Below are positions 1 to 64,000 of a stretch of DNA of 64,000 nucleotides, in pieces. Position numbers and translations under genes: made by a program. A model generated the notes under the pieces. The model saw only the letters and a list, made by a program, of their open reading frames with translations. It did not search any database and was not told where the DNA came from. The stretch covers positions 1,116,001 through 1,180,000 of the forward strand of contig NZ_FYFA01000002.1 of assembly GCF_900188435.1 (NCBI RefSeq). Reading direction: 5' to 3'. Position 1 is the first letter of the stretch. The number at the start of each line of letters is the position of its first letter. Origin of the DNA: Marinobacter sp. es.048 (GTDB lineage: Bacteria > Pseudomonadota > Gammaproteobacteria > Pseudomonadales > Oleiphilaceae).

Positions 1-479
1 GTGAACCGGCGCTTCCTGCCGGCGACCAGATGTCCGTCACTGACTGGCAGGCATCCGAGATTGCTGCGGGTGTGGCCTCTCTCACGGCCGCCACACAGGA
101 GTCCTTCGTGCCACAGATGCTGAACTGGCAGCATGTGGACGGCGTGCATTTCAAGAAAGGTTGCTATACGGGTCAGGAAGTGATTGCCCGGATGCATTTC
201 CTCGGGCAATTGAAAAAAAGCCTGTTCCGGTTCCGTCTTGAACGTGCGGAAGAGCTGCCCGCCCCCGGAAGCGCCCTCCTTGCTGGCGAACGGTCAGTGG
301 GAGAAGTGGTGAACTCGGTAAAATACCGCGACAGCAGCATAGAGCTGCTCGCTGTTGTACGTCACGATGCAGCCGAAAATACCCTGCATCCGGACGGCCT
401 GCCGGAGGCGGTGCTGGCCCCAATGCCACTGCCCTACTCAGTGCCCGAAAGGGAAAAAAGCCCACAATCAGATACATAA
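1..479 (+). CDS. ygfZ: YgfZ/GcvT-like folate-binding protein, 3' part
   Basis: This is the C-terminal 158 residues of a YgfZ-family protein; the frame is already open at base 3, so the 5' end lies outside the window. YgfZ proteins are tetrahydrofolate-binding relatives of the glycine cleavage T protein and help build or repair certain Fe-S enzymes. The family signature KGCYTGQE, with its conserved Cys, is read at 156-179. After it comes a hydrophobic beta-rich C-terminal domain, and the last 15 or so residues are polar and variable. The stop is TAA. The HDOD gene follows on the same strand after 125 bases, so co-transcription is possible but not shown. Confidence 0.9.
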   Translation, partial: EPALPAGDQMSVTDWQASEIAAGVASLTAATQESFVPQMLNWQHVDGVHFKKGCYTGQEVIARMHFLGQLKKSLFRFRLERAEELPAPGSALLAGERSVGEVVNSVKYRDSSIELLAVVRHDAAENTLHPDGLPEAVLAPMPLPYSVPEREKSPQSDT

Positions 480-604
480 GTTGACAGGCAAACGCGCCAG
501 AATTTGCTATTTTGCTATGCAGTAGCTCACATATTTGATTGTTCGGATGGTGGGTCAGGCACTCTGGCCACTCTTCCGAATCTTTAAGCGGACCTTTACT
601 GACC

Positions 605-1438
605 ATGTCGAATATTGTTGAAACCATCAAAGCCGATCTCAACGCAGCCATCGAAAATGACAAGCTGGTACTCCCAACTCTTCCGGAGGTAGCGCTTCAG
701 GTCAGAGATATTGCGCAATCCGAGGATTCTTCAATTGCCGACCTGGTAAAGGTCATCAGCAATGACACAGCTCTGTCCGCGCGTATCATCCGGGTGACCA
801 ACAGCCCACTGTTTCGCGGTAGTCGCGCCATTGAGAACCTGAACATGGCGGTCAGCCGCCTGGGCATGGCCTACACCAGCAACCTGGCCATGGGCCTGGC
901 GATGGAGCAGATGTTCCAGGCCACTTCCGACATGATCGACAAGCGCATGCGTGCCACCTGGCAGACCAGTACCGAAGTGGCCGGTGTCTGCCACGTTCTG
1001 GCCCAACACTACACCAAACTCAAGCCGGACCAGGCTACTCTCGCAGGCCTGGTGCATCTGATCGGTGTGCTGCCGATCCTGCGCTATGTGGAAGACCAGG
1101 ATATCCAGATCAGCAGCATCATGCTGGACAATGTGGTTGATGAGCTTCATCCTAAGATCGGCGCGACCATCCTCAAGAAATGGGATTTCCCGAAGGAGCT
1201 TCAGAACGTTCCCCTCGAATACTCCAACTTCAACCGTGAGGTGCCGGCGCCTGACTATGCGGATCTGGTGATGGTTGCCAATCTGCAGCTGGTGGCGGGT
1301 TCAGAGCATCCCTGGAATGAAATGGACTGGACGAAGATTTCGGCCTTTGACCGTCTTGGGTTGGATCCGAATATCGACATGAGCGAGGAAGAGGATCTGA
1401 ACGCCCAGATGGAAGCGGCTATGGCGCTGCTTCAGTAA
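605..1438 (+). CDS. HDOD domain protein
   Basis: The product is 277 residues and almost all of it is one HDOD domain, starting near residue 24 (LPTLPEVALQV). HDOD is a degenerate HD-domain found in bacterial signalling proteins; members act as adaptors or regulators rather than proven hydrolases. No GGDEF, EAL or receiver domain is attached. I chose the ATG at 605, which begins MSNIVETIK. The frame stays open 66 bases upstream but lacks a better start. The C-terminus is acidic (EEEDLNAQ). The gene ends just before a hairpin and a large palindrome that separate it from the convergent ung gene. The cellular target cannot be told from the sequence. Confidence 0.85.
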   Translation: MSNIVETIKADLNAAIENDKLVLPTLPEVALQVRDIAQSEDSSIADLVKVISNDTALSARIIRVTNSPLFRGSRAIENLNMAVSRLGMAYTSNLAMGLAMEQMFQATSDMIDKRMRATWQTSTEVAGVCHVLAQHYTKLKPDQATLAGLVHLIGVLPILRYVEDQDIQISSIMLDNVVDELHPKIGATILKKWDFPKELQNVPLEYSNFNREVPAPDYADLVMVANLQLVAGSEHPWNEMDWTKISAFDRLGLDPNIDMSEEEDLNAQMEAAMALLQ

Positions 1439-1456
1439 TACCTGCCGCAGTCCCTT

Positions 1457-1478
1457 GGCCCCCTCGTTTTTGGGGGCT
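1457..1478 (+). terminator. GC-rich hairpin after HDOD gene
   Basis: Five C (1459-1463) pair with five G (1472-1476), extended by a G-C pair, around a T-rich 8-base loop. It sits 18 bases after the HDOD stop codon. There is no T-run directly after the stem, so it is a weak intrinsic terminator candidate. Confidence 0.4.
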
Positions 1479-1485
1479 GGCGCGG

Positions 1486-1562
1486 GGGTGGCAGTTTTTT
1501 CCCTCGGGAAAAGAACTCGCTTCGCTCAGACAGCTTTTCCTGTCGGGAAAAAACTGCCACCC
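1486..1562. repeat. Long interrupted palindrome between convergent genes
   Basis: The arm starting at 1486 (GGGTGGCAGTTTTTTCCC, 18 bases) is the exact reverse complement of 1545-1562. Pairing continues imperfectly inward through GGAAAAG/CTTTTCC, leaving a loop near 1513-1533. The T6 run in one arm and A6 in the other make the structure terminator-like on both strands. It lies between the convergent HDOD and ung genes. Its size suggests a dispersed palindromic element rather than a simple terminator. Confidence 0.75.
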
Positions 1563-1604
1563 TCACACCGATAAAAATTGGAAAGGCGCTCCTGACCTGC
1601 CCTC

Positions 1605-2339
1605 TCAGCTCTTCTTGTATCTCTCGATCAACTCAGATTTGCTTGGCAACGCCCAATCAACAGTGGGCCTTCCATGCTGTTGCAACCAGTCGTTCGCCTT
1701 TGAAAAGTGCTTGCAACCGAAGAAACCCCGGTAAGCGCTTAGTGGCGAGGGATGGGGGCCATCGAGGACCAAATGTTTGGTGCGGTCGATGTGCTGGCCT
1801 TTCTTTTTGGCGTAACTGCCCCAGAGCAAAAATACCACGCCTTCCCGTTCGCGGTTGATGGTTTCGATGACCTTGTCGGTGAAGGTTTCCCAGCCTTTGC
1901 CCTGGTGGGCGCCGGCCTGGCCCTGAACGACGGTCAGAACGCTGTTGAGCAGCAACACGCCCTGCTCGGCCCAGGGTTGCAGGCAGCCGTGGTCCGGGGG
2001 AACGATGCCCAGGTCGTCCTGGATTTCTTTGAAGATGTTCACCAGTGAAGGCGGGATTGCCACGTTCGGGCGCACGGAGAAACACAGGCCATGGGCCTGG
2101 CCGGGGCCGTGGTAGGGATCCTGCCCTAGAATGACCACCCTTACGTTATCCAACGGCGTACTGTTTAGGGCGTTGAAGCAGTGTTGGCTGGCAGGGAACA
2201 GGACTTTGCCGGCCTGTTCCTCGCCAGCGAGGAATTCCGCCAGGCCCTGCATGTAGGACTGGCGAAATTCTTCCGAGAGATGCTCTTTCCAGCCCCGGTC
2301 GGGCCTGAGCTGGCTGGCCAGTACCTCAACCGGGCTCAT
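1605..2339 (-). CDS. ung: Uracil-DNA glycosylase, family 1
   Basis: The protein (244 residues; E. coli Ung is 229) removes uracil from DNA to start base excision repair. The catalytic motif GQDPYHG is at residues 72-78 with the water-activating Asp74. The Leu-intercalation motif HPSPLS is at 196-201, with His196 as the second catalytic residue. The C-terminal [11 protein letters not shown] segment is also typical. The ATG at 2339 is only 3 bases downstream of the lysS stop codon, so ung is probably translated from the lysS message. The downstream end faces the palindrome that separates it from the HDOD gene. Confidence 0.97.
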
Positions 2340-2342
2340 GGA

Positions 2343-3878
2343 TCAGTCCTCGTCTTTACGGCTGTCGGCCTTGTGCTCGGGACGCATGGCCGGGAACAGG
2401 ATGACGTCGCGAATTGACGCCGAGTTGGTCAGCAACATGGCCAGGCGGTCAATACCAATGCCTTCACCGGCGGTGGGCGGCAGGCCGTATTCCAGGGCCA
2501 TCACGTAGTCTTCATCGTAGAACATCGCTTCGTCGTCACCGGCGTCTTTCTCGGCTACCTGGGCCTGGAAGCGCTCGGCCTGGTCTTCTGCGTCATTCAG
2601 CTCAGAGAAGCCGTTGGCGATTTCGCGGCCGCCAACGAAGAACTCGAAGCGTTCGGTGACGAACGGGTTGCTGTCTTTGCAGCGGGCCAGGGGCGAAACT
2701 TCTTTCGGGTACTCGGTGATAAACGTCGGCTGCATCAGGCGATGCTCGGCCGTCGCCTCAAAGATCTCGATCTGGACTTTGCCCAGCCCCCAACCATCCT
2801 TGAGATGAATACCAAGGTCTTTCGCCACCTGGCGGGCACTGACATCGTCCGCCAGCTGTTCAGGCTTGATATCCGGGTTGTAGCGCAGGATGGCATCAAC
2901 CACGGTCAGGCGCTCGAAGGTTGTGCCGAAATCGTACTCGATGGTTTCTTCGCTGCCATCCGCCAGGGTGCGGGTGTTCACAACTGTGGTCGTGCCCTGC
3001 ACTTTCTGGGTGATGGAGCGCAGCATATCCTCGGTGAGGTCCATCAGGTCGTTATAGTCGGCATAGGCCTGGTAGAACTCGACCATGGTGAATTCCGGAT
3101 TATGACGGGTGGAAAGCCCCTCATTGCGGAAGTTCCGGTTGATCTCGAACACTCGCTCAAAGCCGCCAACCACCAGACGCTTCAGGAACAGCTCCGGCGC
3201 AATGCGCAGGTACATGTCGATACCCAAGGCATTGTGATGGGTCACGAAGGGGCGCGCGGTGGCACCTCCCGGGATCACCTGCAGCATCGGGGTTTCAACT
3301 TCCATGAAGTCCCGGTCGGTGAAGTACTGACGCATGGCGCTGATGATCTTCGAGCGCGCATAGAACACCCGACGGCTGTCCTCGTTGACCATCAGGTCGA
3401 CATAGCGATGGCGGTAGCGGGCTTCCGTATCGGTCAGGCCCTTGTGCTTTTCGGGGAGCGGGCGCAGGGACTTGGTAAGCAGCACGTACTCATCCATGGT
3501 CACGTAGAGGTCGCCCTTACCCGACTTGGACAGAGTGCCACGCACACCTACGATGTCCCCCAGATCCCAGTGCTTGGTGTCTTTCTGGACATCCTTGGAC
3601 GCATAGATCTGGATCCGGCCGGTCATGTCCTGAACCACCTTGAAAGCCTTGCGATCGAGCATCATGCGACCGGCAATGGCCACCTTGATACCGAGGGACT
3701 CCAGCTCTTCCTTGCTTTTATCACCGTATTTCGCCTGCAGTTCGGCGGCGGTGGCGTCACGACGGAAGTCGTTCGGGAACGCGTTGCCCCGGTCGCGCAT
3801 CTCTGACAGTTTGGCGCGGCGCTCGGCAATCAGCTTGTTGTCCTCATGCTGTGCGGCATTCTGAGTTTGATCAGTCAT
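2343..3878 (-). CDS. lysS: Lysyl-tRNA synthetase, class II
   Basis: LysS charges tRNA-Lys in the cytoplasm. The protein is 511 residues (E. coli 505). An N-terminal OB-fold anticodon-binding domain spans about residues 64-140, followed by the class II catalytic core. Motif 2 is visible as FRNEG at 250-254 with the downstream RHNPEFT, and motif 3 as [10 protein letters not shown] near 474-483. The order prfB-lysS, with 51 bases between them, is conserved in many gammaproteobacteria. ung follows after 3 bases. The first 15 residues are polar and variable, as usual for the family. Confidence 0.98.
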
Positions 3879-3929
3879 TTTGGCTCACTAGGAATCGGGT
3901 TGTCCGGGTTAGCGTGGCAAAGGCGCTGG

Positions 3930-5025
3930 TTACAGCGCCATCTTCAGGCTGGCTTCGATGAACTTGTCAATGTCACCGTCCAGCACCGACTGGGTATTAC
4001 TGGTTTCAACCTTGGTGCGCAGGTCCTTGATACGGCTGTCGTCCAGAACGTAGGAGCGGATCTGGCTGCCCCAACCGATATCGGCCTTGGCGTCCTCGGC
4101 TTTCTGTTTCTCGGCGTTGCGCTCCTGCATCTCACGCTCAAACAGCTTCGCCTTGAGCTGTTTCATGGCCTGGTCCTTGTTCTGGTGTTGGCTTCGACCA
4201 GCCTGACAGGCCACGACAATGCCAGTGGGATTGTGAGTCAGACGAACCGCCGACTCGGTCCGGTTAACGTGCTGACCACCAGCGCCGGAGGCACGGTAAA
4301 CATCCACCCGAAGATCCGCCGGATTAATTTCAATTTCGAAGCTGTCATCCACTTCCGGTGACACAAACACCGAAGAAAAAGACGTATGCCGACGGTTGCC
4401 GGAATCGAACGGAGACTTACGCACCAGCCGGTGAACGCCGGTTTCGGTACGCAGCCAGCCATAGGCGTAGTCGCCCTGGATGTGAATGGTGGCACTCTTG
4501 ATGCCGGCCACGTCACCTTCCATCAGCTCGACAATCTCGGCCTTGAAGCCGCGACGCTCGGCCCAGCGAAGGTACATCCGCAGGAGCATGTTGGCCCAGT
4601 CCTGGGCTTCGGTACCGCCAGAGCCGGCTTGAATATCGAGGTAGGCGTTGTTGGCGTCCATTTCGCCGGAGAACATGCGGCGAAATTCGAGCTTCTCAAG
4701 CTCTTTATCAAGACTTTCCAGATCAGACTCGATCTCGGCGACGGTGCCCTCATCCTCTTCTTCTGCGGCAATATCCAGCAGGCCCTCGGCGTCTTCAAGG
4801 CCGGAGGTGAGGTTATCGATGGTCTTGACGATCAGTTCAAGATCCGCGCGCTCTTTGCCCAGAGCCTGAGCCCGATCCGGGTCGTCCCAGACACTTGGCT
4901 GCTCCAGTTCGCGCTCAACTTCGATCAGTCGCTCACTACGCTGATCGTAGTCAAAGATACCCCCTGAGCGCTTCAGTGCGCTCACGAAGCTCTTTAATCT
5001 TCGTCACAATGGGATTAATTTCCAT
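3930..5025 (-). CDS. prfB: Peptide chain release factor 2 (programmed +1 frameshift)
   Basis: RF2 terminates translation at UGA and UAA. The gene is read in two frames. An ATG at 5025 opens 24 codons (MEINPIVTK... ending LRGYL) that run into an in-frame TGA at 4953-4951. Reading shifts +1 at CTT-TGA-C, and the main frame continues from GAC at 4952 to the stop at 3930. The joined product is 364 residues, against 365 in E. coli. The codon-recognition tripeptide SPF and the catalytic GGQ loop (GAGGQHVN) are both present. A GTG at 4985 also opens the main frame but is not the true start. recJ lies upstream and lysS downstream on the same strand. Confidence 0.97.
4951..4965 (-). promoter_or_regulatory. 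prfB: RF2 autoregulatory frameshift site
   Basis: Read on the minus strand the site is AGG GGG TAT CTT TGA C. The AGGGGG is the internal Shine-Dalgarno-like stimulator, CTT is the slippery codon, and TGA is the stop decoded by RF2 itself. Low RF2 favours the +1 shift and raises RF2 synthesis. The arrangement and spacing match the classical E. coli site. Confidence 0.95.
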
Positions 5026-5119
5026 GAAACCCTTACTCGCTCTAGAAAATGGAGAGTAAAAACAGAGGCGGGATTCTACCGGAAATCGGTTTGTAAATCA
5101 GCCTGCGGGTTTCCGCGAA

Positions 5120-6853
5120 TCAGGCAAGCGGCTCGAGGTAATCCACAAGTAGCTGCAGATTGGTTCGCCCACGGAAGGTATTGGCATCCGGCTTGTAAAC
5201 CACCCTGGCTCCGGTGCGGGTATAGTCGGGCACTTCCGGGCCGGTGTTGAAGGCAATGCCATCGATAATCCCGCCGCCTTCGACAGGTTGCAGCACCAAT
5301 TTCAGGTGGTTCTCCCCAACAACACGCTGGCTGACCACCCGGAATTCGCCGTCGAACAGCGGCTCCGGGAAATGTTGACCCCAAGGGCCAGCCCGCTTGA
5401 GCAGCGCCGCGGTGTCCAGGGACAGTTCGTTTGGCCCGAGAGGCCCATCGGTTGTGATCGCTGCTTCCAGATCTTCGGCCGAAAGAGTGTCTCGAACGGC
5501 GCGATCGAAGGCCTCAGAAAAGGCATCCAGATCATCTTTATCGAGGGTCATGCCCGCGGCCATGGCATGACCGCCAAATTTTTTCATGATCCCGGGATAG
5601 CGGGAATCGACCACGGCAAGTACATCCCGAATATGAAGTCCCGGAATAGAACGGGCAGAGCCCTTAATGTCTTTGCCATTGTCGTCCGGGGCAAAGGCAA
5701 TGGTTGGTCTGTGGGTCTGCTCTCGAATTCGGGCCGCGAGGATGCCGATGACCCCCTGATGCCAGTCAGGATCAAACAGGGCGAGCCCCCAGGGCAGCCC
5801 CTCAAGATCCAAAGACATGGAGGCCAGCAGATCCTGTGCCTGGGCTTTCATATCCTTCTCGATGGTCCGGCGTTCCCGGTTGAAGGTATCCAGCTCCCGG
5901 GCCAGCCGACGCGCCTCGTCCGGGCTGTCTGCCAGCAGGCAGGCAATACCGATACTCATGTCATCAAGCCGTCCTGCGGCATTCAGGCGGGGGCCAACTA
6001 CGAATCCAAGATCGGTTGAGCTGATCGCAGTGTGATCACGGCCCGCGACTTCCAGCAGCGCCAGAATACCGGGACGGGCCTCACCCTGACGTATCCGGCG
6101 CAGGCCCTGCTCCACGAAGATCCGGTTGTTGTGGTCGAGGGGTACGACATCGGCCACTGTACCGAGCGCCACCAGGTCCAGCAGACTCCCCAGGTTGGGT
6201 TCAGGATCAGGCAGGCGATTGGTTTCCCGGAGCTGTTTGCGCAACGCTGTGAGCACGTAAAACATGACACCAACACCGGCCGCGTTCTTGCTCAGGAAAG
6301 GACAACCCGGCTGGTTGGGATTGACGATGGCATCGGCATCCGGAAGCTCTTCACCGGCCAGGTGGTGATCCGTCACCACCACTTTCACGCCAAGCTCCTT
6401 GGCCGCTCGAACGCCCTCAACAGCGGCAATGCCGTTATCGACGGTAACCATCAGGTCGGGAAGCTGACCTTCATCACGCAAGCGCTCAATAATACCCGGC
6501 GTCAGGCCGTAGCCATCGGCAAACCGGCTCGGAACGCGAAAATCGATGCTCTGCAGACCCAGCATTGAAAGGCCAAGCATGGCGACGGCCGTGCTGGTGG
6601 CGCCATCGGCGTCAAAATCGCCGAGCACAAGAACCCGCTGTTGCTGCTCGATAGCCTCTGCCAGTATTTCGACGGCCCGGTCGATGCCCCGAAGTGACAT
6701 GGGCGAGGCCAGGTGTTTCAGCGTGTAGCTGAGCTGCTCATCGGAAGTAATGCCACGGGCGGCGTACAGGCGGCGAAGCAAGGGAGGCAGGTTTTGCCCC
6801 CAGTCCGGAAACGTCTCGGGCTGGGGGCGACGCAGGATCTTTTTTGGTGTCAT
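5120..6853 (-). CDS. recJ: Single-stranded-DNA-specific exonuclease RecJ
   Basis: RecJ is a 5'-3' exonuclease on single-stranded DNA, used in RecF-pathway recombination, mismatch repair and base excision repair. The length (577 residues) equals that of E. coli RecJ. DHH-family metal motifs are visible: DFDADG at residues 79-84 and DHH at 162-164, with GGHAMAAG of the DHHA1 domain in the second half. The C-terminal OB-like part is intact. The ATG at 6853 is 6 bases past the thrC stop, so recJ belongs to the hom-thrC transcription unit, an arrangement also seen in pseudomonads. Confidence 0.96.
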   Translation of the reverse strand: MTPKKILRRPQPETFPDWGQNLPPLLRRLYAARGITSDEQLSYTLKHLASPMSLRGIDRAVEILAEAIEQQQRVLVLGDFDADGATSTAVAMLGLSMLGLQSIDFRVPSRFADGYGLTPGIIERLRDEGQLPDLMVTVDNGIAAVEGVRAAKELGVKVVVTDHHLAGEELPDADAIVNPNQPGCPFLSKNAAGVGVMFYVLTALRKQLRETNRLPDPEPNLGSLLDLVALGTVADVVPLDHNNRIFVEQGLRRIRQGEARPGILALLEVAGRDHTAISSTDLGFVVGPRLNAAGRLDDMSIGIACLLADSPDEARRLARELDTFNRERRTIEKDMKAQAQDLLASMSLDLEGLPWGLALFDPDWHQGVIGILAARIREQTHRPTIAFAPDDNGKDIKGSARSIPGLHIRDVLAVVDSRYPGIMKKFGGHAMAAGMTLDKDDLDAFSEAFDRAVRDTLSAEDLEAAITTDGPLGPNELSLDTAALLKRAGPWGQHFPEPLFDGEFRVVSQRVVGENHLKLVLQPVEGGGIIDGIAFNTGPEVPDYTRTGARVVYKPDANTFRGRTNLQLLVDYLEPLA

Positions 6854-6859
6854 ACCCGA

Positions 6860-8260
6860 TCAGGCGTTTTTCCAGTGCTTGGCAATAAATTCCTGCACAC
6901 CGGCGATATTGTTATCCAGTACCGTGTAGCGCTCTTCCCGCTCGAACAGGTCGGCCATATGGGCCGGTAGCGGAGGCTTCACACTCAGGCCGGACTCGGC
7001 CACGGCATCCGGGAACTTGGCCGGATGTGCGGTACCCAGGGTGATCATCGGTACCGCCTGATCACGGCGACAGTTGCGCGCAGCGCGAACCCCGATGGCG
7101 GTGTGAGGATCCAGAAGATACTCGTTCTGTTCGTAAATCTCACGGATGGTATCGCAGGTGGCTTTGTCATCCACCGCGTCGCTGTCGAACAACTTGCGTG
7201 CATGCTTCCAGCGGTAATCCTCAATGCTGACCGGCCCTTTGGCGGCATTTTCCAGCAGGGTCTTCACTGCCAGCCCGTCACGACCGTGCAGATCAAACAA
7301 CAGACGCTCGAAATTGCTCGACACCATGATATCCATACTCGGAGACAGGGTGTGCTCCAGCTGGTGCTGTTCGTATTTGTTGCCACTCATGAAACGATGC
7401 AGGATATCGTTGCGGTTGGTGGCAATGACCAGCTGTGAGATCGGCAGCCCCATCTTCTTGGCCAGATAGCCGGCAAAGATATCGCCGAAGTTCCCTGTGG
7501 GTACTGAAAACGCCATGCTGCGATCCGGGCCACCGAGGGCCAGGGACGCATGGAAGTAGTAAACAATCTGGGCCATGATCCGGGCCCAGTTGATGGAGTT
7601 CACGGCTGCCAGCTGGGTTTTGCCACCCAGGAACGACTGGTTGCCAAAGCTCTCCTTCACCATGCGCTGACAATCGTCGAAGTTGCCACGCACCGCAATG
7701 TTGTGGATGTTGTCACCCTGGACGGTGGTCATCTGGCGGCGCTGGACTTCGGATACGCGCTGGTGTGGATGCAGAATGAAAATATCCACATGCTCACACC
7801 GGCGACAGCCTTCGATGGCAGCCGAGCCGGTATCACCGGAGGTCGCCCCCATTATAACCACGTGCTGCTTGCGCTTCTCCAGAACATAGTCCAGAAGCCG
7901 CCCCAACAGCTGCAGGGCGAAGTCCTTGAAGGCCAGGGTCGGGCCGCGGAACAGTTCCATCACCCATTCGTTGGTATCCAGCTGAACCAGCGGAGCCACG
8001 GCCTGGTGGGTGAAGACCGAATAGGTCTCGTCCAGCATCTTGCGGAAATCGTCTGCGGGCACAGCGTCATCGACAAACGGGTGCATGACCTTGAATGCCA
8101 GCTCACTGTAGGAAAGCCCGCGCCAGCTCCGGATTTCTTCCAGACTGAAATGTGGCAGGGATTCGGGGACGTAGAGTCCGCCGTCCGTCGCCAGACCGGT
8201 CAGCAAAACATCCTCAAAGCCCAGTGCGGGCGCTTCACCCCGCGTACTGATGTATCTCAC
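6860..8260 (-). CDS. thrC: Threonine synthase
   Basis: ThrC converts O-phosphohomoserine to threonine with pyridoxal phosphate. The protein is 466 residues, in line with the long class II threonine synthases of pseudomonads. The PLP-binding lysine is in the segment TLAFKDFALQ (Lys112), and GATSGDTGSAAIEG supplies the phosphate-binding loop. The ATG at 8260 begins MRYISTRG. It lies 11 bases after hom, which makes the preceding intermediate in the same pathway. I see no thr leader-peptide attenuator in front of hom. Confidence 0.97.
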   Translation of the reverse strand: MRYISTRGEAPALGFEDVLLTGLATDGGLYVPESLPHFSLEEIRSWRGLSYSELAFKVMHPFVDDAVPADDFRKMLDETYSVFTHQAVAPLVQLDTNEWVMELFRGPTLAFKDFALQLLGRLLDYVLEKRKQHVVIMGATSGDTGSAAIEGCRRCEHVDIFILHPHQRVSEVQRRQMTTVQGDNIHNIAVRGNFDDCQRMVKESFGNQSFLGGKTQLAAVNSINWARIMAQIVYYFHASLALGGPDRSMAFSVPTGNFGDIFAGYLAKKMGLPISQLVIATNRNDILHRFMSGNKYEQHQLEHTLSPSMDIMVSSNFERLLFDLHGRDGLAVKTLLENAAKGPVSIEDYRWKHARKLFDSDAVDDKATCDTIREIYEQNEYLLDPHTAIGVRAARNCRRDQAVPMITLGTAHPAKFPDAVAESGLSVKPPLPAHMADLFEREERYTVLDNNIAGVQEFIAKHWKNA

Positions 8261-8271
8261 GTTCGTACCTG

Positions 8272-9573
8272 TCAGTTGAAGTTTTCAGCGCGGATGCGGA
8301 CAACCTGGCCATCGGTATCGGACAGGGCTTCCAGCTCTTCAATCGCACGGTTGATCTGCCGCTCCTGAACGGTGTGGGTCAGGATGATCACTGGAATACG
8401 ACCGTCCTTCAGCTCGGATTCCTTCTGCATGATCGACTCAATATTGATGCCATGCTCGCTCAGGATCGAAGCAATCTTTGCCAGCACACCCGGACGATCC
8501 AATGCGGTAATGCGCAGGTAGTAAGCAGACTGGATGTCCTCCATGGACAGCACGTCCAGGTCTTCCATGGCATCCGGTGAGAAGCCCAGGTATGGCACAC
8601 GCAGGCTGCTTTCTGTCGCCACGGCACGGGCAACATCAACGATATCTGCGATAACAGCTGATGCTGTTGCCTCATCCCCCGCGCCAGGGCCGTAATACAT
8701 GGTCTGGCCAACGGCATCGCCATCCACCAGGACCGCATTGAGCACGCCATCAACCTGGGCAATCAGATGGCTCTGGGGCACCAGGGTCGGGTGAACGCGG
8801 AGTTCAATGCCGTCATCCCGACGACGTGCAATGCCGAGGTGCTTGATGCGATAGCCCAATAGCTCAGCGTGAGCAATATCATAAGGGGTAATCTTGGAGA
8901 TGCCTTCGGTGAAACCCTTCTCGAATTGCAGAGGCACACCAAATCCGGCGGACGCCAGAATAGTCAGTTTGTGGGCGGCGTCAATGCCCTCCACATCAAA
9001 GGTCGGATCTGCTTCGGCGTAACCCAGGTCCTGGGCTTCCTTGAGAACTTCGGAAAATGCCCGACCAGCACGCATTTCGGTCAGAATGTAGTTTCCGGTG
9101 CCGTTGATAATGCCTGCAATCCAGTCAATGCGGTTTGCCGCCATGCCTTCGCGGACGGCCTTGATAACCGGGATACCACCGGCAACACCCGCCTCGTAGG
9201 CCACCACAACGCCGGCTTTCTCGGCCGCTTCGAAAATTTCATTGCCGTGGACAGCGATCAGGGCCTTGTTGGCAGTAACCACATGTTTGCCGTTGCGGAT
9301 AGCCGCGAGCACAAGCTCCCGCGCGGCGTCATAGCCGCCGATGAGCTCAACCACGATATCAATGCCGGGATCGTTCACCACGTCATAAATGTCGGTGCTG
9401 AAGGGCACATCCCCGAGGTCCATATCCTCGCGGGCCCGTCGACTGGCAATCCTGGTAATCCGGATATTGCACCCGGCCCGGCCGGCAATCAGCCTGGCGT
9501 TGCGGGTCAAGACATTAAAGGTACCGCCGCCGACGGTTCCCAATCCGCAGATTCCGACACTGACGTCTTTCAA
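8272..9573 (-). CDS. hom: Homoserine dehydrogenase
   Basis: This enzyme reduces aspartate semialdehyde to homoserine, the branch point to threonine and methionine. It is monofunctional (433 residues), without an aspartokinase domain. The N-terminal Rossmann motif is ICGLGTVGGGTFNVL at residues 9-23. The catalytic domain follows, and a C-terminal ACT domain (LRITALDRPGVLAKIASIL) starts near residue 352 and probably confers threonine inhibition. The only suitable start is TTG at 9573, preceded by a GAGGTGAG ribosome-binding site on the minus strand. The start matches the N-terminus expected from pseudomonad homologues. Confidence 0.96.
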   Translation of the reverse strand: MKDVSVGICGLGTVGGGTFNVLTRNARLIAGRAGCNIRITRIASRRAREDMDLGDVPFSTDIYDVVNDPGIDIVVELIGGYDAARELVLAAIRNGKHVVTANKALIAVHGNEIFEAAEKAGVVVAYEAGVAGGIPVIKAVREGMAANRIDWIAGIINGTGNYILTEMRAGRAFSEVLKEAQDLGYAEADPTFDVEGIDAAHKLTILASAGFGVPLQFEKGFTEGISKITPYDIAHAELLGYRIKHLGIARRRDDGIELRVHPTLVPQSHLIAQVDGVLNAVLVDGDAVGQTMYYGPGAGDEATASAVIADIVDVARAVATESSLRVPYLGFSPDAMEDLDVLSMEDIQSAYYLRITALDRPGVLAKIASILSEHGINIESIMQKESELKDGRIPVIILTHTVQERQINRAIEELEALSDTDGQVVRIRAENFN

Positions 9574-9631
9574 ACTCTCACCTCTGATCCCGAAGGGGTG
9601 CTGATGAATTATATTAGGCGGGCATAGTATA

Positions 9632-9666
9632 CCGATTCAGGCCTCACTGAATAAGCCCTGAATCGG
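9632..9666. promoter_or_regulatory. Perfect inverted repeat upstream of hom
   Basis: CCGATTCAGG (9632-9641) is exactly repeated in inverse orientation at 9657-9666, with 15 bases between. It lies 58 bases upstream of the hom start and 52 bases past the dsbC stop. No T-run follows on the minus strand, so it may be an operator or a processed 3' stem rather than an intrinsic terminator. Confidence 0.45.
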
Positions 9667-9718
9667 ATCCTTCGAAAATACCGTGTAACGCAACACGGAC
9701 GACGGGTGCGAGAGGCTG

Positions 9719-10450
9719 TCAGAGCAGCCCGAGCCCCTCAGCCAGACGCTGCGCGGGGACATAGCCACGAACCATGTTGCCGTCCTCCAGGACAATGGCA
9801 GGTGTTCCGGTCACGCCAACCCGACTACCCAGCTCAAACTGCTCGAGTACCGGGTTTTCACAGTTTGCGTCGGCCACCTTGCGGCCAGCCTTGGCTGCAT
9901 CCATAGCGGCCTGTTGATCGTCAGCGCACCAAACCGACTCGTACTTCCTGAAAGATGCGGTGTTGGGACCAGACCGGGGGAAAGCATAGTAATTGACGGT
10001 AATGCCGTATTCGTTGAGTTGCGGCACTTCATCGTGCAGCTTCCGGCAATAGGGGCAGTCAATGTCGGTAAACACATCCACCACCGCCTTCTCGTTTTTG
10101 GCGGGGAAGCTGATCACCCCTTCATCCCCAAAATCTGCCATAGTCTGTCGGCGAGCATCCGCGCGGGCAGCTTCAGTCACATTGGCAATGCCCTGGTCGG
10201 TAATCTTCAGAAGATCACCCGTCATCAGATACTGGCCATCCGCGGTCGTGTAAATCGTGTCGCCATTATTGCTCTGGACTTCATAGAGCCCCTTTGCCTC
10301 AGACTCCTTTACCGATAACACCTGAAGGCCCGGGACGGCCTGGGTCAGACGCTCGGAAATCCGATCTTCGACTTCCCCGGCACTGACATTCGCCATGACG
10401 AATGAGCCAAAAACGAAGGCAAACGCCACAACCGCATGTTTAATATTCAT
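9719..10450 (-). CDS. dsbC: Periplasmic thiol:disulfide isomerase DsbC
   Basis: DsbC reshuffles wrong disulfides in periplasmic proteins and is kept reduced by DsbD. With the ATG at 10450 the precursor has 243 residues. A signal peptide covers about residues 1-24 (hydrophobic AFAFVFGSFVMA, then SAGE). An N-terminal dimerisation domain follows, then a thioredoxin fold with the active site CPYC at 132-135. A further Cys pair (WCADD and ANCENP) fits the structural disulfide of the family. A TTG 12 bases upstream also keeps the frame open but sits against the AAAGG motif, so the ATG is preferred. The dsbC-hom order is conserved in related bacteria. Confidence 0.95.
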   Translation of the reverse strand: MNIKHAVVAFAFVFGSFVMANVSAGEVEDRISERLTQAVPGLQVLSVKESEAKGLYEVQSNNGDTIYTTADGQYLMTGDLLKITDQGIANVTEAARADARRQTMADFGDEGVISFPAKNEKAVVDVFTDIDCPYCRKLHDEVPQLNEYGITVNYYAFPRSGPNTASFRKYESVWCADDQQAAMDAAKAGRKVADANCENPVLEQFELGSRVGVTGTPAIVLEDGNMVRGYVPAQRLAEGLGLL

Positions 10451-10579
10451 TCTGACAAACAACCTTTTTCAGAGAGCAGTTAAATAACCCGGGCAGTATT
10501 GGCACAGGCCGGGAATCAATTCAATGCGACAATTACACGAAAAGAAAGTTCACCTACGCCAGCGCAAACATCCTGCCAA

Positions 10580-11482
10580 TCAGCCTCTGGGATGGTGAGC
10601 CTGGTGCAGCGACTGCAGACGCTGACGAGCCACATGGGTATATATCTGGGTCGTTGACAGGTCGGAGTGACCTAGCAGCATCTGCACCACACGCAGGTCC
10701 GCACCATGGTTAAGAAGGTGAGTGGCAAACGCATGTCTCAGGGTGTGGGGTGACAGGTGCTTGCGGATCCCAACTCTCACTGCATAGTGCCGGATCCGAT
10801 GCCAGAATGTCTGACGGGTCATCGCTGCCGCCCGATTACCCGGGAACAGCGCATCGCAGGAACGGCCTTTCAGAAGCTCAGGCCGGCCTTCCTTCATGTA
10901 CTGCAGCAACCAGTCCACCGCCTCTTCCCCCAGAGGCACGAGCCGTTCCTTGTCACCCTTGCCAGTAATCCGAACCACGCCCTGCCGAAGATTTACCTGA
11001 TCAACCCGCAGCTCCGTCAGTTCTGAGACCCTCAAGCCACAACCATAGAGTATCTCGAGCATGGCCTTGTCCCGTAGCTCAATGGCAACGCCTGGATCCG
11101 GCTCGGAAAGCAGTGCATCCACCTCTTCTTCCGTCAGAGAATCCGGAAGACGCCGGGGCAACCTCGGGCTGTCGATCCGCAGGGTCGGGTCTTCAGCTAT
11201 GAGTCCTTCGCGCAGCAGAAACCGGTAAAACCGTCGAAGTCCGGACAATCGCCTGGCCGCGGTGGAGCTCTTGACCCCTTCTGCTAACCCCCGCGACATC
11301 CAGGCCAGAAGGTCGGTTCGGCCAACATCGGTCAGCGCGGGCTTGCCGGGCTGGCTCTCCAGCCACTCCGCCAATCGCGACAAATCACTCCGGTAGGCCT
11401 GCCGTGTCTTCTCGCCCAACCCGTCTTCCAGCCAGATGGCATCAACAAACCGGACAATGACTGATTCATCTTCCGTTTTCAT
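10580..11482 (-). CDS. xerD: Site-specific tyrosine recombinase XerD
   Basis: XerD acts with XerC at dif to resolve chromosome dimers at division. The product is 300 residues (E. coli 298). An N-terminal SAM-like core-binding domain spans about residues 5-95. The catalytic domain carries Arg151, Lys175, His246, Arg249, His272 and the nucleophile Tyr281, so the full tyrosine-recombinase set is present. I chose the ATG at 11482 (MKTEDESV); the frame runs open a further 64 codons upstream, but those run through the rplS terminator. dsbC lies downstream on the same strand, the same neighbour as in several gammaproteobacteria. No dif site was recognised in this window. Confidence 0.95.
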   Translation of the reverse strand: MKTEDESVIVRFVDAIWLEDGLGEKTRQAYRSDLSRLAEWLESQPGKPALTDVGRTDLLAWMSRGLAEGVKSSTAARRLSGLRRFYRFLLREGLIAEDPTLRIDSPRLPRRLPDSLTEEEVDALLSEPDPGVAIELRDKAMLEILYGCGLRVSELTELRVDQVNLRQGVVRITGKGDKERLVPLGEEAVDWLLQYMKEGRPELLKGRSCDALFPGNRAAAMTRQTFWHRIRHYAVRVGIRKHLSPHTLRHAFATHLLNHGADLRVVQMLLGHSDLSTTQIYTHVARQRLQSLHQAHHPRG

Positions 11483-11537
11483 GGCAAGTTCCCATACTGC
11501 GAACGTCCTACGACAAGCATACCGGAACGTCAGACAC

Positions 11538-11561
11538 AAAAAAGGCAGCCTGGGGCTGCCT
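11538..11561 (-). terminator. Intrinsic terminator of the rpsP-rplS operon
   Basis: On the minus strand GGCAGCC, a CCA loop and GGCTGCC form a perfect 7-bp stem (11544-11560), followed directly by TTTTTT (complement of 11538-11543). It begins 32 bases after the rplS stop codon. Confidence 0.9.
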
Positions 11562-11591
11562 TTTTCTGCCTGCTGTTCAGCTCTATGCTGA

Positions 11592-11948
11592 TCAGCCCAG
11601 CTTTTCCTTGATACGAGCTGCCTTGCCAGACAGGTCGCGCAGGTAGTAGAGCTTGGCCTGGCGAACATCGCCACGACGCTTCACGCTGATGCTGTCGATC
11701 AGCTTGGAGAAGCTCTGGAAAGTACGCTCTACGCCAACACCGTAGGAAATCTTACGCACGGTGAAAGAGGAGTTCATGCCACGGTTACGCTTGCCGATGA
11801 CAACACCCTCGAACGCCTGAAGACGCTCACGGTTACCCTCGGTTACGCGAACCTGAACGACCACGGTATCGCCCGGCGCAAACGCAGGGATTTCCTTGGT
11901 CATCTGTTCTGCTTCAAGTTGACTGATGATGTTGTTCTTGCCGCTCAT
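11592..11948 (-). CDS. rplS: 50S ribosomal protein L19
   Basis: L19 sits at the 30S-50S interface near bridges B6 and B8. The protein is 118 residues (E. coli 115) and contains the family core [13 protein letters not shown] and [12 protein letters not shown], followed by a basic C-terminus. The ATG at 11948 has AGGAG 8 bases upstream on the minus strand. Upstream in-frame codons reach into trmD and are not used. It is the last gene of rpsP-rimM-trmD-rplS, 37 bases after trmD, and ends at a strong intrinsic terminator. Confidence 0.98.
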
Positions 11949-11985
11949 CGTAATGCTCCTGATACCCAATCTGTTAATGCCCTGA

Positions 11986-12732
11986 TCATTCAGAGGCACC
12001 CGGTTCGTTCAAAATTTCTTCCAGCAGCTCACGCTCTTCGTCCGTAAACACCCGCTTTTCCAGCAGGTCGGGGCGTCGCTCCCGGGTTCGCCTCAGCGAC
12101 TGCTTCAGCCGCCAACGCCGGATCTGATCATGGTGACCGCCCAATAAAACATCCGGCACCGCCTGACCTTCGTAAACTTCGGGCCGAGTGTAGTGCGGAC
12201 AATCCAGCAAACCGTCGGCGAAAGAATCCTGCTCTGCCGACTGCGCATGACCCAGCGCTCCGGGGATGAGGCGTGTAACCGCATCGATAACAGCCATCGC
12301 TGCCAATTCGCCACCGGAAAGCACAAAATCACCCAGTGACACTTCCCGATCGACTTCCGTCGCTATCAGGCGCTCATCAACACCCTCGTACCGGCCCGCC
12401 ACCAGAATCAGCTGCTGCTCTGCAGCAAGTGACTCGACAACAGACTGGTTCAGCGTCTCTCCCTGAGGCGAAAGGTAAACCACACAGGGGTTTCCGGGTG
12501 CTGCTTCCCTTGCCGCATGGATCGCGTCCCGCAGGGGCTGAATTTTCATCAGCATACCCGGGCCACCACCATAGGGCCGGTCGTCTACCGTGCGATGCCG
12601 GTCGTGCGTAAACTCACGGGGATTCCAGCTCCGAAAAGTCAAAAGACCATCCCGAACTGCCCTTCCCGTAATCCCATAGTCCGTTACCGCGCCGAACATT
12701 TCCGGGAACAGACTGACTGCGCCAATCCACAC
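11986..12732 (-). CDS. trmD: tRNA (guanine-N1)-methyltransferase TrmD
   Basis: TrmD methylates G37 next to the anticodon in tRNAs reading CNN and CGG codons, which prevents frameshifting. The 248-residue protein (E. coli 255) is a SPOUT enzyme. The knot regions are visible as [13 protein letters not shown] and [14 protein letters not shown], and the N-terminus starts [13 protein letters not shown]. The start codon is GTG at 12732. It lies 3 bases past the rimM stop, so the two are translationally close. rplS follows. Confidence 0.97.
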
Positions 12733-12735
12733 CCG

Positions 12736-13263
12736 TCAGAACTCCGGATCCCAGTCCACCACAATGCGCTTTGAATCCAGATCAACACTCTGAACCACTT
12801 CGCCAGGCAGATAAGGAATCAGACGCTCACGTTGATCGATGGAACCTGCTGTCGCCTGCACCACCAAAACATCGTTCGATCCGGTTTCCATAAGATGGTG
12901 CACTTTACCAAGGCACTCATCATCGACCGTATACACATCAAGGCCTTCTAGCTGAAACCAGTAAAACTCCCCTTCTGGGAGCGCCGGTAACTCAGCCGTA
13001 GACACCCTGACCTCTGCACCACAGTATGTGAGGGCCAGATCACGGTCATTAATACCTTTCAGCCTTACGACGATCCCCTGCCCCTGGCGGCGACCCTCCT
13101 CAAGCTTGGCCGGAATACGTTTGCCATCCAGATCAAGCGTCCAATCGGGATAGTTCAGTATTCCTTCCTTGGGATCCGTGTAAGAGAAGACTTTCAGCCA
13201 ACCCTTGACCCCAAACACCGAGGTAATGCGGCCGATCACAGTTTCCTGCGAATTCTGTGTCAT
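12736..13263 (-). CDS. rimM: Ribosome maturation factor RimM
   Basis: RimM binds the 30S head through S19 and assists 16S rRNA processing. The protein is 175 residues (E. coli 182). The N-terminal beta-barrel contains GRITSVFGVKGWLKVFSYTDP, and the C-terminal PRC-barrel contains GEFYWFQLEGLDVYT and the closing VDWDPEF. It lies between rpsP, 27 bases upstream, and trmD, in the standard operon order. Confidence 0.96.
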   Translation of the reverse strand: MTQNSQETVIGRITSVFGVKGWLKVFSYTDPKEGILNYPDWTLDLDGKRIPAKLEEGRRQGQGIVVRLKGINDRDLALTYCGAEVRVSTAELPALPEGEFYWFQLEGLDVYTVDDECLGKVHHLMETGSNDVLVVQATAGSIDQRERLIPYLPGEVVQSVDLDSKRIVVDWDPEF

Positions 13264-13290
13264 GCCATAAACCCCGGTGTCAGTACTATC

Positions 13291-13530
13291 TTACCCAGCA
13301 GCCTTCAGCAGCTGTGCAACGCGCTCACTGGTCTGCGCGCCTTGACCGAGCCAGAACTCGACACGATCACGATCAACGCGAAGACTCTCTTCCTGACCAC
13401 GGGCAACCGGGTTGAAGAAACCTACACGCTCAATGAAACGACCGTCGCGAGATTTGCGGCTGTCGGTGACTGTCAGATGGTAGAACGGGCGCTTCTTGGA
13501 GCCGCCACGAGCCAAACGGATAATTACCAT
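13291..13530 (-). CDS. rpsP: 30S ribosomal protein S16
   Basis: S16 is an early-assembling 30S protein. The 79-residue product begins [19 protein letters not shown] and contains [10 protein letters not shown], the usual S16 signature. It is the first gene of the rpsP-rimM-trmD-rplS operon. The 163 bases separating it from ffh must hold the operon promoter; a TAGAAT hexamer near 13635 on the minus strand is a possible -10, but I see no convincing -35. Confidence 0.97.
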
Positions 13531-13693
13531 TTAACCAATATCCTGTTCTGTTGAACGAACTTTGTACGATTCACGCCTGCTGAAAGCCAGCTGACGCGAA
13601 GATCCATACTCGAAAGGGGCGCTATTCTATGCTAAAAAAGCGCCAAAGAAAACAGCAAAAACAGTTGTTTCCCCGTTTTCCATGTAAGGCTTT

Positions 13694-15085
13694 TTACATA
13701 CGGCCGAACGGAGGCATTCCGCCTCCTCCACCGCCGCCCGGGGGCATCATGCCACCCATGCCGCGCATCATATTTGCCATACCGCCTTTCTTGCCAAACT
13801 TTTTCATCATCTTCTGCATTTGCTTGTGCTGTTTCAGCAGACGATTCACATCCTGGATCTGGGTTCCAGACCCCGTGGCGATCCGGCGCTTGCGGGAATT
13901 GTTGATTACATCCGGGTAACGCCGTTCCTTCGGCGTCATCGAGCAAATGATGGCTTCCATCTGCCCCATGGACTTGTCGTTAACCTGCTGCTGCGCCACC
14001 TGGGCCATCTGACCCATGCCCGGCAGCTTGTCGAGCAGGCCACCGATGCCACCCATGCTCTTCATCTGCTGCAGCTGATCGCGAAAATCCTCCAGGTCAA
14101 AGCTCTTGCCCTTCTTGATTTTCTTGGTGAGCTTCTGGGCCTTCTTCTGGTCCAGCTTTCGCTCCGCCTCTTCGATCAGCGAGAGCACGTCGCCCATGCC
14201 CAGAATCCGGGACGCGACGCGATCCGGATAGAAGGGTTCAAGGGCATCGGACTTTTCACCCACACCCAGGAACTTGATCGGCTTGCCGGTAATATGGCGA
14301 ACAGACAGGGCGGCACCGCCACGGGCATCGCCATCGGTTTTGGTCAGGACCACACCCGTCAGAGGCAGGGCATCGTTAAATGCTTTGGCGGTGTTGGCCG
14401 CATCCTGACCGGTCATGGCATCGACCACGAACAGAGTCTCGACCGGATTGACCGCCTTGTGCAGCCTGCCGATCTCGCCCATCATCTGTTCATCGACATG
14501 CAGCCGACCGGCGGTATCAAGAATCACCACATCAATGTGCTTCTTCCTGGCTGCCGCGATCGCTCCCTCGGCGATATCCACGGGATCCTGATCGGCGCTG
14601 CTCGGGAAGAACTCGACACCCACCTCGCCAGCAAGAGTCTCCAACTGGCGAATCGCGGCAGGACGATAGACGTCAGCGCTGACCACCAGCACGGATTTTT
14701 TCTGCCGTTCCTTGAGGAAGCGCGAGAGCTTGGCGACAGTCGTTGTCTTACCTGCACCCTGCAGACCGGCCATCATGACCACCGCAGGCGGCTGGACATT
14801 CAGGTTGAGGGATTCATTGCCCTCACCCATGACGCGCTCCAGCTCCTGCTGGACAACTTTCACAAAGACCTGACCCGGCGTCAGACTGCGCTGCACCTCC
14901 TGGCCAATGGCACGTGTGCGGACGCCCTCAACAAAGTCCTTCACCACCGGCAGGGCGACATCCGCCTCCAGCAGCGCCATGCGCACTTCCCGGAGAGTGT
15001 CCTTTATATTGTCATCAGTGAGGCGCGCCTGGCCGGAAATCTTGCGCAGACTGCCGGAAAGTCGGTCTTGGAGGTTCTCAAACAT
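13694..15085 (-). CDS. ffh: Signal recognition particle protein Ffh (SRP54)
   Basis: Ffh binds 4.5S RNA and signal sequences and delivers ribosome-nascent chains to FtsY at the inner membrane. The 463-residue protein (E. coli 453) has the N domain up to about residue 95. The G domain carries G1 (GLQGAGKTT, 107-115), DTAGRLH and TKTDGD. The Met-rich M domain runs from about residue 295 to the end. The tail is unusually glycine- and methionine-rich, with seven consecutive Gly just before the final MPPFGRM. The ATG at 15085 is well supported. The ypjD-like gene diverges 182 bases away. Confidence 0.97.
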   Translation of the reverse strand: MFENLQDRLSGSLRKISGQARLTDDNIKDTLREVRMALLEADVALPVVKDFVEGVRTRAIGQEVQRSLTPGQVFVKVVQQELERVMGEGNESLNLNVQPPAVVMMAGLQGAGKTTTVAKLSRFLKERQKKSVLVVSADVYRPAAIRQLETLAGEVGVEFFPSSADQDPVDIAEGAIAAARKKHIDVVILDTAGRLHVDEQMMGEIGRLHKAVNPVETLFVVDAMTGQDAANTAKAFNDALPLTGVVLTKTDGDARGGAALSVRHITGKPIKFLGVGEKSDALEPFYPDRVASRILGMGDVLSLIEEAERKLDQKKAQKLTKKIKKGKSFDLEDFRDQLQQMKSMGGIGGLLDKLPGMGQMAQVAQQQVNDKSMGQMEAIICSMTPKERRYPDVINNSRKRRIATGSGTQIQDVNRLLKQHKQMQKMMKKFGKKGGMANMMRGMGGMMPPGGGGGGGMPPFGRM

Positions 15086-15267
15086 GTTGCTCTTCCGTAC
15101 CCCGGATAAATTGAGTGCGTGAATCGACAGAGCCGGCGAGGACTCCTTGATTCCAGTTGCATAATCGCGACATTATAACCAGACTATCGCCCTGAAACGA
15201 CCAGCCCGGTCAAATCGGCCGAAACCGGCGCCGATCCCCAGTCAGAATAGTGGTTAATAAGGAAGTC

Positions 15268-16074
15268 ATGGGAACGCTGATTCTCGCGGTCACCTCTCTT
15301 TTTCTTTACAGCGTCGGCACCGCGCTGCAGGCCCTGCATTTCAGGGGCCGGGTTCAGAGCAACATTGCCATTACTACCCTGATTGGCGTTCTCGCCCTGA
15401 CCAGCCACGGACTTCTCATTGGCCAGACAGTCCACCATGACGGCGGCTTCGATTTCAGCTTTTTCAAAAGCTCGGTGCTTATTTCCTGGCTGATCGTCTT
15501 TCTTCTATTAGGGCTTAATCTTAAAAAGCCGGTGCAAAGCCTGTTCCTTGGCGTATACCCGCTGGCCGGCCTCTCCATCATACTTGCCCTGGTGACCCAT
15601 GGACCCTCGAGACTGGTGTCCGAGCAAAGCTATGGCATGCTCTCCCATATCGCGCTTTCGGTCACAGCCTACAGCCTCTTTACCCTGGCGGCCATCCAGG
15701 CGGTTCTTCTTTACTTCCAGAATCGCCAACTGAAGCACAATTACAACAGCCTTCTGGTTCGCAACCTGCCACCTTTGCAGACCATGGAGTCACTGCTGTT
15801 CGAAATGGTCTGGGCCGGCGTAGTCATGCTGATTCTGGCAATTGTGACCGGCGCCCTCTTTATAGAGGATCTCTTTGCCCAGAACCTCGCCCATAAGACC
15901 CTATTCTCCATCCTCTCCCTGCTGGTTTTCGTGGCGCTCCTGATTGGTCGTTACACCAAAGGCTGGCGCGGCATTACCGCAAGCCGCTGGACCCTGGCAG
16001 GCTGCGCACTCCTGATGCTGGCCTTCTACGGCAGCAAGTTTGTGCTGGAACTGATCTTCCAGCGCGGCGGCTGA
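15268..16074 (+). CDS. CcsA/YpjD-like inner-membrane protein
   Basis: This 268-residue protein has about eight hydrophobic segments and resembles the cytochrome c assembly (CcsA/CcmC-like) family, specifically the YpjD group found beside ffh in pseudomonads. I do not see the tryptophan-rich WWxWD haem-handling motif, so a haem role is not supported by the sequence. The ATG at 15268 is preceded by AAGGA at a suitable distance; a GTG 18 bases upstream is in frame but has no ribosome-binding site. The CorB-like gene follows on the same strand after 85 bases. Confidence 0.82.
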   Translation: MGTLILAVTSLFLYSVGTALQALHFRGRVQSNIAITTLIGVLALTSHGLLIGQTVHHDGGFDFSFFKSSVLISWLIVFLLLGLNLKKPVQSLFLGVYPLAGLSIILALVTHGPSRLVSEQSYGMLSHIALSVTAYSLFTLAAIQAVLLYFQNRQLKHNYNSLLVRNLPPLQTMESLLFEMVWAGVVMLILAIVTGALFIEDLFAQNLAHKTLFSILSLLVFVALLIGRYTKGWRGITASRWTLAGCALLMLAFYGSKFVLELIFQRGG

Positions 16075-16159
16075 CGCCAGGGACACCCGGTATTCTCTTG
16101 ACACAACGCTCGCCAAAACCCTATTTTCGCTACTTGTCAGTAATATAAGGACACCTCTT

Positions 16160-17443
16160 TTGAACGAAACATCGCTTACCGCGCTGTTTATTCTCCTGGT
16201 CGGACTGATCCTGCTTTCCGGTTTCTTCTCGAGCTCCGAAACCGGGATGATGTCCCTTAACCGATATCGCCTCAAACATATGGCCCAAACCGGCCATAAG
16301 GGTGCGAAGCGCGCCCAGGGCCTGCTTCAACGAACCGACCAGCTGATCGGCGTTATCCTGATCGGCAACAACTTCGTGAACATCTTTGCCTCTTCGATCG
16401 CCACGGTTATCGCGATACGGGTCTGGGGCGATGCCGGCATTGCGATCGCCACCATCCTGCTGACCATCGTGATTCTGATATTCGCAGAAGTCACACCGAA
16501 AACCCTGGCAGCGCTGTTTCCCGAGAAAATCGCCTTCCCGGCCAGCTACATACTGGGGCCGCTGCTGAAAATCCTCTACCCGATCGTCTGGGCCGTAAAC
16601 CTGTTTACCGGCGGCATACTTAAGCTGCTGGGCGTTTCTGCGTCGGATGCTGCCAACGACCACCTGAGCCGCGAAGAGCTCCGGACACTGGTAAACGAAG
16701 CCGGGGCCCTGATTCCAGCCAAGCACAAGGACATGCTGGTCAGCATTCTGGATCTGGAAAAAGTAACTGTGAATGACATCATGGTGCCCCGCAACGAGGT
16801 GGTAGGTATCGACCTGGAAGACGACACCGATACAATCCTCCGCCAACTGCGCAGCAGCCAGCACACCCGGCTTCCGGTTTATAAGGGCGACATCAATAAC
16901 ATTCAGGGCATACTGCACCTGCGCAGCGCTTCGAAACTGCTTCAGCAGGAAGAGATCAACAAGGCCATGATCATGCAGCTTTGCCAGGAGCCTTATTTCA
17001 TTCCGGAAAGCACGCCTCTGAACACCCAGCTGATCAACTTCCAGAAAGGTCGTCGCCGGTTTGGTGTGGTTGTCGATGAATATGGCGACGTTCTCGGCCT
17101 GGCAACGCTGGAAGACATACTTGAAGAGATCGTCGGCGACTTTACAACGGACTATGCCGCCACCAGCCCGGACATTATCCCGCAGGACAATGGCACCTTC
17201 ATCATAGATGGCACCTCTGCCGTTCGAACCATCAACAAGACCCTGGGCTGGAAGCTTCCCACTGATGGCCCCAAAACTCTCAACGGCCTGATTACGGAAA
17301 CCCTTGAGAACATCCCCGACACCAACGTCTGCCTCAAAGTGGACGGGCACCGGGTCGAAGTTCTGCAAATCAAGGACAACGTCGTGAAAGCAGCCATTGT
17401 GCACCCGAAAAAACGCAAAAAGCGTTCACTTTCGCTAAAGTAA
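16160..17443 (+). CDS. HlyC/CorC family CNNM transporter (CorB-like)
   Basis: The 427-residue protein has the CNNM layout. An N-terminal DUF21 membrane domain spans about residues 1-180 and includes SGFFSSSETGMMSLNRYRL. A cytosolic CBS pair spans about 205-330 (VNDIMVPRNEVVGID). The C-terminal CorC/HlyC domain covers about 345-420. Such proteins are linked to Mg2+ and Co2+ efflux or resistance, not to haemolysis. The start is TTG at 16160 with AAGGA 8-9 bases upstream. The C-terminus is strongly basic (KKRKKRSLSLK). Confidence 0.9.
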   Translation: MNETSLTALFILLVGLILLSGFFSSSETGMMSLNRYRLKHMAQTGHKGAKRAQGLLQRTDQLIGVILIGNNFVNIFASSIATVIAIRVWGDAGIAIATILLTIVILIFAEVTPKTLAALFPEKIAFPASYILGPLLKILYPIVWAVNLFTGGILKLLGVSASDAANDHLSREELRTLVNEAGALIPAKHKDMLVSILDLEKVTVNDIMVPRNEVVGIDLEDDTDTILRQLRSSQHTRLPVYKGDINNIQGILHLRSASKLLQQEEINKAMIMQLCQEPYFIPESTPLNTQLINFQKGRRRFGVVVDEYGDVLGLATLEDILEEIVGDFTTDYAATSPDIIPQDNGTFIIDGTSAVRTINKTLGWKLPTDGPKTLNGLITETLENIPDTNVCLKVDGHRVEVLQIKDNVVKAAIVHPKKRKKRSLSLK

Positions 17444-17603
17444 TAGACCCGAAAACTTCCCTAAGATTGGCGCTATAGACCCTACGGTTATAGCGCCTTC
17501 ATTTCTTGAAAGATCAAAATTTAACCGCCAGCTTGACCCCCGCCGATCCCCCACCAAAACTTAAGGAGCGTGCGATACAAAAACAATCACAAGGAATACG
17601 TCC

Positions 17604-18206
17604 ATGAGTCTGACACACACGTTTGGCCTTCTCGCCCACCCCGATCAGGAGTGGGAGGCGATTCGTAATGAATCCGAGACTGTCACGAGGCTGTACGCTG
17701 GCCACATACTGTTGTTGGCACTGATCCCGGCCGTTGCCGGCTTCATCGGAACAACCCAGGTAGGCTGGCAGATTGGTGACGGACAGATCACGAAACTGTC
17801 TGTAACGAGCGCACTGCAGCTATCTTTACTCTTTTACGGGGCCATGCTTGCCGGAATCTTCATACTCGGCAAGTTCATCGATTTCTTCGCCGCCACATAT
17901 GACGCGGTGGAACGGACGCCCAGAGGCGTCGCTCTGGCGGCCTACACGGCAACCCCCATTTTCCTGATTGGCGTTATCGCCGCTTATCCGAACATCTGGG
18001 TGAATATGCTGGCAGGTCTGGTGGCCGTTGCCTACGCGGTCTACCTGCTATACGAAGGCCTACCTATCCTGATGAAGATACCGGCTGACAAAGGCTTCAT
18101 GTTCGCCTCCGCAGTTCTGACAGTCGGCCTGGTTATGTTTGTTGCCCTGCTTGCCATCAGCGTCGTCATCTGGAGCATGGGTATCGGCCCGGTTTATGTG
18201 AGTTGA
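17604..18206 (+). CDS. Yip1 domain membrane protein
   Basis: This is a 200-residue integral membrane protein with about five predicted segments between residues 33 and 195 (for example LLLALIPAVAGFIG and ALLAISVVIWSMGI). The pattern fits the Yip1/DUF1282 family. In bacteria these small inner-membrane proteins have no established function. It is monocistronic by position: 160 bases from the CorB-like gene upstream, with a clear intrinsic terminator downstream. Confidence 0.8.
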   Translation: MSLTHTFGLLAHPDQEWEAIRNESETVTRLYAGHILLLALIPAVAGFIGTTQVGWQIGDGQITKLSVTSALQLSLLFYGAMLAGIFILGKFIDFFAATYDAVERTPRGVALAAYTATPIFLIGVIAAYPNIWVNMLAGLVAVAYAVYLLYEGLPILMKIPADKGFMFASAVLTVGLVMFVALLAISVVIWSMGIGPVYVS

Positions 18207-18241
18207 ACGCAAACTCTTCAGCAAGTCAGTGATCTGAATGA

Positions 18242-18271
18242 GGGTGCCTTCGGGGCACCCTGTGTTTTTTT
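18242..18271 (+). terminator. Intrinsic terminator after Yip1 gene
   Basis: GGGTGCC (18242-18248) pairs with GGCACCC (18254-18260) around a TTCGG loop, followed by TGTG and a run of seven T. It lies 35 bases after the Yip1 stop codon. Confidence 0.92.
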
Positions 18272-18401
18272 GAATTGACTCCCACGTTAGCGTTTGGTCA
18301 TGTTAACTTTGGGCAAAATGCGGTAAATTTAACCAATAACGAGAATCCAAGGATTACAAGCTCGGTCATGTATCCGGTTGAGGCGTAAACAGGAGTCTGC
18401 C

Positions 18402-20627
18402 ATGAACAAGCAGTCCGGCATACATTACCTCCGCGAGCACAGGGAAGCCGGAAGTAACAGACCGGTTCCTGCGGAGGTCACACGCATCCGGGACACCGTT
18501 GTCGCCGGGCTCGGTGATTTGCTACAGGGCGCCTTCGACGCCGTCGACGATTCACTGTTCGAGTTGGCCAATAATGCCCGCAGCAACAATGAACAGAACC
18601 GGTATTTCGAGGCGATGCGTGAAATTCGCATCAAGCGGAAGGGTGTAGAGCGGCATTTCCAGAACACCGTCGCCCAATACTTTGCCAATCCCCCCCATAC
18701 CGGCCCTCTCCAGGAAGAAAACCTGAGCAAGCAGGCCAGCGCGGACACCCTCGCCCTGGTCGGCAATGATGACCTTGAGGAGCAGGTTGCGCTCAACGCC
18801 ATGATCACCAAGGCGAAGGCCCACTTTCAGGGCCCACTGCTCCAGCTCCAGACCCGTTTCAGTCAGGTGTACCCGGAAGCCACCGACGAATCGCCGGTCA
18901 ACCCCATGGCACCGGAACATCTATGCAGTGCGTTCACCGAGGCCATACAGGCTCTTGAGATCCAGATTCGTGAGCGCCTGATTCTGCTCAAACAGTTTGA
19001 CCGCTATGTTGTATCCAACCTCGGCATGCTTCTGGACGAAGCTAACCGCATACTGATTCAGGCCGGCATCATTCCGAACTTCCGTTATCACGGCAAGGCC
19101 GGGCAGCAGCACGACGCCTCCAAGACCCAGCCGGCAGATGCGTCAAAAGAGGAAAGAGCGCCTGACGCTTCAGCGACAGAGGGGGCCGGCCAGGCCGGCG
19201 ACAGCAGTGCTGTTTTTGAACAGATCAGAAAAATGCTGTCGCTTCAGCGGGCCAATGCGGGCATACCTCCCCGCTCCTCAGACCCGAATGTACGGGTAGT
19301 GGGTGACTCCGAGCTGGCAAGTCTTCTCAATTCATTACCGCTTTCAGACGCCCGACAGGACCAGGGCAATCTCAGCGCCGGTGAACCCGTCAGCATTGAT
19401 CTCCGTCAGCTGGTACAACAGCTCCTGTCCCAGACCGATACCGAAGATGGTCGAAAACCGGCGCTTAACGAGGTTGATGAAGACCTCATTAACCTGGTCT
19501 CCATGCTGTTCGAGTTCATTCTCGACGATTACAACCTGTCAGCTCCGGTTCAGGTTTTGATAAGCCGGCTGCAGATTCCAACCCTGAAAGTGGTTATCCG
19601 GGACAAAAGCTTCTTCAGCCAGGCCACGCATCCGGCCAGACGTCTTCTGAACTCTCTTGCAAGAGCAGGGATCGGCTGGAGCAGCAGCGACGAGAAAACC
19701 AAGGACAAACTCTACGGACAGATTCACAATATTGTGCAAAGGATTCTCAACGAATTTGACGGCGATGTTTCGCTTTTTGAAACCCTCAATCAGGAATTCG
19801 AACAGTTCCTTGAACGAGAGAACAGAAAAGCGTCCCTGGTTGAGCAAAGAACCCGTGAATCAGAGCGGGGTCGGATCAAATCCCAGACAGCCCAACAAAC
19901 GGTCGACAACCTTCTTAAGCAGAAGGTTGCCCGTTATAAGCTGCCGGAGTCCATCCACGATATCCTGATGAATGGCTGGAGCCGGGTGATGTTTCTTGCC
20001 TATCTCAGGGACGACGTGGAGCACCGATGGAATGCCACCGTAAAAGTCGTCGACGATCTGATCTGGTGCCTTCATCCCCATCAGGAAGACGACGAAAGAG
20101 ATCAGTGGGTGCGCGTGGTGCCCGGCCTGCTCAAATCACTGCGATCAGGACTGGAAGAGGTGTCCTATAACTCATCCAGGCTGGATGAGATGATGGGCCA
20201 GCTCAAGCACCAGCTGGCCGAGGCGTTCCGTACCAATGCTGCCATCGAAGCTCTTCAAGATTCGCCTGAGGAGTCAGAAGAAGAGGAAATTGCGACCGTT
20301 CACCAGACGGCCGTTGAACGCCAGCAGGAGCTGGAAGACGCGGCAATTTCCGAGTATGTTGCTCAAATTGACGGTATTGAGATCGGCAACTGGGTCGAGT
20401 TCCGTCTCGTCAATGGTGCAAACTTCCGCTGCAAATTGTCCGCTATCATTGACGAAGCAGACTGTTTTGTCTTTGTAAACCGGATGGGGCTGAAGGTAAT
20501 TGAGAAAACCCGGATTGAACTGGCTCATGAAATGCGGCGCGGCAGACTTACCCTCCTTGAGCAGGGCGCGCTGATTGATCGGGCCCTGGATGCCGTCGTC
20601 GGTACCCTCCGGAGCAAGACCGCCTGA
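18402..20627 (+). CDS. DUF1631 family protein
   Basis: The 741-residue protein belongs to the DUF1631 family, often misnamed thymidine phosphorylase in pseudomonad genomes. It is soluble and largely helical. A low-complexity polar linker covers about residues 235-280. The C-terminal 90 residues (GNWVEFRLVNG... FVFVNRMGLKV) look like the PilZ-like beta domain usual in the family, which hints at cyclic-di-GMP or surface-related signalling but does not prove it. The ATG at 18402 has AGGAG 6 bases upstream; earlier in-frame codons lack one. The TonB-like gene begins 5 bases after the stop. Confidence 0.85.
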   Translation: MNKQSGIHYLREHREAGSNRPVPAEVTRIRDTVVAGLGDLLQGAFDAVDDSLFELANNARSNNEQNRYFEAMREIRIKRKGVERHFQNTVAQYFANPPHTGPLQEENLSKQASADTLALVGNDDLEEQVALNAMITKAKAHFQGPLLQLQTRFSQVYPEATDESPVNPMAPEHLCSAFTEAIQALEIQIRERLILLKQFDRYVVSNLGMLLDEANRILIQAGIIPNFRYHGKAGQQHDASKTQPADASKEERAPDASATEGAGQAGDSSAVFEQIRKMLSLQRANAGIPPRSSDPNVRVVGDSELASLLNSLPLSDARQDQGNLSAGEPVSIDLRQLVQQLLSQTDTEDGRKPALNEVDEDLINLVSMLFEFILDDYNLSAPVQVLISRLQIPTLKVVIRDKSFFSQATHPARRLLNSLARAGIGWSSSDEKTKDKLYGQIHNIVQRILNEFDGDVSLFETLNQEFEQFLERENRKASLVEQRTRESERGRIKSQTAQQTVDNLLKQKVARYKLPESIHDILMNGWSRVMFLAYLRDDVEHRWNATVKVVDDLIWCLHPHQEDDERDQWVRVVPGLLKSLRSGLEEVSYNSSRLDEMMGQLKHQLAEAFRTNAAIEALQDSPEESEEEEIATVHQTAVERQQELEDAAISEYVAQIDGIEIGNWVEFRLVNGANFRCKLSAIIDEADCFVFVNRMGLKVIEKTRIELAHEMRRGRLTLLEQGALIDRALDAVVGTLRSKTA

Positions 20628-20632
20628 CGCAA

Positions 20633-21385
20633 ATGCCTGGAAAAAGCAGTTCCAATGCCCTGCCGGCCACGTACCGGCTGGGGCTTGCCGTATCTCTGGC
20701 GCTCTTATTCCACACCCTCCTGCTCTCAGGCATCCCCACTCCCATGCAAGAACCAACGCCCACTCACAGGGAGAGTGTCCGGTTCGAGCTGGTACCCCCG
20801 GGCACGCATAGAACCGTCGCCAATCCGTCAGCGAACCCCAGCCCAAGTCGCGATGCACCGCGGATAACGCCGTTTGAGATTGATCCCCCTGAGCCGGCCC
20901 CCCTCTCCGAACCGGAGATTGTTACTTCCAGCGAGCCGCAAACCCCGTCACCGGATGAGGAAGCGAATACCGGCAGGCCTCAGAGCGAGGCCGCACAGCC
21001 AAGTGTCAGCATTGCTGCCGGAGCAAAGCAAGCAAAGTCTTCGGAGAACCCGGAGGAGAGCATTACACGGGTTACGGAGTCACCAACCGAGCTTGACCCC
21101 TATACGGTCAAACTGGCTGTTCACCTGGCTCATCAGCTTCAGGAACTGAGAGTACCGGCAATGAGGAGTCTCACTGAAACGGTCGCTATGGAGGTGGAGC
21201 TGCAGTTGCTGGGAAATGGCGCCCTGACCCGGGCGAGGGTGTTGAAATCAACAGGAATCAAGACTATTGATGAAGCCGCATATCGGGCTGCGCTGGCGGC
21301 GAGCCCCTACCCCCAACCACCGAAAGATGGCGGGAGCCGGAACCGCTTCGAGGTCGAGCTGCTGTTCACCCCGAAACGGCTCTGA
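20633..21385 (+). CDS. TonB-like energy transducer protein
   Basis: The 250-residue protein has the TonB layout. A short cytoplasmic tail leads to one membrane anchor (about residues 16-34, LGLAVSLALLFHTLLLSG). A long proline-rich periplasmic linker follows (about 40-140, for example EPAPLSEPEI), then a C-terminal TonB-C-like domain (about 165-250) containing ALTRARVLKSTGIKTIDEAA. No exbB, exbD or receptor gene lies nearby, so it is an orphan. It starts 5 bases after the DUF1631 gene and is probably co-transcribed with it. It may be a TonB paralogue or a structural relative such as a TolA-like linker protein. Confidence 0.82.
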   Translation: MPGKSSSNALPATYRLGLAVSLALLFHTLLLSGIPTPMQEPTPTHRESVRFELVPPGTHRTVANPSANPSPSRDAPRITPFEIDPPEPAPLSEPEIVTSSEPQTPSPDEEANTGRPQSEAAQPSVSIAAGAKQAKSSENPEESITRVTESPTELDPYTVKLAVHLAHQLQELRVPAMRSLTETVAMEVELQLLGNGALTRARVLKSTGIKTIDEAAYRAALAASPYPQPPKDGGSRNRFEVELLFTPKRL

Positions 21386-21397
21386 CCGGCAGAGATA

Positions 21398-21724
21398 TCA
21401 GGCTTCTGCCTGCTTCGCGGCCTCTTTTACGAGCTTAGCCAACTCACCGCTCTCGGACATTTCCAGAACGATATCACATCCGCCAACCAACTCGCCGTTG
21501 ATATAGAGCTGGGGAAAGGTCGGCCAGCTGGAGTAAACCTTCAGGGCCTCACGAAGCTCCTGGTTATCCAGAATATTCACGAAGGCAAAGCGTTCGCCGC
21601 ACGCCATTACAGCCTGTACGGTTTTGGCCGAGAAACCACACTGGGGTGCCTGGGGGCTGCCCTTCATGTACAGAATGATCGGGTTCTCATCGAGCTGGCT
21701 TTTGATAGTTTCATTGATGTCCAT
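21398..21724 (-). CDS. grxD: Monothiol glutaredoxin Grx4
   Basis: Grx4-type proteins bind a [2Fe-2S] cluster with glutathione and deliver Fe-S or sense iron. The 108-residue product has the monothiol active site CGFS at residues 29-32, with the glutathione-binding WPTFPQLYI and GGCDI segments. Two ATGs compete at 21730 and 21724; AGAGG lies 9 bases before the second and only 3 before the first, so I chose 21724. The gene converges on the TonB-like gene with 12 bases between the stops. Confidence 0.96.
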   Translation of the reverse strand: MDINETIKSQLDENPIILYMKGSPQAPQCGFSAKTVQAVMACGERFAFVNILDNQELREALKVYSSWPTFPQLYINGELVGGCDIVLEMSESGELAKLVKEAAKQAEA

Positions 21725-21859
21725 GAACATTCACCTCTGTTGGAACAGTCTTGCCACACGGCAATTTTCTTGACGGTATTGTACACGGGTGCCGAACCCG
21801 TCACCAAACACCTTGATTTGACCTCGCGCAACGCCGGCAGTTCCTGCCCGGTTACAGCG

Positions 21860-21888
21860 TTGTCATACCTACGCCGAAGGGCTAGACT
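21860..21888 (+). promoter_or_regulatory. Sigma-70-type promoter for argF
   Basis: TTGTCA (21860-21865) and TAGACT (21883-21888) are separated by exactly 17 bases. The predicted transcript start near 21895 gives a leader of about 65 bases that contains the hairpin at 21920-21940. Confidence 0.55.
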
Positions 21889-21919
21889 TGATGCCCCATT
21901 TTCAAGTCAACGTTCAGGC

Positions 21920-21940
21920 AACCCCGCCAGCCGCGGGGTT
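21920..21940 (+). promoter_or_regulatory. Hairpin in the argF leader
   Basis: AACCCCGC and GCGGGGTT form a perfect 8-bp stem with a CAGCC loop, ending 21 bases before the argF ATG. There is no T-run after it, so it is a leader structure rather than a terminator. Confidence 0.5.
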
Positions 21941-21961
21941 CGTTGAGATAAGGGCCATTGC

Positions 21962-22876
21962 ATGGCGGCAAGACATTTTCTGACATTGAATGACATGACA
22001 ACCACCGAGCTGGAGAGCCTGGTTGATCATGCCTCGGCATTGCGCAACGAATGGCGGCAAGGCAAGGTTCGGGACTCCCTGAAAAACCGGGTCCTGGCGA
22101 TGATCTTCGAGAAATCTTCCACACGGACCAGGGTTTCTTTCGAAGCCGGCATGGCCCAACTCGGTGGCTCCGCAATGTTCCTGTCGCCCAGGGATACCCA
22201 GCTTGGCCGGGGCGAACCTATTGAAGACTCTGCCATCGTCATCTCCAGCATGGTGGACGCTGTAATGATCCGCACCTTCGCCCATGAAACCGTGGAGCGT
22301 TTCGCCGCTGCATCCCGGGTGCCTGTAATCAACGCCCTGACCGATGATTTTCATCCCTGCCAGCTGCTGGCCGACATGCAGACGTACCGCGAGCACAGAG
22401 GCAGCATTCGTGGCGCCACCGTGGCCTGGATCGGCGACGGCAACAACATGTGCCACTCGTACATCAATGCCGCAGCCCAGTTTGATTTCAACCTGAACAT
22501 CGCCTGCCCCGAAGGCTACGAACCGGCCGAGCCATTGATCAAAGGCCACGAAGACCGGGTCAAGGTAGTTCGGGATCCGGCGGAGGCAGCCCGTAACGCC
22601 CAGCTTCTGGTAACGGATGTCTGGGCCTCTATGGGCCAGGAGGACGAACAGAAGGCCCGTGAAAAAGCGTTCAGCGGCTATCAGATCAACCCGGAGCTGC
22701 TCGCTATAGCCGATAAGGATGCGCTCTTCATGCACTGCCTGCCTGCCCACCGGGGCGAGGAAATCTCGGCAGACATGATGGAACATCCAGCCTCCGTGGT
22801 TTGGGAAGAGGCCGAGAACCGCCTGCATGCACAGAAGGCCCTGCTCGAATTTCTCATCCTGAACCGGCTGGACTGA
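21962..22876 (+). CDS. argF: Ornithine carbamoyltransferase, anabolic
   Basis: ArgF joins ornithine and carbamoyl phosphate to citrulline in arginine synthesis. The 304-residue protein is of the short anabolic type. Carbamoyl phosphate contacts STRTR (53-57) and HPCQ (131-134) are intact, as is the ornithine/catalytic HCLP (258-261). The ATG at 21962 begins [11 protein letters not shown]. It is separated from any arc genes, consistent with the biosynthetic role. An ABC ATPase gene starts 4 bases after the stop, so the two are probably co-transcribed. Confidence 0.96.
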
Positions 22877-22880
22877 CTCC

Positions 22881-23954
22881 ATGAGCACAACCGCGCAATC
22901 TCCGGCAGACTGGCTGCTTGAGGTCAACAACCTGTCCTGTGGCTACGGCGGGGATTCCGTGGTCAAGGATGTCAGTTTTGCCCTGAGTCATGGCGACATC
23001 GGTTGCCTTCTCGGTCCGAGCGGCTGCGGCAAAAGCACCATACTGCGTGCCCTCGCCGGCTTTCTCCCACTGAGCGGCGGCGAAATCTGCTTGCAGTCCC
23101 TGGCCATAAGCCTGCCCGGTCGCACCCTGCCCCCGGAAAAACGGCGGATCGGCATGGTGTTTCAGGATTATGCCCTGTTTCCGCACCTGACCATTGCTGA
23201 CAACGTGGGGTTCGGTCTGCGTAACCTGGGCAAGACAGAAAAGCGGCAGAAAGTCATGGAACTGCTGAATGTCGTGCACCTGCAGGACCTGGCGGACAAC
23301 TACCCCCATGAACTATCTGGCGGTCAACAGCAGCGGGTTGCCCTGGCCCGCGCGCTGGCACCCGAGCCCACCCTGATTTTGCTGGATGAGCCGTTTTCCA
23401 ACCTGGATGCGGATCTGCGCCGGCGGCTGAGCCTGGATGTTCGCGAGATCCTCAAGACCCTTGGCATCAGCGCCATTCTGGTCACCCACGACCAGCAGGA
23501 AGCCTTTGCCATGTGCGATCAGGTCGCGGTGTTGCGGGACGGCAGGATCCAGCAATGGGACGTTCCCTACAACCTCTACCATGAACCGGCAAATCGTTTC
23601 GTTGCCAGCTTCGTGGGCCAGGGTGGGTTTATCCCTGGCACGGCCCTTGGGCCTGATACCATTGAGTCTGAACTGGGAGTGATCCATGGTAACCGGGCCT
23701 ACAAATGGGAACCCGGCACCCTGGTAGACGTTCTGATCCGCCCCGATGACATTGTTCATGACCCCGACTCGGATCTTCAGCCGAAGGTGGTTGAGAAAAC
23801 CTTTGCCGGCACTTCAACCCTGTACCGGTTCCGGTGTTCCGAGGACACGGAGTTCGAAGCCCTGTTTCGCAGCCATCTGGATTTCAATCTGGGCGAGCAT
23901 GTTCCGGTTCGGGTCGAGGCGGATCACCTGATCGCCTTCGAGCGCACCGCCTGA
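22881..23954 (+). CDS. ABC transporter ATPase, FbpC-like, orphan
   Basis: This 357-residue ATPase has Walker A GPSGCGKST (45-53), Q-loop VFQDYALF, signature LSGGQ (145-149), Walker B LILLDE (165-170) and the switch His (VTHDQQEA). A C-terminal TOBE-like regulatory domain of about 110 residues follows. It most resembles the FbpC/CysA/PotA importer class, in particular iron(III)-type ATPases. No permease or binding-protein gene is adjacent, so the substrate is unknown. It follows argF by 4 bases and converges on glpK. Confidence 0.85.
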   Translation: MSTTAQSPADWLLEVNNLSCGYGGDSVVKDVSFALSHGDIGCLLGPSGCGKSTILRALAGFLPLSGGEICLQSLAISLPGRTLPPEKRRIGMVFQDYALFPHLTIADNVGFGLRNLGKTEKRQKVMELLNVVHLQDLADNYPHELSGGQQQRVALARALAPEPTLILLDEPFSNLDADLRRRLSLDVREILKTLGISAILVTHDQQEAFAMCDQVAVLRDGRIQQWDVPYNLYHEPANRFVASFVGQGGFIPGTALGPDTIESELGVIHGNRAYKWEPGTLVDVLIRPDDIVHDPDSDLQPKVVEKTFAGTSTLYRFRCSEDTEFEALFRSHLDFNLGEHVPVRVEADHLIAFERTA

Positions 23955-23962
23955 TTCAGACC

Positions 23963-25444
23963 CTAGTTGTTGCACACCCGCTCGACGGCATCCAGCCAGC
24001 CAGCATAGAGCGATTCTCGCAGAGCCGGGCGCATTTCCGGGTGAAACTGCCGCTCACGTTCCCAGAGCCCGGATATCTGCTCAAGGCTGTCAAAAACACC
24101 AGTCTGCAGCCCGGCCAGGTAGGCCGCTCCCAGCGCAGTTGTCTCGGTAACCCGCGGGCGATCAACAGCGACGTTCAGTATGTCGGCGAGGAACTGCATG
24201 ACCCAGTCGTTCACCACCATGCCGCCGTCCACCCGCAGCGATTCGAGCCGGGCTCCGTCGTTCTGTATCGCTCGCACCAGATCCTTGGTCTGATAGCACA
24301 CCGACTGCAGACCGGCAGTAACAATCTCGCCAATTCCCGTATCCCGGGTCAGGCCCATGATGGCTCCGCGGGCGTGAGGATCCCAATGAGGCGCTCCCAG
24401 TCCGGTAAACGCCGGAACCAGATACACCGGATTGTCGACTCCGACCGCCTCGGCATGGGCCGAAGATTCGTTGGCATGGGCGATCAGCTTGAGCCCATCC
24501 CGCAGCCATTGCATGGCCGCACCGGCGACAAAAATACTGCCCTCCACGGCATAGCAGGGCTTGCCGTCCAGGCGATAGGCCATGGTGGTCAGCAACCGGT
24601 TCTCGGACCGGACGGCCTGATCACCGGTGTTAAGCATAAGGAAACAGCCAGTGCCGTAGGTGCTCTTGGCCATGCCAGGATGAAAGCACGCCTGCCCCAC
24701 CAGAGCAGCGTGCTGGTCCCCTGCAACCCCGGCAATCAACACCGAGGCACCTAACCAACGGGCTTCGGCGGTGCCATAATCTGAGGCACTGTCCAGAACC
24801 TCGGGCAACAAAGCCCGGGGCACACGGAACAGGGTCAGAAGGTCATCGTCCCAGTCCTGCTTATGTATATTGAAGAGCGCGGTTCTCGACGCATTGGTGG
24901 CATCGGTACAGTGGGATTTGCCGTCTGTCAGGTTCCAGAGCAGCCAGCTGTCGACGGTCCCGAAAGCCAACTCACCGGATTCAGCCCGGCTGCGCGCACC
25001 CTCCACGTTATCCAGGATCCACGCTATCTTGGTGGCCGAGAAGTAGGGATCAATCAACAGGCCCGTGCGATCCACAACCATATCCTCGTGGCCGTCAGAT
25101 TTCAGCTTGGTACACCAGGATGCGGTTCGGCGGTCCTGCCAGACAATAGCGTGGAAGATCGGCTCACCGGTTACCCGGTCCCAGATCACAGTGGTTTCAC
25201 GCTGGTTGGTGATGCCAATGCCCGCCAGTGCCGAGGCCTCGATGCCCGCTTTGTCGAGAGCACCGCGACACACCGCCAGAGTGCTGTCCCAGATCTCCCG
25301 GGCATCATGCTCTACCCAGCCATCTTTAGGGAAATACTGGTGAAATTCCTGCTGGACGGTTGCAACGCTGTTGCCCGTTTGGTCGAAAACAATGGCACGG
25401 GAACTTGTTGTCCCCTGGTCAATGGCGAGCAGATAACGGGTCAT
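23963..25444 (-). CDS. glpK: Glycerol kinase
   Basis: GlpK phosphorylates glycerol to glycerol-3-phosphate, feeding catabolism and phospholipid synthesis. The 493-residue protein (E. coli 502) is a FGGY-family kinase. The N-terminal phosphate loop [13 protein letters not shown], the second phosphate motif [13 protein letters not shown] and the FGGY hinge region [10 protein letters not shown] are visible. No glpF, glpD or glpR lies next to it, so this copy is detached from the usual glp operon. The ATG at 25444 is preceded by AGGAG on the minus strand. Confidence 0.97.
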
Positions 25445-25526
25445 GGATGTCTCCTGTTGTTTCCTGAGATTCTAACAGCAGAGCAGCCGGGAAAGGGTGA
25501 TGGATCCGGAATTTGGGAACGGGCAT

Positions 25527-25551
25527 AAAAAAAGGGCCGGAAAACCGGCCC
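25527..25551 (-). terminator. Intrinsic terminator after the rstB-like gene
   Basis: On the minus strand GGGCCGG, a TTTT loop and CCGGCCC form a perfect 7-bp stem (25534-25551), followed by seven T (complement of 25527-25533). It would stop leftward transcripts from the two-component operon before they enter glpK. Confidence 0.88.
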
Positions 25552-25700
25552 TCAAATGACGAATGAAACAAGGAAAGTTCGTAAGAACTACAACCTCAAA
25601 AGTCATCCCTTACGCTTCTGATTATTAACCGGGCCGCCCAAAACTTCAGTAGTGCTTGTGTAGCTGCTTTGTTACATCAGGTGAGGCGATGAGCCCTGCC

Positions 25701-27275
25701 TCACACAATTGAGTCCACAGGCTTTTTTCTGGGCCAGACCAGACTGAATTTTGCGCCGCCAAGCGTGTCGCTCCTGCTGACGAAAGCATGGCCCCCATGC
25801 CAGTAAAGAATCCGGCGGACAATGGACAAACCGAGGCCATAGCCGCCGGAAGTTCGAGTACGACTGTCGTCCAGTCGGGCAAACGCAGTAAACACTTTCT
25901 CCCAGTCTTCCTCGGGAATGCCGGGGCCATCGTCTTCAACGTCAACGCGACAGTTGTCTTCATCGAAATGGCAGCTTACCAGCACCTTGCCAGACGCATA
26001 GCGACCGGCGTTGCCCACCAGATTCTGGATCGCCCGATGCAGGTAGCGAGGCTCGATGTCCGACATCGCCCAACGTTCCGAGGCCTCATCAATGTTGCCT
26101 TCGATACTCAGCTCGGGCCGGACCATCTGTTGCTCAGAAACCACCTGGCGGACAATGTCGGTTACCGAGTTTTCCTGGAGAGAGAATACCGGCCCCCCCT
26201 GCTCCAGCCGTGCATAGGTCAGGATCTCATCAATCAGCTCGTCCAGTTCCTGGATATCGCCATCGATGCCGTCCAGCTGCTTTTGAAGCGCGGCCTCATC
26301 CTGGCAGTCCTCGATCATCTGGACGCCAAAGCGGATACGGGCCACGGGGGTACGCAATTCGTGGGAAACGGCATGGATCATCTCCCGCTGCACCTGCACC
26401 AGGCGCTGTATGTGCTCGGCCATCCCGTTAAAAGACGAGGCCAGACGGGTAACCAGCGTTCCTTCGCCTGTCTGGACTCGGGCACCCATTTCACCACGGG
26501 CGATTCGAACCGCTACCGACTCAACGGTTCTGAGATTACTGTCGACTTGCCGGAGCGCGAGGAACAGCGCAACCGCCAGCACACCGCCCAGCACCAGCAC
26601 CAGCAGCAGAACCACCGGCCAGGCCCAGGCGTTAAACGCAGCCGGCATATCAATCCGGTACAGCTCGCCATCGGATAACTGAACGATCACCCGACCGCAA
26701 CCGTCCGATTCGTCGGTGTAAAAGGCAAGGCCACGCTCGGCGACCTGATCCAGAACGTCAGGGTCCGGCAAAAGGCGTGCATCGTCCAGAGAATGGACTT
26801 CAACATTGAGAGAGCGGGCCAGCTGCGAGGCAACATTGAGACGATCATCCGCCGACGCAGAATCAAGATGCCAGCGGAAGATCAGGCCAGTGGTTTCCGA
26901 TACATCCCGGTAGGGCTCGTTCAGACGGAGTTGTAGAACTTCTCCGGAAAGCCCGGTTACCAGAACCCGGTACCCCACGTCACTTTCGATACCAACCACC
27001 TGGCCGTAGCCAAGTCGTTCGAGGGCCACCGCAGACAGATTGAACCGGGAGGGGGCGCCCATACGGAGATCCACCGTCGAGGTGAGCCAATGGTACTGTT
27101 GAACCGGTGCAGGGGCGGCCGCCAGCCAACGCATGAGGGGCTCAGGAAAACGTTCGTGCCAGAACTGAGAGCGCACCGTATTGATGCCGGTGAACAGCAG
27201 GACACATATCAGGACAACCAGCGCAGTCAGGCCGGCAAGGCGGGCATAGAGCTTGAGGAAGAACTTCAGGGGCAT
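25701..27275 (-). CDS. RstB-like sensor histidine kinase
   Basis: The 524-residue sensor has a first membrane segment at about residues 14-31, a periplasmic domain of about 180 residues and a second membrane segment at 216-241. A HAMP linker follows, then the HisKA domain with the phosphorylated His305 in VSHELRTPVARIRF. The HATPase domain has an N-box (NLVGNAGRYA), G1 (DDGPGIPEEDW) and G2 (GGYGLGLSIV). Overall layout and partner resemble RstB. The signal sensed is unknown. The ATG at 27275 was chosen because upstream codons have no better site. It is 67 bases downstream of its response regulator gene. Confidence 0.85.
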   Translation of the reverse strand: MPLKFFLKLYARLAGLTALVVLICVLLFTGINTVRSQFWHERFPEPLMRWLAAAPAPVQQYHWLTSTVDLRMGAPSRFNLSAVALERLGYGQVVGIESDVGYRVLVTGLSGEVLQLRLNEPYRDVSETTGLIFRWHLDSASADDRLNVASQLARSLNVEVHSLDDARLLPDPDVLDQVAERGLAFYTDESDGCGRVIVQLSDGELYRIDMPAAFNAWAWPVVLLLVLVLGGVLAVALFLALRQVDSNLRTVESVAVRIARGEMGARVQTGEGTLVTRLASSFNGMAEHIQRLVQVQREMIHAVSHELRTPVARIRFGVQMIEDCQDEAALQKQLDGIDGDIQELDELIDEILTYARLEQGGPVFSLQENSVTDIVRQVVSEQQMVRPELSIEGNIDEASERWAMSDIEPRYLHRAIQNLVGNAGRYASGKVLVSCHFDEDNCRVDVEDDGPGIPEEDWEKVFTAFARLDDSRTRTSGGYGLGLSIVRRILYWHGGHAFVSRSDTLGGAKFSLVWPRKKPVDSIV

Positions 27276-27342
27276 GATACCAACCCTGGCATGGAACACC
27301 GGTGTGCGGGCGAATGGCACACCGGCTCCAGAGACTGAATCG

Positions 27343-28080
27343 TCAGGCTTCCTTTACGAACAGATAGCCTTTGCTGCGAACGGTCTTGATGCGCCGCGGA
27401 TGAATGGGGTCATCTCCAATTTTAGGGCGAATCCGGGACACGCGAACATCTATGGAACGGTCCTGACCATCGTACTCAATGCCGCGCAAAGCAGTGAAAA
27501 TTTCTTCCCGGCTGAGAACACGACCCGCATTACTGGCCAGTAACCAGAGCAGATCAAATTCGGCACTGGTCAGATCGATGCTTTCATCATTCAGCCAGGC
27601 TTCACGCATGGAGCGGTCAACAACCAGATCATTGAACTGGAGACGCACCGGTTCTTCGCCGCTTGCTTCGTCACCCGCACCCTGACCGGTCTCGGTGACC
27701 CGGCGCAGCATAGCGCGTATGCGTGCCAGCAATACCCGGGGCTTGACCGGCTTGCCGATGTAGTCGTCCGCGCCCATTTCCAGACCGAGAACCTGGTCCA
27801 GATCATCGGTGCGGGCGGTCAGCATGATGATCGGGCCGGAATAGAAAGGACGCACCCGACGGCAGATGGACAGTCCGTCTTCTCCCGGTAACATCAGATC
27901 CAGCACCACCAGATCCGGCTGCTCGTTGCGGATCCGCTCTACCGCGGGACCGCCATGAGTTTCCAGGGAGACAGTCAACCCGTTGCTTTCAAGATATTCG
28001 CGGGTTAACTCTGCCAACCGCTCGTCGTCCTCGACAATCAGAATTCGCCAACTTTCGTTTGTCTGTTCCACGCCATCCAT
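27343..28080 (-). CDS. RstA-like OmpR-family response regulator
   Basis: The 245-residue regulator has a receiver domain with acidic residues at EDD (17-19), the phospho-acceptor Asp61 (VLDLMLPGEDG) and the conserved Lys in GKPVKPRVLL. A C-terminal winged helix follows, with SRIRPKIGDDP and VRSKGYLF as the DNA-binding part. It belongs to the OmpR/PhoB group and is closest in style to RstA. It is transcribed away from olsB across a 247-base intergenic region. It could itself act on the palindromes there, but this is untested. Confidence 0.87.
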   Translation of the reverse strand: MDGVEQTNESWRILIVEDDERLAELTREYLESNGLTVSLETHGGPAVERIRNEQPDLVVLDLMLPGEDGLSICRRVRPFYSGPIIMLTARTDDLDQVLGLEMGADDYIGKPVKPRVLLARIRAMLRRVTETGQGAGDEASGEEPVRLQFNDLVVDRSMREAWLNDESIDLTSAEFDLLWLLASNAGRVLSREEIFTALRGIEYDGQDRSIDVRVSRIRPKIGDDPIHPRRIKTVRSKGYLFVKEA

Positions 28081-28138
28081 CTCTGGTTTTGTTATTCCGG
28101 TTTCAGGTCATTCTGTGTACCTGACAATACAGGCAACC

Positions 28139-28151
28139 TGCTGTAACAGCA
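28139..28151. promoter_or_regulatory. 13-bp palindrome at the rstA-like promoter
   Basis: TGCTGT and ACAGCA form a perfect 6-1-6 palindrome. It overlaps the expected start of the leftward regulator transcript, directly beside the -10 candidate at 28152-28157. This position suits an autoregulatory operator. Confidence 0.4.
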
Positions 28152-28157
28152 ATTATA
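28152..28157 (-). promoter_or_regulatory. Perfect -10 hexamer for the rstA-like gene
   Basis: The minus strand reads TATAAT here, 71 bases upstream of the response-regulator ATG. No good -35 hexamer lies at the right distance, which suggests an activator-dependent promoter. Confidence 0.4.
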
Positions 28158-28200
28158 CATGCTATTCAGAAATATACATGGAACCGCTGCTTCGTTACAC

Positions 28201-28213
28201 CCTGTGACACAGG
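28201..28213. promoter_or_regulatory. 13-bp palindrome between rstA-like and olsB genes
   Basis: CCTGTG and CACAGG form a perfect 6-1-6 palindrome around a central A. It lies between the divergent promoters, 27 bases upstream of the Pho-box-like array. Confidence 0.4.
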
Positions 28214-28239
28214 TCCCGAAAGCGCCAATTCATTCCCCA

Positions 28240-28295
28240 GTGTCACAGACACGTCACCTCGTGGTCACCGATGTGTCATACCGGCTTCATAGGCT
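28240..28295 (+). promoter_or_regulatory. PhoB-box array and -10 for olsBA
   Basis: Four GTCA cores occur at 28242, 28253, 28264 and 28275, exactly 11 bp apart. The 7-mers are GTGTCAC, ACGTCAC, TGGTCAC and GTGTCAT, each separated by 4 bases, as in tandem Pho boxes. The last repeat ends at 28279. Exactly 10 bases later comes TAGGCT (28290-28295) as the -10. No normal -35 hexamer is needed, because PhoB replaces it. The leader to the olsB ATG would be about 26 bases. The spacers are less AT-rich than the E. coli consensus. Confidence 0.7.
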
Positions 28296-28327
28296 TGTCG
28301 GGAAATGGAAACAAAAGAGACGACGCC

Positions 28328-29089
28328 ATGACCACACAAACCGCGAAAGCCCGCCGCAGCGCCCGTCGCCTGAAAACCGACATGACCCGGTGCCCGAAAC
28401 AGGTAGAAGTGGCCCAGCGACTGCGTTACCGGGTGTTTTCAGAAGAGTACGGCAGCAACCTGGGCGCACAGACGCCAGGCATCGACGCCGACGAGTTCGA
28501 TACTGTGTGTGATCACCTTATAGTGACCGACCTTGATTCTGGCGAACTAGTAGCGACCACGCGGATCCTGCATCAGGCCAACACGGCAGCCGTTGGCGGC
28601 TTTTACTCGGCGGGCGAGTTCGATCTGAGCGCCCTGGAAAAACTCCCCGGCACCATCGCCGAACTGGGCCGCACCTGTGTTCACCCGGACTACCGCAACG
28701 GCGCTACCATCAGCCTGCTCTGGTCGGCAGTGGCCGAATACCTGGTTGAACGCGATGTTGACTACATGATCGGCTGCGCGAGCATCGGCATGTCTGACGG
28801 AGGCCTGAAAGCCTGGCGCATCGCCCGCCACCTCCAGAACGAGTATCTGGCCGACCAGGCTTTTCTCGTCAAACCGCTGCGGGCAATGCCGCACCTGACC
28901 CACACCCGAGACACCGATCGCCCCGTGGAAGTTCCTGCCCTGATTCGCGCCTACATGCGCCTTGGCGCCCGGGTCTGCGGTGAACCATGCTGGGATCCGG
29001 ATTTTCGCTGTGCCGATCTGCTGGTCGTGCTGGAGGTAAGCAAACTGGCCGGCCGCTACAGCCGGCACTACATGCGTGCGGCGTCCTGA
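28328..29089 (+). CDS. olsB: L-ornithine N(alpha)-acyltransferase OlsB
   Basis: OlsB joins a 3-hydroxyacyl group from acyl carrier protein to ornithine, forming lyso-ornithine lipid. The 253-residue protein matches the GNAT-like OlsB/hemolysin-related acyltransferase family: RLRYRVFSEEYG near residue 37, AELGRTCVHPDYR in the middle, and IGCASIGM followed by RLGARVCGEP in the second half. The ATG at 28328 follows a purine-rich AAAGAGACG. The identification is strengthened by the PlsC-type olsA gene 17 bases downstream. The Pho-box-like array in front suggests induction by phosphate limitation, as known for ornithine lipid synthesis in other bacteria. Confidence 0.88.
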   Translation: MTTQTAKARRSARRLKTDMTRCPKQVEVAQRLRYRVFSEEYGSNLGAQTPGIDADEFDTVCDHLIVTDLDSGELVATTRILHQANTAAVGGFYSAGEFDLSALEKLPGTIAELGRTCVHPDYRNGATISLLWSAVAEYLVERDVDYMIGCASIGMSDGGLKAWRIARHLQNEYLADQAFLVKPLRAMPHLTHTRDTDRPVEVPALIRAYMRLGARVCGEPCWDPDFRCADLLVVLEVSKLAGRYSRHYMRAAS

Positions 29090-29106
29090 AACCGGGAGTT
29101 TTGGAG

Positions 29107-29967
29107 ATGAGCTGGCTGAGACTCTGCGTTCGTCTCACTGCCTTTTTGGCTTTTCTGGCGGCCACTGCAATGCTGGCCGCCGGTTTGCGGCTAACCGAAC
29201 TTGTTACCTGCAGAGCTATCGACCGGACACCCTGGGCGAGATTCTGTTTCCGATGGGCCTGCCGATGCCTGGGGCTGGACATACATCAGCACGGCTCACC
29301 TTCAGGCGATACGGTTCTGTTCGTCAGCAACCACATCAGCTGGTCGGATATTCCGATTCTGGGAAGCCTGGCGCCGATCCGCTTCCTGTCGAAAGCGGAA
29401 GTCGGTCAGTGGCCCGTTATTGGCTGGCTGGCACGGCAAGCCGGCACGCTCTTCATTCGGCGCGGAGGCGGCCAGGCCCGCCGGGTTCGGGACCAGATCA
29501 TTGAGAATCTGCGGGCCGGAGAGAATGTTCTGATATACCCGGAAGGAACCACTAGCGCAGGTCTGACAGTATTGCCGTTCCACGGCCTGTTGCCCAAGGC
29601 CGCTCCAGAGAGCAAAACGCCGGTACAGCCAATCACCATTGCCTATCGCAGGGACGGGCGACCGGACCATCTGGCCCCCTTCATTGGTGACGATGAGTTC
29701 CACCATCATTTGTTGCGGATGCTCAAGCAGCCATCTGCCCGGGTCGACGTTGTTTTCCACGCACCGGTGCACCCGTCGGATAAGCTCTCGGGCGGAGAGT
29801 TCGCCGCCAGCCTGAGAGAGACCGTTTTGGAAGGACTGACCCGGATATACCGTGGTGACTTCGACAGGCCGGCAACAGAGCGCCTCAGAACAGAGGACGC
29901 CCCTGGGCGACCTCATCTTCCGTCGCTTCACGGCGGCCAACGATCTCCAGATCAAAGTACAGGGTAA
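29107..29967 (+). CDS. olsA: Lyso-ornithine lipid O-acyltransferase OlsA
   Basis: OlsA adds the second fatty acid to lyso-ornithine lipid at the inner membrane. The 286-residue protein is a PlsC/1-acylglycerol-3-phosphate acyltransferase homologue. It has an N-terminal hydrophobic segment (about 8-28), the catalytic NHISWSD (75-81) and the acyl-acceptor motif PEGT (145-148). Distinguishing it from a PlsC for phosphatidic acid relies on its neighbour olsB, 17 bases upstream. The last 28 codons overlap, antisense, the 3' end of the SlpA-type gene. They are proline- and arginine-rich and look like a recent extension rather than family sequence. Confidence 0.87.
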   Translation: MSWLRLCVRLTAFLAFLAATAMLAAGLRLTELVTCRAIDRTPWARFCFRWACRCLGLDIHQHGSPSGDTVLFVSNHISWSDIPILGSLAPIRFLSKAEVGQWPVIGWLARQAGTLFIRRGGGQARRVRDQIIENLRAGENVLIYPEGTTSAGLTVLPFHGLLPKAAPESKTPVQPITIAYRRDGRPDHLAPFIGDDEFHHHLLRMLKQPSARVDVVFHAPVHPSDKLSGGEFAASLRETVLEGLTRIYRGDFDRPATERLRTEDAPGRPHLPSLHGGQRSPDQSTG

Positions 29968-30355
29968 AGCCCGCCAGCGGGTGATTGGCATCCACCTTCA
30001 CCAGATTGCCGTCGATCCCGACAACCTGCACGATCTGCGCCTCATCGCCGGTGTTGGTCTGGAACTTCATGCCAATCTGCAGGTTCTCGATGCCTTCGAA
30101 CAGTGAGCGCGGCACCTTGCGTACCAGCTCCGGCTTGTGTTCCCCGTACGCCATGGGCGGCGGCACCGTTACCTCAAGGCAATCCCCAACATTGCGGTCT
30201 TTAACCGCCTGCTGAATCCCTTCAATAATCTCGGGGCTGCCGTAGACAAAGTGCAGGGGCTCACTGCCTTCGGAAGTATCAACCAGCTCGCCGATCTTGT
30301 TTTTCAGTACGTAGTGAACGGTAAAAACGTCGGGTCTTGCTTGTGAAGCTGTCAT
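29885..30355 (-). CDS. FKBP-type peptidyl-prolyl isomerase, SlpA/SlyD-like
   Basis: The 156-residue protein has the SlyD/SlpA layout. An FKBP domain is split by an IF (insert-in-flap) chaperone domain: YVLKNKIGELVDTS at the start, PPPMAYGEHKPELVRKVP in the flap, and NHPLAGFTLYFDLEIVG closing the FKBP fold. The tail REATEDEVAQGRPLF lacks the His-rich metal-binding extension of SlyD, so SlpA (FkpB) is the better match. The start overlaps the stop of the upstream acetyl-CoA hydrolase-family gene by one base (TGATG), indicating coupled translation. The 3' end overlaps the convergent olsA by 83 bases. Confidence 0.9.
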   Translation of the reverse strand: MTASQARPDVFTVHYVLKNKIGELVDTSEGSEPLHFVYGSPEIIEGIQQAVKDRNVGDCLEVTVPPPMAYGEHKPELVRKVPRSLFEGIENLQIGMKFQTNTGDEAQIVQVVGIDGNLVKVDANHPLAGFTLYFDLEIVGRREATEDEVAQGRPLF

Positions 30356-32565
30356 CAGGTTTTCGAGTTTCCTGTATCCGGTGGTGATTCGAGCTGCTGC
30401 AGGCCATGAATAACAAGTCGCTGATCCAGCTTGTCCCGCAACCCTGCGGGGTTGCTAAGACCCATGCGCTCAAGCAGGGCCCCATACTGGCCTTCGTCAT
30501 CCCGGGCCCGGAGGGCCTGTAACAGAGTCGACAGTTTACCACGGCGAGTAGCCGTTGCGGCCTTGAGCCCCTTAAGGGCTTTCCCCAACGTCAGTTCCTC
30601 ATCGGTAAAGTCCCTGCCAAACGGGAATGGCGGGAACAGGCTGGCATCCCCCGCTGCAGCAACGGCGCGACGGATGGCTTGCGGGGTGTTGTTACACCAG
30701 TCGGCAGGGAGCCTGAATGCAGGATCCACCTTGCCTGCCCTCTGGGCTTTTTTAAGAAGCTCCTGCTGGAACCGGGAGTCGGCAACGCGGATAAGCCGGA
30801 GGAATACCTGCTCGTCTGACTGACCCCTCAGGTCGGCAATTCCGTATTCGGTAATCACAATATCCCGAAGGTGGCGGGGAATGGTGCAATGGCCATAATT
30901 AAAGACAATATTGGAGAGCACCTTGCCGTGGGATGAACGGGTGCTGCGCAGAGACAGTATGGAACGGGCGCCCGGCAGCTCATGGGCCATTGCAACGAAG
31001 TTGTATTGCCCACCTACGCCACTGACCACCCTGCCATCTTCGAGGCCATCCGACACCCCGGCGCCGTTGAGGGTGTACATCATTGCGGAATTGATAAAGC
31101 GGCCATGAACCCGCTGCGCTGCTTTAAGTTTCTGGTCGCCAAACGGGTGATCGTACAGGTGGTTGATGAAATTCACGCTGGTCATGCAGATCTTCGCGCG
31201 CTGCTCGTCGGTCAGCTCTCTGAGGTATTGATAGAACTGCTCGGGGCCAACGTAAAAGCCACCGTGCATCGCAATACCACCACTCAGCCTCTCTCCCAGA
31301 ACGAGGGCTTCGATGGCTTCCCGGGCATCCGGATTATCCAGATCGCCCTCCACCGACTGATCACCAACTCGCAGCCGGCCACCCTTGAACTCGACAGACT
31401 CTCTGAAAATCCCATGCCGAACCAGCCAATGGACATCCTTTGCCCGAAGCGGGCTATCGATCAGCTTTTCCCGACGCAGGACATCCAGGGTAGCGAGTGA
31501 AACCTCCCCGCTGATATCACCACGGTTAATCAGCGTCTGCAGATCAGCGTGATCATAGACCTCGCGGCTAAGGATGCCTTCCTGCATCAGATACAGAAAG
31601 CCATCGACCATCATTTCACTGCAGCCATAAAGCCCCTGCTCGAAGGGCCGGGTGCCGCCATCTTCCCTGACCACAGGAAAGTTCTGATCGACGTTCAAAT
31701 GATCAAACACTTTCCGCCAGACATCGTTGTGACTGTGCCGGAGTATGGCGCTGTGGACCAGAGCAGCGCCCAGCGAGCCGATTCCGACCTGAAGTGTGCC
31801 ACCGTCCTTCAGCAAGGTACTGGCATAAAACCCGATCATGTGATCTTCTGGGCTGACCGACATCTGGGGGGCTGAAAACAGCGGGTAATCGCTGGAGGGC
31901 TGATCCAGCAACACATCAAAACGGTCTGCCTCAATCGCCGCATGGTGTCCGAACCAGGGAAGGTTCTGATTCAGCTCGGCCACCAGCGCAACCGGTGTGC
32001 CGGCAGCTTCCCGCTCCCGAAGCAAAGGAATCAGGTCCAGAGTCAGGTCGGGATTGCAACTCAGACTGACTTGCCCAGGCTGCCCATGGGCTTCACCCGG
32101 CGCCACCATCTGGGCGACGACATTGACACCCACGGCCATGAGATCGCGAACGGCATGGGTGTAGTTGGTACAAACGTAATGCCGCTGCTGGGAACGATTG
32201 TTCAGGTAACTGCCGGCCTTGAAGAAGAATTCCGAGACCTGGACATTCGTCGGGAGACGATTGGCTGATACATCCCGGGCGTAGGTCAATTCAGGAATTG
32301 GACCATACAGCCGCTCGACAAAGGGCCCCATAAAACGCTTCTCGAGCGAGGAGCCCCCCTTTGGCGCCAGAAGCGACAGTGCCGTAACAATGTGCAGACG
32401 GATTTCCGGATCGTCCTTGGCCCGCTGGTACAACGCATTGACAAAACGGACCGGTTTGCCAAGCCCAAGCGGCAAACCAAGTGTGATTTCCTTGCCAACC
32501 CGGCGAATCACCTCATCAACACAGGCGTTCACGTCGTTTGACAACTGCCCTCTATCACCCGCCAT
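30355..32565 (-). CDS. Acetyl-CoA hydrolase/transferase family protein
   Basis: The 736-residue protein belongs to the acetyl-CoA hydrolase/CoA-transferase superfamily. The N-terminal half carries the first CoA-transferase lobe. The C-terminal half contains the hydrolase/transferase domain with GGVGQYNF-like (SGVGGQYNFVAMAHEL) and VITEYGIADLRGQSD, which is usual in the family. At over 700 residues it is longer than standard acetate CoA-transferases (about 500), a size seen in a pseudomonad and marine subgroup without a defined substrate. The ATG at 32565 has AGGAG 7 bases upstream; the TTG 6 bases earlier is less likely. It is coupled to the SlpA-type gene downstream. Confidence 0.82.
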   Translation of the reverse strand: MAGDRGQLSNDVNACVDEVIRRVGKEITLGLPLGLGKPVRFVNALYQRAKDDPEIRLHIVTALSLLAPKGGSSLEKRFMGPFVERLYGPIPELTYARDVSANRLPTNVQVSEFFFKAGSYLNNRSQQRHYVCTNYTHAVRDLMAVGVNVVAQMVAPGEAHGQPGQVSLSCNPDLTLDLIPLLREREAAGTPVALVAELNQNLPWFGHHAAIEADRFDVLLDQPSSDYPLFSAPQMSVSPEDHMIGFYASTLLKDGGTLQVGIGSLGAALVHSAILRHSHNDVWRKVFDHLNVDQNFPVVREDGGTRPFEQGLYGCSEMMVDGFLYLMQEGILSREVYDHADLQTLINRGDISGEVSLATLDVLRREKLIDSPLRAKDVHWLVRHGIFRESVEFKGGRLRVGDQSVEGDLDNPDAREAIEALVLGERLSGGIAMHGGFYVGPEQFYQYLRELTDEQRAKICMTSVNFINHLYDHPFGDQKLKAAQRVHGRFINSAMMYTLNGAGVSDGLEDGRVVSGVGGQYNFVAMAHELPGARSILSLRSTRSSHGKVLSNIVFNYGHCTIPRHLRDIVITEYGIADLRGQSDEQVFLRLIRVADSRFQQELLKKAQRAGKVDPAFRLPADWCNNTPQAIRRAVAAAGDASLFPPFPFGRDFTDEELTLGKALKGLKAATATRRGKLSTLLQALRARDDEGQYGALLERMGLSNPAGLRDKLDQRLVIHGLQQLESPPDTGNSKT

Positions 32566-32696
32566 TACCAAGCTCCTTATCGGCTAATCAGCATGCTACG
32601 AGGGATGATCACATGAGGATCGGACACAGACAATGCGCCAGATCATGATTCTGACCTTTGAAGGTCTTGAGGGATTCAGCAAATGCGGGGAAAGAC

Positions 32697-33020
32697 TCAG
32701 AAGTTCCACTTCAGATTCAGGCAGGCGCCCTCGTTCAGAAGTGCAATGCCATGGTCGGCCTGAGCCGGATCCGACGCATAATGTTTGCCGGTATGCTTCG
32801 AACGGGTCAACGTAAGGCTCAGCAGGCGGGAGCCAATTTCGGTAAATGCTTCGGAACTATCGTCTTCGAAATCGCCGGAAACCCGCTCCTGCATCTCGAA
32901 GATCTGCTCGCTGGTTGTCGTGCTCTCGACTTGCTCGAACACGCGCCCGGATGCTTCGGCACGGACGACGAATGCGAGGAGATTGAGAGCGAGTAATGCG
33001 ACAAAGATGCGAATAATCAT
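32697..33020 (-). CDS. Small secreted protein of unknown function
   Basis: I do not recognise this 107-residue product. It has a clear signal peptide (MIIRIFVALLALNLLAFVVRAEA) cleaved near residue 23. The mature part of about 84 residues is acidic in the middle (SGDFEDDSSEAF) and ends in NLKWNF, a C-terminal Phe after an aromatic residue. The ATG at 33020 has an AGG 7 bases upstream; the frame runs open further but without a better start. It stands alone on the minus strand. A near-perfect 16-bp palindrome lies 47 bases upstream at 33067-33082. Confidence that it is expressed rests on the signal peptide and start context. Confidence 0.6.
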   Translation of the reverse strand: MIIRIFVALLALNLLAFVVRAEASGRVFEQVESTTTSEQIFEMQERVSGDFEDDSSEAFTEIGSRLLSLTLTRSKHTGKHYASDPAQADHGIALLNEGACLNLKWNF

Positions 33021-33066
33021 GACACTGCCTGAGACCTTTTTTCCGAAGCGGGAGTCTACGGATACC

Positions 33067-33082
33067 TTAGGCTTAAGTCTAA
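33067..33082. promoter_or_regulatory. 16-bp near-palindrome upstream of small secreted protein gene
   Basis: TTAGGCTTAAGTCTAA differs from its own reverse complement at only one symmetric pair. It lies 47 bases upstream of the secreted-protein ATG, in an AT-rich stretch, and is a candidate operator. Confidence 0.4.
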
Positions 33083-33245
33083 TGATTAAGGGACGGAAAG
33101 ATGTGAATCTGCACACAAAGCCGCCGACTTTTTGTCACGCGATCAGTCTGTTTTTGTCAATTTATGATCCCCAATATTTCAGAGTGTAACGGCACCCCCG
33201 GCCAGCGCCTGGTGACCGGAGGCTCAAGCCAAAAACCGAGGGGCG

Positions 33246-34283
33246 TCAGGGGCAGGGATAGGTGAATTCCTCGTGAATGCCCTCTATCGCTTCCAGTAAA
33301 GCGGGGCTCAGGGTGACCTTTGCGGACCCTATGTTTTCCCGCAACTGCTCCATGGACGTTGCTCCGATGATATTGCTGGTTACGAAACTGCGACTGTTCA
33401 CGTAAGCCAGCGCCATCTGGACCGGAGTCAATCCGTTCTCCCGGGCCAGCTCGACATAGGCCTGGGTGGCATCCATGCCACGATTGCCGGTGTAGCGGCT
33501 GAAGCGCTCGTACAGCGTCATTCGAGCTTTTTCCGGCCACTTTCCTCCCAGATATTTACCAGACAACATGCCGAACGCCAGTGGCGAATAGGCCAGCAAA
33601 CCGGCCTGCTCCCGGTGGGCAATTTCCGCCATTCCCACTTCGAACGAGCGATTCAGGAGGTTATAGGGATTCTGGATACTGGCCACCCTGGGCCAGCCCT
33701 TCTCACCGGCCAGGCGAAGATACTCCATGGTGCCCCAGGGTGTTTCATTGGACAGCCCGATATGTCTTACCTTACCCGAACGCACCAGCTCATCCAGCGC
33801 CTCAAGTGTTTCCTCGATCGGCGTGAAAGACTCATCCGGGTTGTGCTCGTAACCGAGCTTGCCGAAAAAGTTTGTACTGCGATCCGGCCAGTGCACCTGG
33901 TACAGATCAATGTAGTCGGTTTGCAGGCGTTTCAGGCTGGCGTCGCAGGCTTCCATGATGTGATCACGGGTCAGACGCGGACCATTGCGCAGGTATTTCA
34001 GGCCATTACCCGGCCCCGCCACTTTGGAAGCGATCACCAGGTCGTCACGCTTGCCTCTCCTGGCCAGCCAGTTCCCCAGATAGGTTTCGGTCAGCCCCTG
34101 GGTTTCCGCCCGTGGCGGTACCGGGTACATCTCGGCGGCATCAATAAAGTTGATGCCCTGATTCACCGCATAATCCAGCTGCTCAAACGCTTCCGTTTCG
34201 GTGTTTTGTTCACCCCAGGTCATGGTACCCAGGCAGATCAGGGTAACGTCGAGATCCGTCTTGCCAAGCTTTCTCGTTTGCAT
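33246..34283 (-). CDS. tas: Aldo/keto reductase, Tas-like
   Basis: The 345-residue protein is an NADPH-dependent aldo/keto reductase of the Tas/YajO type. It begins MQTRKLGKTDLDVTLICLGTMTWGEQNT, a typical Tas start. The catalytic set includes Asp in FIDAAEMYP, the Tyr of that same MYP, Lys in VIASKVAG and His in YQVHWPDR. The C-terminal cofactor-binding part contains IIGATSMEQLREN. The natural substrate of Tas is not firmly known. It is transcribed away from the Pho-box-driven glycosyltransferase gene, 114 bases apart. Confidence 0.92.
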   Translation of the reverse strand: MQTRKLGKTDLDVTLICLGTMTWGEQNTETEAFEQLDYAVNQGINFIDAAEMYPVPPRAETQGLTETYLGNWLARRGKRDDLVIASKVAGPGNGLKYLRNGPRLTRDHIMEACDASLKRLQTDYIDLYQVHWPDRSTNFFGKLGYEHNPDESFTPIEETLEALDELVRSGKVRHIGLSNETPWGTMEYLRLAGEKGWPRVASIQNPYNLLNRSFEVGMAEIAHREQAGLLAYSPLAFGMLSGKYLGGKWPEKARMTLYERFSRYTGNRGMDATQAYVELARENGLTPVQMALAYVNSRSFVTSNIIGATSMEQLRENIGSAKVTLSPALLEAIEGIHEEFTYPCP

Positions 34284-34320
34284 ATCGTCTCCGATTCGGT
34301 GCGATTAACGGGTAAAGGGA

Positions 34321-34365
34321 ATGTAACGGGAGTGTCGCATAACTGTCATGCCAGCTTTTCATAGT
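34321..34365 (+). promoter_or_regulatory. PhoB-box and -10 for glycosyltransferase-PAP2 operon
   Basis: GTGTCGC (34332-34338), ATAA, and CTGTCAT (34343-34349) form an 18-bp Pho box with a perfect second half-site. A third, weaker repeat, ATGTAAC, lies exactly 11 bp upstream at 34321. Ten bases after the last repeat comes the -10 CATAGT (34360-34365). The predicted leader to the GTG start at 34398 is about 26 bases. This is the closer of the two arrays to the E. coli consensus. Confidence 0.75.
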
Positions 34366-34397
34366 AGAGGCATGTCAAAGGAAGCACAGGAAAAACA

Positions 34398-35618
34398 GTG
34401 ACCGAGACCATGCAGGCCAACCGGCGCCAACAACACATTACCATTGTTTCGGAGACTTTTCCGCCGGAAATCAATGGCGTGGCAAACACGCTCAGGCATC
34501 TTTGCCAGGGGCTGATGCAGCGTGGGCACCGGGTGACGGTTATACGTCCGCGACAGCAACATGAGCGCAATGGCCATGTTGCCAGCGCTGGCGAGGCCCT
34601 GTTCACCCGTGAACATGTGGTGACCGGATTGCCTCTACCCGGCTACGCAGACCTTCGCTTTGGCCTGGCCCGCACCAGCCAACTGAAAAAGTTCCTGGCC
34701 ACCGACCGCCCCGATGCCCTCTACGTTGCTACCCAGGGTCCGTTGGGTATGGCCGCCGCATCAGCGGCACGCCAGATGGGCATTCCGGCAAGTTCCGGCT
34801 TTCACACTAACTTTCACAGCTACAGTCGGTATTACGGCGTCGGCATGCTGGAACGATTGCTGTGCCTCTACGGCCGCTGGTTCCACAACCGCACCGCCAT
34901 CACTCTGGTACCAACCCGAAAAATGCAGCAGACGATTCGGACCATGGGCATTCCGGCAACCGGGCTCTGGAGCCGGGGCGTGGACTGTCACCGATTTACT
35001 CCCTACAAGCGGGACAGCACACTGCGCGAATCCTGGGGGTTGCAAGCCAACGACCGAGCCATTCTGTACGTCGGCCGGCTCGCACCGGAGAAGAACCTTC
35101 GCATGGCAGTTGCCTGCTTCGAGCGGATCCGGGGCCTTCACCCCCAGGCCAGGTTCATTCTGGTTGGCGACGGCCCGCTTCGGCCACAACTGGCTGAACG
35201 GCACCCAGACTACGTGTTCTGCGGCACCCGGCGTGGTGACGACCTGGCCCGGCATTTTGCCTCCGGCGACCTGTTCCTGTTCCCCAGCAAGACTGACACC
35301 TTCGGCAACGTGGTACTGGAGGCAATGGCCAGCGGCCTGGGAGTCGTCAGCTTTGACGACGCCGCAGCAGCCGAACACATACGCCACGAGGAAAACGGCA
35401 TGAAAGCACCCCTGGATCAGGACGAGGCGTACGTCGACAGTGCCCTCCGGCTGGCTGATCAGCCAACCCTGCTAAACCGGATCAGGGCCCAGGCAAGGCT
35501 GGACGCCCTGGAACAGAGCTGGAACTCGCAGATCGAACAGTTTGAACAACTGGTTTTCAACCAAACCGCAAAGGCCGGATATCATGTCGTCAACAAGCAA
35601 AGCGTCTCGCTTCTTTGA
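34398..35618 (+). CDS. GT4 family glycosyltransferase (probable glycolipid synthase)
   Basis: The 406-residue protein is a GT-B-fold, GT4-family glycosyltransferase of the MgtA/SqdX/PimB style. It has the N-terminal acceptor lobe beginning ETFPPEINGVANTLRHL, the HTNFHSY motif, YVGRLAPEKN at the start of the nucleotide-sugar lobe, and SKTDTFGNVVLEAMASG with the E-x7-E-type motif. It has no membrane span, as usual for peripheral lipid glycosyltransferases. The start is GTG at 34398 behind AGGA. A Pho-box promoter and an overlapping PAP2 phosphatase gene suggest that it adds sugar to diacylglycerol under phosphate limitation. The sugar donor is unknown. Confidence 0.83.
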   Translation: MTETMQANRRQQHITIVSETFPPEINGVANTLRHLCQGLMQRGHRVTVIRPRQQHERNGHVASAGEALFTREHVVTGLPLPGYADLRFGLARTSQLKKFLATDRPDALYVATQGPLGMAAASAARQMGIPASSGFHTNFHSYSRYYGVGMLERLLCLYGRWFHNRTAITLVPTRKMQQTIRTMGIPATGLWSRGVDCHRFTPYKRDSTLRESWGLQANDRAILYVGRLAPEKNLRMAVACFERIRGLHPQARFILVGDGPLRPQLAERHPDYVFCGTRRGDDLARHFASGDLFLFPSKTDTFGNVVLEAMASGLGVVSFDDAAAAEHIRHEENGMKAPLDQDEAYVDSALRLADQPTLLNRIRAQARLDALEQSWNSQIEQFEQLVFNQTAKAGYHVVNKQSVSLL

Positions 35619-36162
35619 ACTGGCAGACCAGCGGGAAGTCGCTTTCTGCCAGTCTATTAACCGCGCCGTTCGTTTCCGGCCGGCCCTGGGCTATTTCCGA
35701 CTGGTCAGCCGACTCGGCGACGGCTGGTTCTGGTACGCACTGATTCTGGTCATCCCCTTTCTCCGCCCGGAATCCGGGCCAGGGCTGGCACTGCTTATGG
35801 CGCTGACCGGCCTCACCTGCACCCTTAGCTACAAGTTACTGAAGCGCTGGCTTATCCGGGAACGCCCCTTTATATCTTTTCCGGCCATAAACTGCGGCAC
35901 CCCACCTCTGGACCGCTACAGTTTCCCCTCTGGCCACACACTGCACGCTACTTGCTTTCAGGTTATGCTCACAGTGGCAGAACCGGCGCTGGCGCTCATC
36001 GTGCTTCCTTTCACTCTGAGTGTGGCGGCATCGCGTGTAGTCCTCGGCCTGCATTATCCCAGCGACGTCGCTGCCGGCGCCCTGATCGGTGGACTGATGG
36101 GCTACGCGGCCATGGGCTGGCTGCATTCAGATTTCGTTACAGCATTTGTAGGACCTGTCTAA
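35584..36162 (+). CDS. PAP2-family lipid phosphatase
   Basis: The 192-residue integral membrane protein has the three PAP2 active-site motifs: KRWLIRERPF (near residue 90), SFPSGHT (near 117) and SRVVLGLHYPSD (near 155). About five membrane segments surround them. Such enzymes remove phosphate from phosphatidate, phosphatidylglycerol phosphate or undecaprenyl pyrophosphate. The ATG at 35584 lies 35 bases before the glycosyltransferase stop, so the genes overlap and are surely co-transcribed. In this context the likely job is to release diacylglycerol for the glycosyltransferase and free phosphate. This is inference. Confidence 0.87.
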   Translation: MSSTSKASRFFELADQREVAFCQSINRAVRFRPALGYFRLVSRLGDGWFWYALILVIPFLRPESGPGLALLMALTGLTCTLSYKLLKRWLIRERPFISFPAINCGTPPLDRYSFPSGHTLHATCFQVMLTVAEPALALIVLPFTLSVAASRVVLGLHYPSDVAAGALIGGLMGYAAMGWLHSDFVTAFVGPV

Positions 36163-36165
36163 ACA

Positions 36166-37230
36166 CTAATCAAACAGGCGCAACTGGGTAACAGGGGCAT
36201 CATCGTTACGAAAACGCACACCCAGTCCCAGCAAGCGCACCGGTCGCTCCCGATTGGTCACCAGTTCTGCCAGCAGCGGCAGATAATCGTCCAGAGCGGG
36301 CTCTTTAACCTGCTCCCGGACCCGCTCCAGAGTATGGGTTGAAAAATCACTGTAGCGGATCTTGATAAAGAGCTTGTGGATTGGTTTCCGGCGGGCCTTG
36401 CGCGACAGACGAAGGTTGAGATCCGCAACCAGAGAGGCCATGACGGTCTGGCAGGCGGCCATGTCCGGCAAGTCCTGAGAAAAGGTTCTTTCCACGCTGA
36501 CCGACTTGGCAATCCGCGACACCACGACAGCCCGGTCATCCCGTCCATGGACCATCTCGTGGAGACGATAGCCCTGCTTGCCGAAGCGCTCAATCAGAAC
36601 GTCGGCCCCAAGCGCCTGCATGTCCCCGCATGTCTTGACTCCAAGTGCATGCAGTTTCGAAGCAGTTACCTGCCCTACTCCAAACAGTTTTTCAACCGGC
36701 AATCCCTGTAGGAACTCCTCAACCTCCTCCGGGCGAATCACAAACAGCCCGTCCGGCTTTTCCCAGTCGCTGGCGATCTTGGCGAGAAACTTGTTGGGCG
36801 CAACCCCGGCGGAGATGGTGATGCCTACTTCCCGGCGCACCCGCTCCCGAAGATGGCGAGCCATGAGCGTGGCACTGCCCTTGTGCTCGGTCACATCGGA
36901 GACATCCAGAAAAGCCTCATCCAGGGAAAGAGGTTCCACCAGATCCGTCAGTTCCCGCAGGATGGCCATCACCTGCTGTGACACCGCCCGATACCGACCC
37001 ATGTCCGTCGGCACCGTCACCAGCCCCGGGCACAGCCGACGGGCCTCACTACCCGGCATCGCCGAACGCACACCGTACGCGCGGGCCTTGTAATTGCAGG
37101 TGGTTACAACGCCCCGACCACCATCACCGCCCACTGCCAGCGGCAAATCCCGGAGACTGGGATCGTCCCGCATCTCCACGGCCGCGTAGAAGCAGTCACA
37201 ATCCACATGGATGATCTTGCGTTGTGGCAT
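36166..37230 (-). CDS. dinB: DNA polymerase IV (Y-family)
   Basis: Pol IV is an error-prone translesion polymerase. The 354-residue protein (E. coli 351) has the catalytic acidic residues in [12 protein letters not shown] at the start and [10 protein letters not shown] in the palm. The little-finger domain follows ([11 protein letters not shown]). The C-terminus ends TQLRLFD, a good beta-clamp binding motif (QLRLF). A LexA box lies 25 bases upstream of the ATG, so SOS induction is expected. It converges on the PAP2 gene with 3 bases between stops. Confidence 0.97.
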
Positions 37231-37254
37231 AATCAGGGGGCTCGCGTCGGCTTT

Positions 37255-37270
37255 CTGTACATTTATACAG
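37255..37270. promoter_or_regulatory. LexA (SOS) box for dinB
   Basis: CTGTACATTTATACAG matches the gammaproteobacterial LexA consensus CTGT-N8-ACAG with an AT-rich centre. It ends 25 bases before the dinB ATG. The divergent DUF1244 gene starts 77 bases away on the other side. Confidence 0.88.
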
Positions 37271-37346
37271 CCTTGTATCTTAAGCTAACATGCAGAGAAT
37301 GTCAGGAACCCCCAACAACCGGCGCACCAACCATTGCGAGGCCATC

Positions 37347-37625
37347 ATGAGCAACCCGATTCCTGAAGCAGAACGCACCGAAATTGAAGCCGCAGCCTTC
37401 CGTAGACTGGTCAAGCATCTGCGTGATAACACCGATGTGCAAAACATCGACCTGATGAACCTGGCAGGCTTCTGCCGTAACTGCCTCTCCAAGTGGTATC
37501 TGGCAGAAGCGAATGAGCGCGGTTTTGAACTTTCAGACCCCCAGGCCCGTGAAGAAATCTACGGCATGCCGTACGAGGACTGGAAGGCGCTCTACCAGAC
37601 AGGCCCCAAGCAGGAACACAAATAA
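37347..37625 (+). CDS. DUF1244 domain protein
   Basis: The 92-residue soluble protein matches DUF1244 (SMc04008-like): AAAFRRLVKHLRDNTDVQNIDLMNLAG, then FCRNCLSKWY with a CxxC-like pair, and PYEDWKALYQ. Its function is unknown. I chose the ATG at 37347, which has GAGG 5 bases upstream; an in-frame ATG 57 bases earlier lacks one. Its TAA shares a base with the ATG of the HopJ-family gene, so the two are translationally coupled. It diverges from dinB. Confidence 0.88.
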   Translation: MSNPIPEAERTEIEAAAFRRLVKHLRDNTDVQNIDLMNLAGFCRNCLSKWYLAEANERGFELSDPQAREEIYGMPYEDWKALYQTGPKQEHK

Positions 37626-38014
37626 TGAGTGTCAATGATGCCGTTAGAATTCACCTGGCATCCCTGGACGCTGGCCATGCCAGCTTCAAAGACTCTCTGG
37701 CACTGATCGAACAGCACTTCGAGTACCAGCCCTGCGGCTTCCGCAACGGCCCACTGGTGAACGCGGAGGGCGAGAACGCCGGGTCCTGCCGGATCTTTGG
37801 TCTGGGACAGTACTGCAATCTGAGTGAAGTAGACACGCTCAAACTGTTTGCCGAGCACTACCAGCAGGTTCTGGACGATCCTGCTGGCGAGAGCCATGGC
37901 AACATCCGCCAGTTCATAAGCACCGGATGGTCAGGCATCCGATTCGAAGGCATGCCGCTCCGGCAGCGACCGAACCCAACCGACAACATGACCAGGGAAG
38001 AGACTCCTTCATGA
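37625..38014 (+). CDS. HopJ-family protein
   Basis: The 129-residue protein matches the HopJ type III effector family: SLALIEQHFEYQPCGFRNG, ENAGSCRIFGLGQ and NIRQFISTGWSGIRFEGMPL. The name comes from a Pseudomonas syringae candidate effector, but homologues are widespread in free-living gammaproteobacteria. There is no type III secretion gene in the window, so a housekeeping role is more likely. It overlaps DUF1244 by one base (TAATG) and minC by four (ATGA). Confidence 0.87.
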   Translation: MSVNDAVRIHLASLDAGHASFKDSLALIEQHFEYQPCGFRNGPLVNAEGENAGSCRIFGLGQYCNLSEVDTLKLFAEHYQQVLDDPAGESHGNIRQFISTGWSGIRFEGMPLRQRPNPTDNMTREETPS

Positions 38015-38772
38015 GCGATACCGCCACCTCCGGGGTAAAACAGGGTTTTCAGCTTAAAAGCGCCAGCGTGTCCATGACAGCCCTGGAGCTCTACTACTTT
38101 GACGACAGCGAGTTTGAAGAAGTACTGCGAGACAAGATCAGCCAGGCACCCGGGTTCTTCAAGGATATTCCGCTGATCATCAGCCTTGAGAAATACCAGG
38201 GGCTGGACAGTGAACTGGATTTTTTCAAGATTATCGGCACCTGTCGACGCAATCATATCCACGTCATTGGCGTGCGCGGTGGCTCCGACGATCAGCGCCG
38301 CCTGGCCCGGGGGGCTGCTCTGGCATTGCTGCCTGGCAACGGGCAGCGTGATCGCGCCCATGAGGCCGAACAGGCGGTCGCGGAAGAAGCAGAAACCGCG
38401 GATGTTGCCGCGCCGACGAGCAGTGCAGGTGATCCACCTCCGGCAAAAATCATCTCTCAGCCAGTGCGCTCCGGCCAGCAGGTCCACGCTCCGGAAGGCG
38501 ATCTGGTCATTCTGGCACCGGTGCAGGCAGGTGCTGAGGTGCTTGCAGCCGGCAACATCCACGTCTACGGCCCCCTTCGGGGACGGGCGCTGGCGGGCAT
38601 CCACGGCGCAGAGTCCGCACGGATTTTCTGCCAATCCCTGGAAGCGGAGCTTGTGTCCATCGCGGGACACTATAAAATCTCCGAAGATCTTCAGGACAAT
38701 GGCTGGAAAAGCGCTGTGCAGATCCAGCTCAGGGACGACCTGCTGGTGGTAACGCCACTGGACAAGGCCTGA
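38011..38772 (+). CDS. minC: Septum site-determining protein MinC
   Basis: MinC inhibits FtsZ polymerisation near the poles. The 253-residue protein has the N-terminal MinC_N domain (FQLKSASVSMTALELYYFD) and a C-terminal beta-helix dimer domain with GNIHVYGPLRGRALAG, which binds MinD. The linker around residues 105-150 is Ala/Glu-rich and longer than in E. coli (231 residues). The ATG at 38011 overlaps the HopJ-family stop. minD follows after 77 bases and minE after that, giving the standard minCDE order. Confidence 0.95.
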   Translation: MSDTATSGVKQGFQLKSASVSMTALELYYFDDSEFEEVLRDKISQAPGFFKDIPLIISLEKYQGLDSELDFFKIIGTCRRNHIHVIGVRGGSDDQRRLARGAALALLPGNGQRDRAHEAEQAVAEEAETADVAAPTSSAGDPPPAKIISQPVRSGQQVHAPEGDLVILAPVQAGAEVLAAGNIHVYGPLRGRALAGIHGAESARIFCQSLEAELVSIAGHYKISEDLQDNGWKSAVQIQLRDDLLVVTPLDKA

Positions 38773-38849
38773 TATTGGAGCTGAATACAATAACTTGACC
38801 GGATAATTCGGCAGACACGACGAATCCACCGAGAAACAGGAACAGAACC

Positions 38850-39662
38850 TTGGCTAGAATTATTGTCGTTACCTCAGGAAAGGGCGGCGTTGGCAAAACC
38901 ACCACCAGCGCCTCGATCAGCACCGGCCTTGCCAAACGGGGCCACAAGACAGTGGTCATCGATTTTGACGTGGGCCTGCGCAATCTGGACCTGATCATGA
39001 ACTGCGAGCGTCGCGTGGTGTACGACTTCGTAAACGTGATCCAGGGAGAAGCCTCCCTGAACCAGGCTCTGATCCGCGACAAGCGGGTCGATACCCTCTA
39101 TATCCTTCCGGCCTCCCAGACTCGGGAAAAAGAAGCACTGACCAAAGATGGCGTCGAGAAGGTCATCAACGAGCTTTCCGAGACGTTCGACTACATCGTC
39201 TGCGACTCCCCGGCTGGCATTGAACATGGCGCCCTGATGGCGCTGTATTACGCCGATGAAGCGATTGTGGTCACCAATCCCGAAGTATCTTCAGTCCGGG
39301 ATTCTGATCGCATTCTGGGAATTCTTCAGAGCAAATCCCGCCGGGCCGAAATGGGGCAGGATCCGGTCAAGGAGCACCTGCTACTGACCCGCTACAACCC
39401 CTCCCGGGTTGATAAGGGCGAGATGCTGTCCGTGGCGGATGTCGAGGAGATCCTCGCGATTCCGCTGCTGGGTGTCATTCCCGAAAGCCAGATTGTACTG
39501 AATGCGTCAAACCAGGGCTTGCCCGTTATCCTCGAAGAGGACAGCGATGCCGGCCAGGCCTATGAAGACGCAGTCGCACGCCTGCTGGGTGAGGAACGGG
39601 AACACCGTTTCATGACGTCCCAGAAGAAAGGTTTCTTCTCACGGATGTTCAAGGGAGGCTAA
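38850..39662 (+). CDS. minD: Septum site-determining ATPase MinD
   Basis: MinD is a membrane-cycling ATPase that recruits MinC and is released by MinE. The length, 270 residues, equals E. coli MinD. The deviant Walker A GKGGVGKTT is at residues 10-18. The C-terminal amphipathic membrane-targeting helix is present (KKGFFSRMFKGG). The start is TTG at 38850 with AGGA upstream. Three bases separate its stop from minE. Confidence 0.98.
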   Translation: MARIIVVTSGKGGVGKTTTSASISTGLAKRGHKTVVIDFDVGLRNLDLIMNCERRVVYDFVNVIQGEASLNQALIRDKRVDTLYILPASQTREKEALTKDGVEKVINELSETFDYIVCDSPAGIEHGALMALYYADEAIVVTNPEVSSVRDSDRILGILQSKSRRAEMGQDPVKEHLLLTRYNPSRVDKGEMLSVADVEEILAIPLLGVIPESQIVLNASNQGLPVILEEDSDAGQAYEDAVARLLGEEREHRFMTSQKKGFFSRMFKGG

Positions 39663-39665
39663 GGG

Positions 39666-39917
39666 ATGAGTTTCCTCGATTACTTCAAGGGCAAGAAAAA
39701 CAAATCCGCAAGCGTTGCCAAAGAGCGCCTGCAGATCATCGTCGCCCACGAGCGTGGCCAGCGCGAGCAGCCGGATTACCTGCCCCAGCTGCAGCAGGAG
39801 CTGCTGGAAGTCATTCGCAAGTACGTTCAGATCAGCGACGACATGGTTCAGGTTGAGGTAGACCGCAACGAGAGCTGCTCGGTACTGGAGCTGAACGTCA
39901 CGCTACCGGAGCGATAA
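39666..39917 (+). CDS. minE: Cell division topological specificity factor MinE
   Basis: MinE stimulates the MinD ATPase and drives pole-to-pole oscillation. The 83-residue protein has an N-terminal membrane-binding stretch (MSFLDYFKG), the anti-MinCD helix ([16 protein letters not shown]) and a C-terminal dimerisation domain. It is the last gene of the min operon and is followed at once by an intrinsic terminator. Confidence 0.98.
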
Positions 39918-39929
39918 CCCATTTTATCT

Positions 39930-39960
39930 GGCCTGTCCCGGGTGGGACAGGCCATTTCTT
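39930..39960. terminator. Intrinsic terminator between minE and DUF2804
   Basis: GGCCTGTCCC (39930-39939) and GGGACAGGCC (39944-39953) form a perfect 10-bp stem with a GGGT loop, followed by ATTTCTT on the plus strand. It lies 12 bases after minE and reaches the stop codon of the convergent DUF2804 gene. Confidence 0.85.
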
Positions 39961-40966
39961 ACCACCTCGCAAAGTGGTCTTCCATCAGGCCCCGCAGACC
40001 TTTAACCTCAATTTTTCCGCCAGCCTCATCCGTCACCGTTCCGCTGAACGAGCCCACGTACTGCCGGAAGTTGGATGCCAGTACCCAGGCGTCCAGTTTC
40101 TCCTTGCGCACACCGGCGGGGACAAAGTGTAGATCGACCCGACCATCCTCGGTGCTCACATGCCAGTCGCCGCCTGGTTGATAGCGATCAAAACGGAACC
40201 TTGCTGCGCCCAGTTTGTGGCAGACACCATCCAGCCAGAGCGCATTTTCCGTCATTCCCGTCTCATTGACCCCTGCGGCCAGGTTCAACCCCACGGACCG
40301 GCCATCTGCAAGCTGGCCGGCCAGGCAGGCCCAGTTCCAGGCCGTTTCCCGGCGCATGAAGCCACAGCTCCAGTCGATGGATCCGCGAGTCTGCTCGTCG
40401 CAGCGCCAGATACGATGATCCCAGCGCACTTCCCCTGCCACCGGCAAGCCTGCCGACTTGCGGGTAAATACCCAGCCATTGTAGCCGGCCGGGCATATCA
40501 GCCGGAGCGGGTCCCGATCCTCTGAAAGCGTCAGTTCAATACGAATACCTCCAGGGGCCGAGACCGTAATTGTCCGGCCATCCGCGGAAGGCGCAATTCG
40601 CACCGCTACCTCGCCCTTGCTGAACCTTGTCACCCCTTCCTCTGGCCGTGGCTCAATGCAGGTTTGCCTGGCTAATGGCTGAAGGAACGACTGCTCCATC
40701 ATCTGGCCGGTCTCGAAGTCATAGAGATAGAAGAATCCGCTGCCCAGCAGTTTCAGATCCACCACCGCCAGACCAAACACCCAACCCGGGCCCATGGCAC
40801 TGACAAACTGGAACTGGTTAAACCGCCAGCGTCTTGCCAACTTTGAACGCGGACGGTCCATCACCGTACGCAGGTCATAGTCCAGGTAGTTGATCTCTTC
40901 TACCGGTTCATCCAGCAGTCCCGGAATCACCTGCCCTTTGCCGTTGATAAGTTTCTTAATGGTCAT
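39959..40966 (-). CDS. DUF2804 family protein
   Basis: The 335-residue protein matches DUF2804. It is soluble and beta-rich with many Trp and Asp residues (AYNGWVFTRKSAG-like YNGWVFTRK, WDHRIWRCDEQTRGSIDWSCGFMRRETAWNW split over two segments, LWLDGVCHKLG). Its function is not established. The fold resembles lipocalin-like hydroxyneurosporene-synthase relatives, so a lipid or small hydrophobic ligand is possible. It is monocistronic and diverges from the START-domain gene, which also belongs to a lipid-binding fold. Confidence 0.8.
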   Translation of the reverse strand: MTIKKLINGKGQVIPGLLDEPVEEINYLDYDLRTVMDRPRSKLARRWRFNQFQFVSAMGPGWVFGLAVVDLKLLGSGFFYLYDFETGQMMEQSFLQPLARQTCIEPRPEEGVTRFSKGEVAVRIAPSADGRTITVSAPGGIRIELTLSEDRDPLRLICPAGYNGWVFTRKSAGLPVAGEVRWDHRIWRCDEQTRGSIDWSCGFMRRETAWNWACLAGQLADGRSVGLNLAAGVNETGMTENALWLDGVCHKLGAARFRFDRYQPGGDWHVSTEDGRVDLHFVPAGVRKEKLDAWVLASNFRQYVGSFSGTVTDEAGGKIEVKGLRGLMEDHFARW

Positions 40967-41103
40967 AGTCGTCGTCAGATCGGGCCAATTTCGGTTACCA
41001 AATCAACAGGTCGCTACCTGGTTCACAATCCACTGCTTCCGTGGCCATGCCGGCAAAAGCCCCATGCTAGACTCGGCCCACCATCTGCAAGGAAGTGTAC
41101 CCT

Positions 41104-41838
41104 ATGAGAAAGAGCATAGCCCATGGCATTACGGGCTGGGCCTCGGTGATCAGTGGGCTGGTCTGTGCGTTGCTGGTGTTTGCCGTTGCCGCCAGTGCCC
41201 GGGCTGAACTGCCCAGTGAAAGCGACGAGGCGTGGACACTACGCAAGGAAGCCGATCACATCCGGGTCTATACCATCGAGCAGCCAGGCTCCAGCTTCAA
41301 GGCATTCAAGGCCGTGGCGGTGCTCAATGCGCCCATCGAAAACCTGATGGCCGTCATGGCCAACCCCGGTTCCTGTGTCGAGTGGGTGCACAACTGCACC
41401 GAATCCTATGCCTTCGGTGATGGCGAGTTCCACGATCGCTTTGCCTATTCCGTGAACGACATGCCCTGGCCGGTTACTGACCGTGACTACGTCTTGCGTA
41501 TCCGTACCCGCGGCGATCAGGCATCCGGTGAGGTTGTCATGGACCTGAACGCCATGCCCGATCAGCGGGCGGAGAATGGCAGCCGGGTAAGAGTCGACCG
41601 GTCAGACACGCTGTACCGATTCACGCCAGAGGGGGACAGGACCAGGATGGTCTGGATTCAGCACACGGACCCCAATGGTTCGCTACCGGGCTGGCTGGTG
41701 AACTCCCTGTTGGTAGATATTCCCGTGCGGTCCATGGAAGAGCTGGAACGGGTAGCCGCAAAAGAAAAATACCAGGGATACCGGCTGATTTACGACGAGC
41801 AAGGCCAACTGACCAGTATTCAACTGGCCACTCCCTGA
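41104..41838 (+). CDS. START-domain lipid-binding protein, exported
   Basis: The 244-residue protein has a signal peptide (hydrophobic ISGLVCALLVFAVAASARA, cleaved near residue 34) followed by a START domain. Typical features are WTLRKEADHIRVYT, CVEWVHNCTES and NDMPWPVTDRDYV. START domains bind lipids in a helix-grip cavity. The bacterial exported forms occur in marine and hydrocarbon-degrading gammaproteobacteria, without a known ligand. The ATG at 41104 has AAGGA about 10 bases upstream; a GTG 9 bases earlier sits against that motif. It diverges from DUF2804. Confidence 0.87.
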   Translation: MRKSIAHGITGWASVISGLVCALLVFAVAASARAELPSESDEAWTLRKEADHIRVYTIEQPGSSFKAFKAVAVLNAPIENLMAVMANPGSCVEWVHNCTESYAFGDGEFHDRFAYSVNDMPWPVTDRDYVLRIRTRGDQASGEVVMDLNAMPDQRAENGSRVRVDRSDTLYRFTPEGDRTRMVWIQHTDPNGSLPGWLVNSLLVDIPVRSMEELERVAAKEKYQGYRLIYDEQGQLTSIQLATP

Positions 41839-41920
41839 GCCCTGCGACTTGTGAAAGGATGACGCGCACTGTATCACGCGCTAAGCTTTGCAAAAGGACT
41901 TCAGAAGGCAGCCCAGATCA

Positions 41921-42412
41921 ATGACCGTTCTCGCCTACGAGATCATGACACCCAGCATCAAGGCCGTCCCCCAGTCCTGGACCATGGACCGGCTGGCCCG
42001 CTTCCTCACCGGCAATGAAATAACCGGCAGCCCCGTCACCGATGACGACGGCGAAATTGTCGGTATTGCCACTCTGAAAGACATCACCGAATTCCGTTGG
42101 AACGCCACGCGCTCCGATGCCGACCGGCATCTGACCCCCGAAGAACGGGAAGAAGCCCGACGCCTGCGGATGGTGATCTTTGAGGAAATGGGCAAGGTGC
42201 CGGTGGAAGTTCGCGACATCATGACCCCCATCGTTTTATCGGTTGACGAGAAGACGCCGGTGCGCGACATTGCCGATATCATGATGCGCGAGCACCTGCA
42301 CCGGATCTTTGTCACCAATGATTCAAAAATTACCGGCATCATAACGACTTACGATATGCTGAAAGTGATCTCGGATGAGGGACTCACGCAACGCTGCGCC
42401 GATAACGACTGA
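41921..42412 (+). CDS. CBS-domain pair protein
   Basis: The 163-residue protein consists of two CBS domains. The first starts EIMTPSIKAVPQSW and reaches ITGSPVTDDDGEIVGIATLKDI. The second starts RDIMTPIVLSVDEKTP and reaches IFVTNDSKITGIITTYDML. Together they form one Bateman module, which commonly binds AMP, ATP or similar adenosyl ligands. No catalytic domain is attached, so it is a stand-alone sensor or regulator. It is followed 24 bases later by the PIN-PhoH gene and may be expressed with it. Confidence 0.88.
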   Translation: MTVLAYEIMTPSIKAVPQSWTMDRLARFLTGNEITGSPVTDDDGEIVGIATLKDITEFRWNATRSDADRHLTPEEREEARRLRMVIFEEMGKVPVEVRDIMTPIVLSVDEKTPVRDIADIMMREHLHRIFVTNDSKITGIITTYDMLKVISDEGLTQRCADND

Positions 42413-42436
42413 GCCACCAGAGAGGTAGCGCCACTT

Positions 42437-43822
42437 ATGCCCAGAGCACCGCAAGCTCGCCGAAAGATGTACGTCCTCGACACCAACGTCCTGATCCACG
42501 ACCCCAACGCCCTCCTTAACTTTGAAGAACACGATGTCATCATCCCGATGACGGTCCTCGAAGAACTCGACAGCCTCAAATCCGGCAAACAGGCCGTGGC
42601 CGCTGACTGCCGCCAGGCCATCCGCAACATCGACAAGTTGCTGGGCGATGCCAGTCCGAAGGTGATCGAGAAAGGTGTTCCCATCGTGCGTGGCAAGAAG
42701 GCTGAACCCCTGGGCACTCTTTCGATCCTGATGAGCACCGGTGACAGCGGCAACCATTCGCTGCCAGAGCACCTGAACGATAACAAGATCATCAACACCC
42801 TGGCCGCGCTCCAGAACCGCCACAAATCCCGGGATATCATCCTGGTATCGAAAGACATCAACATGCGCCTCAAGGCACGGGGCTTCGGCGTCGAAGCTCA
42901 GGATTACCACAACGATCAGTTGCTCGACGATATTGATTTGCTGCCCAAAGGCTATCGGGAATTCCCCAACTCCTTCTGGGACACCATCGAGAAGGTGGAA
43001 ACCGTTCAGCGGGAGGGTTCGACAGAACATATCCTGAAGCGGGAGGGCGAACTGGCGAAGCTGAACATCAATGAATTTGTCATCGATCAGATGGGCTTTG
43101 TCGGCAAGGTGGTGGACCTCTCCGACGACCAGTTGATCATCAAGGACCTGCACCAGCACGACCTGATGAACGAGGAAGTCTGGGGTCTGGTTCCCCGGGA
43201 CATCTACCAGGCAATGGCGCTGAACCTGCTCCTGGACCCGGACATCCACCTGGTCAACCTCACCGGCTCCGCCGGCTCGGGTAAAACCATCCTCGCGCTG
43301 GCTGCGTGTATCGAGATGACGGTGGCCAGCAAGCTCTACAAGCGTATTATTGCCACCCGCTCCACCCAGGGCCTCGACGAGGACATCGGGTTCCTGCCCG
43401 GCACTGAAGCCGAGAAAATGGAGCCCTGGCTGGGCGCCATCGTCGACAACCTGGAAGCGCTCCACGAGGACGACGAGAACATGACCGCCAGCGTCGACTA
43501 CATCCTCAGCAAGGTGCCCCTGCACTTCAAATCCATGAACTACATCCGGGGCCGCAGCTTCCAGCACAGCCTCATCATCATCGATGAATCACAGAACCTG
43601 ACGCCCCATCAGATCAAGACCATCATTACCCGGGCCGGTAACGGGTCGAAGGTTATCTGCCTGGGCAACCTTGCGCAGATCGACACACCCTACCTGAGTG
43701 CCCTGAGTTCGGGCCTCACCTACATGACCGAGCGGTTCAAGCGTTTCCGCCACGGCGCCCATATTCATCTGCAGGGCGTTCCACGTTCGCTGCTGGCAGA
43801 GTTTGCCGAGGCCAATCTCTGA
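42437..43822 (+). CDS. PIN-PhoH fusion ATPase (PhoH2 type)
   Basis: The 461-residue protein joins an N-terminal PIN ribonuclease domain (YVLDTNVLIHDPNAL, TVLEELDSLKSG) to a C-terminal PhoH ATPase domain. The latter has Walker A GSAGSGKT and Walker B-like LIIIDESQNLT. PhoH2 proteins have been described as RNA helicase-ribonucleases with toxin-antitoxin links. No small antitoxin-like gene precedes it here; the CBS gene does. I see no Pho box in front of it, so the PhoH name does not imply phosphate control. Confidence 0.93.
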   Translation: MPRAPQARRKMYVLDTNVLIHDPNALLNFEEHDVIIPMTVLEELDSLKSGKQAVAADCRQAIRNIDKLLGDASPKVIEKGVPIVRGKKAEPLGTLSILMSTGDSGNHSLPEHLNDNKIINTLAALQNRHKSRDIILVSKDINMRLKARGFGVEAQDYHNDQLLDDIDLLPKGYREFPNSFWDTIEKVETVQREGSTEHILKREGELAKLNINEFVIDQMGFVGKVVDLSDDQLIIKDLHQHDLMNEEVWGLVPRDIYQAMALNLLLDPDIHLVNLTGSAGSGKTILALAACIEMTVASKLYKRIIATRSTQGLDEDIGFLPGTEAEKMEPWLGAIVDNLEALHEDDENMTASVDYILSKVPLHFKSMNYIRGRSFQHSLIIIDESQNLTPHQIKTIITRAGNGSKVICLGNLAQIDTPYLSALSSGLTYMTERFKRFRHGAHIHLQGVPRSLLAEFAEANL

Positions 43823-43843
43823 CGTTAGCGAGCTTTTAAAAGC

Positions 43844-43879
43844 GAAAAAAAGGGGCAGAACCCGCGTTCTGTCCCTTTT
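43844..43879. terminator. Bidirectional intrinsic terminator
   Basis: GGGGCAGAAC (43852-43861) pairs with GTTCTGTCCC (43866-43875) around CCGC, with one G-T pair. It is flanked by an A-run on the left and TTTT on the right, so it can serve both the phoH-like gene and the convergent chemoreceptor gene. Confidence 0.88.
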
Positions 43880-43897
43880 GCGTTTAATCAATAGTGC

Positions 43898-45592
43898 CTA
43901 CACCCTATAGCGATTTACCAGGTCCGACATCTCGGACGCCAGGTTCCTCAGGCGTTGAGTCGCATCGCCGGCCCGGCGGGTTCCCTGCGCCGTCTGTTCG
44001 GTTATCGCGACAATCTCATGCACATTATGATTGATGGTCTCGGAAACACTGGTCTGTTCTTCGGCGGCACTGGCAATCTGGGTATTCATGTCCGTGATCG
44101 TTGCCACTGCCTGACCAATACGCTGCAGCGCCTCGTTCACCTGGCGGGTTTCTTCGACTGTCGCTTCACTGCGCTCACTGATTGAGCCAATCAGCTTGAC
44201 CGCGTTGCCCGCACCCGATTGCAGGCGCTCAATCATGTCCTGGATTTCCTGGGTACTCTGCTGGGTTCGGCGAGCCAGCGTCCGTACCTCGTCAGCGACC
44301 ACGGCAAAGCCCCGACCGGCCTCGCCGGCCCGCGCCGCTTCGATCGCCGCATTCAGGGCCAGCAGATTGGTCTGGTCAGCAATCTCGCAAATGACTTCCA
44401 ACACACTGTCGATCCGGCGAGAGTCAGCACCAAGCTGCTCGATAACCCGAACGCCTTCTCCCACCTGCTCGGAGAGGCCGCCAATGACCTCAGTGGCCTG
44501 GTGTACCAGGCCCTGTGCATCGCAGACCTGTCCATTGGCATGATCGGCGGCCGTGGAGGCTTCGCTCGCGTTGCTTGCAACCTCCTGGGCAGCTGCGGTC
44601 ATCTCGTTCATCGCCGTTGCCACCTGATCACTCTCGGATTTCTGTCGCTCGACACCCTGCTCCGCCTCAGCCATGACCTGATTCAGGTCAGCCGTAGCCT
44701 CGTTCAGCGTACGGGTAGACGACAGCACGCGCTCAACCAGTCCGTGCACCTGGTCGGCGAAACTGTTGAAGGCAGTCGCCAACTGTCCAAGCTCATCCTT
44801 GCCGGAGACGTCGAGACGCCGGGTCAGGTCGCCATCACCGCTGGCAATATCATTCATTGCCGAGACGGCCGATTTCAGTGGGCGAATAATGCTGCGGACA
44901 ACGATCAGGGCAAGCAGGACGATCAGCGCCAATGCGACAAGTGATGTGCTGACTGAACCGATCACGGCGTCCTCAAGTGAATTCCCCACCTGGTTTTCCA
45001 TTGCCGCGACCTGGGTCTCGAGACCATCAATCCAGAAACCAGTACCAATCATGACGCCCCATTTGGGCAGCATTTCTGCGTAACCCAGTTTCGGCGCTAC
45101 TTCCCCTGTATCGCTGTTCTTCCAACCATAAGGAACGTAGCCACCTCCACCGCGCGCAGCCTTTACCAGCTCACGAATGAGATAGGTTCCGTTCGGGTCC
45201 TGGAAGTCCCACAGGTTCCGGCGTTCCAGAGACTGGTTGACGCCGTGCATGACGTTGACACCTTTGGTGTCATAGACGAAGAAGTAACCAGTGCTTCCGG
45301 AATCGTTGAAGCGGAGCTGTCGCAAGATCTCCCAGGCTTTTTCGCGAACCTCCGGATCGTCGGCGGATCCGGGTTGATTGTAGAGATGCTCGATGGAGGA
45401 CTTGGCCACAGCCAGATAGTTCTGTAACTCCTGCCGCTTGCTTTGTTCCATGTCGGAGGAGAAGCCGGCAACAGCTTCCTCGCCAATAGATCCGGCCTGA
45501 TTCAGGTTATAGCTTGTCAGGAATGCCGTGAGCACAATCACTGGCACCAGGGCCAGCAAAAGCACCCGTGTCTGGATGGTCAGATTTTTCAT
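43898..45592 (-). CDS. Methyl-accepting chemotaxis protein, sCache_2 sensor
   Basis: The 564-residue receptor has a first membrane segment (about 9-27) and a periplasmic sCache_2 domain (about 30-190, with [15 protein letters not shown] and [15 protein letters not shown]). A second membrane segment lies near 213-233, followed by HAMP and the methyl-accepting coiled coil. The signalling tip [19 protein letters not shown] is intact. No CheR-binding pentapeptide is present at the end (DLVNRYRV). sCache_2 receptors often sense small organic acids. The ligand is not predictable. The gene is separated by 186 bases from yjbQ upstream. Confidence 0.95.
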
Positions 45593-45778
45593 GGCTGGTA
45601 GTCTTTGAGGTTGAGCGATCGGTCAGCCGGGCGGCCCGGCGCGAAAAGTCGGTAAGGCTACGAAAAATCCGCCGAAATTGTCATTGATGATACTGCGTAG
45701 TTTGTTTCCGGCCTGTAACAACGCAGGTAAAAATTTGTTGCTGTTACGCGGGCAGCGATGGCCGATCAAGAACCGGAA

Positions 45779-46204
45779 CTACCAGCGGCCCTGAAGAGTC
45801 GCCACAATACGACGACTACCGGCCCGGTCCCGGTGCTCGCAGAGGTAAAGCCCTTGCCAGGTTCCCAGCGCCAGATGACCATGGCTGACCGGAAGGGTCA
45901 GCGAGGGGCCGATCAGGATGCTTTTGATATGGGCCGGCATATCGTCTGGCCCTTCCATTACGTGCTCATAGTGCGGCGCATTCTCCGGCACCATGACATT
46001 GAAGTGACGCTCCAGATCGCCCCGCACATCCGGGTCTGCGTTCTCGTTCACCGCCAGAGAAGCAGAGGTATGCTGGATGAACAGTTGCAGCAAACCGACT
46101 TCACAGTTGGTAAGGTCCGGCGCCTGGGCAAGGATTTCATTGGTAACCAGATGAAAGCCTCGTGGTAGCGGCGCCAACTCGATAATCGACTGATCCCAGA
46201 TCAT
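45779..46204 (-). CDS. yjbQ: YjbQ-family protein (UPF0047)
   Basis: The 141-residue protein is a typical UPF0047/YjbQ member: LLQLFIQHTSASLAVNEN with the conserved His, DMPAHIKSILIGPSLTLPV, and LGTWQGLYLCEHRD with the final conserved His. Some members have been linked to weak thiamin phosphate synthase activity; the physiological role is unsettled. The ATG at 46204 is 14 bases after the AstE-like gene, so it is probably the last cistron of the mscS-rimB-rimK group. Confidence 0.93.
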   Translation of the reverse strand: MIWDQSIIELAPLPRGFHLVTNEILAQAPDLTNCEVGLLQLFIQHTSASLAVNENADPDVRGDLERHFNVMVPENAPHYEHVMEGPDDMPAHIKSILIGPSLTLPVSHGHLALGTWQGLYLCEHRDRAGSRRIVATLQGRW

Positions 46205-46218
46205 GGCTGTCCTCTCGA

Positions 46219-47283
46219 TTATTTCTGCCGGTCATCCCACGGGTGAACGGGAACCACATCGTCGCCTACATCGCCCTCGTAGCTGCTGCGGAAATAATCC
46301 ATGGCCTTTTCCGCCTCGCTGAGCTCGTCAAACCGTGCGACGTGGTAAATGGCTTCGCCCTCGTTCACCAGTGGCAAGTTGTTCACGCAGATAACAATAC
46401 CCGAACAGGGTGACACCACCGCGGTTTCCGATTCGCCGAAGGGGTCCGCCACCATGGCCAGGCGCTGCCCCTTCCGCACCTTCTGACCCAAGCGGGCAAC
46501 AGGGCGCATGATCCCGTCGATATCCGCTCGCACCCATTGGGAGTTGGCGGCGGTTTCAGACCGTTTTCTCGGTGCCTTGGGCCCTTTTTTCGCCGGGATC
46601 ATTTCCAGTTCACGCATGACCCGAATCACCCCTTTCACACCGCTGCCGATCACTACGTCATCGAAGCGCAGCGCCTCGCCACCCTCGAAGGTGATCACCG
46701 GAATATCCTGTGAATCGGCGTAGGCCCGGAGGCTGCCTTCCCGCAATCCGGCATTGATAATGATGGGTGCACCAAAGGCTTCGGCCATGCGCACTGTTTC
46801 CGGGTTTTTCAGCTCGGCCCGGATCTGCGGCAAGTTGAACCGGTGAACCGCCCCGGTGTGCAAATCGATGATGTGGGTAACCCGTTCCATGATCTGGGTG
46901 CGCAGCAAATAGGCAATGCGCCCGCCCAGAGATCCGCTTTCGCTGCCAGGGAAACAGCGGTTCAGATCCCGCCGGTCCGGCAGGTATCGGGTGCGCTGCA
47001 CAAATCCGAAGATATTGACGATTGGCACGGCTACCAGAGTGCCCCGAAGGTGACGCAAAGCCGAATTGGTCAGCACCCGGCGGACGATCTCAACACCGTT
47101 GATCTCATCACCGTGGATGGCGCCACACACCATCAATACCGGACCGTCCCGCCGACCGTGAACAACCTCAACGGGAATGTGCAGTGGCGTGTGGGTGTAG
47201 AGCTTGGCGACCGGAACCTCCACGGTTTGCCGGGTGCCGGCCTTTACCTGGGTACCGGCAATTTCAAAAGGAGCACGGGCCAT
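46219..47283 (-). CDS. Succinylglutamate desuccinylase/aspartoacylase family protein
   Basis: The 354-residue protein is a zinc carboxypeptidase-fold deacylase of the AstE/AspA family. The zinc motif HGDE (57-60) and the third ligand in IIDLHTGAVHR are present, and the Glu of TFEGGEAL is a candidate for the catalytic base. A C-terminal biotinyl-lipoyl-like beta domain (ARLGQKVRKGQRLAMV) is also visible. No arginine succinyltransferase (ast) genes are nearby. The gene lies 3 bases after rimK, so a role on a RimK product is more likely than arginine breakdown. The true substrate is unknown. Confidence 0.87.
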   Translation of the reverse strand: MARAPFEIAGTQVKAGTRQTVEVPVAKLYTHTPLHIPVEVVHGRRDGPVLMVCGAIHGDEINGVEIVRRVLTNSALRHLRGTLVAVPIVNIFGFVQRTRYLPDRRDLNRCFPGSESGSLGGRIAYLLRTQIMERVTHIIDLHTGAVHRFNLPQIRAELKNPETVRMAEAFGAPIIINAGLREGSLRAYADSQDIPVITFEGGEALRFDDVVIGSGVKGVIRVMRELEMIPAKKGPKAPRKRSETAANSQWVRADIDGIMRPVARLGQKVRKGQRLAMVADPFGESETAVVSPCSGIVICVNNLPLVNEGEAIYHVARFDELSEAEKAMDYFRSSYEGDVGDDVVPVHPWDDRQK

Positions 47284-47286
47284 GTT

Positions 47287-48192
47287 CTAGCCTCTCCCCT
47301 TGGTCCGGGTTTTCCAGGGCTTCTGGTTTTTCTCGGTCCAGTTAATGATCATGCCCGCAACGTTTTTTCCGGTGGCATTCTCAATGCCCTCAAGGCCGGG
47401 GGATGAGTTCACTTCCATGACCAGTGGGCCACGACTGGAACGCAACAGGTCGACACCGGCTACGTTCAGTCCCATGGACTTGGCGGCAGTAATGGCGGTA
47501 CGCCGTTCTTCCGGCGTTATCCGCACCAGAGAAGCACTGCCTCCCCGGTGGAGGTTGGACCGGAACTCGCCTTCGGCACCCTGGCGTTTCATGGCGGCAA
47601 TCACCTTGTCGCCAATGACGAAGCAACGGATATCGGCGCCGCCGGCTTCCTTGATAAATTCCTGCACCAGGATATCGGCTTTCAGACCCATAAAGGCCTC
47701 AATCACACTCTCCGCGGCCTTGCGGGTTTCCGCCAGCACCACACCAATACCCTGGGTGCCCTGAAGCAGCTTGATCACCACCGGTGCACCGCCCACCATT
47801 TTCAACAATTCCGGCACGTTGTCCGGCTTGTTGGCAAAACCGGTCACCGGCATCCCGACGCCTTTTCGGGCCAGCAACTGCAGGGAGCGTAACTTGTCCC
47901 GGGAGCGGGTAATGGCAACGGATTCATTGACGGGGAACACCCCCATCATCTCGAACTGACGCAATACCGCCGTACCGTAGAAGGTGACCGACGCACCGAT
48001 TCGGGGGACCACCACATCGAAATCCTCAAGCACTTCCTCATGGTAATGAATCTGTGGATTGGCGGACGTGATGTTCATGGAGCAGTGAAGGCAGTCGATG
48101 ACCTTTACTTCGTGGCCTCGGTTGATGCCCTCCTCCACGAGACGGCGGGTCGAATAGAGGTGACGGTTTCGCGACAATATCGCAATCTTCAT
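47287..48192 (-). CDS. rimK: RimK-type alpha-L-glutamate ligase
   Basis: RimK is an ATP-grasp ligase that adds glutamate residues to the C-terminus of ribosomal protein S6. The protein is 301 residues (E. coli 300). The N-terminus [22 protein letters not shown] is family-typical. The ATP-grasp core contains [35 protein letters not shown] and [14 protein letters not shown], with metal ligands. The start ATGA overlaps the rimB stop by four bases. It matches the rimBK arrangement described in pseudomonads, here without an adjacent rimA. Confidence 0.95.
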
Positions 48193-48686
48193 TTTTCAGT
48201 CCTTAGGGCCGGCTCACCGGCAAGATAGGAAGCTTCGGGATAGATCAGTGAGCGCCCGGACATAGCGGTACGGCCCAGTAGCATCCGGAACCGCATGGAA
48301 TCCCGGTTGGTCAATGTCATTTCAATGGGCCATTTCTGGCCGCCAATCAGCAGCGTGGTTTCGATGACCAGGCGCATTTCCTTGTGGCCGCCGGAGTCGG
48401 AGACGTTTCGCTCATCCAGCACCCTAGCATCGCACTCCACAACCTGATGCAGATCGTTCTGCACCGGATGCACCCAGAAGCGCACGCGCCGTTCGCCATT
48501 CTCAGTGTAAGGCTCGGTACGGAACGTGTGGAGACAGGAAGTTCTGGCTCCGGTATCGATTTTCGCCTTGATACGGCTGATATCCAGGTCCGGCAGCGCC
48601 ACCCATTCACGCCAGCCAAGACTCATTTTGTTCTCGGCAGGGGTCGGTGCGATGGTTTTGATAACTTCAGCTGTCTTTGTCGACAT
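48189..48686 (-). CDS. rimB: Retropepsin-like RimB protease family protein
   Basis: The 165-residue protein belongs to the putative ATP-dependent zinc protease/DUF785 family, whose fold is that of retropepsin. The signature [13 protein letters not shown] is at residues 41-53, giving the aspartic-protease DTGA at 44-47. The rest includes [15 protein letters not shown]. In Pseudomonas, RimB processes or modulates RimK-modified S6. The ATG at 48686 has AAGGA 8 bases upstream and lies inside the 3' end of mscS (20-base overlap). The stop overlaps the rimK start, so mscS, rimB and rimK form one coupled operon. Confidence 0.88.
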
Positions 48687-49554
48687 CCGGGAGATCCTTT
48701 TCAGTGATTTGTTCCGGCCCCAATAGCTGAACACGGAACGGCTCTGAATGGCTACCCGCATAAACGCTGGTGTGGGGGAACGGAATTTCAATGCCTTCCC
48801 GGTCCAGGGTTTTCTTGATCGCGACCATCATGCCGCTTCGACCCTCGAGCACTTTCTCCTTGGGCACCCAGTACGAGAACTGGAGGTCCACAGAGGACGG
48901 GCCAAACGCTGTTACCAGCGTGAACGGCTTGGGCTCTTCGAGACAGACCGGGTTCTTTTCCGCAAGATCCAGAAGCAGGCTTTCTACGCGCTCTACATCT
49001 TCAGCGTAGGCAATCCCAACGGTCAGGTCGAGCCGGCGTATCGGAAACCGGGAACGGTTTACCACCCGTGTCTTGATCAGGGTTTCATTGGGGATCCGCA
49101 CGTAGAGATTGTCTGGTGTACGCAATTTCACGCTGAGCATATCAATGCCGACCACTTCGCCAATGGTTGCATCCACCTCTATGAAATCCCCGATTTCAAA
49201 GGGTTTTTCCACCAGCAGAAACAGGCCACTAATCATGTTCGATGCCGAGGTCTGAGAGGCAAAGCCGATGGCTACGGTCAGGATACCGGCGGCTCCGAGC
49301 ACCACATCGAGGGAGAACCCGGCCTCCCGCAGGGCTGCCACAAAGAACAGAACCACAATGACATAAAACACCAGCCGCCGAACCATAACGGTATGGTGGC
49401 GGGACGTGCGCTGCGCCATGAAACGGCCGACACTCCGGGCCGCCAGGGAACCGAGAAAAAGGCCCAGCACCACCAGAAAAGCGGAACTGATCCACTGCCC
49501 CCAGGCGATATCGGTGAACACCTTCATCAGGCCTGTTTCTATTGTTTCCAGCAA
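48667..49554 (-). CDS. mscS: MscS-family small-conductance mechanosensitive channel
   Basis: MscS channels open on membrane tension and release osmolytes on osmotic downshock. The 295-residue protein (E. coli MscS 286) has three membrane segments (about 17-36, 60-80, 85-115). The pore-lining helix (LGAAGILTVAIGFASQTSASNMISGLF) keeps the small-residue pattern. The beta domain follows with FEIGDFIEVDATIGEVVGIDMLSVKLRTPDN. It is in the middle of a leftward operon between the DUF432-like gene and rimB, a context that suggests a shared osmotic-stress theme. Confidence 0.94.
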   Translation of the reverse strand: MLETIETGLMKVFTDIAWGQWISSAFLVVLGLFLGSLAARSVGRFMAQRTSRHHTVMVRRLVFYVIVVLFFVAALREAGFSLDVVLGAAGILTVAIGFASQTSASNMISGLFLLVEKPFEIGDFIEVDATIGEVVGIDMLSVKLRTPDNLYVRIPNETLIKTRVVNRSRFPIRRLDLTVGIAYAEDVERVESLLLDLAEKNPVCLEEPKPFTLVTAFGPSSVDLQFSYWVPKEKVLEGRSGMMVAIKKTLDREGIEIPFPHTSVYAGSHSEPFRVQLLGPEQITEKDLPDVDKDS

Positions 49555-49578
49555 AGTGTCGACTCCGTCAGATCCATT

Positions 49579-50397
49579 TCAGCCAAACATCCGGTCAAAC
49601 GCCCGGACTAGTCGGCCGCGGGCCATTTTCTCCCGGGCATCCGCCACATACCGGCAGGCGCCCGCTGCAGCCAGCAAAGACTGCTCCACATGCAGACTGG
49701 CTGAATTCATATCGGTCTCCACCTCGACGGTCACTCCCGGCGTCCACAACTGGCCAAGTTCGTTCTGATGAAGGGAGAGCAGCGGCGTCGGCAGGCTGAA
49801 ACGCTCAAGCAGCAGGGGCTGCTCCCGCCGGTTGATCAGGGTGACCGGCGTAACCGCTCGCCACGGACGTTTTGGCACAGCCTCAAGCACCAATCTGGCA
49901 AAACTGTGAGAGGTATAACAAAGCTCGCCCTCCATGGTATTTCTGCCCACCCAGGTCATCGAAGGCGACGCCAGGGGGATTTCCGTCAACACGGTTTGCT
50001 TGTCCCCCACACAGACCTTCATCCAGACCAGGGTTCCCACATAGATAGTGCAGCGGCCGCCGGCCGGTATGGTCAGTGGTTGGAAAGGCCGAATCACGGT
50101 GGGCAGGTTGGCGAGCGCGGGCAGAAACGTGACCGTGGACGACTGGTTTTCCCGGATGAAACGCTGCAGCGGCACAGAAGCCGAAGGCAGGCTGTGGCCG
50201 ATGGTTTCTGTCCAACTGGCCGGATCAGTGTCCAGTTCAAGCGCTTCGGAACGAATCTGCCATTCCTGATCCAGCAGGGTGGCCCATAAACGAATGTGAC
50301 CGAGTTGATGAAACTGGGTTTGCCCGGAAGCCAGAGAATACGGTTGAGCCCATACGCCATCACGACGACCTTCGGTATCGTTCTCCATTCCCGCCAC
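49579..50397 (-). CDS. DUF432-like protein
   Basis: The 272-residue soluble protein looks like a DUF432 family member, mostly beta strands: HSLPSASVPLQRFIREN, TIPAGGRCTIYVGTLVWMKV and TPVTLINRREQPLLLERF. I am not fully certain of the family. Genes of this type are often found beside mscS, as here, with 24 bases between them. The start is GTG at 50397 with AAGGAG just 4 bases upstream, or possibly ATG at 50388. It is the first gene of the leftward mscS-rimBK operon. Function unknown. Confidence 0.65.
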   Translation of the reverse strand: MAGMENDTEGRRDGVWAQPYSLASGQTQFHQLGHIRLWATLLDQEWQIRSEALELDTDPASWTETIGHSLPSASVPLQRFIRENQSSTVTFLPALANLPTVIRPFQPLTIPAGGRCTIYVGTLVWMKVCVGDKQTVLTEIPLASPSMTWVGRNTMEGELCYTSHSFARLVLEAVPKRPWRAVTPVTLINRREQPLLLERFSLPTPLLSLHQNELGQLWTPGVTVEVETDMNSASLHVEQSLLAAAGACRYVADAREKMARGRLVRAFDRMFG

Positions 50398-50446
50398 AGA
50401 ACTCCTTCAAGATCGGCCGGCCGAATTGCTGTAAAAGTGTCTTAAC

Positions 50447-50452
50447 TATAAT
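50447..50452 (+). promoter_or_regulatory. -10 hexamer candidate for phrB
   Basis: TATAAT lies 101 bases upstream of the phrB ATG. The -35 at the right distance (AATTGC) is weak. Support is limited to the perfect -10. Confidence 0.3.
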
Positions 50453-50552
50453 CCAATCAGCCAGCCCGGGCGAATATCCAAGTTGGTGATTTTATTGAAA
50501 CACCGGGCTGTAATTACACTTACATCAATTCTCAGACAACTATGGATTACGG

Positions 50553-51956
50553 ATGACACAACTGGTCTGGTTCCGAAACGATCTACGGGTTGCCGACAAC
50601 GCCGCCCTCACAGCCGCCTGCGAGGGCGGCGAAGCCGTGCGAGCCTGTTTTATTCTCATCCCGGACCAATGGCAGGAGCACGACTGGTCGCCGGCCCGGG
50701 TGCAATTCGTCGTCGCCCACGCCAACGCCCTGGCCGAAGAGCTGGCCAAACTGGGCATACCGTTGTCCTTTATTCACGCAAGGCGCTTCGAGGACAGTAT
50801 TGGTAAACTCCAGGGCCACTGTGAAGAGCACAAGGTGACAGCGCTGCACTTCAACGAGGAGTATGGCGTCAACGAGCGCAAACGCGACAAGGCGGTGAAA
50901 CACCGCTTTGATGAACTCGGCATTGCCGTTCGCAAATACCGCGACCAGACAGTTGCACCAGTGGGCGAGATCCTCACTCAACAGAACGAGCCCTACTCGG
51001 TCTTCACACCGTTTTCGAGGCGCTGGCGCAGCTGGATAGACGAAACCCATCCGGGTCTTTTTCCAGCTCCCAAAGCCAGGGGTAACGCCGTAAGCCCGGA
51101 ACAGATCGACACCATTCCTGAGGCCTTTCGAGACGCTCCCGAGCCTCTCGTTGCAACCGGTGAAAGCGCAGCTCACGACCAACTCGAACGTTTCCTGGAA
51201 AAGCGCGGCGGTGCGTACAAGGAAAAGCGGGACTTCCCGGCCATCGACGGCACCAGCCAGATATCCCCTTACCTCGCCAACGGCGTTCTTTCAGGCCGGC
51301 AGTGCCTGATAGCCGGCAGACAGGCACAGGGCGCAGGCGGCAACCAGGAAGGCCTGGGGACCTGGATTACCGAAATCGCCTGGCGGGATTTCTACATCAA
51401 CATCCTGTACCACTACCCCAGGGTCAGTATGCATCGCGCCTTCAAGCCGGAAACCGAAACCCTCGAGTGGAACACCCCGGGCGACAGGTTCGAAGCCTGG
51501 AAGGCCGGCAACACCGGCGTCCCCATCGTCGACGCCGCCATGCGCCAACTCAACCAGACCGGCTGGATGCACAACCGCCTGCGCATGATCACCGCCATGT
51601 ACCTCACCAAAAACCTGTTCATCGACTGGCGCCTGGGCGAAGCCTACTTCATGTCAAAACTGATTGACGGCTTCCTGGCCTCAAACAACGGCGGCTGGCA
51701 ATGGAGCGCCTCCACCGGCACCGACGCCGCCCCCTACTTTCGGGTTTTCAACCCGGTCACCCAGAGCGAGCGATTCGATCCCGATGGCGATTTCATCCGG
51801 GAATGGCTACCATCACTGGCCAAACTGGACAGCAAACGGATTCATGATCCGGGGGCGAAAGGTGGTGTTATTCCGAAAGGATATCCGCGGCAGATCGTTG
51901 ATTTGAAAGAGAGCAGGAAAGAGGCGATCGCAAAATTTCAGGAATTGAAAAACTGA
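50553..51956 (+). CDS. phrB: Deoxyribodipyrimidine photolyase, class I
   Basis: PhrB repairs cyclobutane pyrimidine dimers with light. The 467-residue protein (E. coli 472) has the N-terminal antenna-binding domain (MTQLVWFRNDLRVADNAAL). The FAD-binding C-terminal half contains WITEIAWRDFYINIL, NRLRMITAMYLTKNLFIDW and NNGGWQWSASTGTDAAPYFR split across its conserved helices, the segments that hold FAD and the Trp electron-transfer chain. It diverges from the DUF432-like gene and converges on moeB. Confidence 0.96.
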   Translation: MTQLVWFRNDLRVADNAALTAACEGGEAVRACFILIPDQWQEHDWSPARVQFVVAHANALAEELAKLGIPLSFIHARRFEDSIGKLQGHCEEHKVTALHFNEEYGVNERKRDKAVKHRFDELGIAVRKYRDQTVAPVGEILTQQNEPYSVFTPFSRRWRSWIDETHPGLFPAPKARGNAVSPEQIDTIPEAFRDAPEPLVATGESAAHDQLERFLEKRGGAYKEKRDFPAIDGTSQISPYLANGVLSGRQCLIAGRQAQGAGGNQEGLGTWITEIAWRDFYINILYHYPRVSMHRAFKPETETLEWNTPGDRFEAWKAGNTGVPIVDAAMRQLNQTGWMHNRLRMITAMYLTKNLFIDWRLGEAYFMSKLIDGFLASNNGGWQWSASTGTDAAPYFRVFNPVTQSERFDPDGDFIREWLPSLAKLDSKRIHDPGAKGGVIPKGYPRQIVDLKESRKEAIAKFQELKN

Positions 51957-52025
51957 GGTAGATAACGAGGCGGGCTAAAACAGGGCACTGCAGCCCGCAA
52001 ACTCGCAAACCCGCCCGCTCCAAAG

Positions 52026-52772
52026 TCAGCCAGAACAGACCGGACAGGAAGGATCCCTCGCCAGCTTCATCTCCCGCCACTGCATCTCCCAGGCATCCAG
52101 AATCAATAACCGCCCAACCAGCGACGTCCCCACTCCGGAAATCACCTTGATAGCTTCCATCGCCTGAGTCGCCCCAATCATCCCTACCAGGGGCGCAATC
52201 ACCCCCGCCTCTGAACAGGTCAGATCCTCATTGCCCTGCTCTGGATACAGACAGTGGTAACAGGGGCTTTCTTCACGCCGGCTGTCGTACACCGAAACCT
52301 GTCCCTCACCACGAATCGCAGCACCGGACACCAGGGGCACCTTCGCCGATACGCAGGCCCGGTTCAGGGCGAACCGGGTGTTGAAGTTATCCGTACAATC
52401 GACGACCAGGGTGGCCTCTTCAACCTTCCGCGACAGGGCGTCACCCTCCAGACGCTGATTAAGGGCGGCTACAGACACCAGCGGGTTGATCCGCCGAATC
52501 CGATCAGCAAGGCTTTCAGCTTTCGATTCACCCAACTGCGCGGTTTCAAAACCAATCTGGCGCTGGAGGTTGGCCAGTTCGATATTGTCATCATCCACAA
52601 GAGTTAGAGTCCCGACACCTGCGGCGCCCAGATACAGAGCGACAGGACACCCCAGGCCGCCGGCACCGATTACCAGAACCTTGGCCGACTGCAGTTTTTC
52701 CTGGCCGGAAATATCGAACCGCGGCATCAGGATCTGCCGGCTGTAGCGCAATAATTCGTCGTCACTGAGCAT
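52026..52772 (-). CDS. moeB: MoeB/ThiF-type adenylyltransferase
   Basis: This E1-like enzyme adenylates the C-terminal Gly of a small sulfur carrier such as MoaD or ThiS. The 248-residue protein (E. coli MoeB 249) has the nucleotide motif GAGGLGCPVALYLGAAGVG near residue 34. The conserved Arg and Asp follow in LANLQRQIGF and VVDCTDNFNTRF. Two zinc-binding CxxC pairs are present (PCYHC and the final SCPVCSG). It lacks a rhodanese domain. The ATG at 52772 lies 11 bases inside the prmC end and has GGAG upstream, so it is the last gene of the hemA-prfA-prmC-moeB operon. Confidence 0.92.
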   Translation of the reverse strand: MLSDDELLRYSRQILMPRFDISGQEKLQSAKVLVIGAGGLGCPVALYLGAAGVGTLTLVDDDNIELANLQRQIGFETAQLGESKAESLADRIRRINPLVSVAALNQRLEGDALSRKVEEATLVVDCTDNFNTRFALNRACVSAKVPLVSGAAIRGEGQVSVYDSRREESPCYHCLYPEQGNEDLTCSEAGVIAPLVGMIGATQAMEAIKVISGVGTSLVGRLLILDAWEMQWREMKLARDPSCPVCSG

Positions 52773-53658
52773 CTGTCTCTCCCCTGTTGGACGCCGTATG
52801 ATGGGCCGCGTCGCCAGAACACCATCTTCCAAGTGTCATCCGATCCCGGTTGCCATAATCCTGTCGAATTTCAACGTCTTGAAACCCGCGAGCATGAAAC
52901 AACCCTGCCACGGCCCCGGCCTGATCAAAACCATGCTCAACCAGAAGCCATCCGTCTTCAACCAGCCAGTCCGGCGCCTCATTCACAATCAGCCTGAGGT
53001 CATCCAGACCATCATTGCCGGATACCAGGGCCGAGGCAGGCTCGAACCGAACATCGCCTTCCGTCAGGTGATGATCATTATCTGGAATATAGGGTGGATT
53101 GGAGACGATCAGATCAAACCTACCGGGCTTCAGCTCTGAAAACCAGGAGCTCTGAACCACAGAAACTATCAGACCAAGCGCATCGGCATTGTCACGAGCA
53201 AGCGCGACTGCGTCAGCCACAGCATCGCATGCGATGACCTGCCACTCGGGGTGCTCACTGGCAAGAGCCAGGGCGATGGCGCCGGTGCCCGTCCCCAGAT
53301 CCAGCACTCTGGCCTGCTGTGGCAACGGCAAGTCCAGAGCGACTTCCACCAGACATTCGGTATCCGGTCTTGGAATCAGGGTGGAGGCACTGACTTTCAG
53401 CGGCAGTGACCAGAACTCCTGCTGCCCCAACAAATGCGCCACCGGCCTGCCAGAAACCCGATCCTCCACAATTGCCGCAAAGGCCTCTGCCTGGGCCTTA
53501 GCGACCTCGCGTTCCGGCCAGGCCCGAAAACTGGTCCGACTCAGCCCCGTAATGTGGCTCAGCAGCAGTTCGGCATCCAGCCTGGGCGAATCACTATCAA
53601 TTCGGCTGGATGCCTCCGTCAAAAGGGCTTCACAGGTCAGTGAGGGTTTACTGGTCAT
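52762..53658 (-). CDS. prmC: Release factor glutamine methyltransferase PrmC
   Basis: PrmC methylates the Gln of the GGQ motif in RF1 and RF2. The 298-residue protein has an N-terminal helical domain (about 1-95). The SAM-binding motif I is [16 protein letters not shown] and the catalytic NPPY is in [12 protein letters not shown] chose the ATG at 53658 (MTSKPSL). It overlaps the prfA stop by 11 bases, so its substrate RF1 and the enzyme are translated together. The other substrate, RF2, is encoded near the left end of the window. Confidence 0.96.
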
Positions 53659-54736
53659 CAGCAAGGGAGGCGAGCAGCTCGGCCTGGTGTTCCTGCTGCA
53701 AAGGCACGACAACGGCGTCCAGATCACCGGCGATCACTTCGTCGAGCTTATAAAGGGTGAGGTTGATCCGATGATCCGTCACCCGCCCCTGGGGAAAGTT
53801 GTACGTGCGGATGCGCTCGGAACGGTCGCCGCTACCCACCAGACTCTTGCGTGTCTCTGCCATGGACTTCTGCTGCCGCTCGGTCTCGGCATTCTGAAGC
53901 CGAGAGGCCAGCAGGCTCAACGCCTTGGCGCGGTTCTTGTGCTGGGAACGCTCTTCCTGGCATTCCACCACGATACCCGTTGGCAAATGCGTTATCCGGA
54001 TTGCCGAATCGGTCTTGTTGACGTGCTGGCCGCCAGCACCTGACGCACGAAAAGTGTCTACCCTCAGATCCGCCTTGTTGAGCTCGATGGCTTCGGCCTC
54101 ATCGGCCTCGGGCATCACCGCCACGGTACAGGCCGAGGTATGGATCCGGCCCTGGGATTCGGTTTCCGGAACACGCTGCACCCGATGGGCTCCAGACTCA
54201 AACTTCAGGGCACCGTATACGCCGTCACCTGCCACGCGCGCAATCAGTTCCTTGAAGCCGCCGTGCTCGCCCTCGCTCTCGCTCAGAACCTCCACCTGCC
54301 AGCGCTGGCGCTCGGCATAGCGCAGATACATCCGGAACAGATCGCCGGCAAAAATGGCAGCCTCGTCACCACCGGTGCCGGCGCGAATCTCCAGGAATAC
54401 GTTCTTGCCGTCGTTCGGGTCTTTCGGCAGCATCAGGCGCTGGAGCTCTTCATCGAGTTCCTCGCTCTTCTGCTCGGCAAGTTGCAGTTCTTCCTCGGCC
54501 ATCTCCCGCATATCGGCGTCGCCATCTTTCGCCAGCTCGCGCGCAGCCTCGATGTCATCCAGGGAGTGCTGCCAGGCCTGGAAGCAATGAACAATGGGCT
54601 CAATCTCGGCGAACTCCCGGGAGAGGTCCCGGAACTTGTCCTGCTGGGAAATAATGGAAGAATCACTGAGCAAAGCGCTGACTTCCTCGAAGCGGTCGGT
54701 AAGCTGCTCGAGGCGGGATTGGATCGATGGCTTCAT
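53648..54736 (-). CDS. prfA: Peptide chain release factor 1
   Basis: RF1 terminates at UAG and UAA. The 362-residue protein (E. coli 360) has the helical domain 1, then the PxT codon-recognition motif as PET in [15 protein letters not shown], and the GGQ loop ([15 protein letters not shown]). The PET form of PxT is expected in related bacteria. Its ATGA overlaps the hemA stop by four bases, and prmC overlaps its own stop, so hemA-prfA-prmC is a coupled operon as in E. coli. Confidence 0.98.
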
Positions 54737-56022
54737 AATTTTTCCGGGGTAGTCGTCGTGTCCGCGTCCAGTGCATCCAGCTGGTGCAACTCACGCAGCC
54801 ACTCTGTCACCTCGGTGCGACCTTCTGTGGTGGCCTTGCGAACCTGCACAGAGGGTTCGTGCAGGAGTTTGTTGGTAAGGCCGCGCGCCATACTGCGCAG
54901 CACGGTTTCCGGATCTGTGCCGTTGCGCAGGGCGCGCAGGGCTTTTTCGGTTTCCGCATCGCGCAGCACTTCGGCGCGCTGACGGAACTGTTTGAGAGTG
55001 GACACCGCGTCCAGAGCCCGAAGTTGATTCAGGAAATCCTGCACCCCGGACGCCACCAGATTCTCTGCTTCCCGGGCAGCACCCTCCCGGGAGCGAATAT
55101 TCTCTTCGATAACCTGGCGCAGGTCGTCAACCGTGTATAAATAGACGTCGTCCAACGAGGCCACTTCCGGCTCGATATCCCGGGGCACGGCAATGTCCAC
55201 CATAAAATAGGGACGGTGCTTGCGCCTCTTCAATGCCCGTTCAACGGCGCCTTTGCCCAGGATCGGCAGTGGACTCGCGGTGGACGAAATAATGATGTCG
55301 ACATCGGTCAGGTGCTCAGGGATCTCGGACAGCACAATGCCCTTGCCACCACGTGATTCCGCCAGTGCCTGCGCCCGCTCAAGGGTACGGTTGGCCACCA
55401 GAAAATCCTTCACGCCGGCATCCGCAAGGTGCCGGGCCACCAACTCGATGGTTTTGCCGGCACCTATCAGCAAGGCCTTGTTGCGGGACATGTCGGCAAA
55501 GATATGATGCGCCATGCTCACCGCTGCATAGGCAACGGAGACCGGGTTCTCACCAATAGCGGTCTGGGTCCGTACGCGCTTGGCAACCGAGAAGGTATGC
55601 TCGAACAGCCGGGACAGGAACGAGCCACTGGCGCCGTGCTCCCTGGCCAGGGTATAGGCATCTTTCAGCTGACCGAGAATCTGCGGCTCGCCCAGCACCA
55701 TGGAATCCAGGCCGGCGGCCACCCGCATCATGTGCCGCACAGCATCACCGTCGCGATGCACATACAGCGCCTCTTCCAGTTCCGCGGCGTCCATACCATG
55801 AAAGCCTGCCATCCAGCGAAGCACCATCGGCGCGCAGTCGTCATCGCCGGCCAGGTACAATTCGGTCCGATTGCAGGTAGACAGGATCGCAGCCTCGGTG
55901 GCACCTGAGGTCGCCCGAAGCTCGGCAAACGCCTCCGCCATGCGCTCGGGCGTAAACGCCACCCGCTCCCGTAATTCAACGGGGGCCGTGCGATGATTGA
56001 TTCCCAGCGTGAGCAGTGCCAT
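54733..56022 (-). CDS. hemA: Glutamyl-tRNA reductase
   Basis: HemA reduces glutamyl-tRNA to glutamate-1-semialdehyde, the first committed step of tetrapyrrole synthesis. The 429-residue protein (E. coli 418) has the catalytic Cys in [12 protein letters not shown] (around residue 50), the NADPH site [17 protein letters not shown] and a C-terminal dimerisation domain. The ATG at 56022 begins [17 protein letters not shown], the standard start; a further 16 in-frame codons upstream are not needed. It diverges from the TPR lipoprotein-lolB-ispE operon across 248 bases, the conserved layout of this region. Confidence 0.97.
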
Positions 56023-56270
56023 TTCGTGGTTGTACAACCTTTTGCCGATGAGCGGTGCAGATGCGCGCAATTACCGGACATTTTAACGGTCAGCGGCCTT
56101 AGCTGCCACCCAAAACCGCCACAGCTTCGGCAAGTGCGGACAGGTTGGGCAAGATCAGACGCTTATGCCATTATAGGGATTCGGCTGAGGCCGGGACCCG
56201 ATCTACCTCAAAAAAAGGGGCTGGAGCGTGGTTATTTTTGTTGCGTTTTCGACAGACCATGGGAAGTTGC

Positions 56271-58019
56271 ATGCACAAGTCCGTACCGTTTCTGGTTACC
56301 TGCCTGCTTGGCCTCACACTGGCAGGATGTGCCAGCCTCACCGGCACTGAGGAAGCGCCTGCTCCTGGCGAAACAGCCGCCACTGAGAGCAAGACGGAGC
56401 CAAAGCCACCGGTTGAATACGCCGATTTCGAGCCCGAAACCCTCTATTTGCTGCTGTCTGCCGAAGTCGCGGCCCAGCGCGGACGCTACGACATCACCCT
56501 GGTGAACTACCTGAAGGCTGCCAAACAGTCCCGTGACCAGGTAGTGATTGAGCGGGCCATGCGAATTGCCCAGTCCCTGAACGGCGATAATGCCCAGAAG
56601 CAGCTGGCAGAGCTATGGCTGGAAATCGATCCGGATAACCTCCAGGCCCACAGGATCTCTGCAATCCAGGCGGTAAAAGGCAACGACCTCCAGACCGCCA
56701 TCCATCACATGGAACGGATCATGGATCAGGGCGGCGATGCTGACTTTGATAGCCTGGCCGCCATGGCTGCCAATCTGCCGCCAAAGCAACAGCAGGAGCT
56801 TCTGGCTCTCTATAACGAAATGTCCGACCGCCACCCCGACAACCCGGAACTGGAATACAGCATCGCGCTGCTATTAAAAGTAACCGGGCAGCCGCAACAA
56901 GCCCTGGACAGACTTGAACCACTGCTGCAGGAAAACGCGAACTTCCAGCCCGCCATCATCCTCAAGGGCGACCTGCTTTACCAGACGGGCCAGAAAGGCC
57001 GCGCGCTGGATTACCTGCTGACAAACACCCGCCGCTTTCCGGCCAACCGACAGATGGGCACCCTCTACGGCCGAATGTTGATTAACGAGGGCGAATTACA
57101 GGCAGCCCAGGATGAATTCGCAAGACTGGTCAAGCGCCACCCGGACACCCCGGGCCTTAGACTCTCCCATGCACTGGTCGCCCTTGAGAATGGCCAGACC
57201 GATATGGCGCGGCAAGAGCTGACACAGCTGGCCGAACAGGGCCATCATACCAGCGAAGCCAATTATTATCTGGGCCGCATTGAGGACCAGGCCGGCAATA
57301 CCGAGCAGGCCATTGGCTATTACCAGAGCGTGGAACAGGGCAATTATTACTTTCCGGCCCTGGCCCGCGCCAGCTCCCTGCTGGCTGGGAACGGCCAGCT
57401 TGAGGACGCCATTGACCGCATCCGCAGACTGCGTGAGGCCAACCCCCGGCAGGCAGAGAACTTCTGGCTGCTGGAGGTAAACCTGCTGCTGGATCAGGAA
57501 CAGCGAAAAGAAGCCCTGAGCACCGCAACGGAAGCTCTGGAAGAACATCCGGACAATATTGAGATCCGCTACGCCCGGGCAATGCTGTACGACGGCATCG
57601 GGCAGCCTGCCGATGCCGAAGCCGATCTGAAGCAGATTCTCACGCAGGAGCCCGAAAACGCCATTGCCCTGAACGCCCTGGGCTACATCCTGACCACCCG
57701 GACGGACAGGCTGAGGGAAGCCCGCGGCTATATCGAGAAAGCACTTCGACTGGACCCGGATAACCCGGCCATCCTCGACAGCATGGGCTGGGTTCTGTTC
57801 CTCGAAGGCCAGATCGAGCCCGCGCTCGACTACCTTTCCCGTGCTTGGGCAGCCTTTCCGGACCCGGAAGTTGCCGCCCACTATGGTGAGGCGCTCTGGA
57901 TGAACGGCGCCGAAGAACAGGCCCGAATCATCTGGCAGGAGGGCCTGGAGCAGGACAGCGACCACGAAATGCTCAGAGAAACCATAGACCGGCTGACCAA
58001 CGACGGTGAGCCGGAATGA
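56271..58019 (+). CDS. Tetratricopeptide-repeat lipoprotein
   Basis: The 582-residue protein has a lipoprotein signal: the lipobox LAGC ends at Cys20. About a dozen TPR-like helical repeats follow from residue 45 to the end (for example AYNAL-type NALGYILTTRTDRLREARGYIEKALRLDPDNPAILDSMG, seen across two repeats). Such proteins usually scaffold outer-membrane or envelope complexes. In pseudomonads the equivalent gene lies between hemA and lolB, as here. The ATG at 56271 was chosen because it gives the lipobox. The stop overlaps the lolB start (ATGA). Confidence 0.88.
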   Translation: MHKSVPFLVTCLLGLTLAGCASLTGTEEAPAPGETAATESKTEPKPPVEYADFEPETLYLLLSAEVAAQRGRYDITLVNYLKAAKQSRDQVVIERAMRIAQSLNGDNAQKQLAELWLEIDPDNLQAHRISAIQAVKGNDLQTAIHHMERIMDQGGDADFDSLAAMAANLPPKQQQELLALYNEMSDRHPDNPELEYSIALLLKVTGQPQQALDRLEPLLQENANFQPAIILKGDLLYQTGQKGRALDYLLTNTRRFPANRQMGTLYGRMLINEGELQAAQDEFARLVKRHPDTPGLRLSHALVALENGQTDMARQELTQLAEQGHHTSEANYYLGRIEDQAGNTEQAIGYYQSVEQGNYYFPALARASSLLAGNGQLEDAIDRIRRLREANPRQAENFWLLEVNLLLDQEQRKEALSTATEALEEHPDNIEIRYARAMLYDGIGQPADAEADLKQILTQEPENAIALNALGYILTTRTDRLREARGYIEKALRLDPDNPAILDSMGWVLFLEGQIEPALDYLSRAWAAFPDPEVAAHYGEALWMNGAEEQARIIWQEGLEQDSDHEMLRETIDRLTNDGEPE

Positions 58020-58648
58020 AACTGGCCCGAACCCTGGCAGTACTGATGATGCTTGCCACCCTCGGCGCCTGTACCACGATCCAGATCGACCCATTGCCGG
58101 AAGGCATGACAGACCAGCCCCCCGCGAACTGGACCACTCGCGCAGCGAGTCTTGGCGAGCTTGACCACTGGAAGCTGTCCGGGAAGCTGGCCGTCCGCCA
58201 GCCATCCGACAGCGGAACCGCCATCATCAATCACTGGGTTCAGGACGGCGAAGCCTACGACCTGGCCCTCTCCTCCTCCTTCCTCGGGATGGGCAGCACA
58301 ACCCTCAAAGGGGTCCCAGGCTTTATTGAGCTGACCCTCCCGAATGGCGAAACTTACCGCTCGGGCGAGCCGGAAGCGCTGGTCGAGGCCGCCACGGGCT
58401 GGCAGTTGCCCCTGGAGAACCTGACCTGGTGGATTCGGGGCCTGCCATCACCCGCCAGCGATTATCGCCTGCTGTTTGATGATCAGGGCACCCTGGCGAT
58501 CATCCGCCAGAACGGCTGGGAGATCCGCTATGACCGGTGGCAGACCTTCCTCTCCAGTTACCCTGCGCTGCCCGCCAGGATTACCGCCCTCAAAGAGGAA
58601 AAGCGGGTCCGTGTGGTGGTCAGCGACTGGCAGGAGAGCCCCGAGTGA
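58016..58648 (+). CDS. lolB: Outer-membrane lipoprotein receptor LolB
   Basis: LolB accepts lipoproteins from LolA and inserts them into the outer membrane. The 210-residue precursor (E. coli 207) has its own lipobox LGAC with Cys19. The mature domain contains [28 protein letters not shown] and [11 protein letters not shown], the family core of a convex beta sheet. The gene overlaps the TPR gene by four bases (ATGA), and its TGA overlaps the ispE GTG, so the three genes are translationally coupled. Confidence 0.95.
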
Positions 58649-59508
58649 CGCCTGATCTGATTCTACCGGCACCGGCCAAACTGAACCTGTTTCTACATAT
58701 TGTCGGGCGCCGGGACGACGGCTATCACGAGCTTCAGACCCTTTTTCAGTTTCTCGACTATGGCGACGACCTGAGCTTTACCCTGACACCCGGCGAGCCA
58801 GGCGTGAGGCTCGCGGAGCCTGTTCCCGGTGTCGACGACGAGGACAACCTCATCATTCGTGCGGCCAGAGCTCTCCTTGAACGGGTTGGGGGCGATTTGC
58901 CCGGGGTCACCATCGGAATCACCAAACGGCTGCCCATGGGCAGCGGTCTTGGCGGCGGCAGCTCCAACGCCGCAACAACCCTGCTCGGACTGAAGCACCT
59001 ATGGCAGCTCGACCTCAGCAACGACGAGCTCGCCGAGATCGGCCTGAGCCTGGGCGCCGATGTGCCCGTTTTTGTTCGCGGCCATTCAGCCTTCGGCGAA
59101 GGGGTTGGTGAAACACTGACCAACGCTTATCCGCCGGAGGACTGGTTCGTTGTTATCAAGCCTGGCTGTAACATAAACACTGGCAAGATTTTTTCCGAGC
59201 AAGGGTTGACAAGGAACACCCCGAGAATCAAAATAGCGCCCGCTTTTGAGGGAGACGCCTCGAGGTACCGAAACGACTGTGAGGATGTAGTTCGAAAACT
59301 GTATCCTGAGGTTAACCAGAGCCTGGAATGGCTTTCACAATTCGGACCTGCAAGATTAACCGGAACCGGGGCTTGCATATTTGGACGTTTCCCGACAGAA
59401 TCCGCAGCCCGGATCATCTGGGAAAGCAAACCCTCCGGCGTCACGGGGTTCGTAGCTAAAGGGGTGAACAAATCACCTCTACACAAAAAGCTAACAGAGC
59501 TGAAATGA
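58645..59508 (+). CDS. ispE: 4-diphosphocytidyl-2-C-methyl-D-erythritol kinase
   Basis: IspE phosphorylates CDP-methylerythritol in the MEP isoprenoid pathway. The 287-residue protein (E. coli 283) is a GHMP kinase. It has [23 protein letters not shown] at the N-terminus and the ATP loop [17 protein letters not shown] around residue 91. The start is GTG at 58645 with AGGAG 8 bases upstream, overlapping the lolB stop (GTGA); longer in-frame openings upstream fall in lolB and are not used. tRNA-Gln lies 19 bases past its stop. Confidence 0.95.
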
Positions 59509-59527
59509 TGCCAAAAAAGCACGATAC

Positions 59528-59602
59528 TGGGGTGTCGCCAAGTGGTAAGGCAACGGGTTTTGATCCCGTCATGCGCAGGTTCGAATCCTGCCACCCCAGC
59601 CA
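59528..59602 (+). tRNA. glnT: tRNA-Gln (anticodon UUG)
   Basis: The 75-base sequence folds as a complete cloverleaf. The acceptor arms TGGGGTG and CACCCCA pair fully, the discriminator is G and CCA is encoded. The anticodon loop TTTTGAT (59558-59564) gives anticodon TTG at 59560-59562. The T-arm carries GGTTCGAATCC. It is embedded between ispE and prs, a conserved placement in pseudomonads, and is probably cut from a longer transcript. Confidence 0.97.
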
Positions 59603-59654
59603 CCTTTCTCCCGCTTCTTCTGAATCAAACGCCGATACTGAGAAGGATGCCGTC

Positions 59655-60605
59655 GTGTCCAAACTGATGATCTTCGCTGGTAACGCCAACCCTGAACTTG
59701 CTCAGGCGATTGCCCGCAAACTCCACATTCCCATGGGTCAGGCCACTGTAGGCCGTTTCAGCGACGGGGAAACCACCGTCGAGATCAATGAGAATGTCCG
59801 CGGCCATGATGTATTCATCATCCAGCCGACCTGCTATCCCACCAACGACAACCTGATGGAACTGATCGTGATGGCCGACGCACTTCGCCGTGCTTCCGCT
59901 ACACGGGTCACCGCCGTTATCCCCTATTATGGATACGCGCGCCAGGATCGCCGGGTACGCTCTACCCGCGTTGCCATCAGCGCCAAGGTGGTCGCAGACA
60001 TGATTTCCAGCATCGGCGTAGACCGGGTTCTGACCGTTGACCTGCACGCCGATCAGATCCAAGGCTTCTTCGATATCCCGGTGGACAACATCTACGCCAC
60101 ACCGGTCATGCTTGAAGACATCTTCAAGCAGCGTTTCGAGAACTTTGTAGTGGTATCTCCGGACGTTGGCGGCGTGGTTCGCGCCCGTGCGGTGGCCAAG
60201 CGCCTGGACGACGCCGACCTTGCCATCATCGACAAGCGTCGACCGAAAGCGAACGTATCCCAAGTGATGCACATCATCGGTGATGTCAAAGACAAGACCT
60301 GTATCCTGGTGGACGACATCATCGATACCGCCGGCACGCTGTGCAAAGCGGCCAACGCCCTGAAAGAACACGGCGCGGCCCGCGTGGTTGCCTACATCAC
60401 CCACCCGGTTCTCTCCGGCCCGGCCATTGATAATATCAATGCCTCACAGCTGGACGAACTTGTGGTCTGCGATACCATCCCGCTGGGTGACAAAGCGCAC
60501 AATTGTGATAGAATCCGCGTCCTCGGAATGGCCGGGCTGCTTGCGGAGTCTATTCGTCGCGTAAGCAACGAAGAGTCCATCAGTGCCATGTTCGAGAATG
60601 CCTGA
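59655..60605 (+). CDS. prs: Ribose-phosphate pyrophosphokinase
   Basis: Prs makes PRPP from ribose-5-phosphate and ATP for nucleotide, His and Trp synthesis. The 316-residue protein (E. coli 315) has RQDRR of the flexible ATP loop, [12 protein letters not shown], and the PRPP-binding [11 protein letters not shown]. The start is GTG at 59655 with AAGGA 7 bases upstream and reads [10 protein letters not shown]; it is in frame with a longer opening that runs through the tRNA gene and cannot be real. Two hairpins follow before rplY. Confidence 0.97.
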
Positions 60606-60650
60606 GTGACCTTTCGGTCGTAATATCAAGGCATTACAAGCAGTTACCGG

Positions 60651-60683
60651 GTCGGGAGCCTACACAGGCTCCCGACTCTTTTA
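60651..60683 (+). terminator. Intrinsic terminator after prs
   Basis: GTCGGGAGCC (60651-60660) and GGCTCCCGAC (60667-60676) form a perfect 10-bp stem with a TACACA loop, followed by TCTTTTA. It starts 45 bases past the prs stop. Confidence 0.88.
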
Positions 60684-60686
60684 GTC

Positions 60687-60707
60687 AGCCGGAAAAATCC
60701 GGCTTTT
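60687..60707 (+). terminator. Second hairpin-T-run before rplY
   Basis: AGCCGGA (60687-60693) and TCCGGCT (60698-60704) form a 7-bp stem with an AAAA loop, followed by TTT. It lies directly after the first terminator and could be a back-up stop or part of the rplY leader. Confidence 0.65.
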
Positions 60708-60771
60708 CAGAAACATCACCTGATCCTACGCCTGGTCGCGGGCAGTTCAGGTGACCATTGAGGTTATTACC

Positions 60772-61419
60772 ATGTCTCAGGAATTTGTTATCGAAGCATT
60801 TCCTCGTGACGATCAGGGGAGAGGTGCGAGCCGCCGCCTGCGTCGTGAGGAACGGAAAATCCCGGCCATCATTTATGGTGGCAACAAGGATGCAACTCCG
60901 ATTGCCATCTGGCACAACGAGCTGAAAAAAGCGCTGGAAAACGAAGCGTTCTTCTCTCACGTTCTGACCGTTGAACTGAACGGCAAGAAAGAAAGCGTCA
61001 TCCTCAAGGATCTGCAGCGTCACCCGTACAAGCCGATCCTGACCCACGCTGACTTCCTGCGCGTCGACAAGGACCACGAGATCCACGTCAACGTACCGCT
61101 GCACTTCATCAACGAAGACACCGCTCCGGCTATCAAGCTCCACGGCGGCGTAGCGAACCACCAGATCAACGAAGTTGAAGTGATCTGTCTGCCGCAGAAC
61201 CTGCCCGAGTTCATCGAAGTGGACATGACCAGTGTCGAGATGGACCAGGTAGTTCACCTGAGCGACCTGAAGCTGCCGAAAGACGTCAAGATTGCCGCCC
61301 TGCTCCAGGGTGAGGATCATGACCTGCCGGTTGTGGCTATCCACAAGCCGCGCGGCGCTAAGGTTGATGACGAAGCCGAAGACGGCGAAGAAGGTGAAGA
61401 AGGCGAAGACAAGGAGTAA
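60772..61419 (+). CDS. rplY: 50S ribosomal protein L25/general stress protein Ctc
   Basis: L25 binds 5S rRNA. This is the long TL5/Ctc form (215 residues, against 94 in E. coli). An N-terminal 5S-binding domain (IEAFPRDDQGRGASRRLRREERKIPAIIYGG in two segments) is followed by a C-terminal beta domain. The very acidic tail is DDEAEDGEEGEEGEDKE. The ATG at 60772 has GAGG 8 bases upstream; an in-frame GTG 21 bases earlier is less likely. pth follows after 30 bases. Confidence 0.96.
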   Translation: MSQEFVIEAFPRDDQGRGASRRLRREERKIPAIIYGGNKDATPIAIWHNELKKALENEAFFSHVLTVELNGKKESVILKDLQRHPYKPILTHADFLRVDKDHEIHVNVPLHFINEDTAPAIKLHGGVANHQINEVEVICLPQNLPEFIEVDMTSVEMDQVVHLSDLKLPKDVKIAALLQGEDHDLPVVAIHKPRGAKVDDEAEDGEEGEEGEDKE

Positions 61420-61449
61420 TCACTCCTGAACTGAGGAGGGCAACGGCAA

Positions 61450-62037
61450 ATGGCGCAGGATATTGTCATGGTGGTTGGTCTGGGAAATCCCGGCGCTGAC
61501 TACGAGAATACCCGCCATAACGCCGGCGCTCTCTTCGTCGAAGCTCTGGCCCGCGCTGCGGGCCAGACGCTCCGTCCCGAAAAAAAGTACCACGGGCTCT
61601 ACGCCCGAATTCAGTGGCAGGGCCTCGACCTGCACCTTCTGAATCCCACCACCTTTATGAATCGCAGCGGCCTGTCCATCAAGGCGCTGGCAGACTTCTT
61701 CAAGATTCAGCCCCAACAGATTCTGGTTGCCCACGACGAACTCGATCTGCCCCCGGGTACCGCCAAGCTCAAAAAAGGCGGCGGCCACGGCGGACACAAC
61801 GGCCTTCGTGACACTATCGCCCACTTGGGCACCAACGATTTTCAGAGACTGCGCATCGGAATCGGCCACCCCGGCGACAGCCGCAGGGTAACCGGCTACG
61901 TTCTCGGCCGCCTGGGCAAACAGGAAACCGAGGAACTGAACGCAGTGATCGACGAAATCATGCGAGTATTACCGGATGCAGCCAGCGGCAAGCTCCCCGC
62001 CGCCATGAATCGCCTGCACAGTTTCAAACCGGTATAA
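61450..62037 (+). CDS. pth: Peptidyl-tRNA hydrolase
   Basis: Pth frees tRNA from stalled peptidyl-tRNA. The 195-residue protein (E. coli 194) has [17 protein letters not shown] with the catalytic His23 and Asn13. The substrate-binding [20 protein letters not shown] and [12 protein letters not shown] segments follow. It lies between rplY and ychF, the standard order. Confidence 0.98.
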
Positions 62038-62073
62038 TCCGCCCAAATTTTCCAGTACCAGCAGAGGCATTCC

Positions 62074-63165
62074 ATGGGATTTAACTGCGGCATCGTCGGC
62101 CTTCCCAACGTCGGCAAATCCACCCTGTTCAACGCACTGACCAAATCCGGCATTGGCGCGGAGAACTTCCCGTTCTGCACCATCGAGCCCAACGCTGGTG
62201 TTGTCGCCATGCCCGACCCGCGCCTCAACAAACTCGCCGAGATCGTTAAGCCGGAAAAGGTGGTGGCAACCACCATGGAGTTCGTGGATATCGCAGGCCT
62301 TGTAGAAGGCGCTTCGAAAGGCGAGGGCCTGGGCAACCAGTTCCTGGCCAATATCCGCCAGACCGACGCCATTGCCCATGTGGTGCGTTGCTTCGAGGAC
62401 GACAACGTTATTCACGTTGCCAACAAGATTGATCCGGCTTCGGATATAGAAATCATCAACACCGAACTGGCCCTCGCCGACCTGGAAACAGTGGAAAAGG
62501 CCATCAAGCGGGTACAGCGCGTGGCCAAGAGCGGCGACAAGGAAGCCAAAGCCCAGCTCGAAATGTTTGAAAAGCTGCTGCCGGTGCTGAACGAAGGCAA
62601 ACCGGTGCGCAGCATGAACCTCGACAAGGACCAGATGGCGCTGATTCGTGAGCTCTGCCTGCTCACCGTCAAGCCCACCATGTACATTGCCAACGTCAGC
62701 GAAGACGGGTTCGAGAACAACCCTCACCTGGACACCGTGAAAAAGATTGCGGAATCCGAGAACGCGGTTGTCGTGCCTATCTGCAACAAGATAGAAGCTG
62801 AAATTTCCGAACTGGAAGACGATGAAAAATCCATGTTCCTGGAAGAAATGGGCATGGAAGAGCCAGGCCTGGATCGAGTAATTCGCGGCGGCTACGGCCT
62901 GCTGGGCCTGCAGACCTACTTTACCGCCGGGGTGAAGGAAGTGCGCGCCTGGACGGTGAAAATCGGCGCCACGGCCCCTCAGGCGGCCGGCGTGATCCAC
63001 ACCGACTTCGAACGCGGCTTTATCCGGGCAGAAGTGGTGAGCTACGACGATTTCGTAAAGTACAACGGCGAAGCCGGGGCCAAAGATGCCGGTAAATGGC
63101 GCCTGGAAGGCAAGGAATACATCGTGAAAGATGGCGACGTTATCCACTTCCGCTTCAACGTGTAA
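62074..63165 (+). CDS. ychF: Redox-regulated P-loop ATPase YchF (OLA1 family)
   Basis: YchF binds ribosomes and hydrolyses ATP rather than GTP; it modulates stress responses and start-codon use. The length, 363 residues, equals E. coli YchF. The G1 motif GLPNVGKST is near residue 8, [22 protein letters not shown] supplies G3, and a central helical domain and a C-terminal TGS domain ([24 protein letters not shown]) follow. It is 36 bases from pth. Confidence 0.97.
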
Positions 63166-63193
63166 TTTTTCAGGAAAAACTGGGTCCCAAGCC

Positions 63194-63222
63194 TTGACAC
63201 AAAGGGCCCAAATACTGAAAAT
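63194..63222 (+). promoter_or_regulatory. Promoter for tRNA-Met
   Basis: A perfect TTGACA (63194-63199) is separated by 17 bases from GAAAAT (63217-63222). A GC-rich discriminator (CGCGCC) follows, as in stringently controlled stable-RNA promoters. The tRNA begins 35 bases after the -10. Confidence 0.6.
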
Positions 63223-63257
63223 ACGCGCCTCGTTTGGGGCGATGCCCAGAACGAAAT

Positions 63258-63334
63258 GGCAAGGTAGCTCAGTTGGTTAGAGCACAGCACTCATAATGCT
63301 GGGGTCGGCGGTTCGACTCCGCCCCTTGCTACCA
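63258..63334 (+). tRNA. tRNA-Met (anticodon CAU), elongator-type
   Basis: The 77-base sequence folds as a cloverleaf with encoded CCA. The anticodon loop CTCATAA gives CAT at 63292-63294. The D-arm (AGCTCAGTTGGTTAGAGC) and variable loop (GGGGTC) match elongator tRNA-Met. A CAU tRNA could also be the lysidine-modified tRNA-Ile2. The first acceptor pair is G-T (63258 with 63330) rather than G-C. Confidence 0.88.
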
Positions 63335-63339
63335 GTATT

Positions 63340-63376
63340 CTGAAAAGCCCGTCGTGAAAGCGTCGGGCTTTTTCAG
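63340..63376 (+). terminator. Intrinsic terminator after tRNA-Met
   Basis: AAAAGCCCG (63343-63351) pairs with CGGGCTTTT (63364-63372) around a 12-base loop, and the stem runs into a T5 tract. It starts 6 bases after the tRNA. Confidence 0.85.
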
Positions 63377-63445
63377 TTTCTGGGGACGACCCCACCCTTC
63401 CCGGGCAGTGAACGCGGGACGACCCGCCTTCGTACAAGACCTGCT

Positions 63446-63940
63446 ATGAGATCAACCAGAGACAGAGTTCGTCAAGCCATCTCGTTTGAGGTTATCGGCC
63501 TAATGCTGTCGGTTCCGCTCGCTGCCGCGACTTTCGGTTTTGATATCGGAAGAACAGGAGTCCTCGGTGTGGTGGGTGCCACCATCGCAACCTGCTGGAA
63601 CTATGTGTTCAATCTGGGGTTCGATCACGGGCTGAAGCACTTCACCGGCACCACCCGCAAATCCCTCCGAATCCGTTTCCTGCATGCGGTGAGTTTCGAG
63701 CTGGGTCTGATGCTCATTTTCCTGCCGATCATTGCCTGGTGGATGGGCATCGGTCTGCTGGAGGCGCTAATTGTGGATGTGGCGTTCGTGGTGTTCTACC
63801 TGGTGTATGCGTTTGTATTCACCTGGTGTATGCGTTTGTATTCACCTGGTGTTACGACACCATATTTCCTGACACGGACGCCAAGAAAACCAACGCCACT
63901 TAAACAAACTTTGACAATCCTGGAGGCGGGAGTGGGATAA
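63446..63940 (+). CDS. PACE-family efflux transporter, C-terminus frameshifted
   Basis: PACE proteins (AceI type) export chlorhexidine and polyamine-like cations with proton exchange. The protein has two tandem transmembrane-pair domains, four segments in all, and the key membrane Glu is Glu15 in RQAISFEVIGL, the same position as in AceI. Residues 1-129 read normally through the fourth segment (FVVFYLVYAFVFTWC). A 23-bp tandem duplication at 63801-63846 then shifts the frame, giving an unrelated 35-residue basic tail and 164 residues in total. Without the duplication the frame ends at TAA 63901-63903, giving 144 residues, the AceI length. The membrane part is intact, so activity may remain. 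Confidence 0.85.
   Translation: MRSTRDRVRQAISFEVIGLMLSVPLAAATFGFDIGRTGVLGVVGATIATCWNYVFNLGFDHGLKHFTGTTRKSLRIRFLHAVSFELGLMLIFLPIIAWWMGIGLLEALIVDVAFVVFYLVYAFVFTWCMRLYSPGVTTPYFLTRTPRKPTPLKQTLTILEAGVG
63801..63846. repeat. 23-bp tandem duplication inside the PACE gene
   Basis: Two identical 23-base copies stand head to tail at 63801-63823 and 63824-63846. The duplicated unit is bounded by ACCTGGTGT, a 9-base direct repeat that recurs after each copy (63798, 63821 and 63844). Removing one copy restores the normal PACE ending. Confidence 0.93.
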
Positions 63941-63983
63941 GATAGAGACTCCGCCCAAATGCGTTTTGAGGTTGTATCGCATT

Positions 63984-64000
63984 ATGAAATCCCGCCACAC
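63984..64000 (+). CDS. Possible start of a further gene, cut by window end
   Basis: An ATG at 63984 opens MKSRH and runs off the window. A GAGG lies 12 bases upstream, and a perfect TTGACA (63911-63916) lies 68 bases upstream, though with no clear -10. Too little is visible to name it. Confidence 0.25.

Follow-up and report, generated by a model that had tools for sequence, protein, structure and literature searches.

Introduction

Phosphorus-free membranes allow marine heterotrophs to live in phosphate-poor water, and of the bacterial enzymes that provide diacylglycerol for the glycolipids, PlcP is the best known. In Pseudomonas aeruginosa, according to the report on the PlcP-Agt1/Agt2 system (PMC8528852), Agt2, with a predicted Pho box and induced at low phosphate, converts diacylglycerol and UDP-glucuronic acid to glucuronosyl-diacylglycerol, and a plcP deletion strain keeps residual glycolipid, implying another diacylglycerol source. 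The PlcP lipid remodelling of marine heterotrophs, as described in the main text of PMC4796936, in which Marinobacter is not named (term count 0), likewise exchanges phospholipids for glycolipids in phosphate-poor sea water.

Here we analysed a window of 64,000 nucleotides (the whole stretch of DNA examined) from a Marinobacter genome of 4.06 Mb in two contigs, in which a GT4 glycosyltransferase gene and a PAP2 lipid phosphatase gene lie behind a Pho box. The locus shares with the P. aeruginosa system (PMC8528852) a Pho-boxed GT4 that groups with Agt2, a phosphate-stress setting and the likely formation of a phosphorus-free glycolipid; unlike that system, the Marinobacter GT4 gene overlaps a PAP2 gene, plcP is deleted in the window genome, and no Agt1 partner was noticed. 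The phospholipid-to-glycolipid exchange in phosphate-poor sea water is the point of likeness to the marine heterotrophs, whose diacylglycerol comes through PlcP (PMC4796936), unlike the PAP2 route proposed here. Among the titles listed in searches of open-licence papers, none reports a GT4-PAP2 pair of this kind. The promoter is of the textbook kind and the glycosyltransferase joins the Agt2 kind, and what is new is the coupled PAP2, possibly replacing PlcP.

Architecture of the promoter

The features of the window to which we refer are as follows.

28241..28295, + strand: olsBA promoter, four TGTCA-like repeats (read by eye) with an 11-bp period; TAGGCT (28290-28295) lies 10 bp past the last repeat
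28328..29967, + strand: olsB-olsA, ornithine-lipid synthesis; the OlsB and OlsA models match with scores under their cut-offs
33246..34283, - strand: divergent aldo-keto reductase of the PRK10625 type; NF007912, 472.6 bits against a cut-off of 415
34321..34349, + strand: Pho box of three 7-bp direct repeats with an 11-bp period, from sequence and conservation
34360..34365, + strand: -10 element CATAGT after a 10-bp spacer; conserved, spaced as in E. coli phoA
34372..34401, + strand: possible 9-codon leader ORF (MSKEAQEKQ), its stop overlapping the GT4 GTG start
34398..35618, + strand: GT4 glycosyltransferase P0001, 406 aa, GTG start, Agt2-type by Pfam GT4 domains, identity and tree
35584..36162, + strand: PAP2 lipid phosphatase P0002, 192 aa from ATG 35584; PF01569, 71.7 bits

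We define a Pho box by at least two CTGTCAT-like 7-bp repeats with an 11-bp period and a -10 element about 10 bp past the last repeat, a -35 element not being required. The site has three such repeats, ATGTAAC (34321-34327), GTGTCGC (34332-34338) and CTGTCAT (34343-34349), and CATAGT at the expected distance. The positions given in the original prediction for the two core repeats, for a third repeat 11 bp upstream and for CATAGT 10 bp downstream were all correct. The E. coli phoA promoter, located upstream of phoA, also has 7-bp direct repeats, an 11-bp period and a -10 element 10 bp past the last repeat (TATAGT, against CATAGT here). The two differ in that three repeats are present here and two in the phoA stretch compared, and in that the -10 element here begins with C.

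Transcription is predicted to start at about 34371-34373. The ATG of the possible leader ORF lies 6 nt after the -10 element, and its TGA overlaps the GTG start of GT4, both in the window and among close relatives. Another group of Marinobacter species (e.g. loci L017-L024, L038 and L041) has this ATG in frame with GT4, which lengthens the protein to 415-416 aa. In one species group the ATG would begin GT4 with almost no leader, and in the other it would open a leader ORF.

It had also been claimed that the leader of the GT4 transcript equals that of olsB in length. The distance from the -10 element to the start codon is indeed 32 bases in each if the olsB -10 element is TAGGCT, but the equality is not conserved. 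Because the GT4 value ranges from 31 to 125 across relatives, we regard the match as a coincidence; equal leader lengths as a shared design are ruled out, since the lengths differ among relatives.

Proposed pathway

From the box and its conservation, the gene pair, its motifs, the kinship to Agt2 and the loss of plcP, all read from the DNA itself, we propose that the locus is a glycolipid operon driven by PhoB and equipped with a phosphatase that supplies its diacylglycerol. We consider this the best reading and give the whole scheme a probability of about 0.72. When phosphate is scarce, phosphorylated PhoB would bind the tandem repeats, substitute for a -35 element and bring RNA polymerase to CATAGT, a step inferred from the geometry, the conservation and the known biology of PhoB. 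The promoter would then transcribe the two-gene GT4-PAP2 operon. By analogy to Agt2, GT4 may use a UDP-sugar to attach glucuronic acid or glucose to diacylglycerol, forming a phosphorus-free glycolipid, and PAP2 most likely dephosphorylates phosphatidic acid to diacylglycerol with release of phosphate. With diacylglycerol made in this way, the pathway would not need the phospholipase PlcP. Together with the Pho-boxed olsBA genes for ornithine lipids, 6 kb away, the pair would form the membrane-remodelling arm of the Pho regulon. The sugar-transferase and lipid-phosphatase genes thus probably help to swap phosphorus-containing membrane lipids for sugar lipids.

If this is true, the linked phosphatase explains how genomes that lack PlcP could still make glycolipids, and plcP counts in metagenomes underestimate lipid remodelling. 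It would also suggest which kind of enzyme might lie behind the PlcP-independent glycolipid of the P. aeruginosa plcP deletion strain (PMC8528852).

PAP2 and the source of diacylglycerol

The GT4 and PAP2 genes overlap, as had been noted, by 35 bp (35584-35618), provided that PAP2 starts at ATG 35584. A PAP2 match follows GT4 in 33/33 Marinobacter loci. The protein carries the motifs of the PAP2 superfamily (K-x6-RP, PSGH and SR-x5-H-x3-D), and the pattern K-x6-RP / PSGH / SR-x5-H..D was found in the loci of all 34 PAP2-bearing genomes. Based on the linkage, the motifs and the pattern of PlcP occurrence described below, PAP2 is the probable supplier of diacylglycerol for GT4.

A survey of 293 genomes at the order level found 48 with GT4 at E <= 1e-60, and PlcP was called in them with a single P. 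aeruginosa-like query at E <= 1e-30. An adjacent PAP2 on the same strand accompanied GT4 in 34/48 genomes. PAP2 occurred without PlcP in 24 genomes, with PlcP in 10, PlcP without PAP2 in 14, and neither in 0 (Fisher 8e-6 for the 48 genomes, kinship ignored). The 14 genomes without adjacent PAP2 all carry PlcP and belong to two families, f20 and f9; in the Pseudomonas-like family, 10/10 genomes had no PAP2 adjacent to GT4. The tree implies two changes of PAP2 and seven of PlcP (sign test p 0.5), and with only two independent PAP2 changes the pattern is suggestive, not significant.

It is also conceivable, though we judge it unlikely, that the promoter is PhoB-driven and PAP2 acts elsewhere, scavenging phosphate from phosphatidylglycerol phosphate, undecaprenyl diphosphate or lipid A, with diacylglycerol coming from another source. 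The best curated matches of PAP2 (SepP, PgpB and PhoC, all far below cut-offs) and its solved relatives found by sequence (LpxE, a lipid A phosphatase, as the best, and acid phosphatases) have other substrates, and ten GT4 genomes possess both PAP2 and PlcP. On the other hand, PAP2 adjoins GT4 in genomes of five families and is absent only where PlcP is present, which fits a supplier of diacylglycerol better than a general scavenger.

Within the genus, 61 genomes were surveyed: GT4 was found in 50, PlcP in 31 and OlsB in 47, the GT4 count including G045 (fragments with a stop) and G036 and G055 (two pieces each). GT4 and PlcP occurred together in 30 genomes, GT4 only in 20, PlcP only in 1 and neither in 10 (Fisher p 0.0026, kinship ignored). 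For GT4 and OlsB the corresponding numbers were 44, 6, 3 and 8 (p 0.0001, kinship again ignored).

Two minor observations concern the same genes in other families. In family f9, a PlcP-like gene (L163:570-1493, assigned by eye; match in G068) lies about 3.5 kb from GT4 and has the top box score, 17.0, among 136 control starts. In family f38, two divergent GT4 copies lie about 10-13 kb apart in the 8 genomes of the family with a match, and in the three loci read (L159, L160 and L167) only one of the GT4 copies has a PAP2 partner.

Deletion of plcP in the window genome

A search of the window genome for intact plcP gave no match at E <= 1e-30. The plcP region of a near relative (L191) aligns to it as two flanks, query 1-1508 and 2229-3779, which abut at C1:409064-409065 with a 2-base overlap; the loss is about 722 bp inside the gene, as read from a single assembly that could be wrong. 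What remains of plcP comprises its start region, its final codons and its Pho box (L237 / G000:C1:408950-409330). Given this internal deletion, the strain has lost PlcP, yet it retained the GT4-PAP2 pair and its box, and its PAP2 may stand in for the lost PlcP.

A broader proposal, which we put forward tentatively and at somewhat below even odds, is a PlcP-independent form of remodelling in which a PhoB-driven Agt2-type glycosyltransferase works with an overlapping PAP2. Its diacylglycerol would be drawn from new phospholipid synthesis, not from the breakdown of old phospholipids, and this would have allowed repeated loss of plcP in Marinobacter and its kin; the window strain, in effect a plcP deletion mutant found in nature, would illustrate it.

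The GT4 glycosyltransferase

Aligned over 381 positions, P0001 shows 49% identity to P0140, a GT4 that is attributed by its source to P. aeruginosa. Upstream of a 97%-identical copy of P0140 are genes that by eye resemble CysZ, ceramidase and phospholipase C, a neighbourhood in which plcR was not identified. This is the setting of PA0842 (Agt2), and we therefore take P0140 to be Agt2/PA0842. In the genome with the P0140 copy, the second glycosyltransferase lies directly behind PlcP and therefore matches Agt1 as described in PMC8528852.

In a tree of 54 GT4s, Agt2 falls inside the Pseudomonas-like f20 rows (an 11-row clade with support 100), and this clade groups (94) with the rows of families f1, f38 and f5, Marinobacter among them. 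The tree was built by a quick method and rooted on Agt1 and a 747-aa paralogue, both very long branches, with support 88 for that split; the GT4s were extracted by alignment, as a sequence pattern had matched 11/48 rows. P0001 thus has the three marks of the Agt2 type: GT4 domains, kinship to Agt2 over Agt1 and an upstream Pho box. Among curated models none above its cut-off names the protein. The sequence points to a probable glycosyl- or glucuronosyl-diacylglycerol synthase, and the claim that GT4 works in phosphate stress is well supported by analogy to the phosphate-regulated P. aeruginosa homologue Agt2.

It appears improbable that in phosphate stress GT4 makes something else, for example a glycosylated phosphatidylglycerol or ceramide or a cell-surface glycan. 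The best NCBIfam match of P0001 is the N-acetylglucosaminyl-phosphatidylglycerol synthase model NF053787, and glycosyltransferases of the Caulobacter PhoB regulon glycosylate ceramide, not diacylglycerol-based lipids, as stated in PMC6445935. However, the score of that model (132.6 bits) is less than one third of its cut-off (480 bits), and P0001 is close to Agt2 by identity and in the tree, where Agt1 and the 747-aa paralogue stand apart, which argues for a diacylglycerol glycosyltransferase.

The 747-aa paralogue itself (L112:2601-4844, on the minus strand of G000:C1) has a metallophosphatase-like N-terminal half fused to GT4. Its metal-site motifs appear altered by eye and a flippase-like membrane protein adjoins it; in at least 45/61 genomes of the genus, an open frame of more than 700 aa holds a match with 27-33% identity. 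We considered the paralogue as a PlcP-Agt fusion and set this aside, the metallophosphatase-like half looking degenerate by eye and L112 having no good Pho box. In a Marinobacter MAG (L040:6001-7162), GT4 is about 590 bp shorter and the box and PAP2 are kept; at L035, GT4 was matched in pieces.

PhoB and the Pho regulon

PhoB is encoded in the same genome (TIGR02154, 356.8 bits against a cut-off of 296.2), and boxes of similar build, recognized by eye, precede phoB and pstS. From the 47 OlsB-bearing genomes of the genus, 30 olsB loci were read, and 27/30, that of the window included, have a box at the equivalent place; one further locus has it in another register, and two (L230 and L233) have no box at the expected place. 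One OlsB match, at L207 (G009), carries an internal TGA. For plcP, 19/20 loci read (from 31 genomes with a match) score at least 14.0, with a poor -10 element that is often CAAGGT. The conserved composite of repeats and -10 element, the PhoB of the genome and the like boxes at phoB, pstS, olsB and the plcP genes of relatives together back the original prediction of PhoB-type control, insofar as DNA sequence can indicate it.

It is quite unlikely that the repeats are read by another regulator of the OmpR family or belong to the aldo-keto reductase on the opposite strand. Matches to Trans_reg_C number 11 across the genome, and an RstA-like gene (27343-28080, below the RstA cut-off) lies beside olsB; the repeat sequence, the 11-bp period and the distance to the -10 element nevertheless equal those of E. 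coli phoA, and the repeats resemble the phoB and pstS boxes of this genome. The box is 37 bp from the start of the reductase, which has a 114-bp intergenic region in common with GT4 and a match in 33/33 Marinobacter loci, but the orientation of the -10 element points to GT4. The reductase probably lies outside the GT4-PAP2 unit. The RstA-like gene belongs to an RstAB-like two-component pair (25701-28080, below the RstA and RstB cut-offs) that is divergent from olsBA.

Conservation of the promoter

The two-repeat core alone, with 3 mismatches to CTGTCATN4CTGTCAT, is not above chance in the window, where 6 sites at that level were found against 4.8 expected and 32/100 shuffles reached 6. Core mismatch counting was rejected as a criterion because it does not discriminate: when up to 3 mismatches are allowed, the genome yields 257 sites and the control 173. 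For the composite TGTCN7TGTCAYN10YATADT, the window site is the sole match without mismatch in the 4.06-Mb genome; the remaining 11 places have 2 mismatches each, and a reversed control pattern gave 7 at up to 2 mismatches. Because the composite was designed with the site already known, conservation is the stronger test.

GT4 relatives were compared at 33 loci, all from Marinobacter and mutually non-independent, with protein identities down to 63-66%. All 33 have a three-repeat match of 12-14 out of 15 bases (13 in the window) and CATAGT at the identical 10-bp distance. When the 34 sequences, that of the window included, are aligned on CATAGT, neither this hexamer nor the TGTCA of repeat 3 varies. 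Repeat 1 is the weakest part in the window (TGTAA), and 32/33 relatives have TGTCA there; repeat 2 is degraded in L034 and 1-2 bases off in L032 and L040. From the box start to the GT4 start there are usually 75-82 bases (169 in L032 and 126 in L034). With an E. coli-type consensus for scoring, the upstream regions of the 33 orthologues reach 15.5-18.5; for 306 other gene starts from these loci the median is 11.5, the 99th percentile is 14.5, and 2/306 reach 15.5. A chance resemblance, for which the 18-bp core at chance level in 64 kb would speak, is contradicted by the 33/33 conservation, the invariant spacing and the 306 control starts, and we give it practically no weight. Taken together, the composite and the conservation confirm, at the level of sequence, that the predicted PhoB-type promoter in the window stands above chance.

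Outside the genus, in other families and a sister genus, 16/21 GT4 starts score at least 14.0, the 95th percentile of 136 controls. In the Pseudomonas-like family f20, 3/6 GT4 loci score below 14.0, and at a P. aeruginosa-like locus (L184) repeats are visible by eye and no -10 element was found 10 bp after them. The box at the sister-genus locus L164 scores 19.5.
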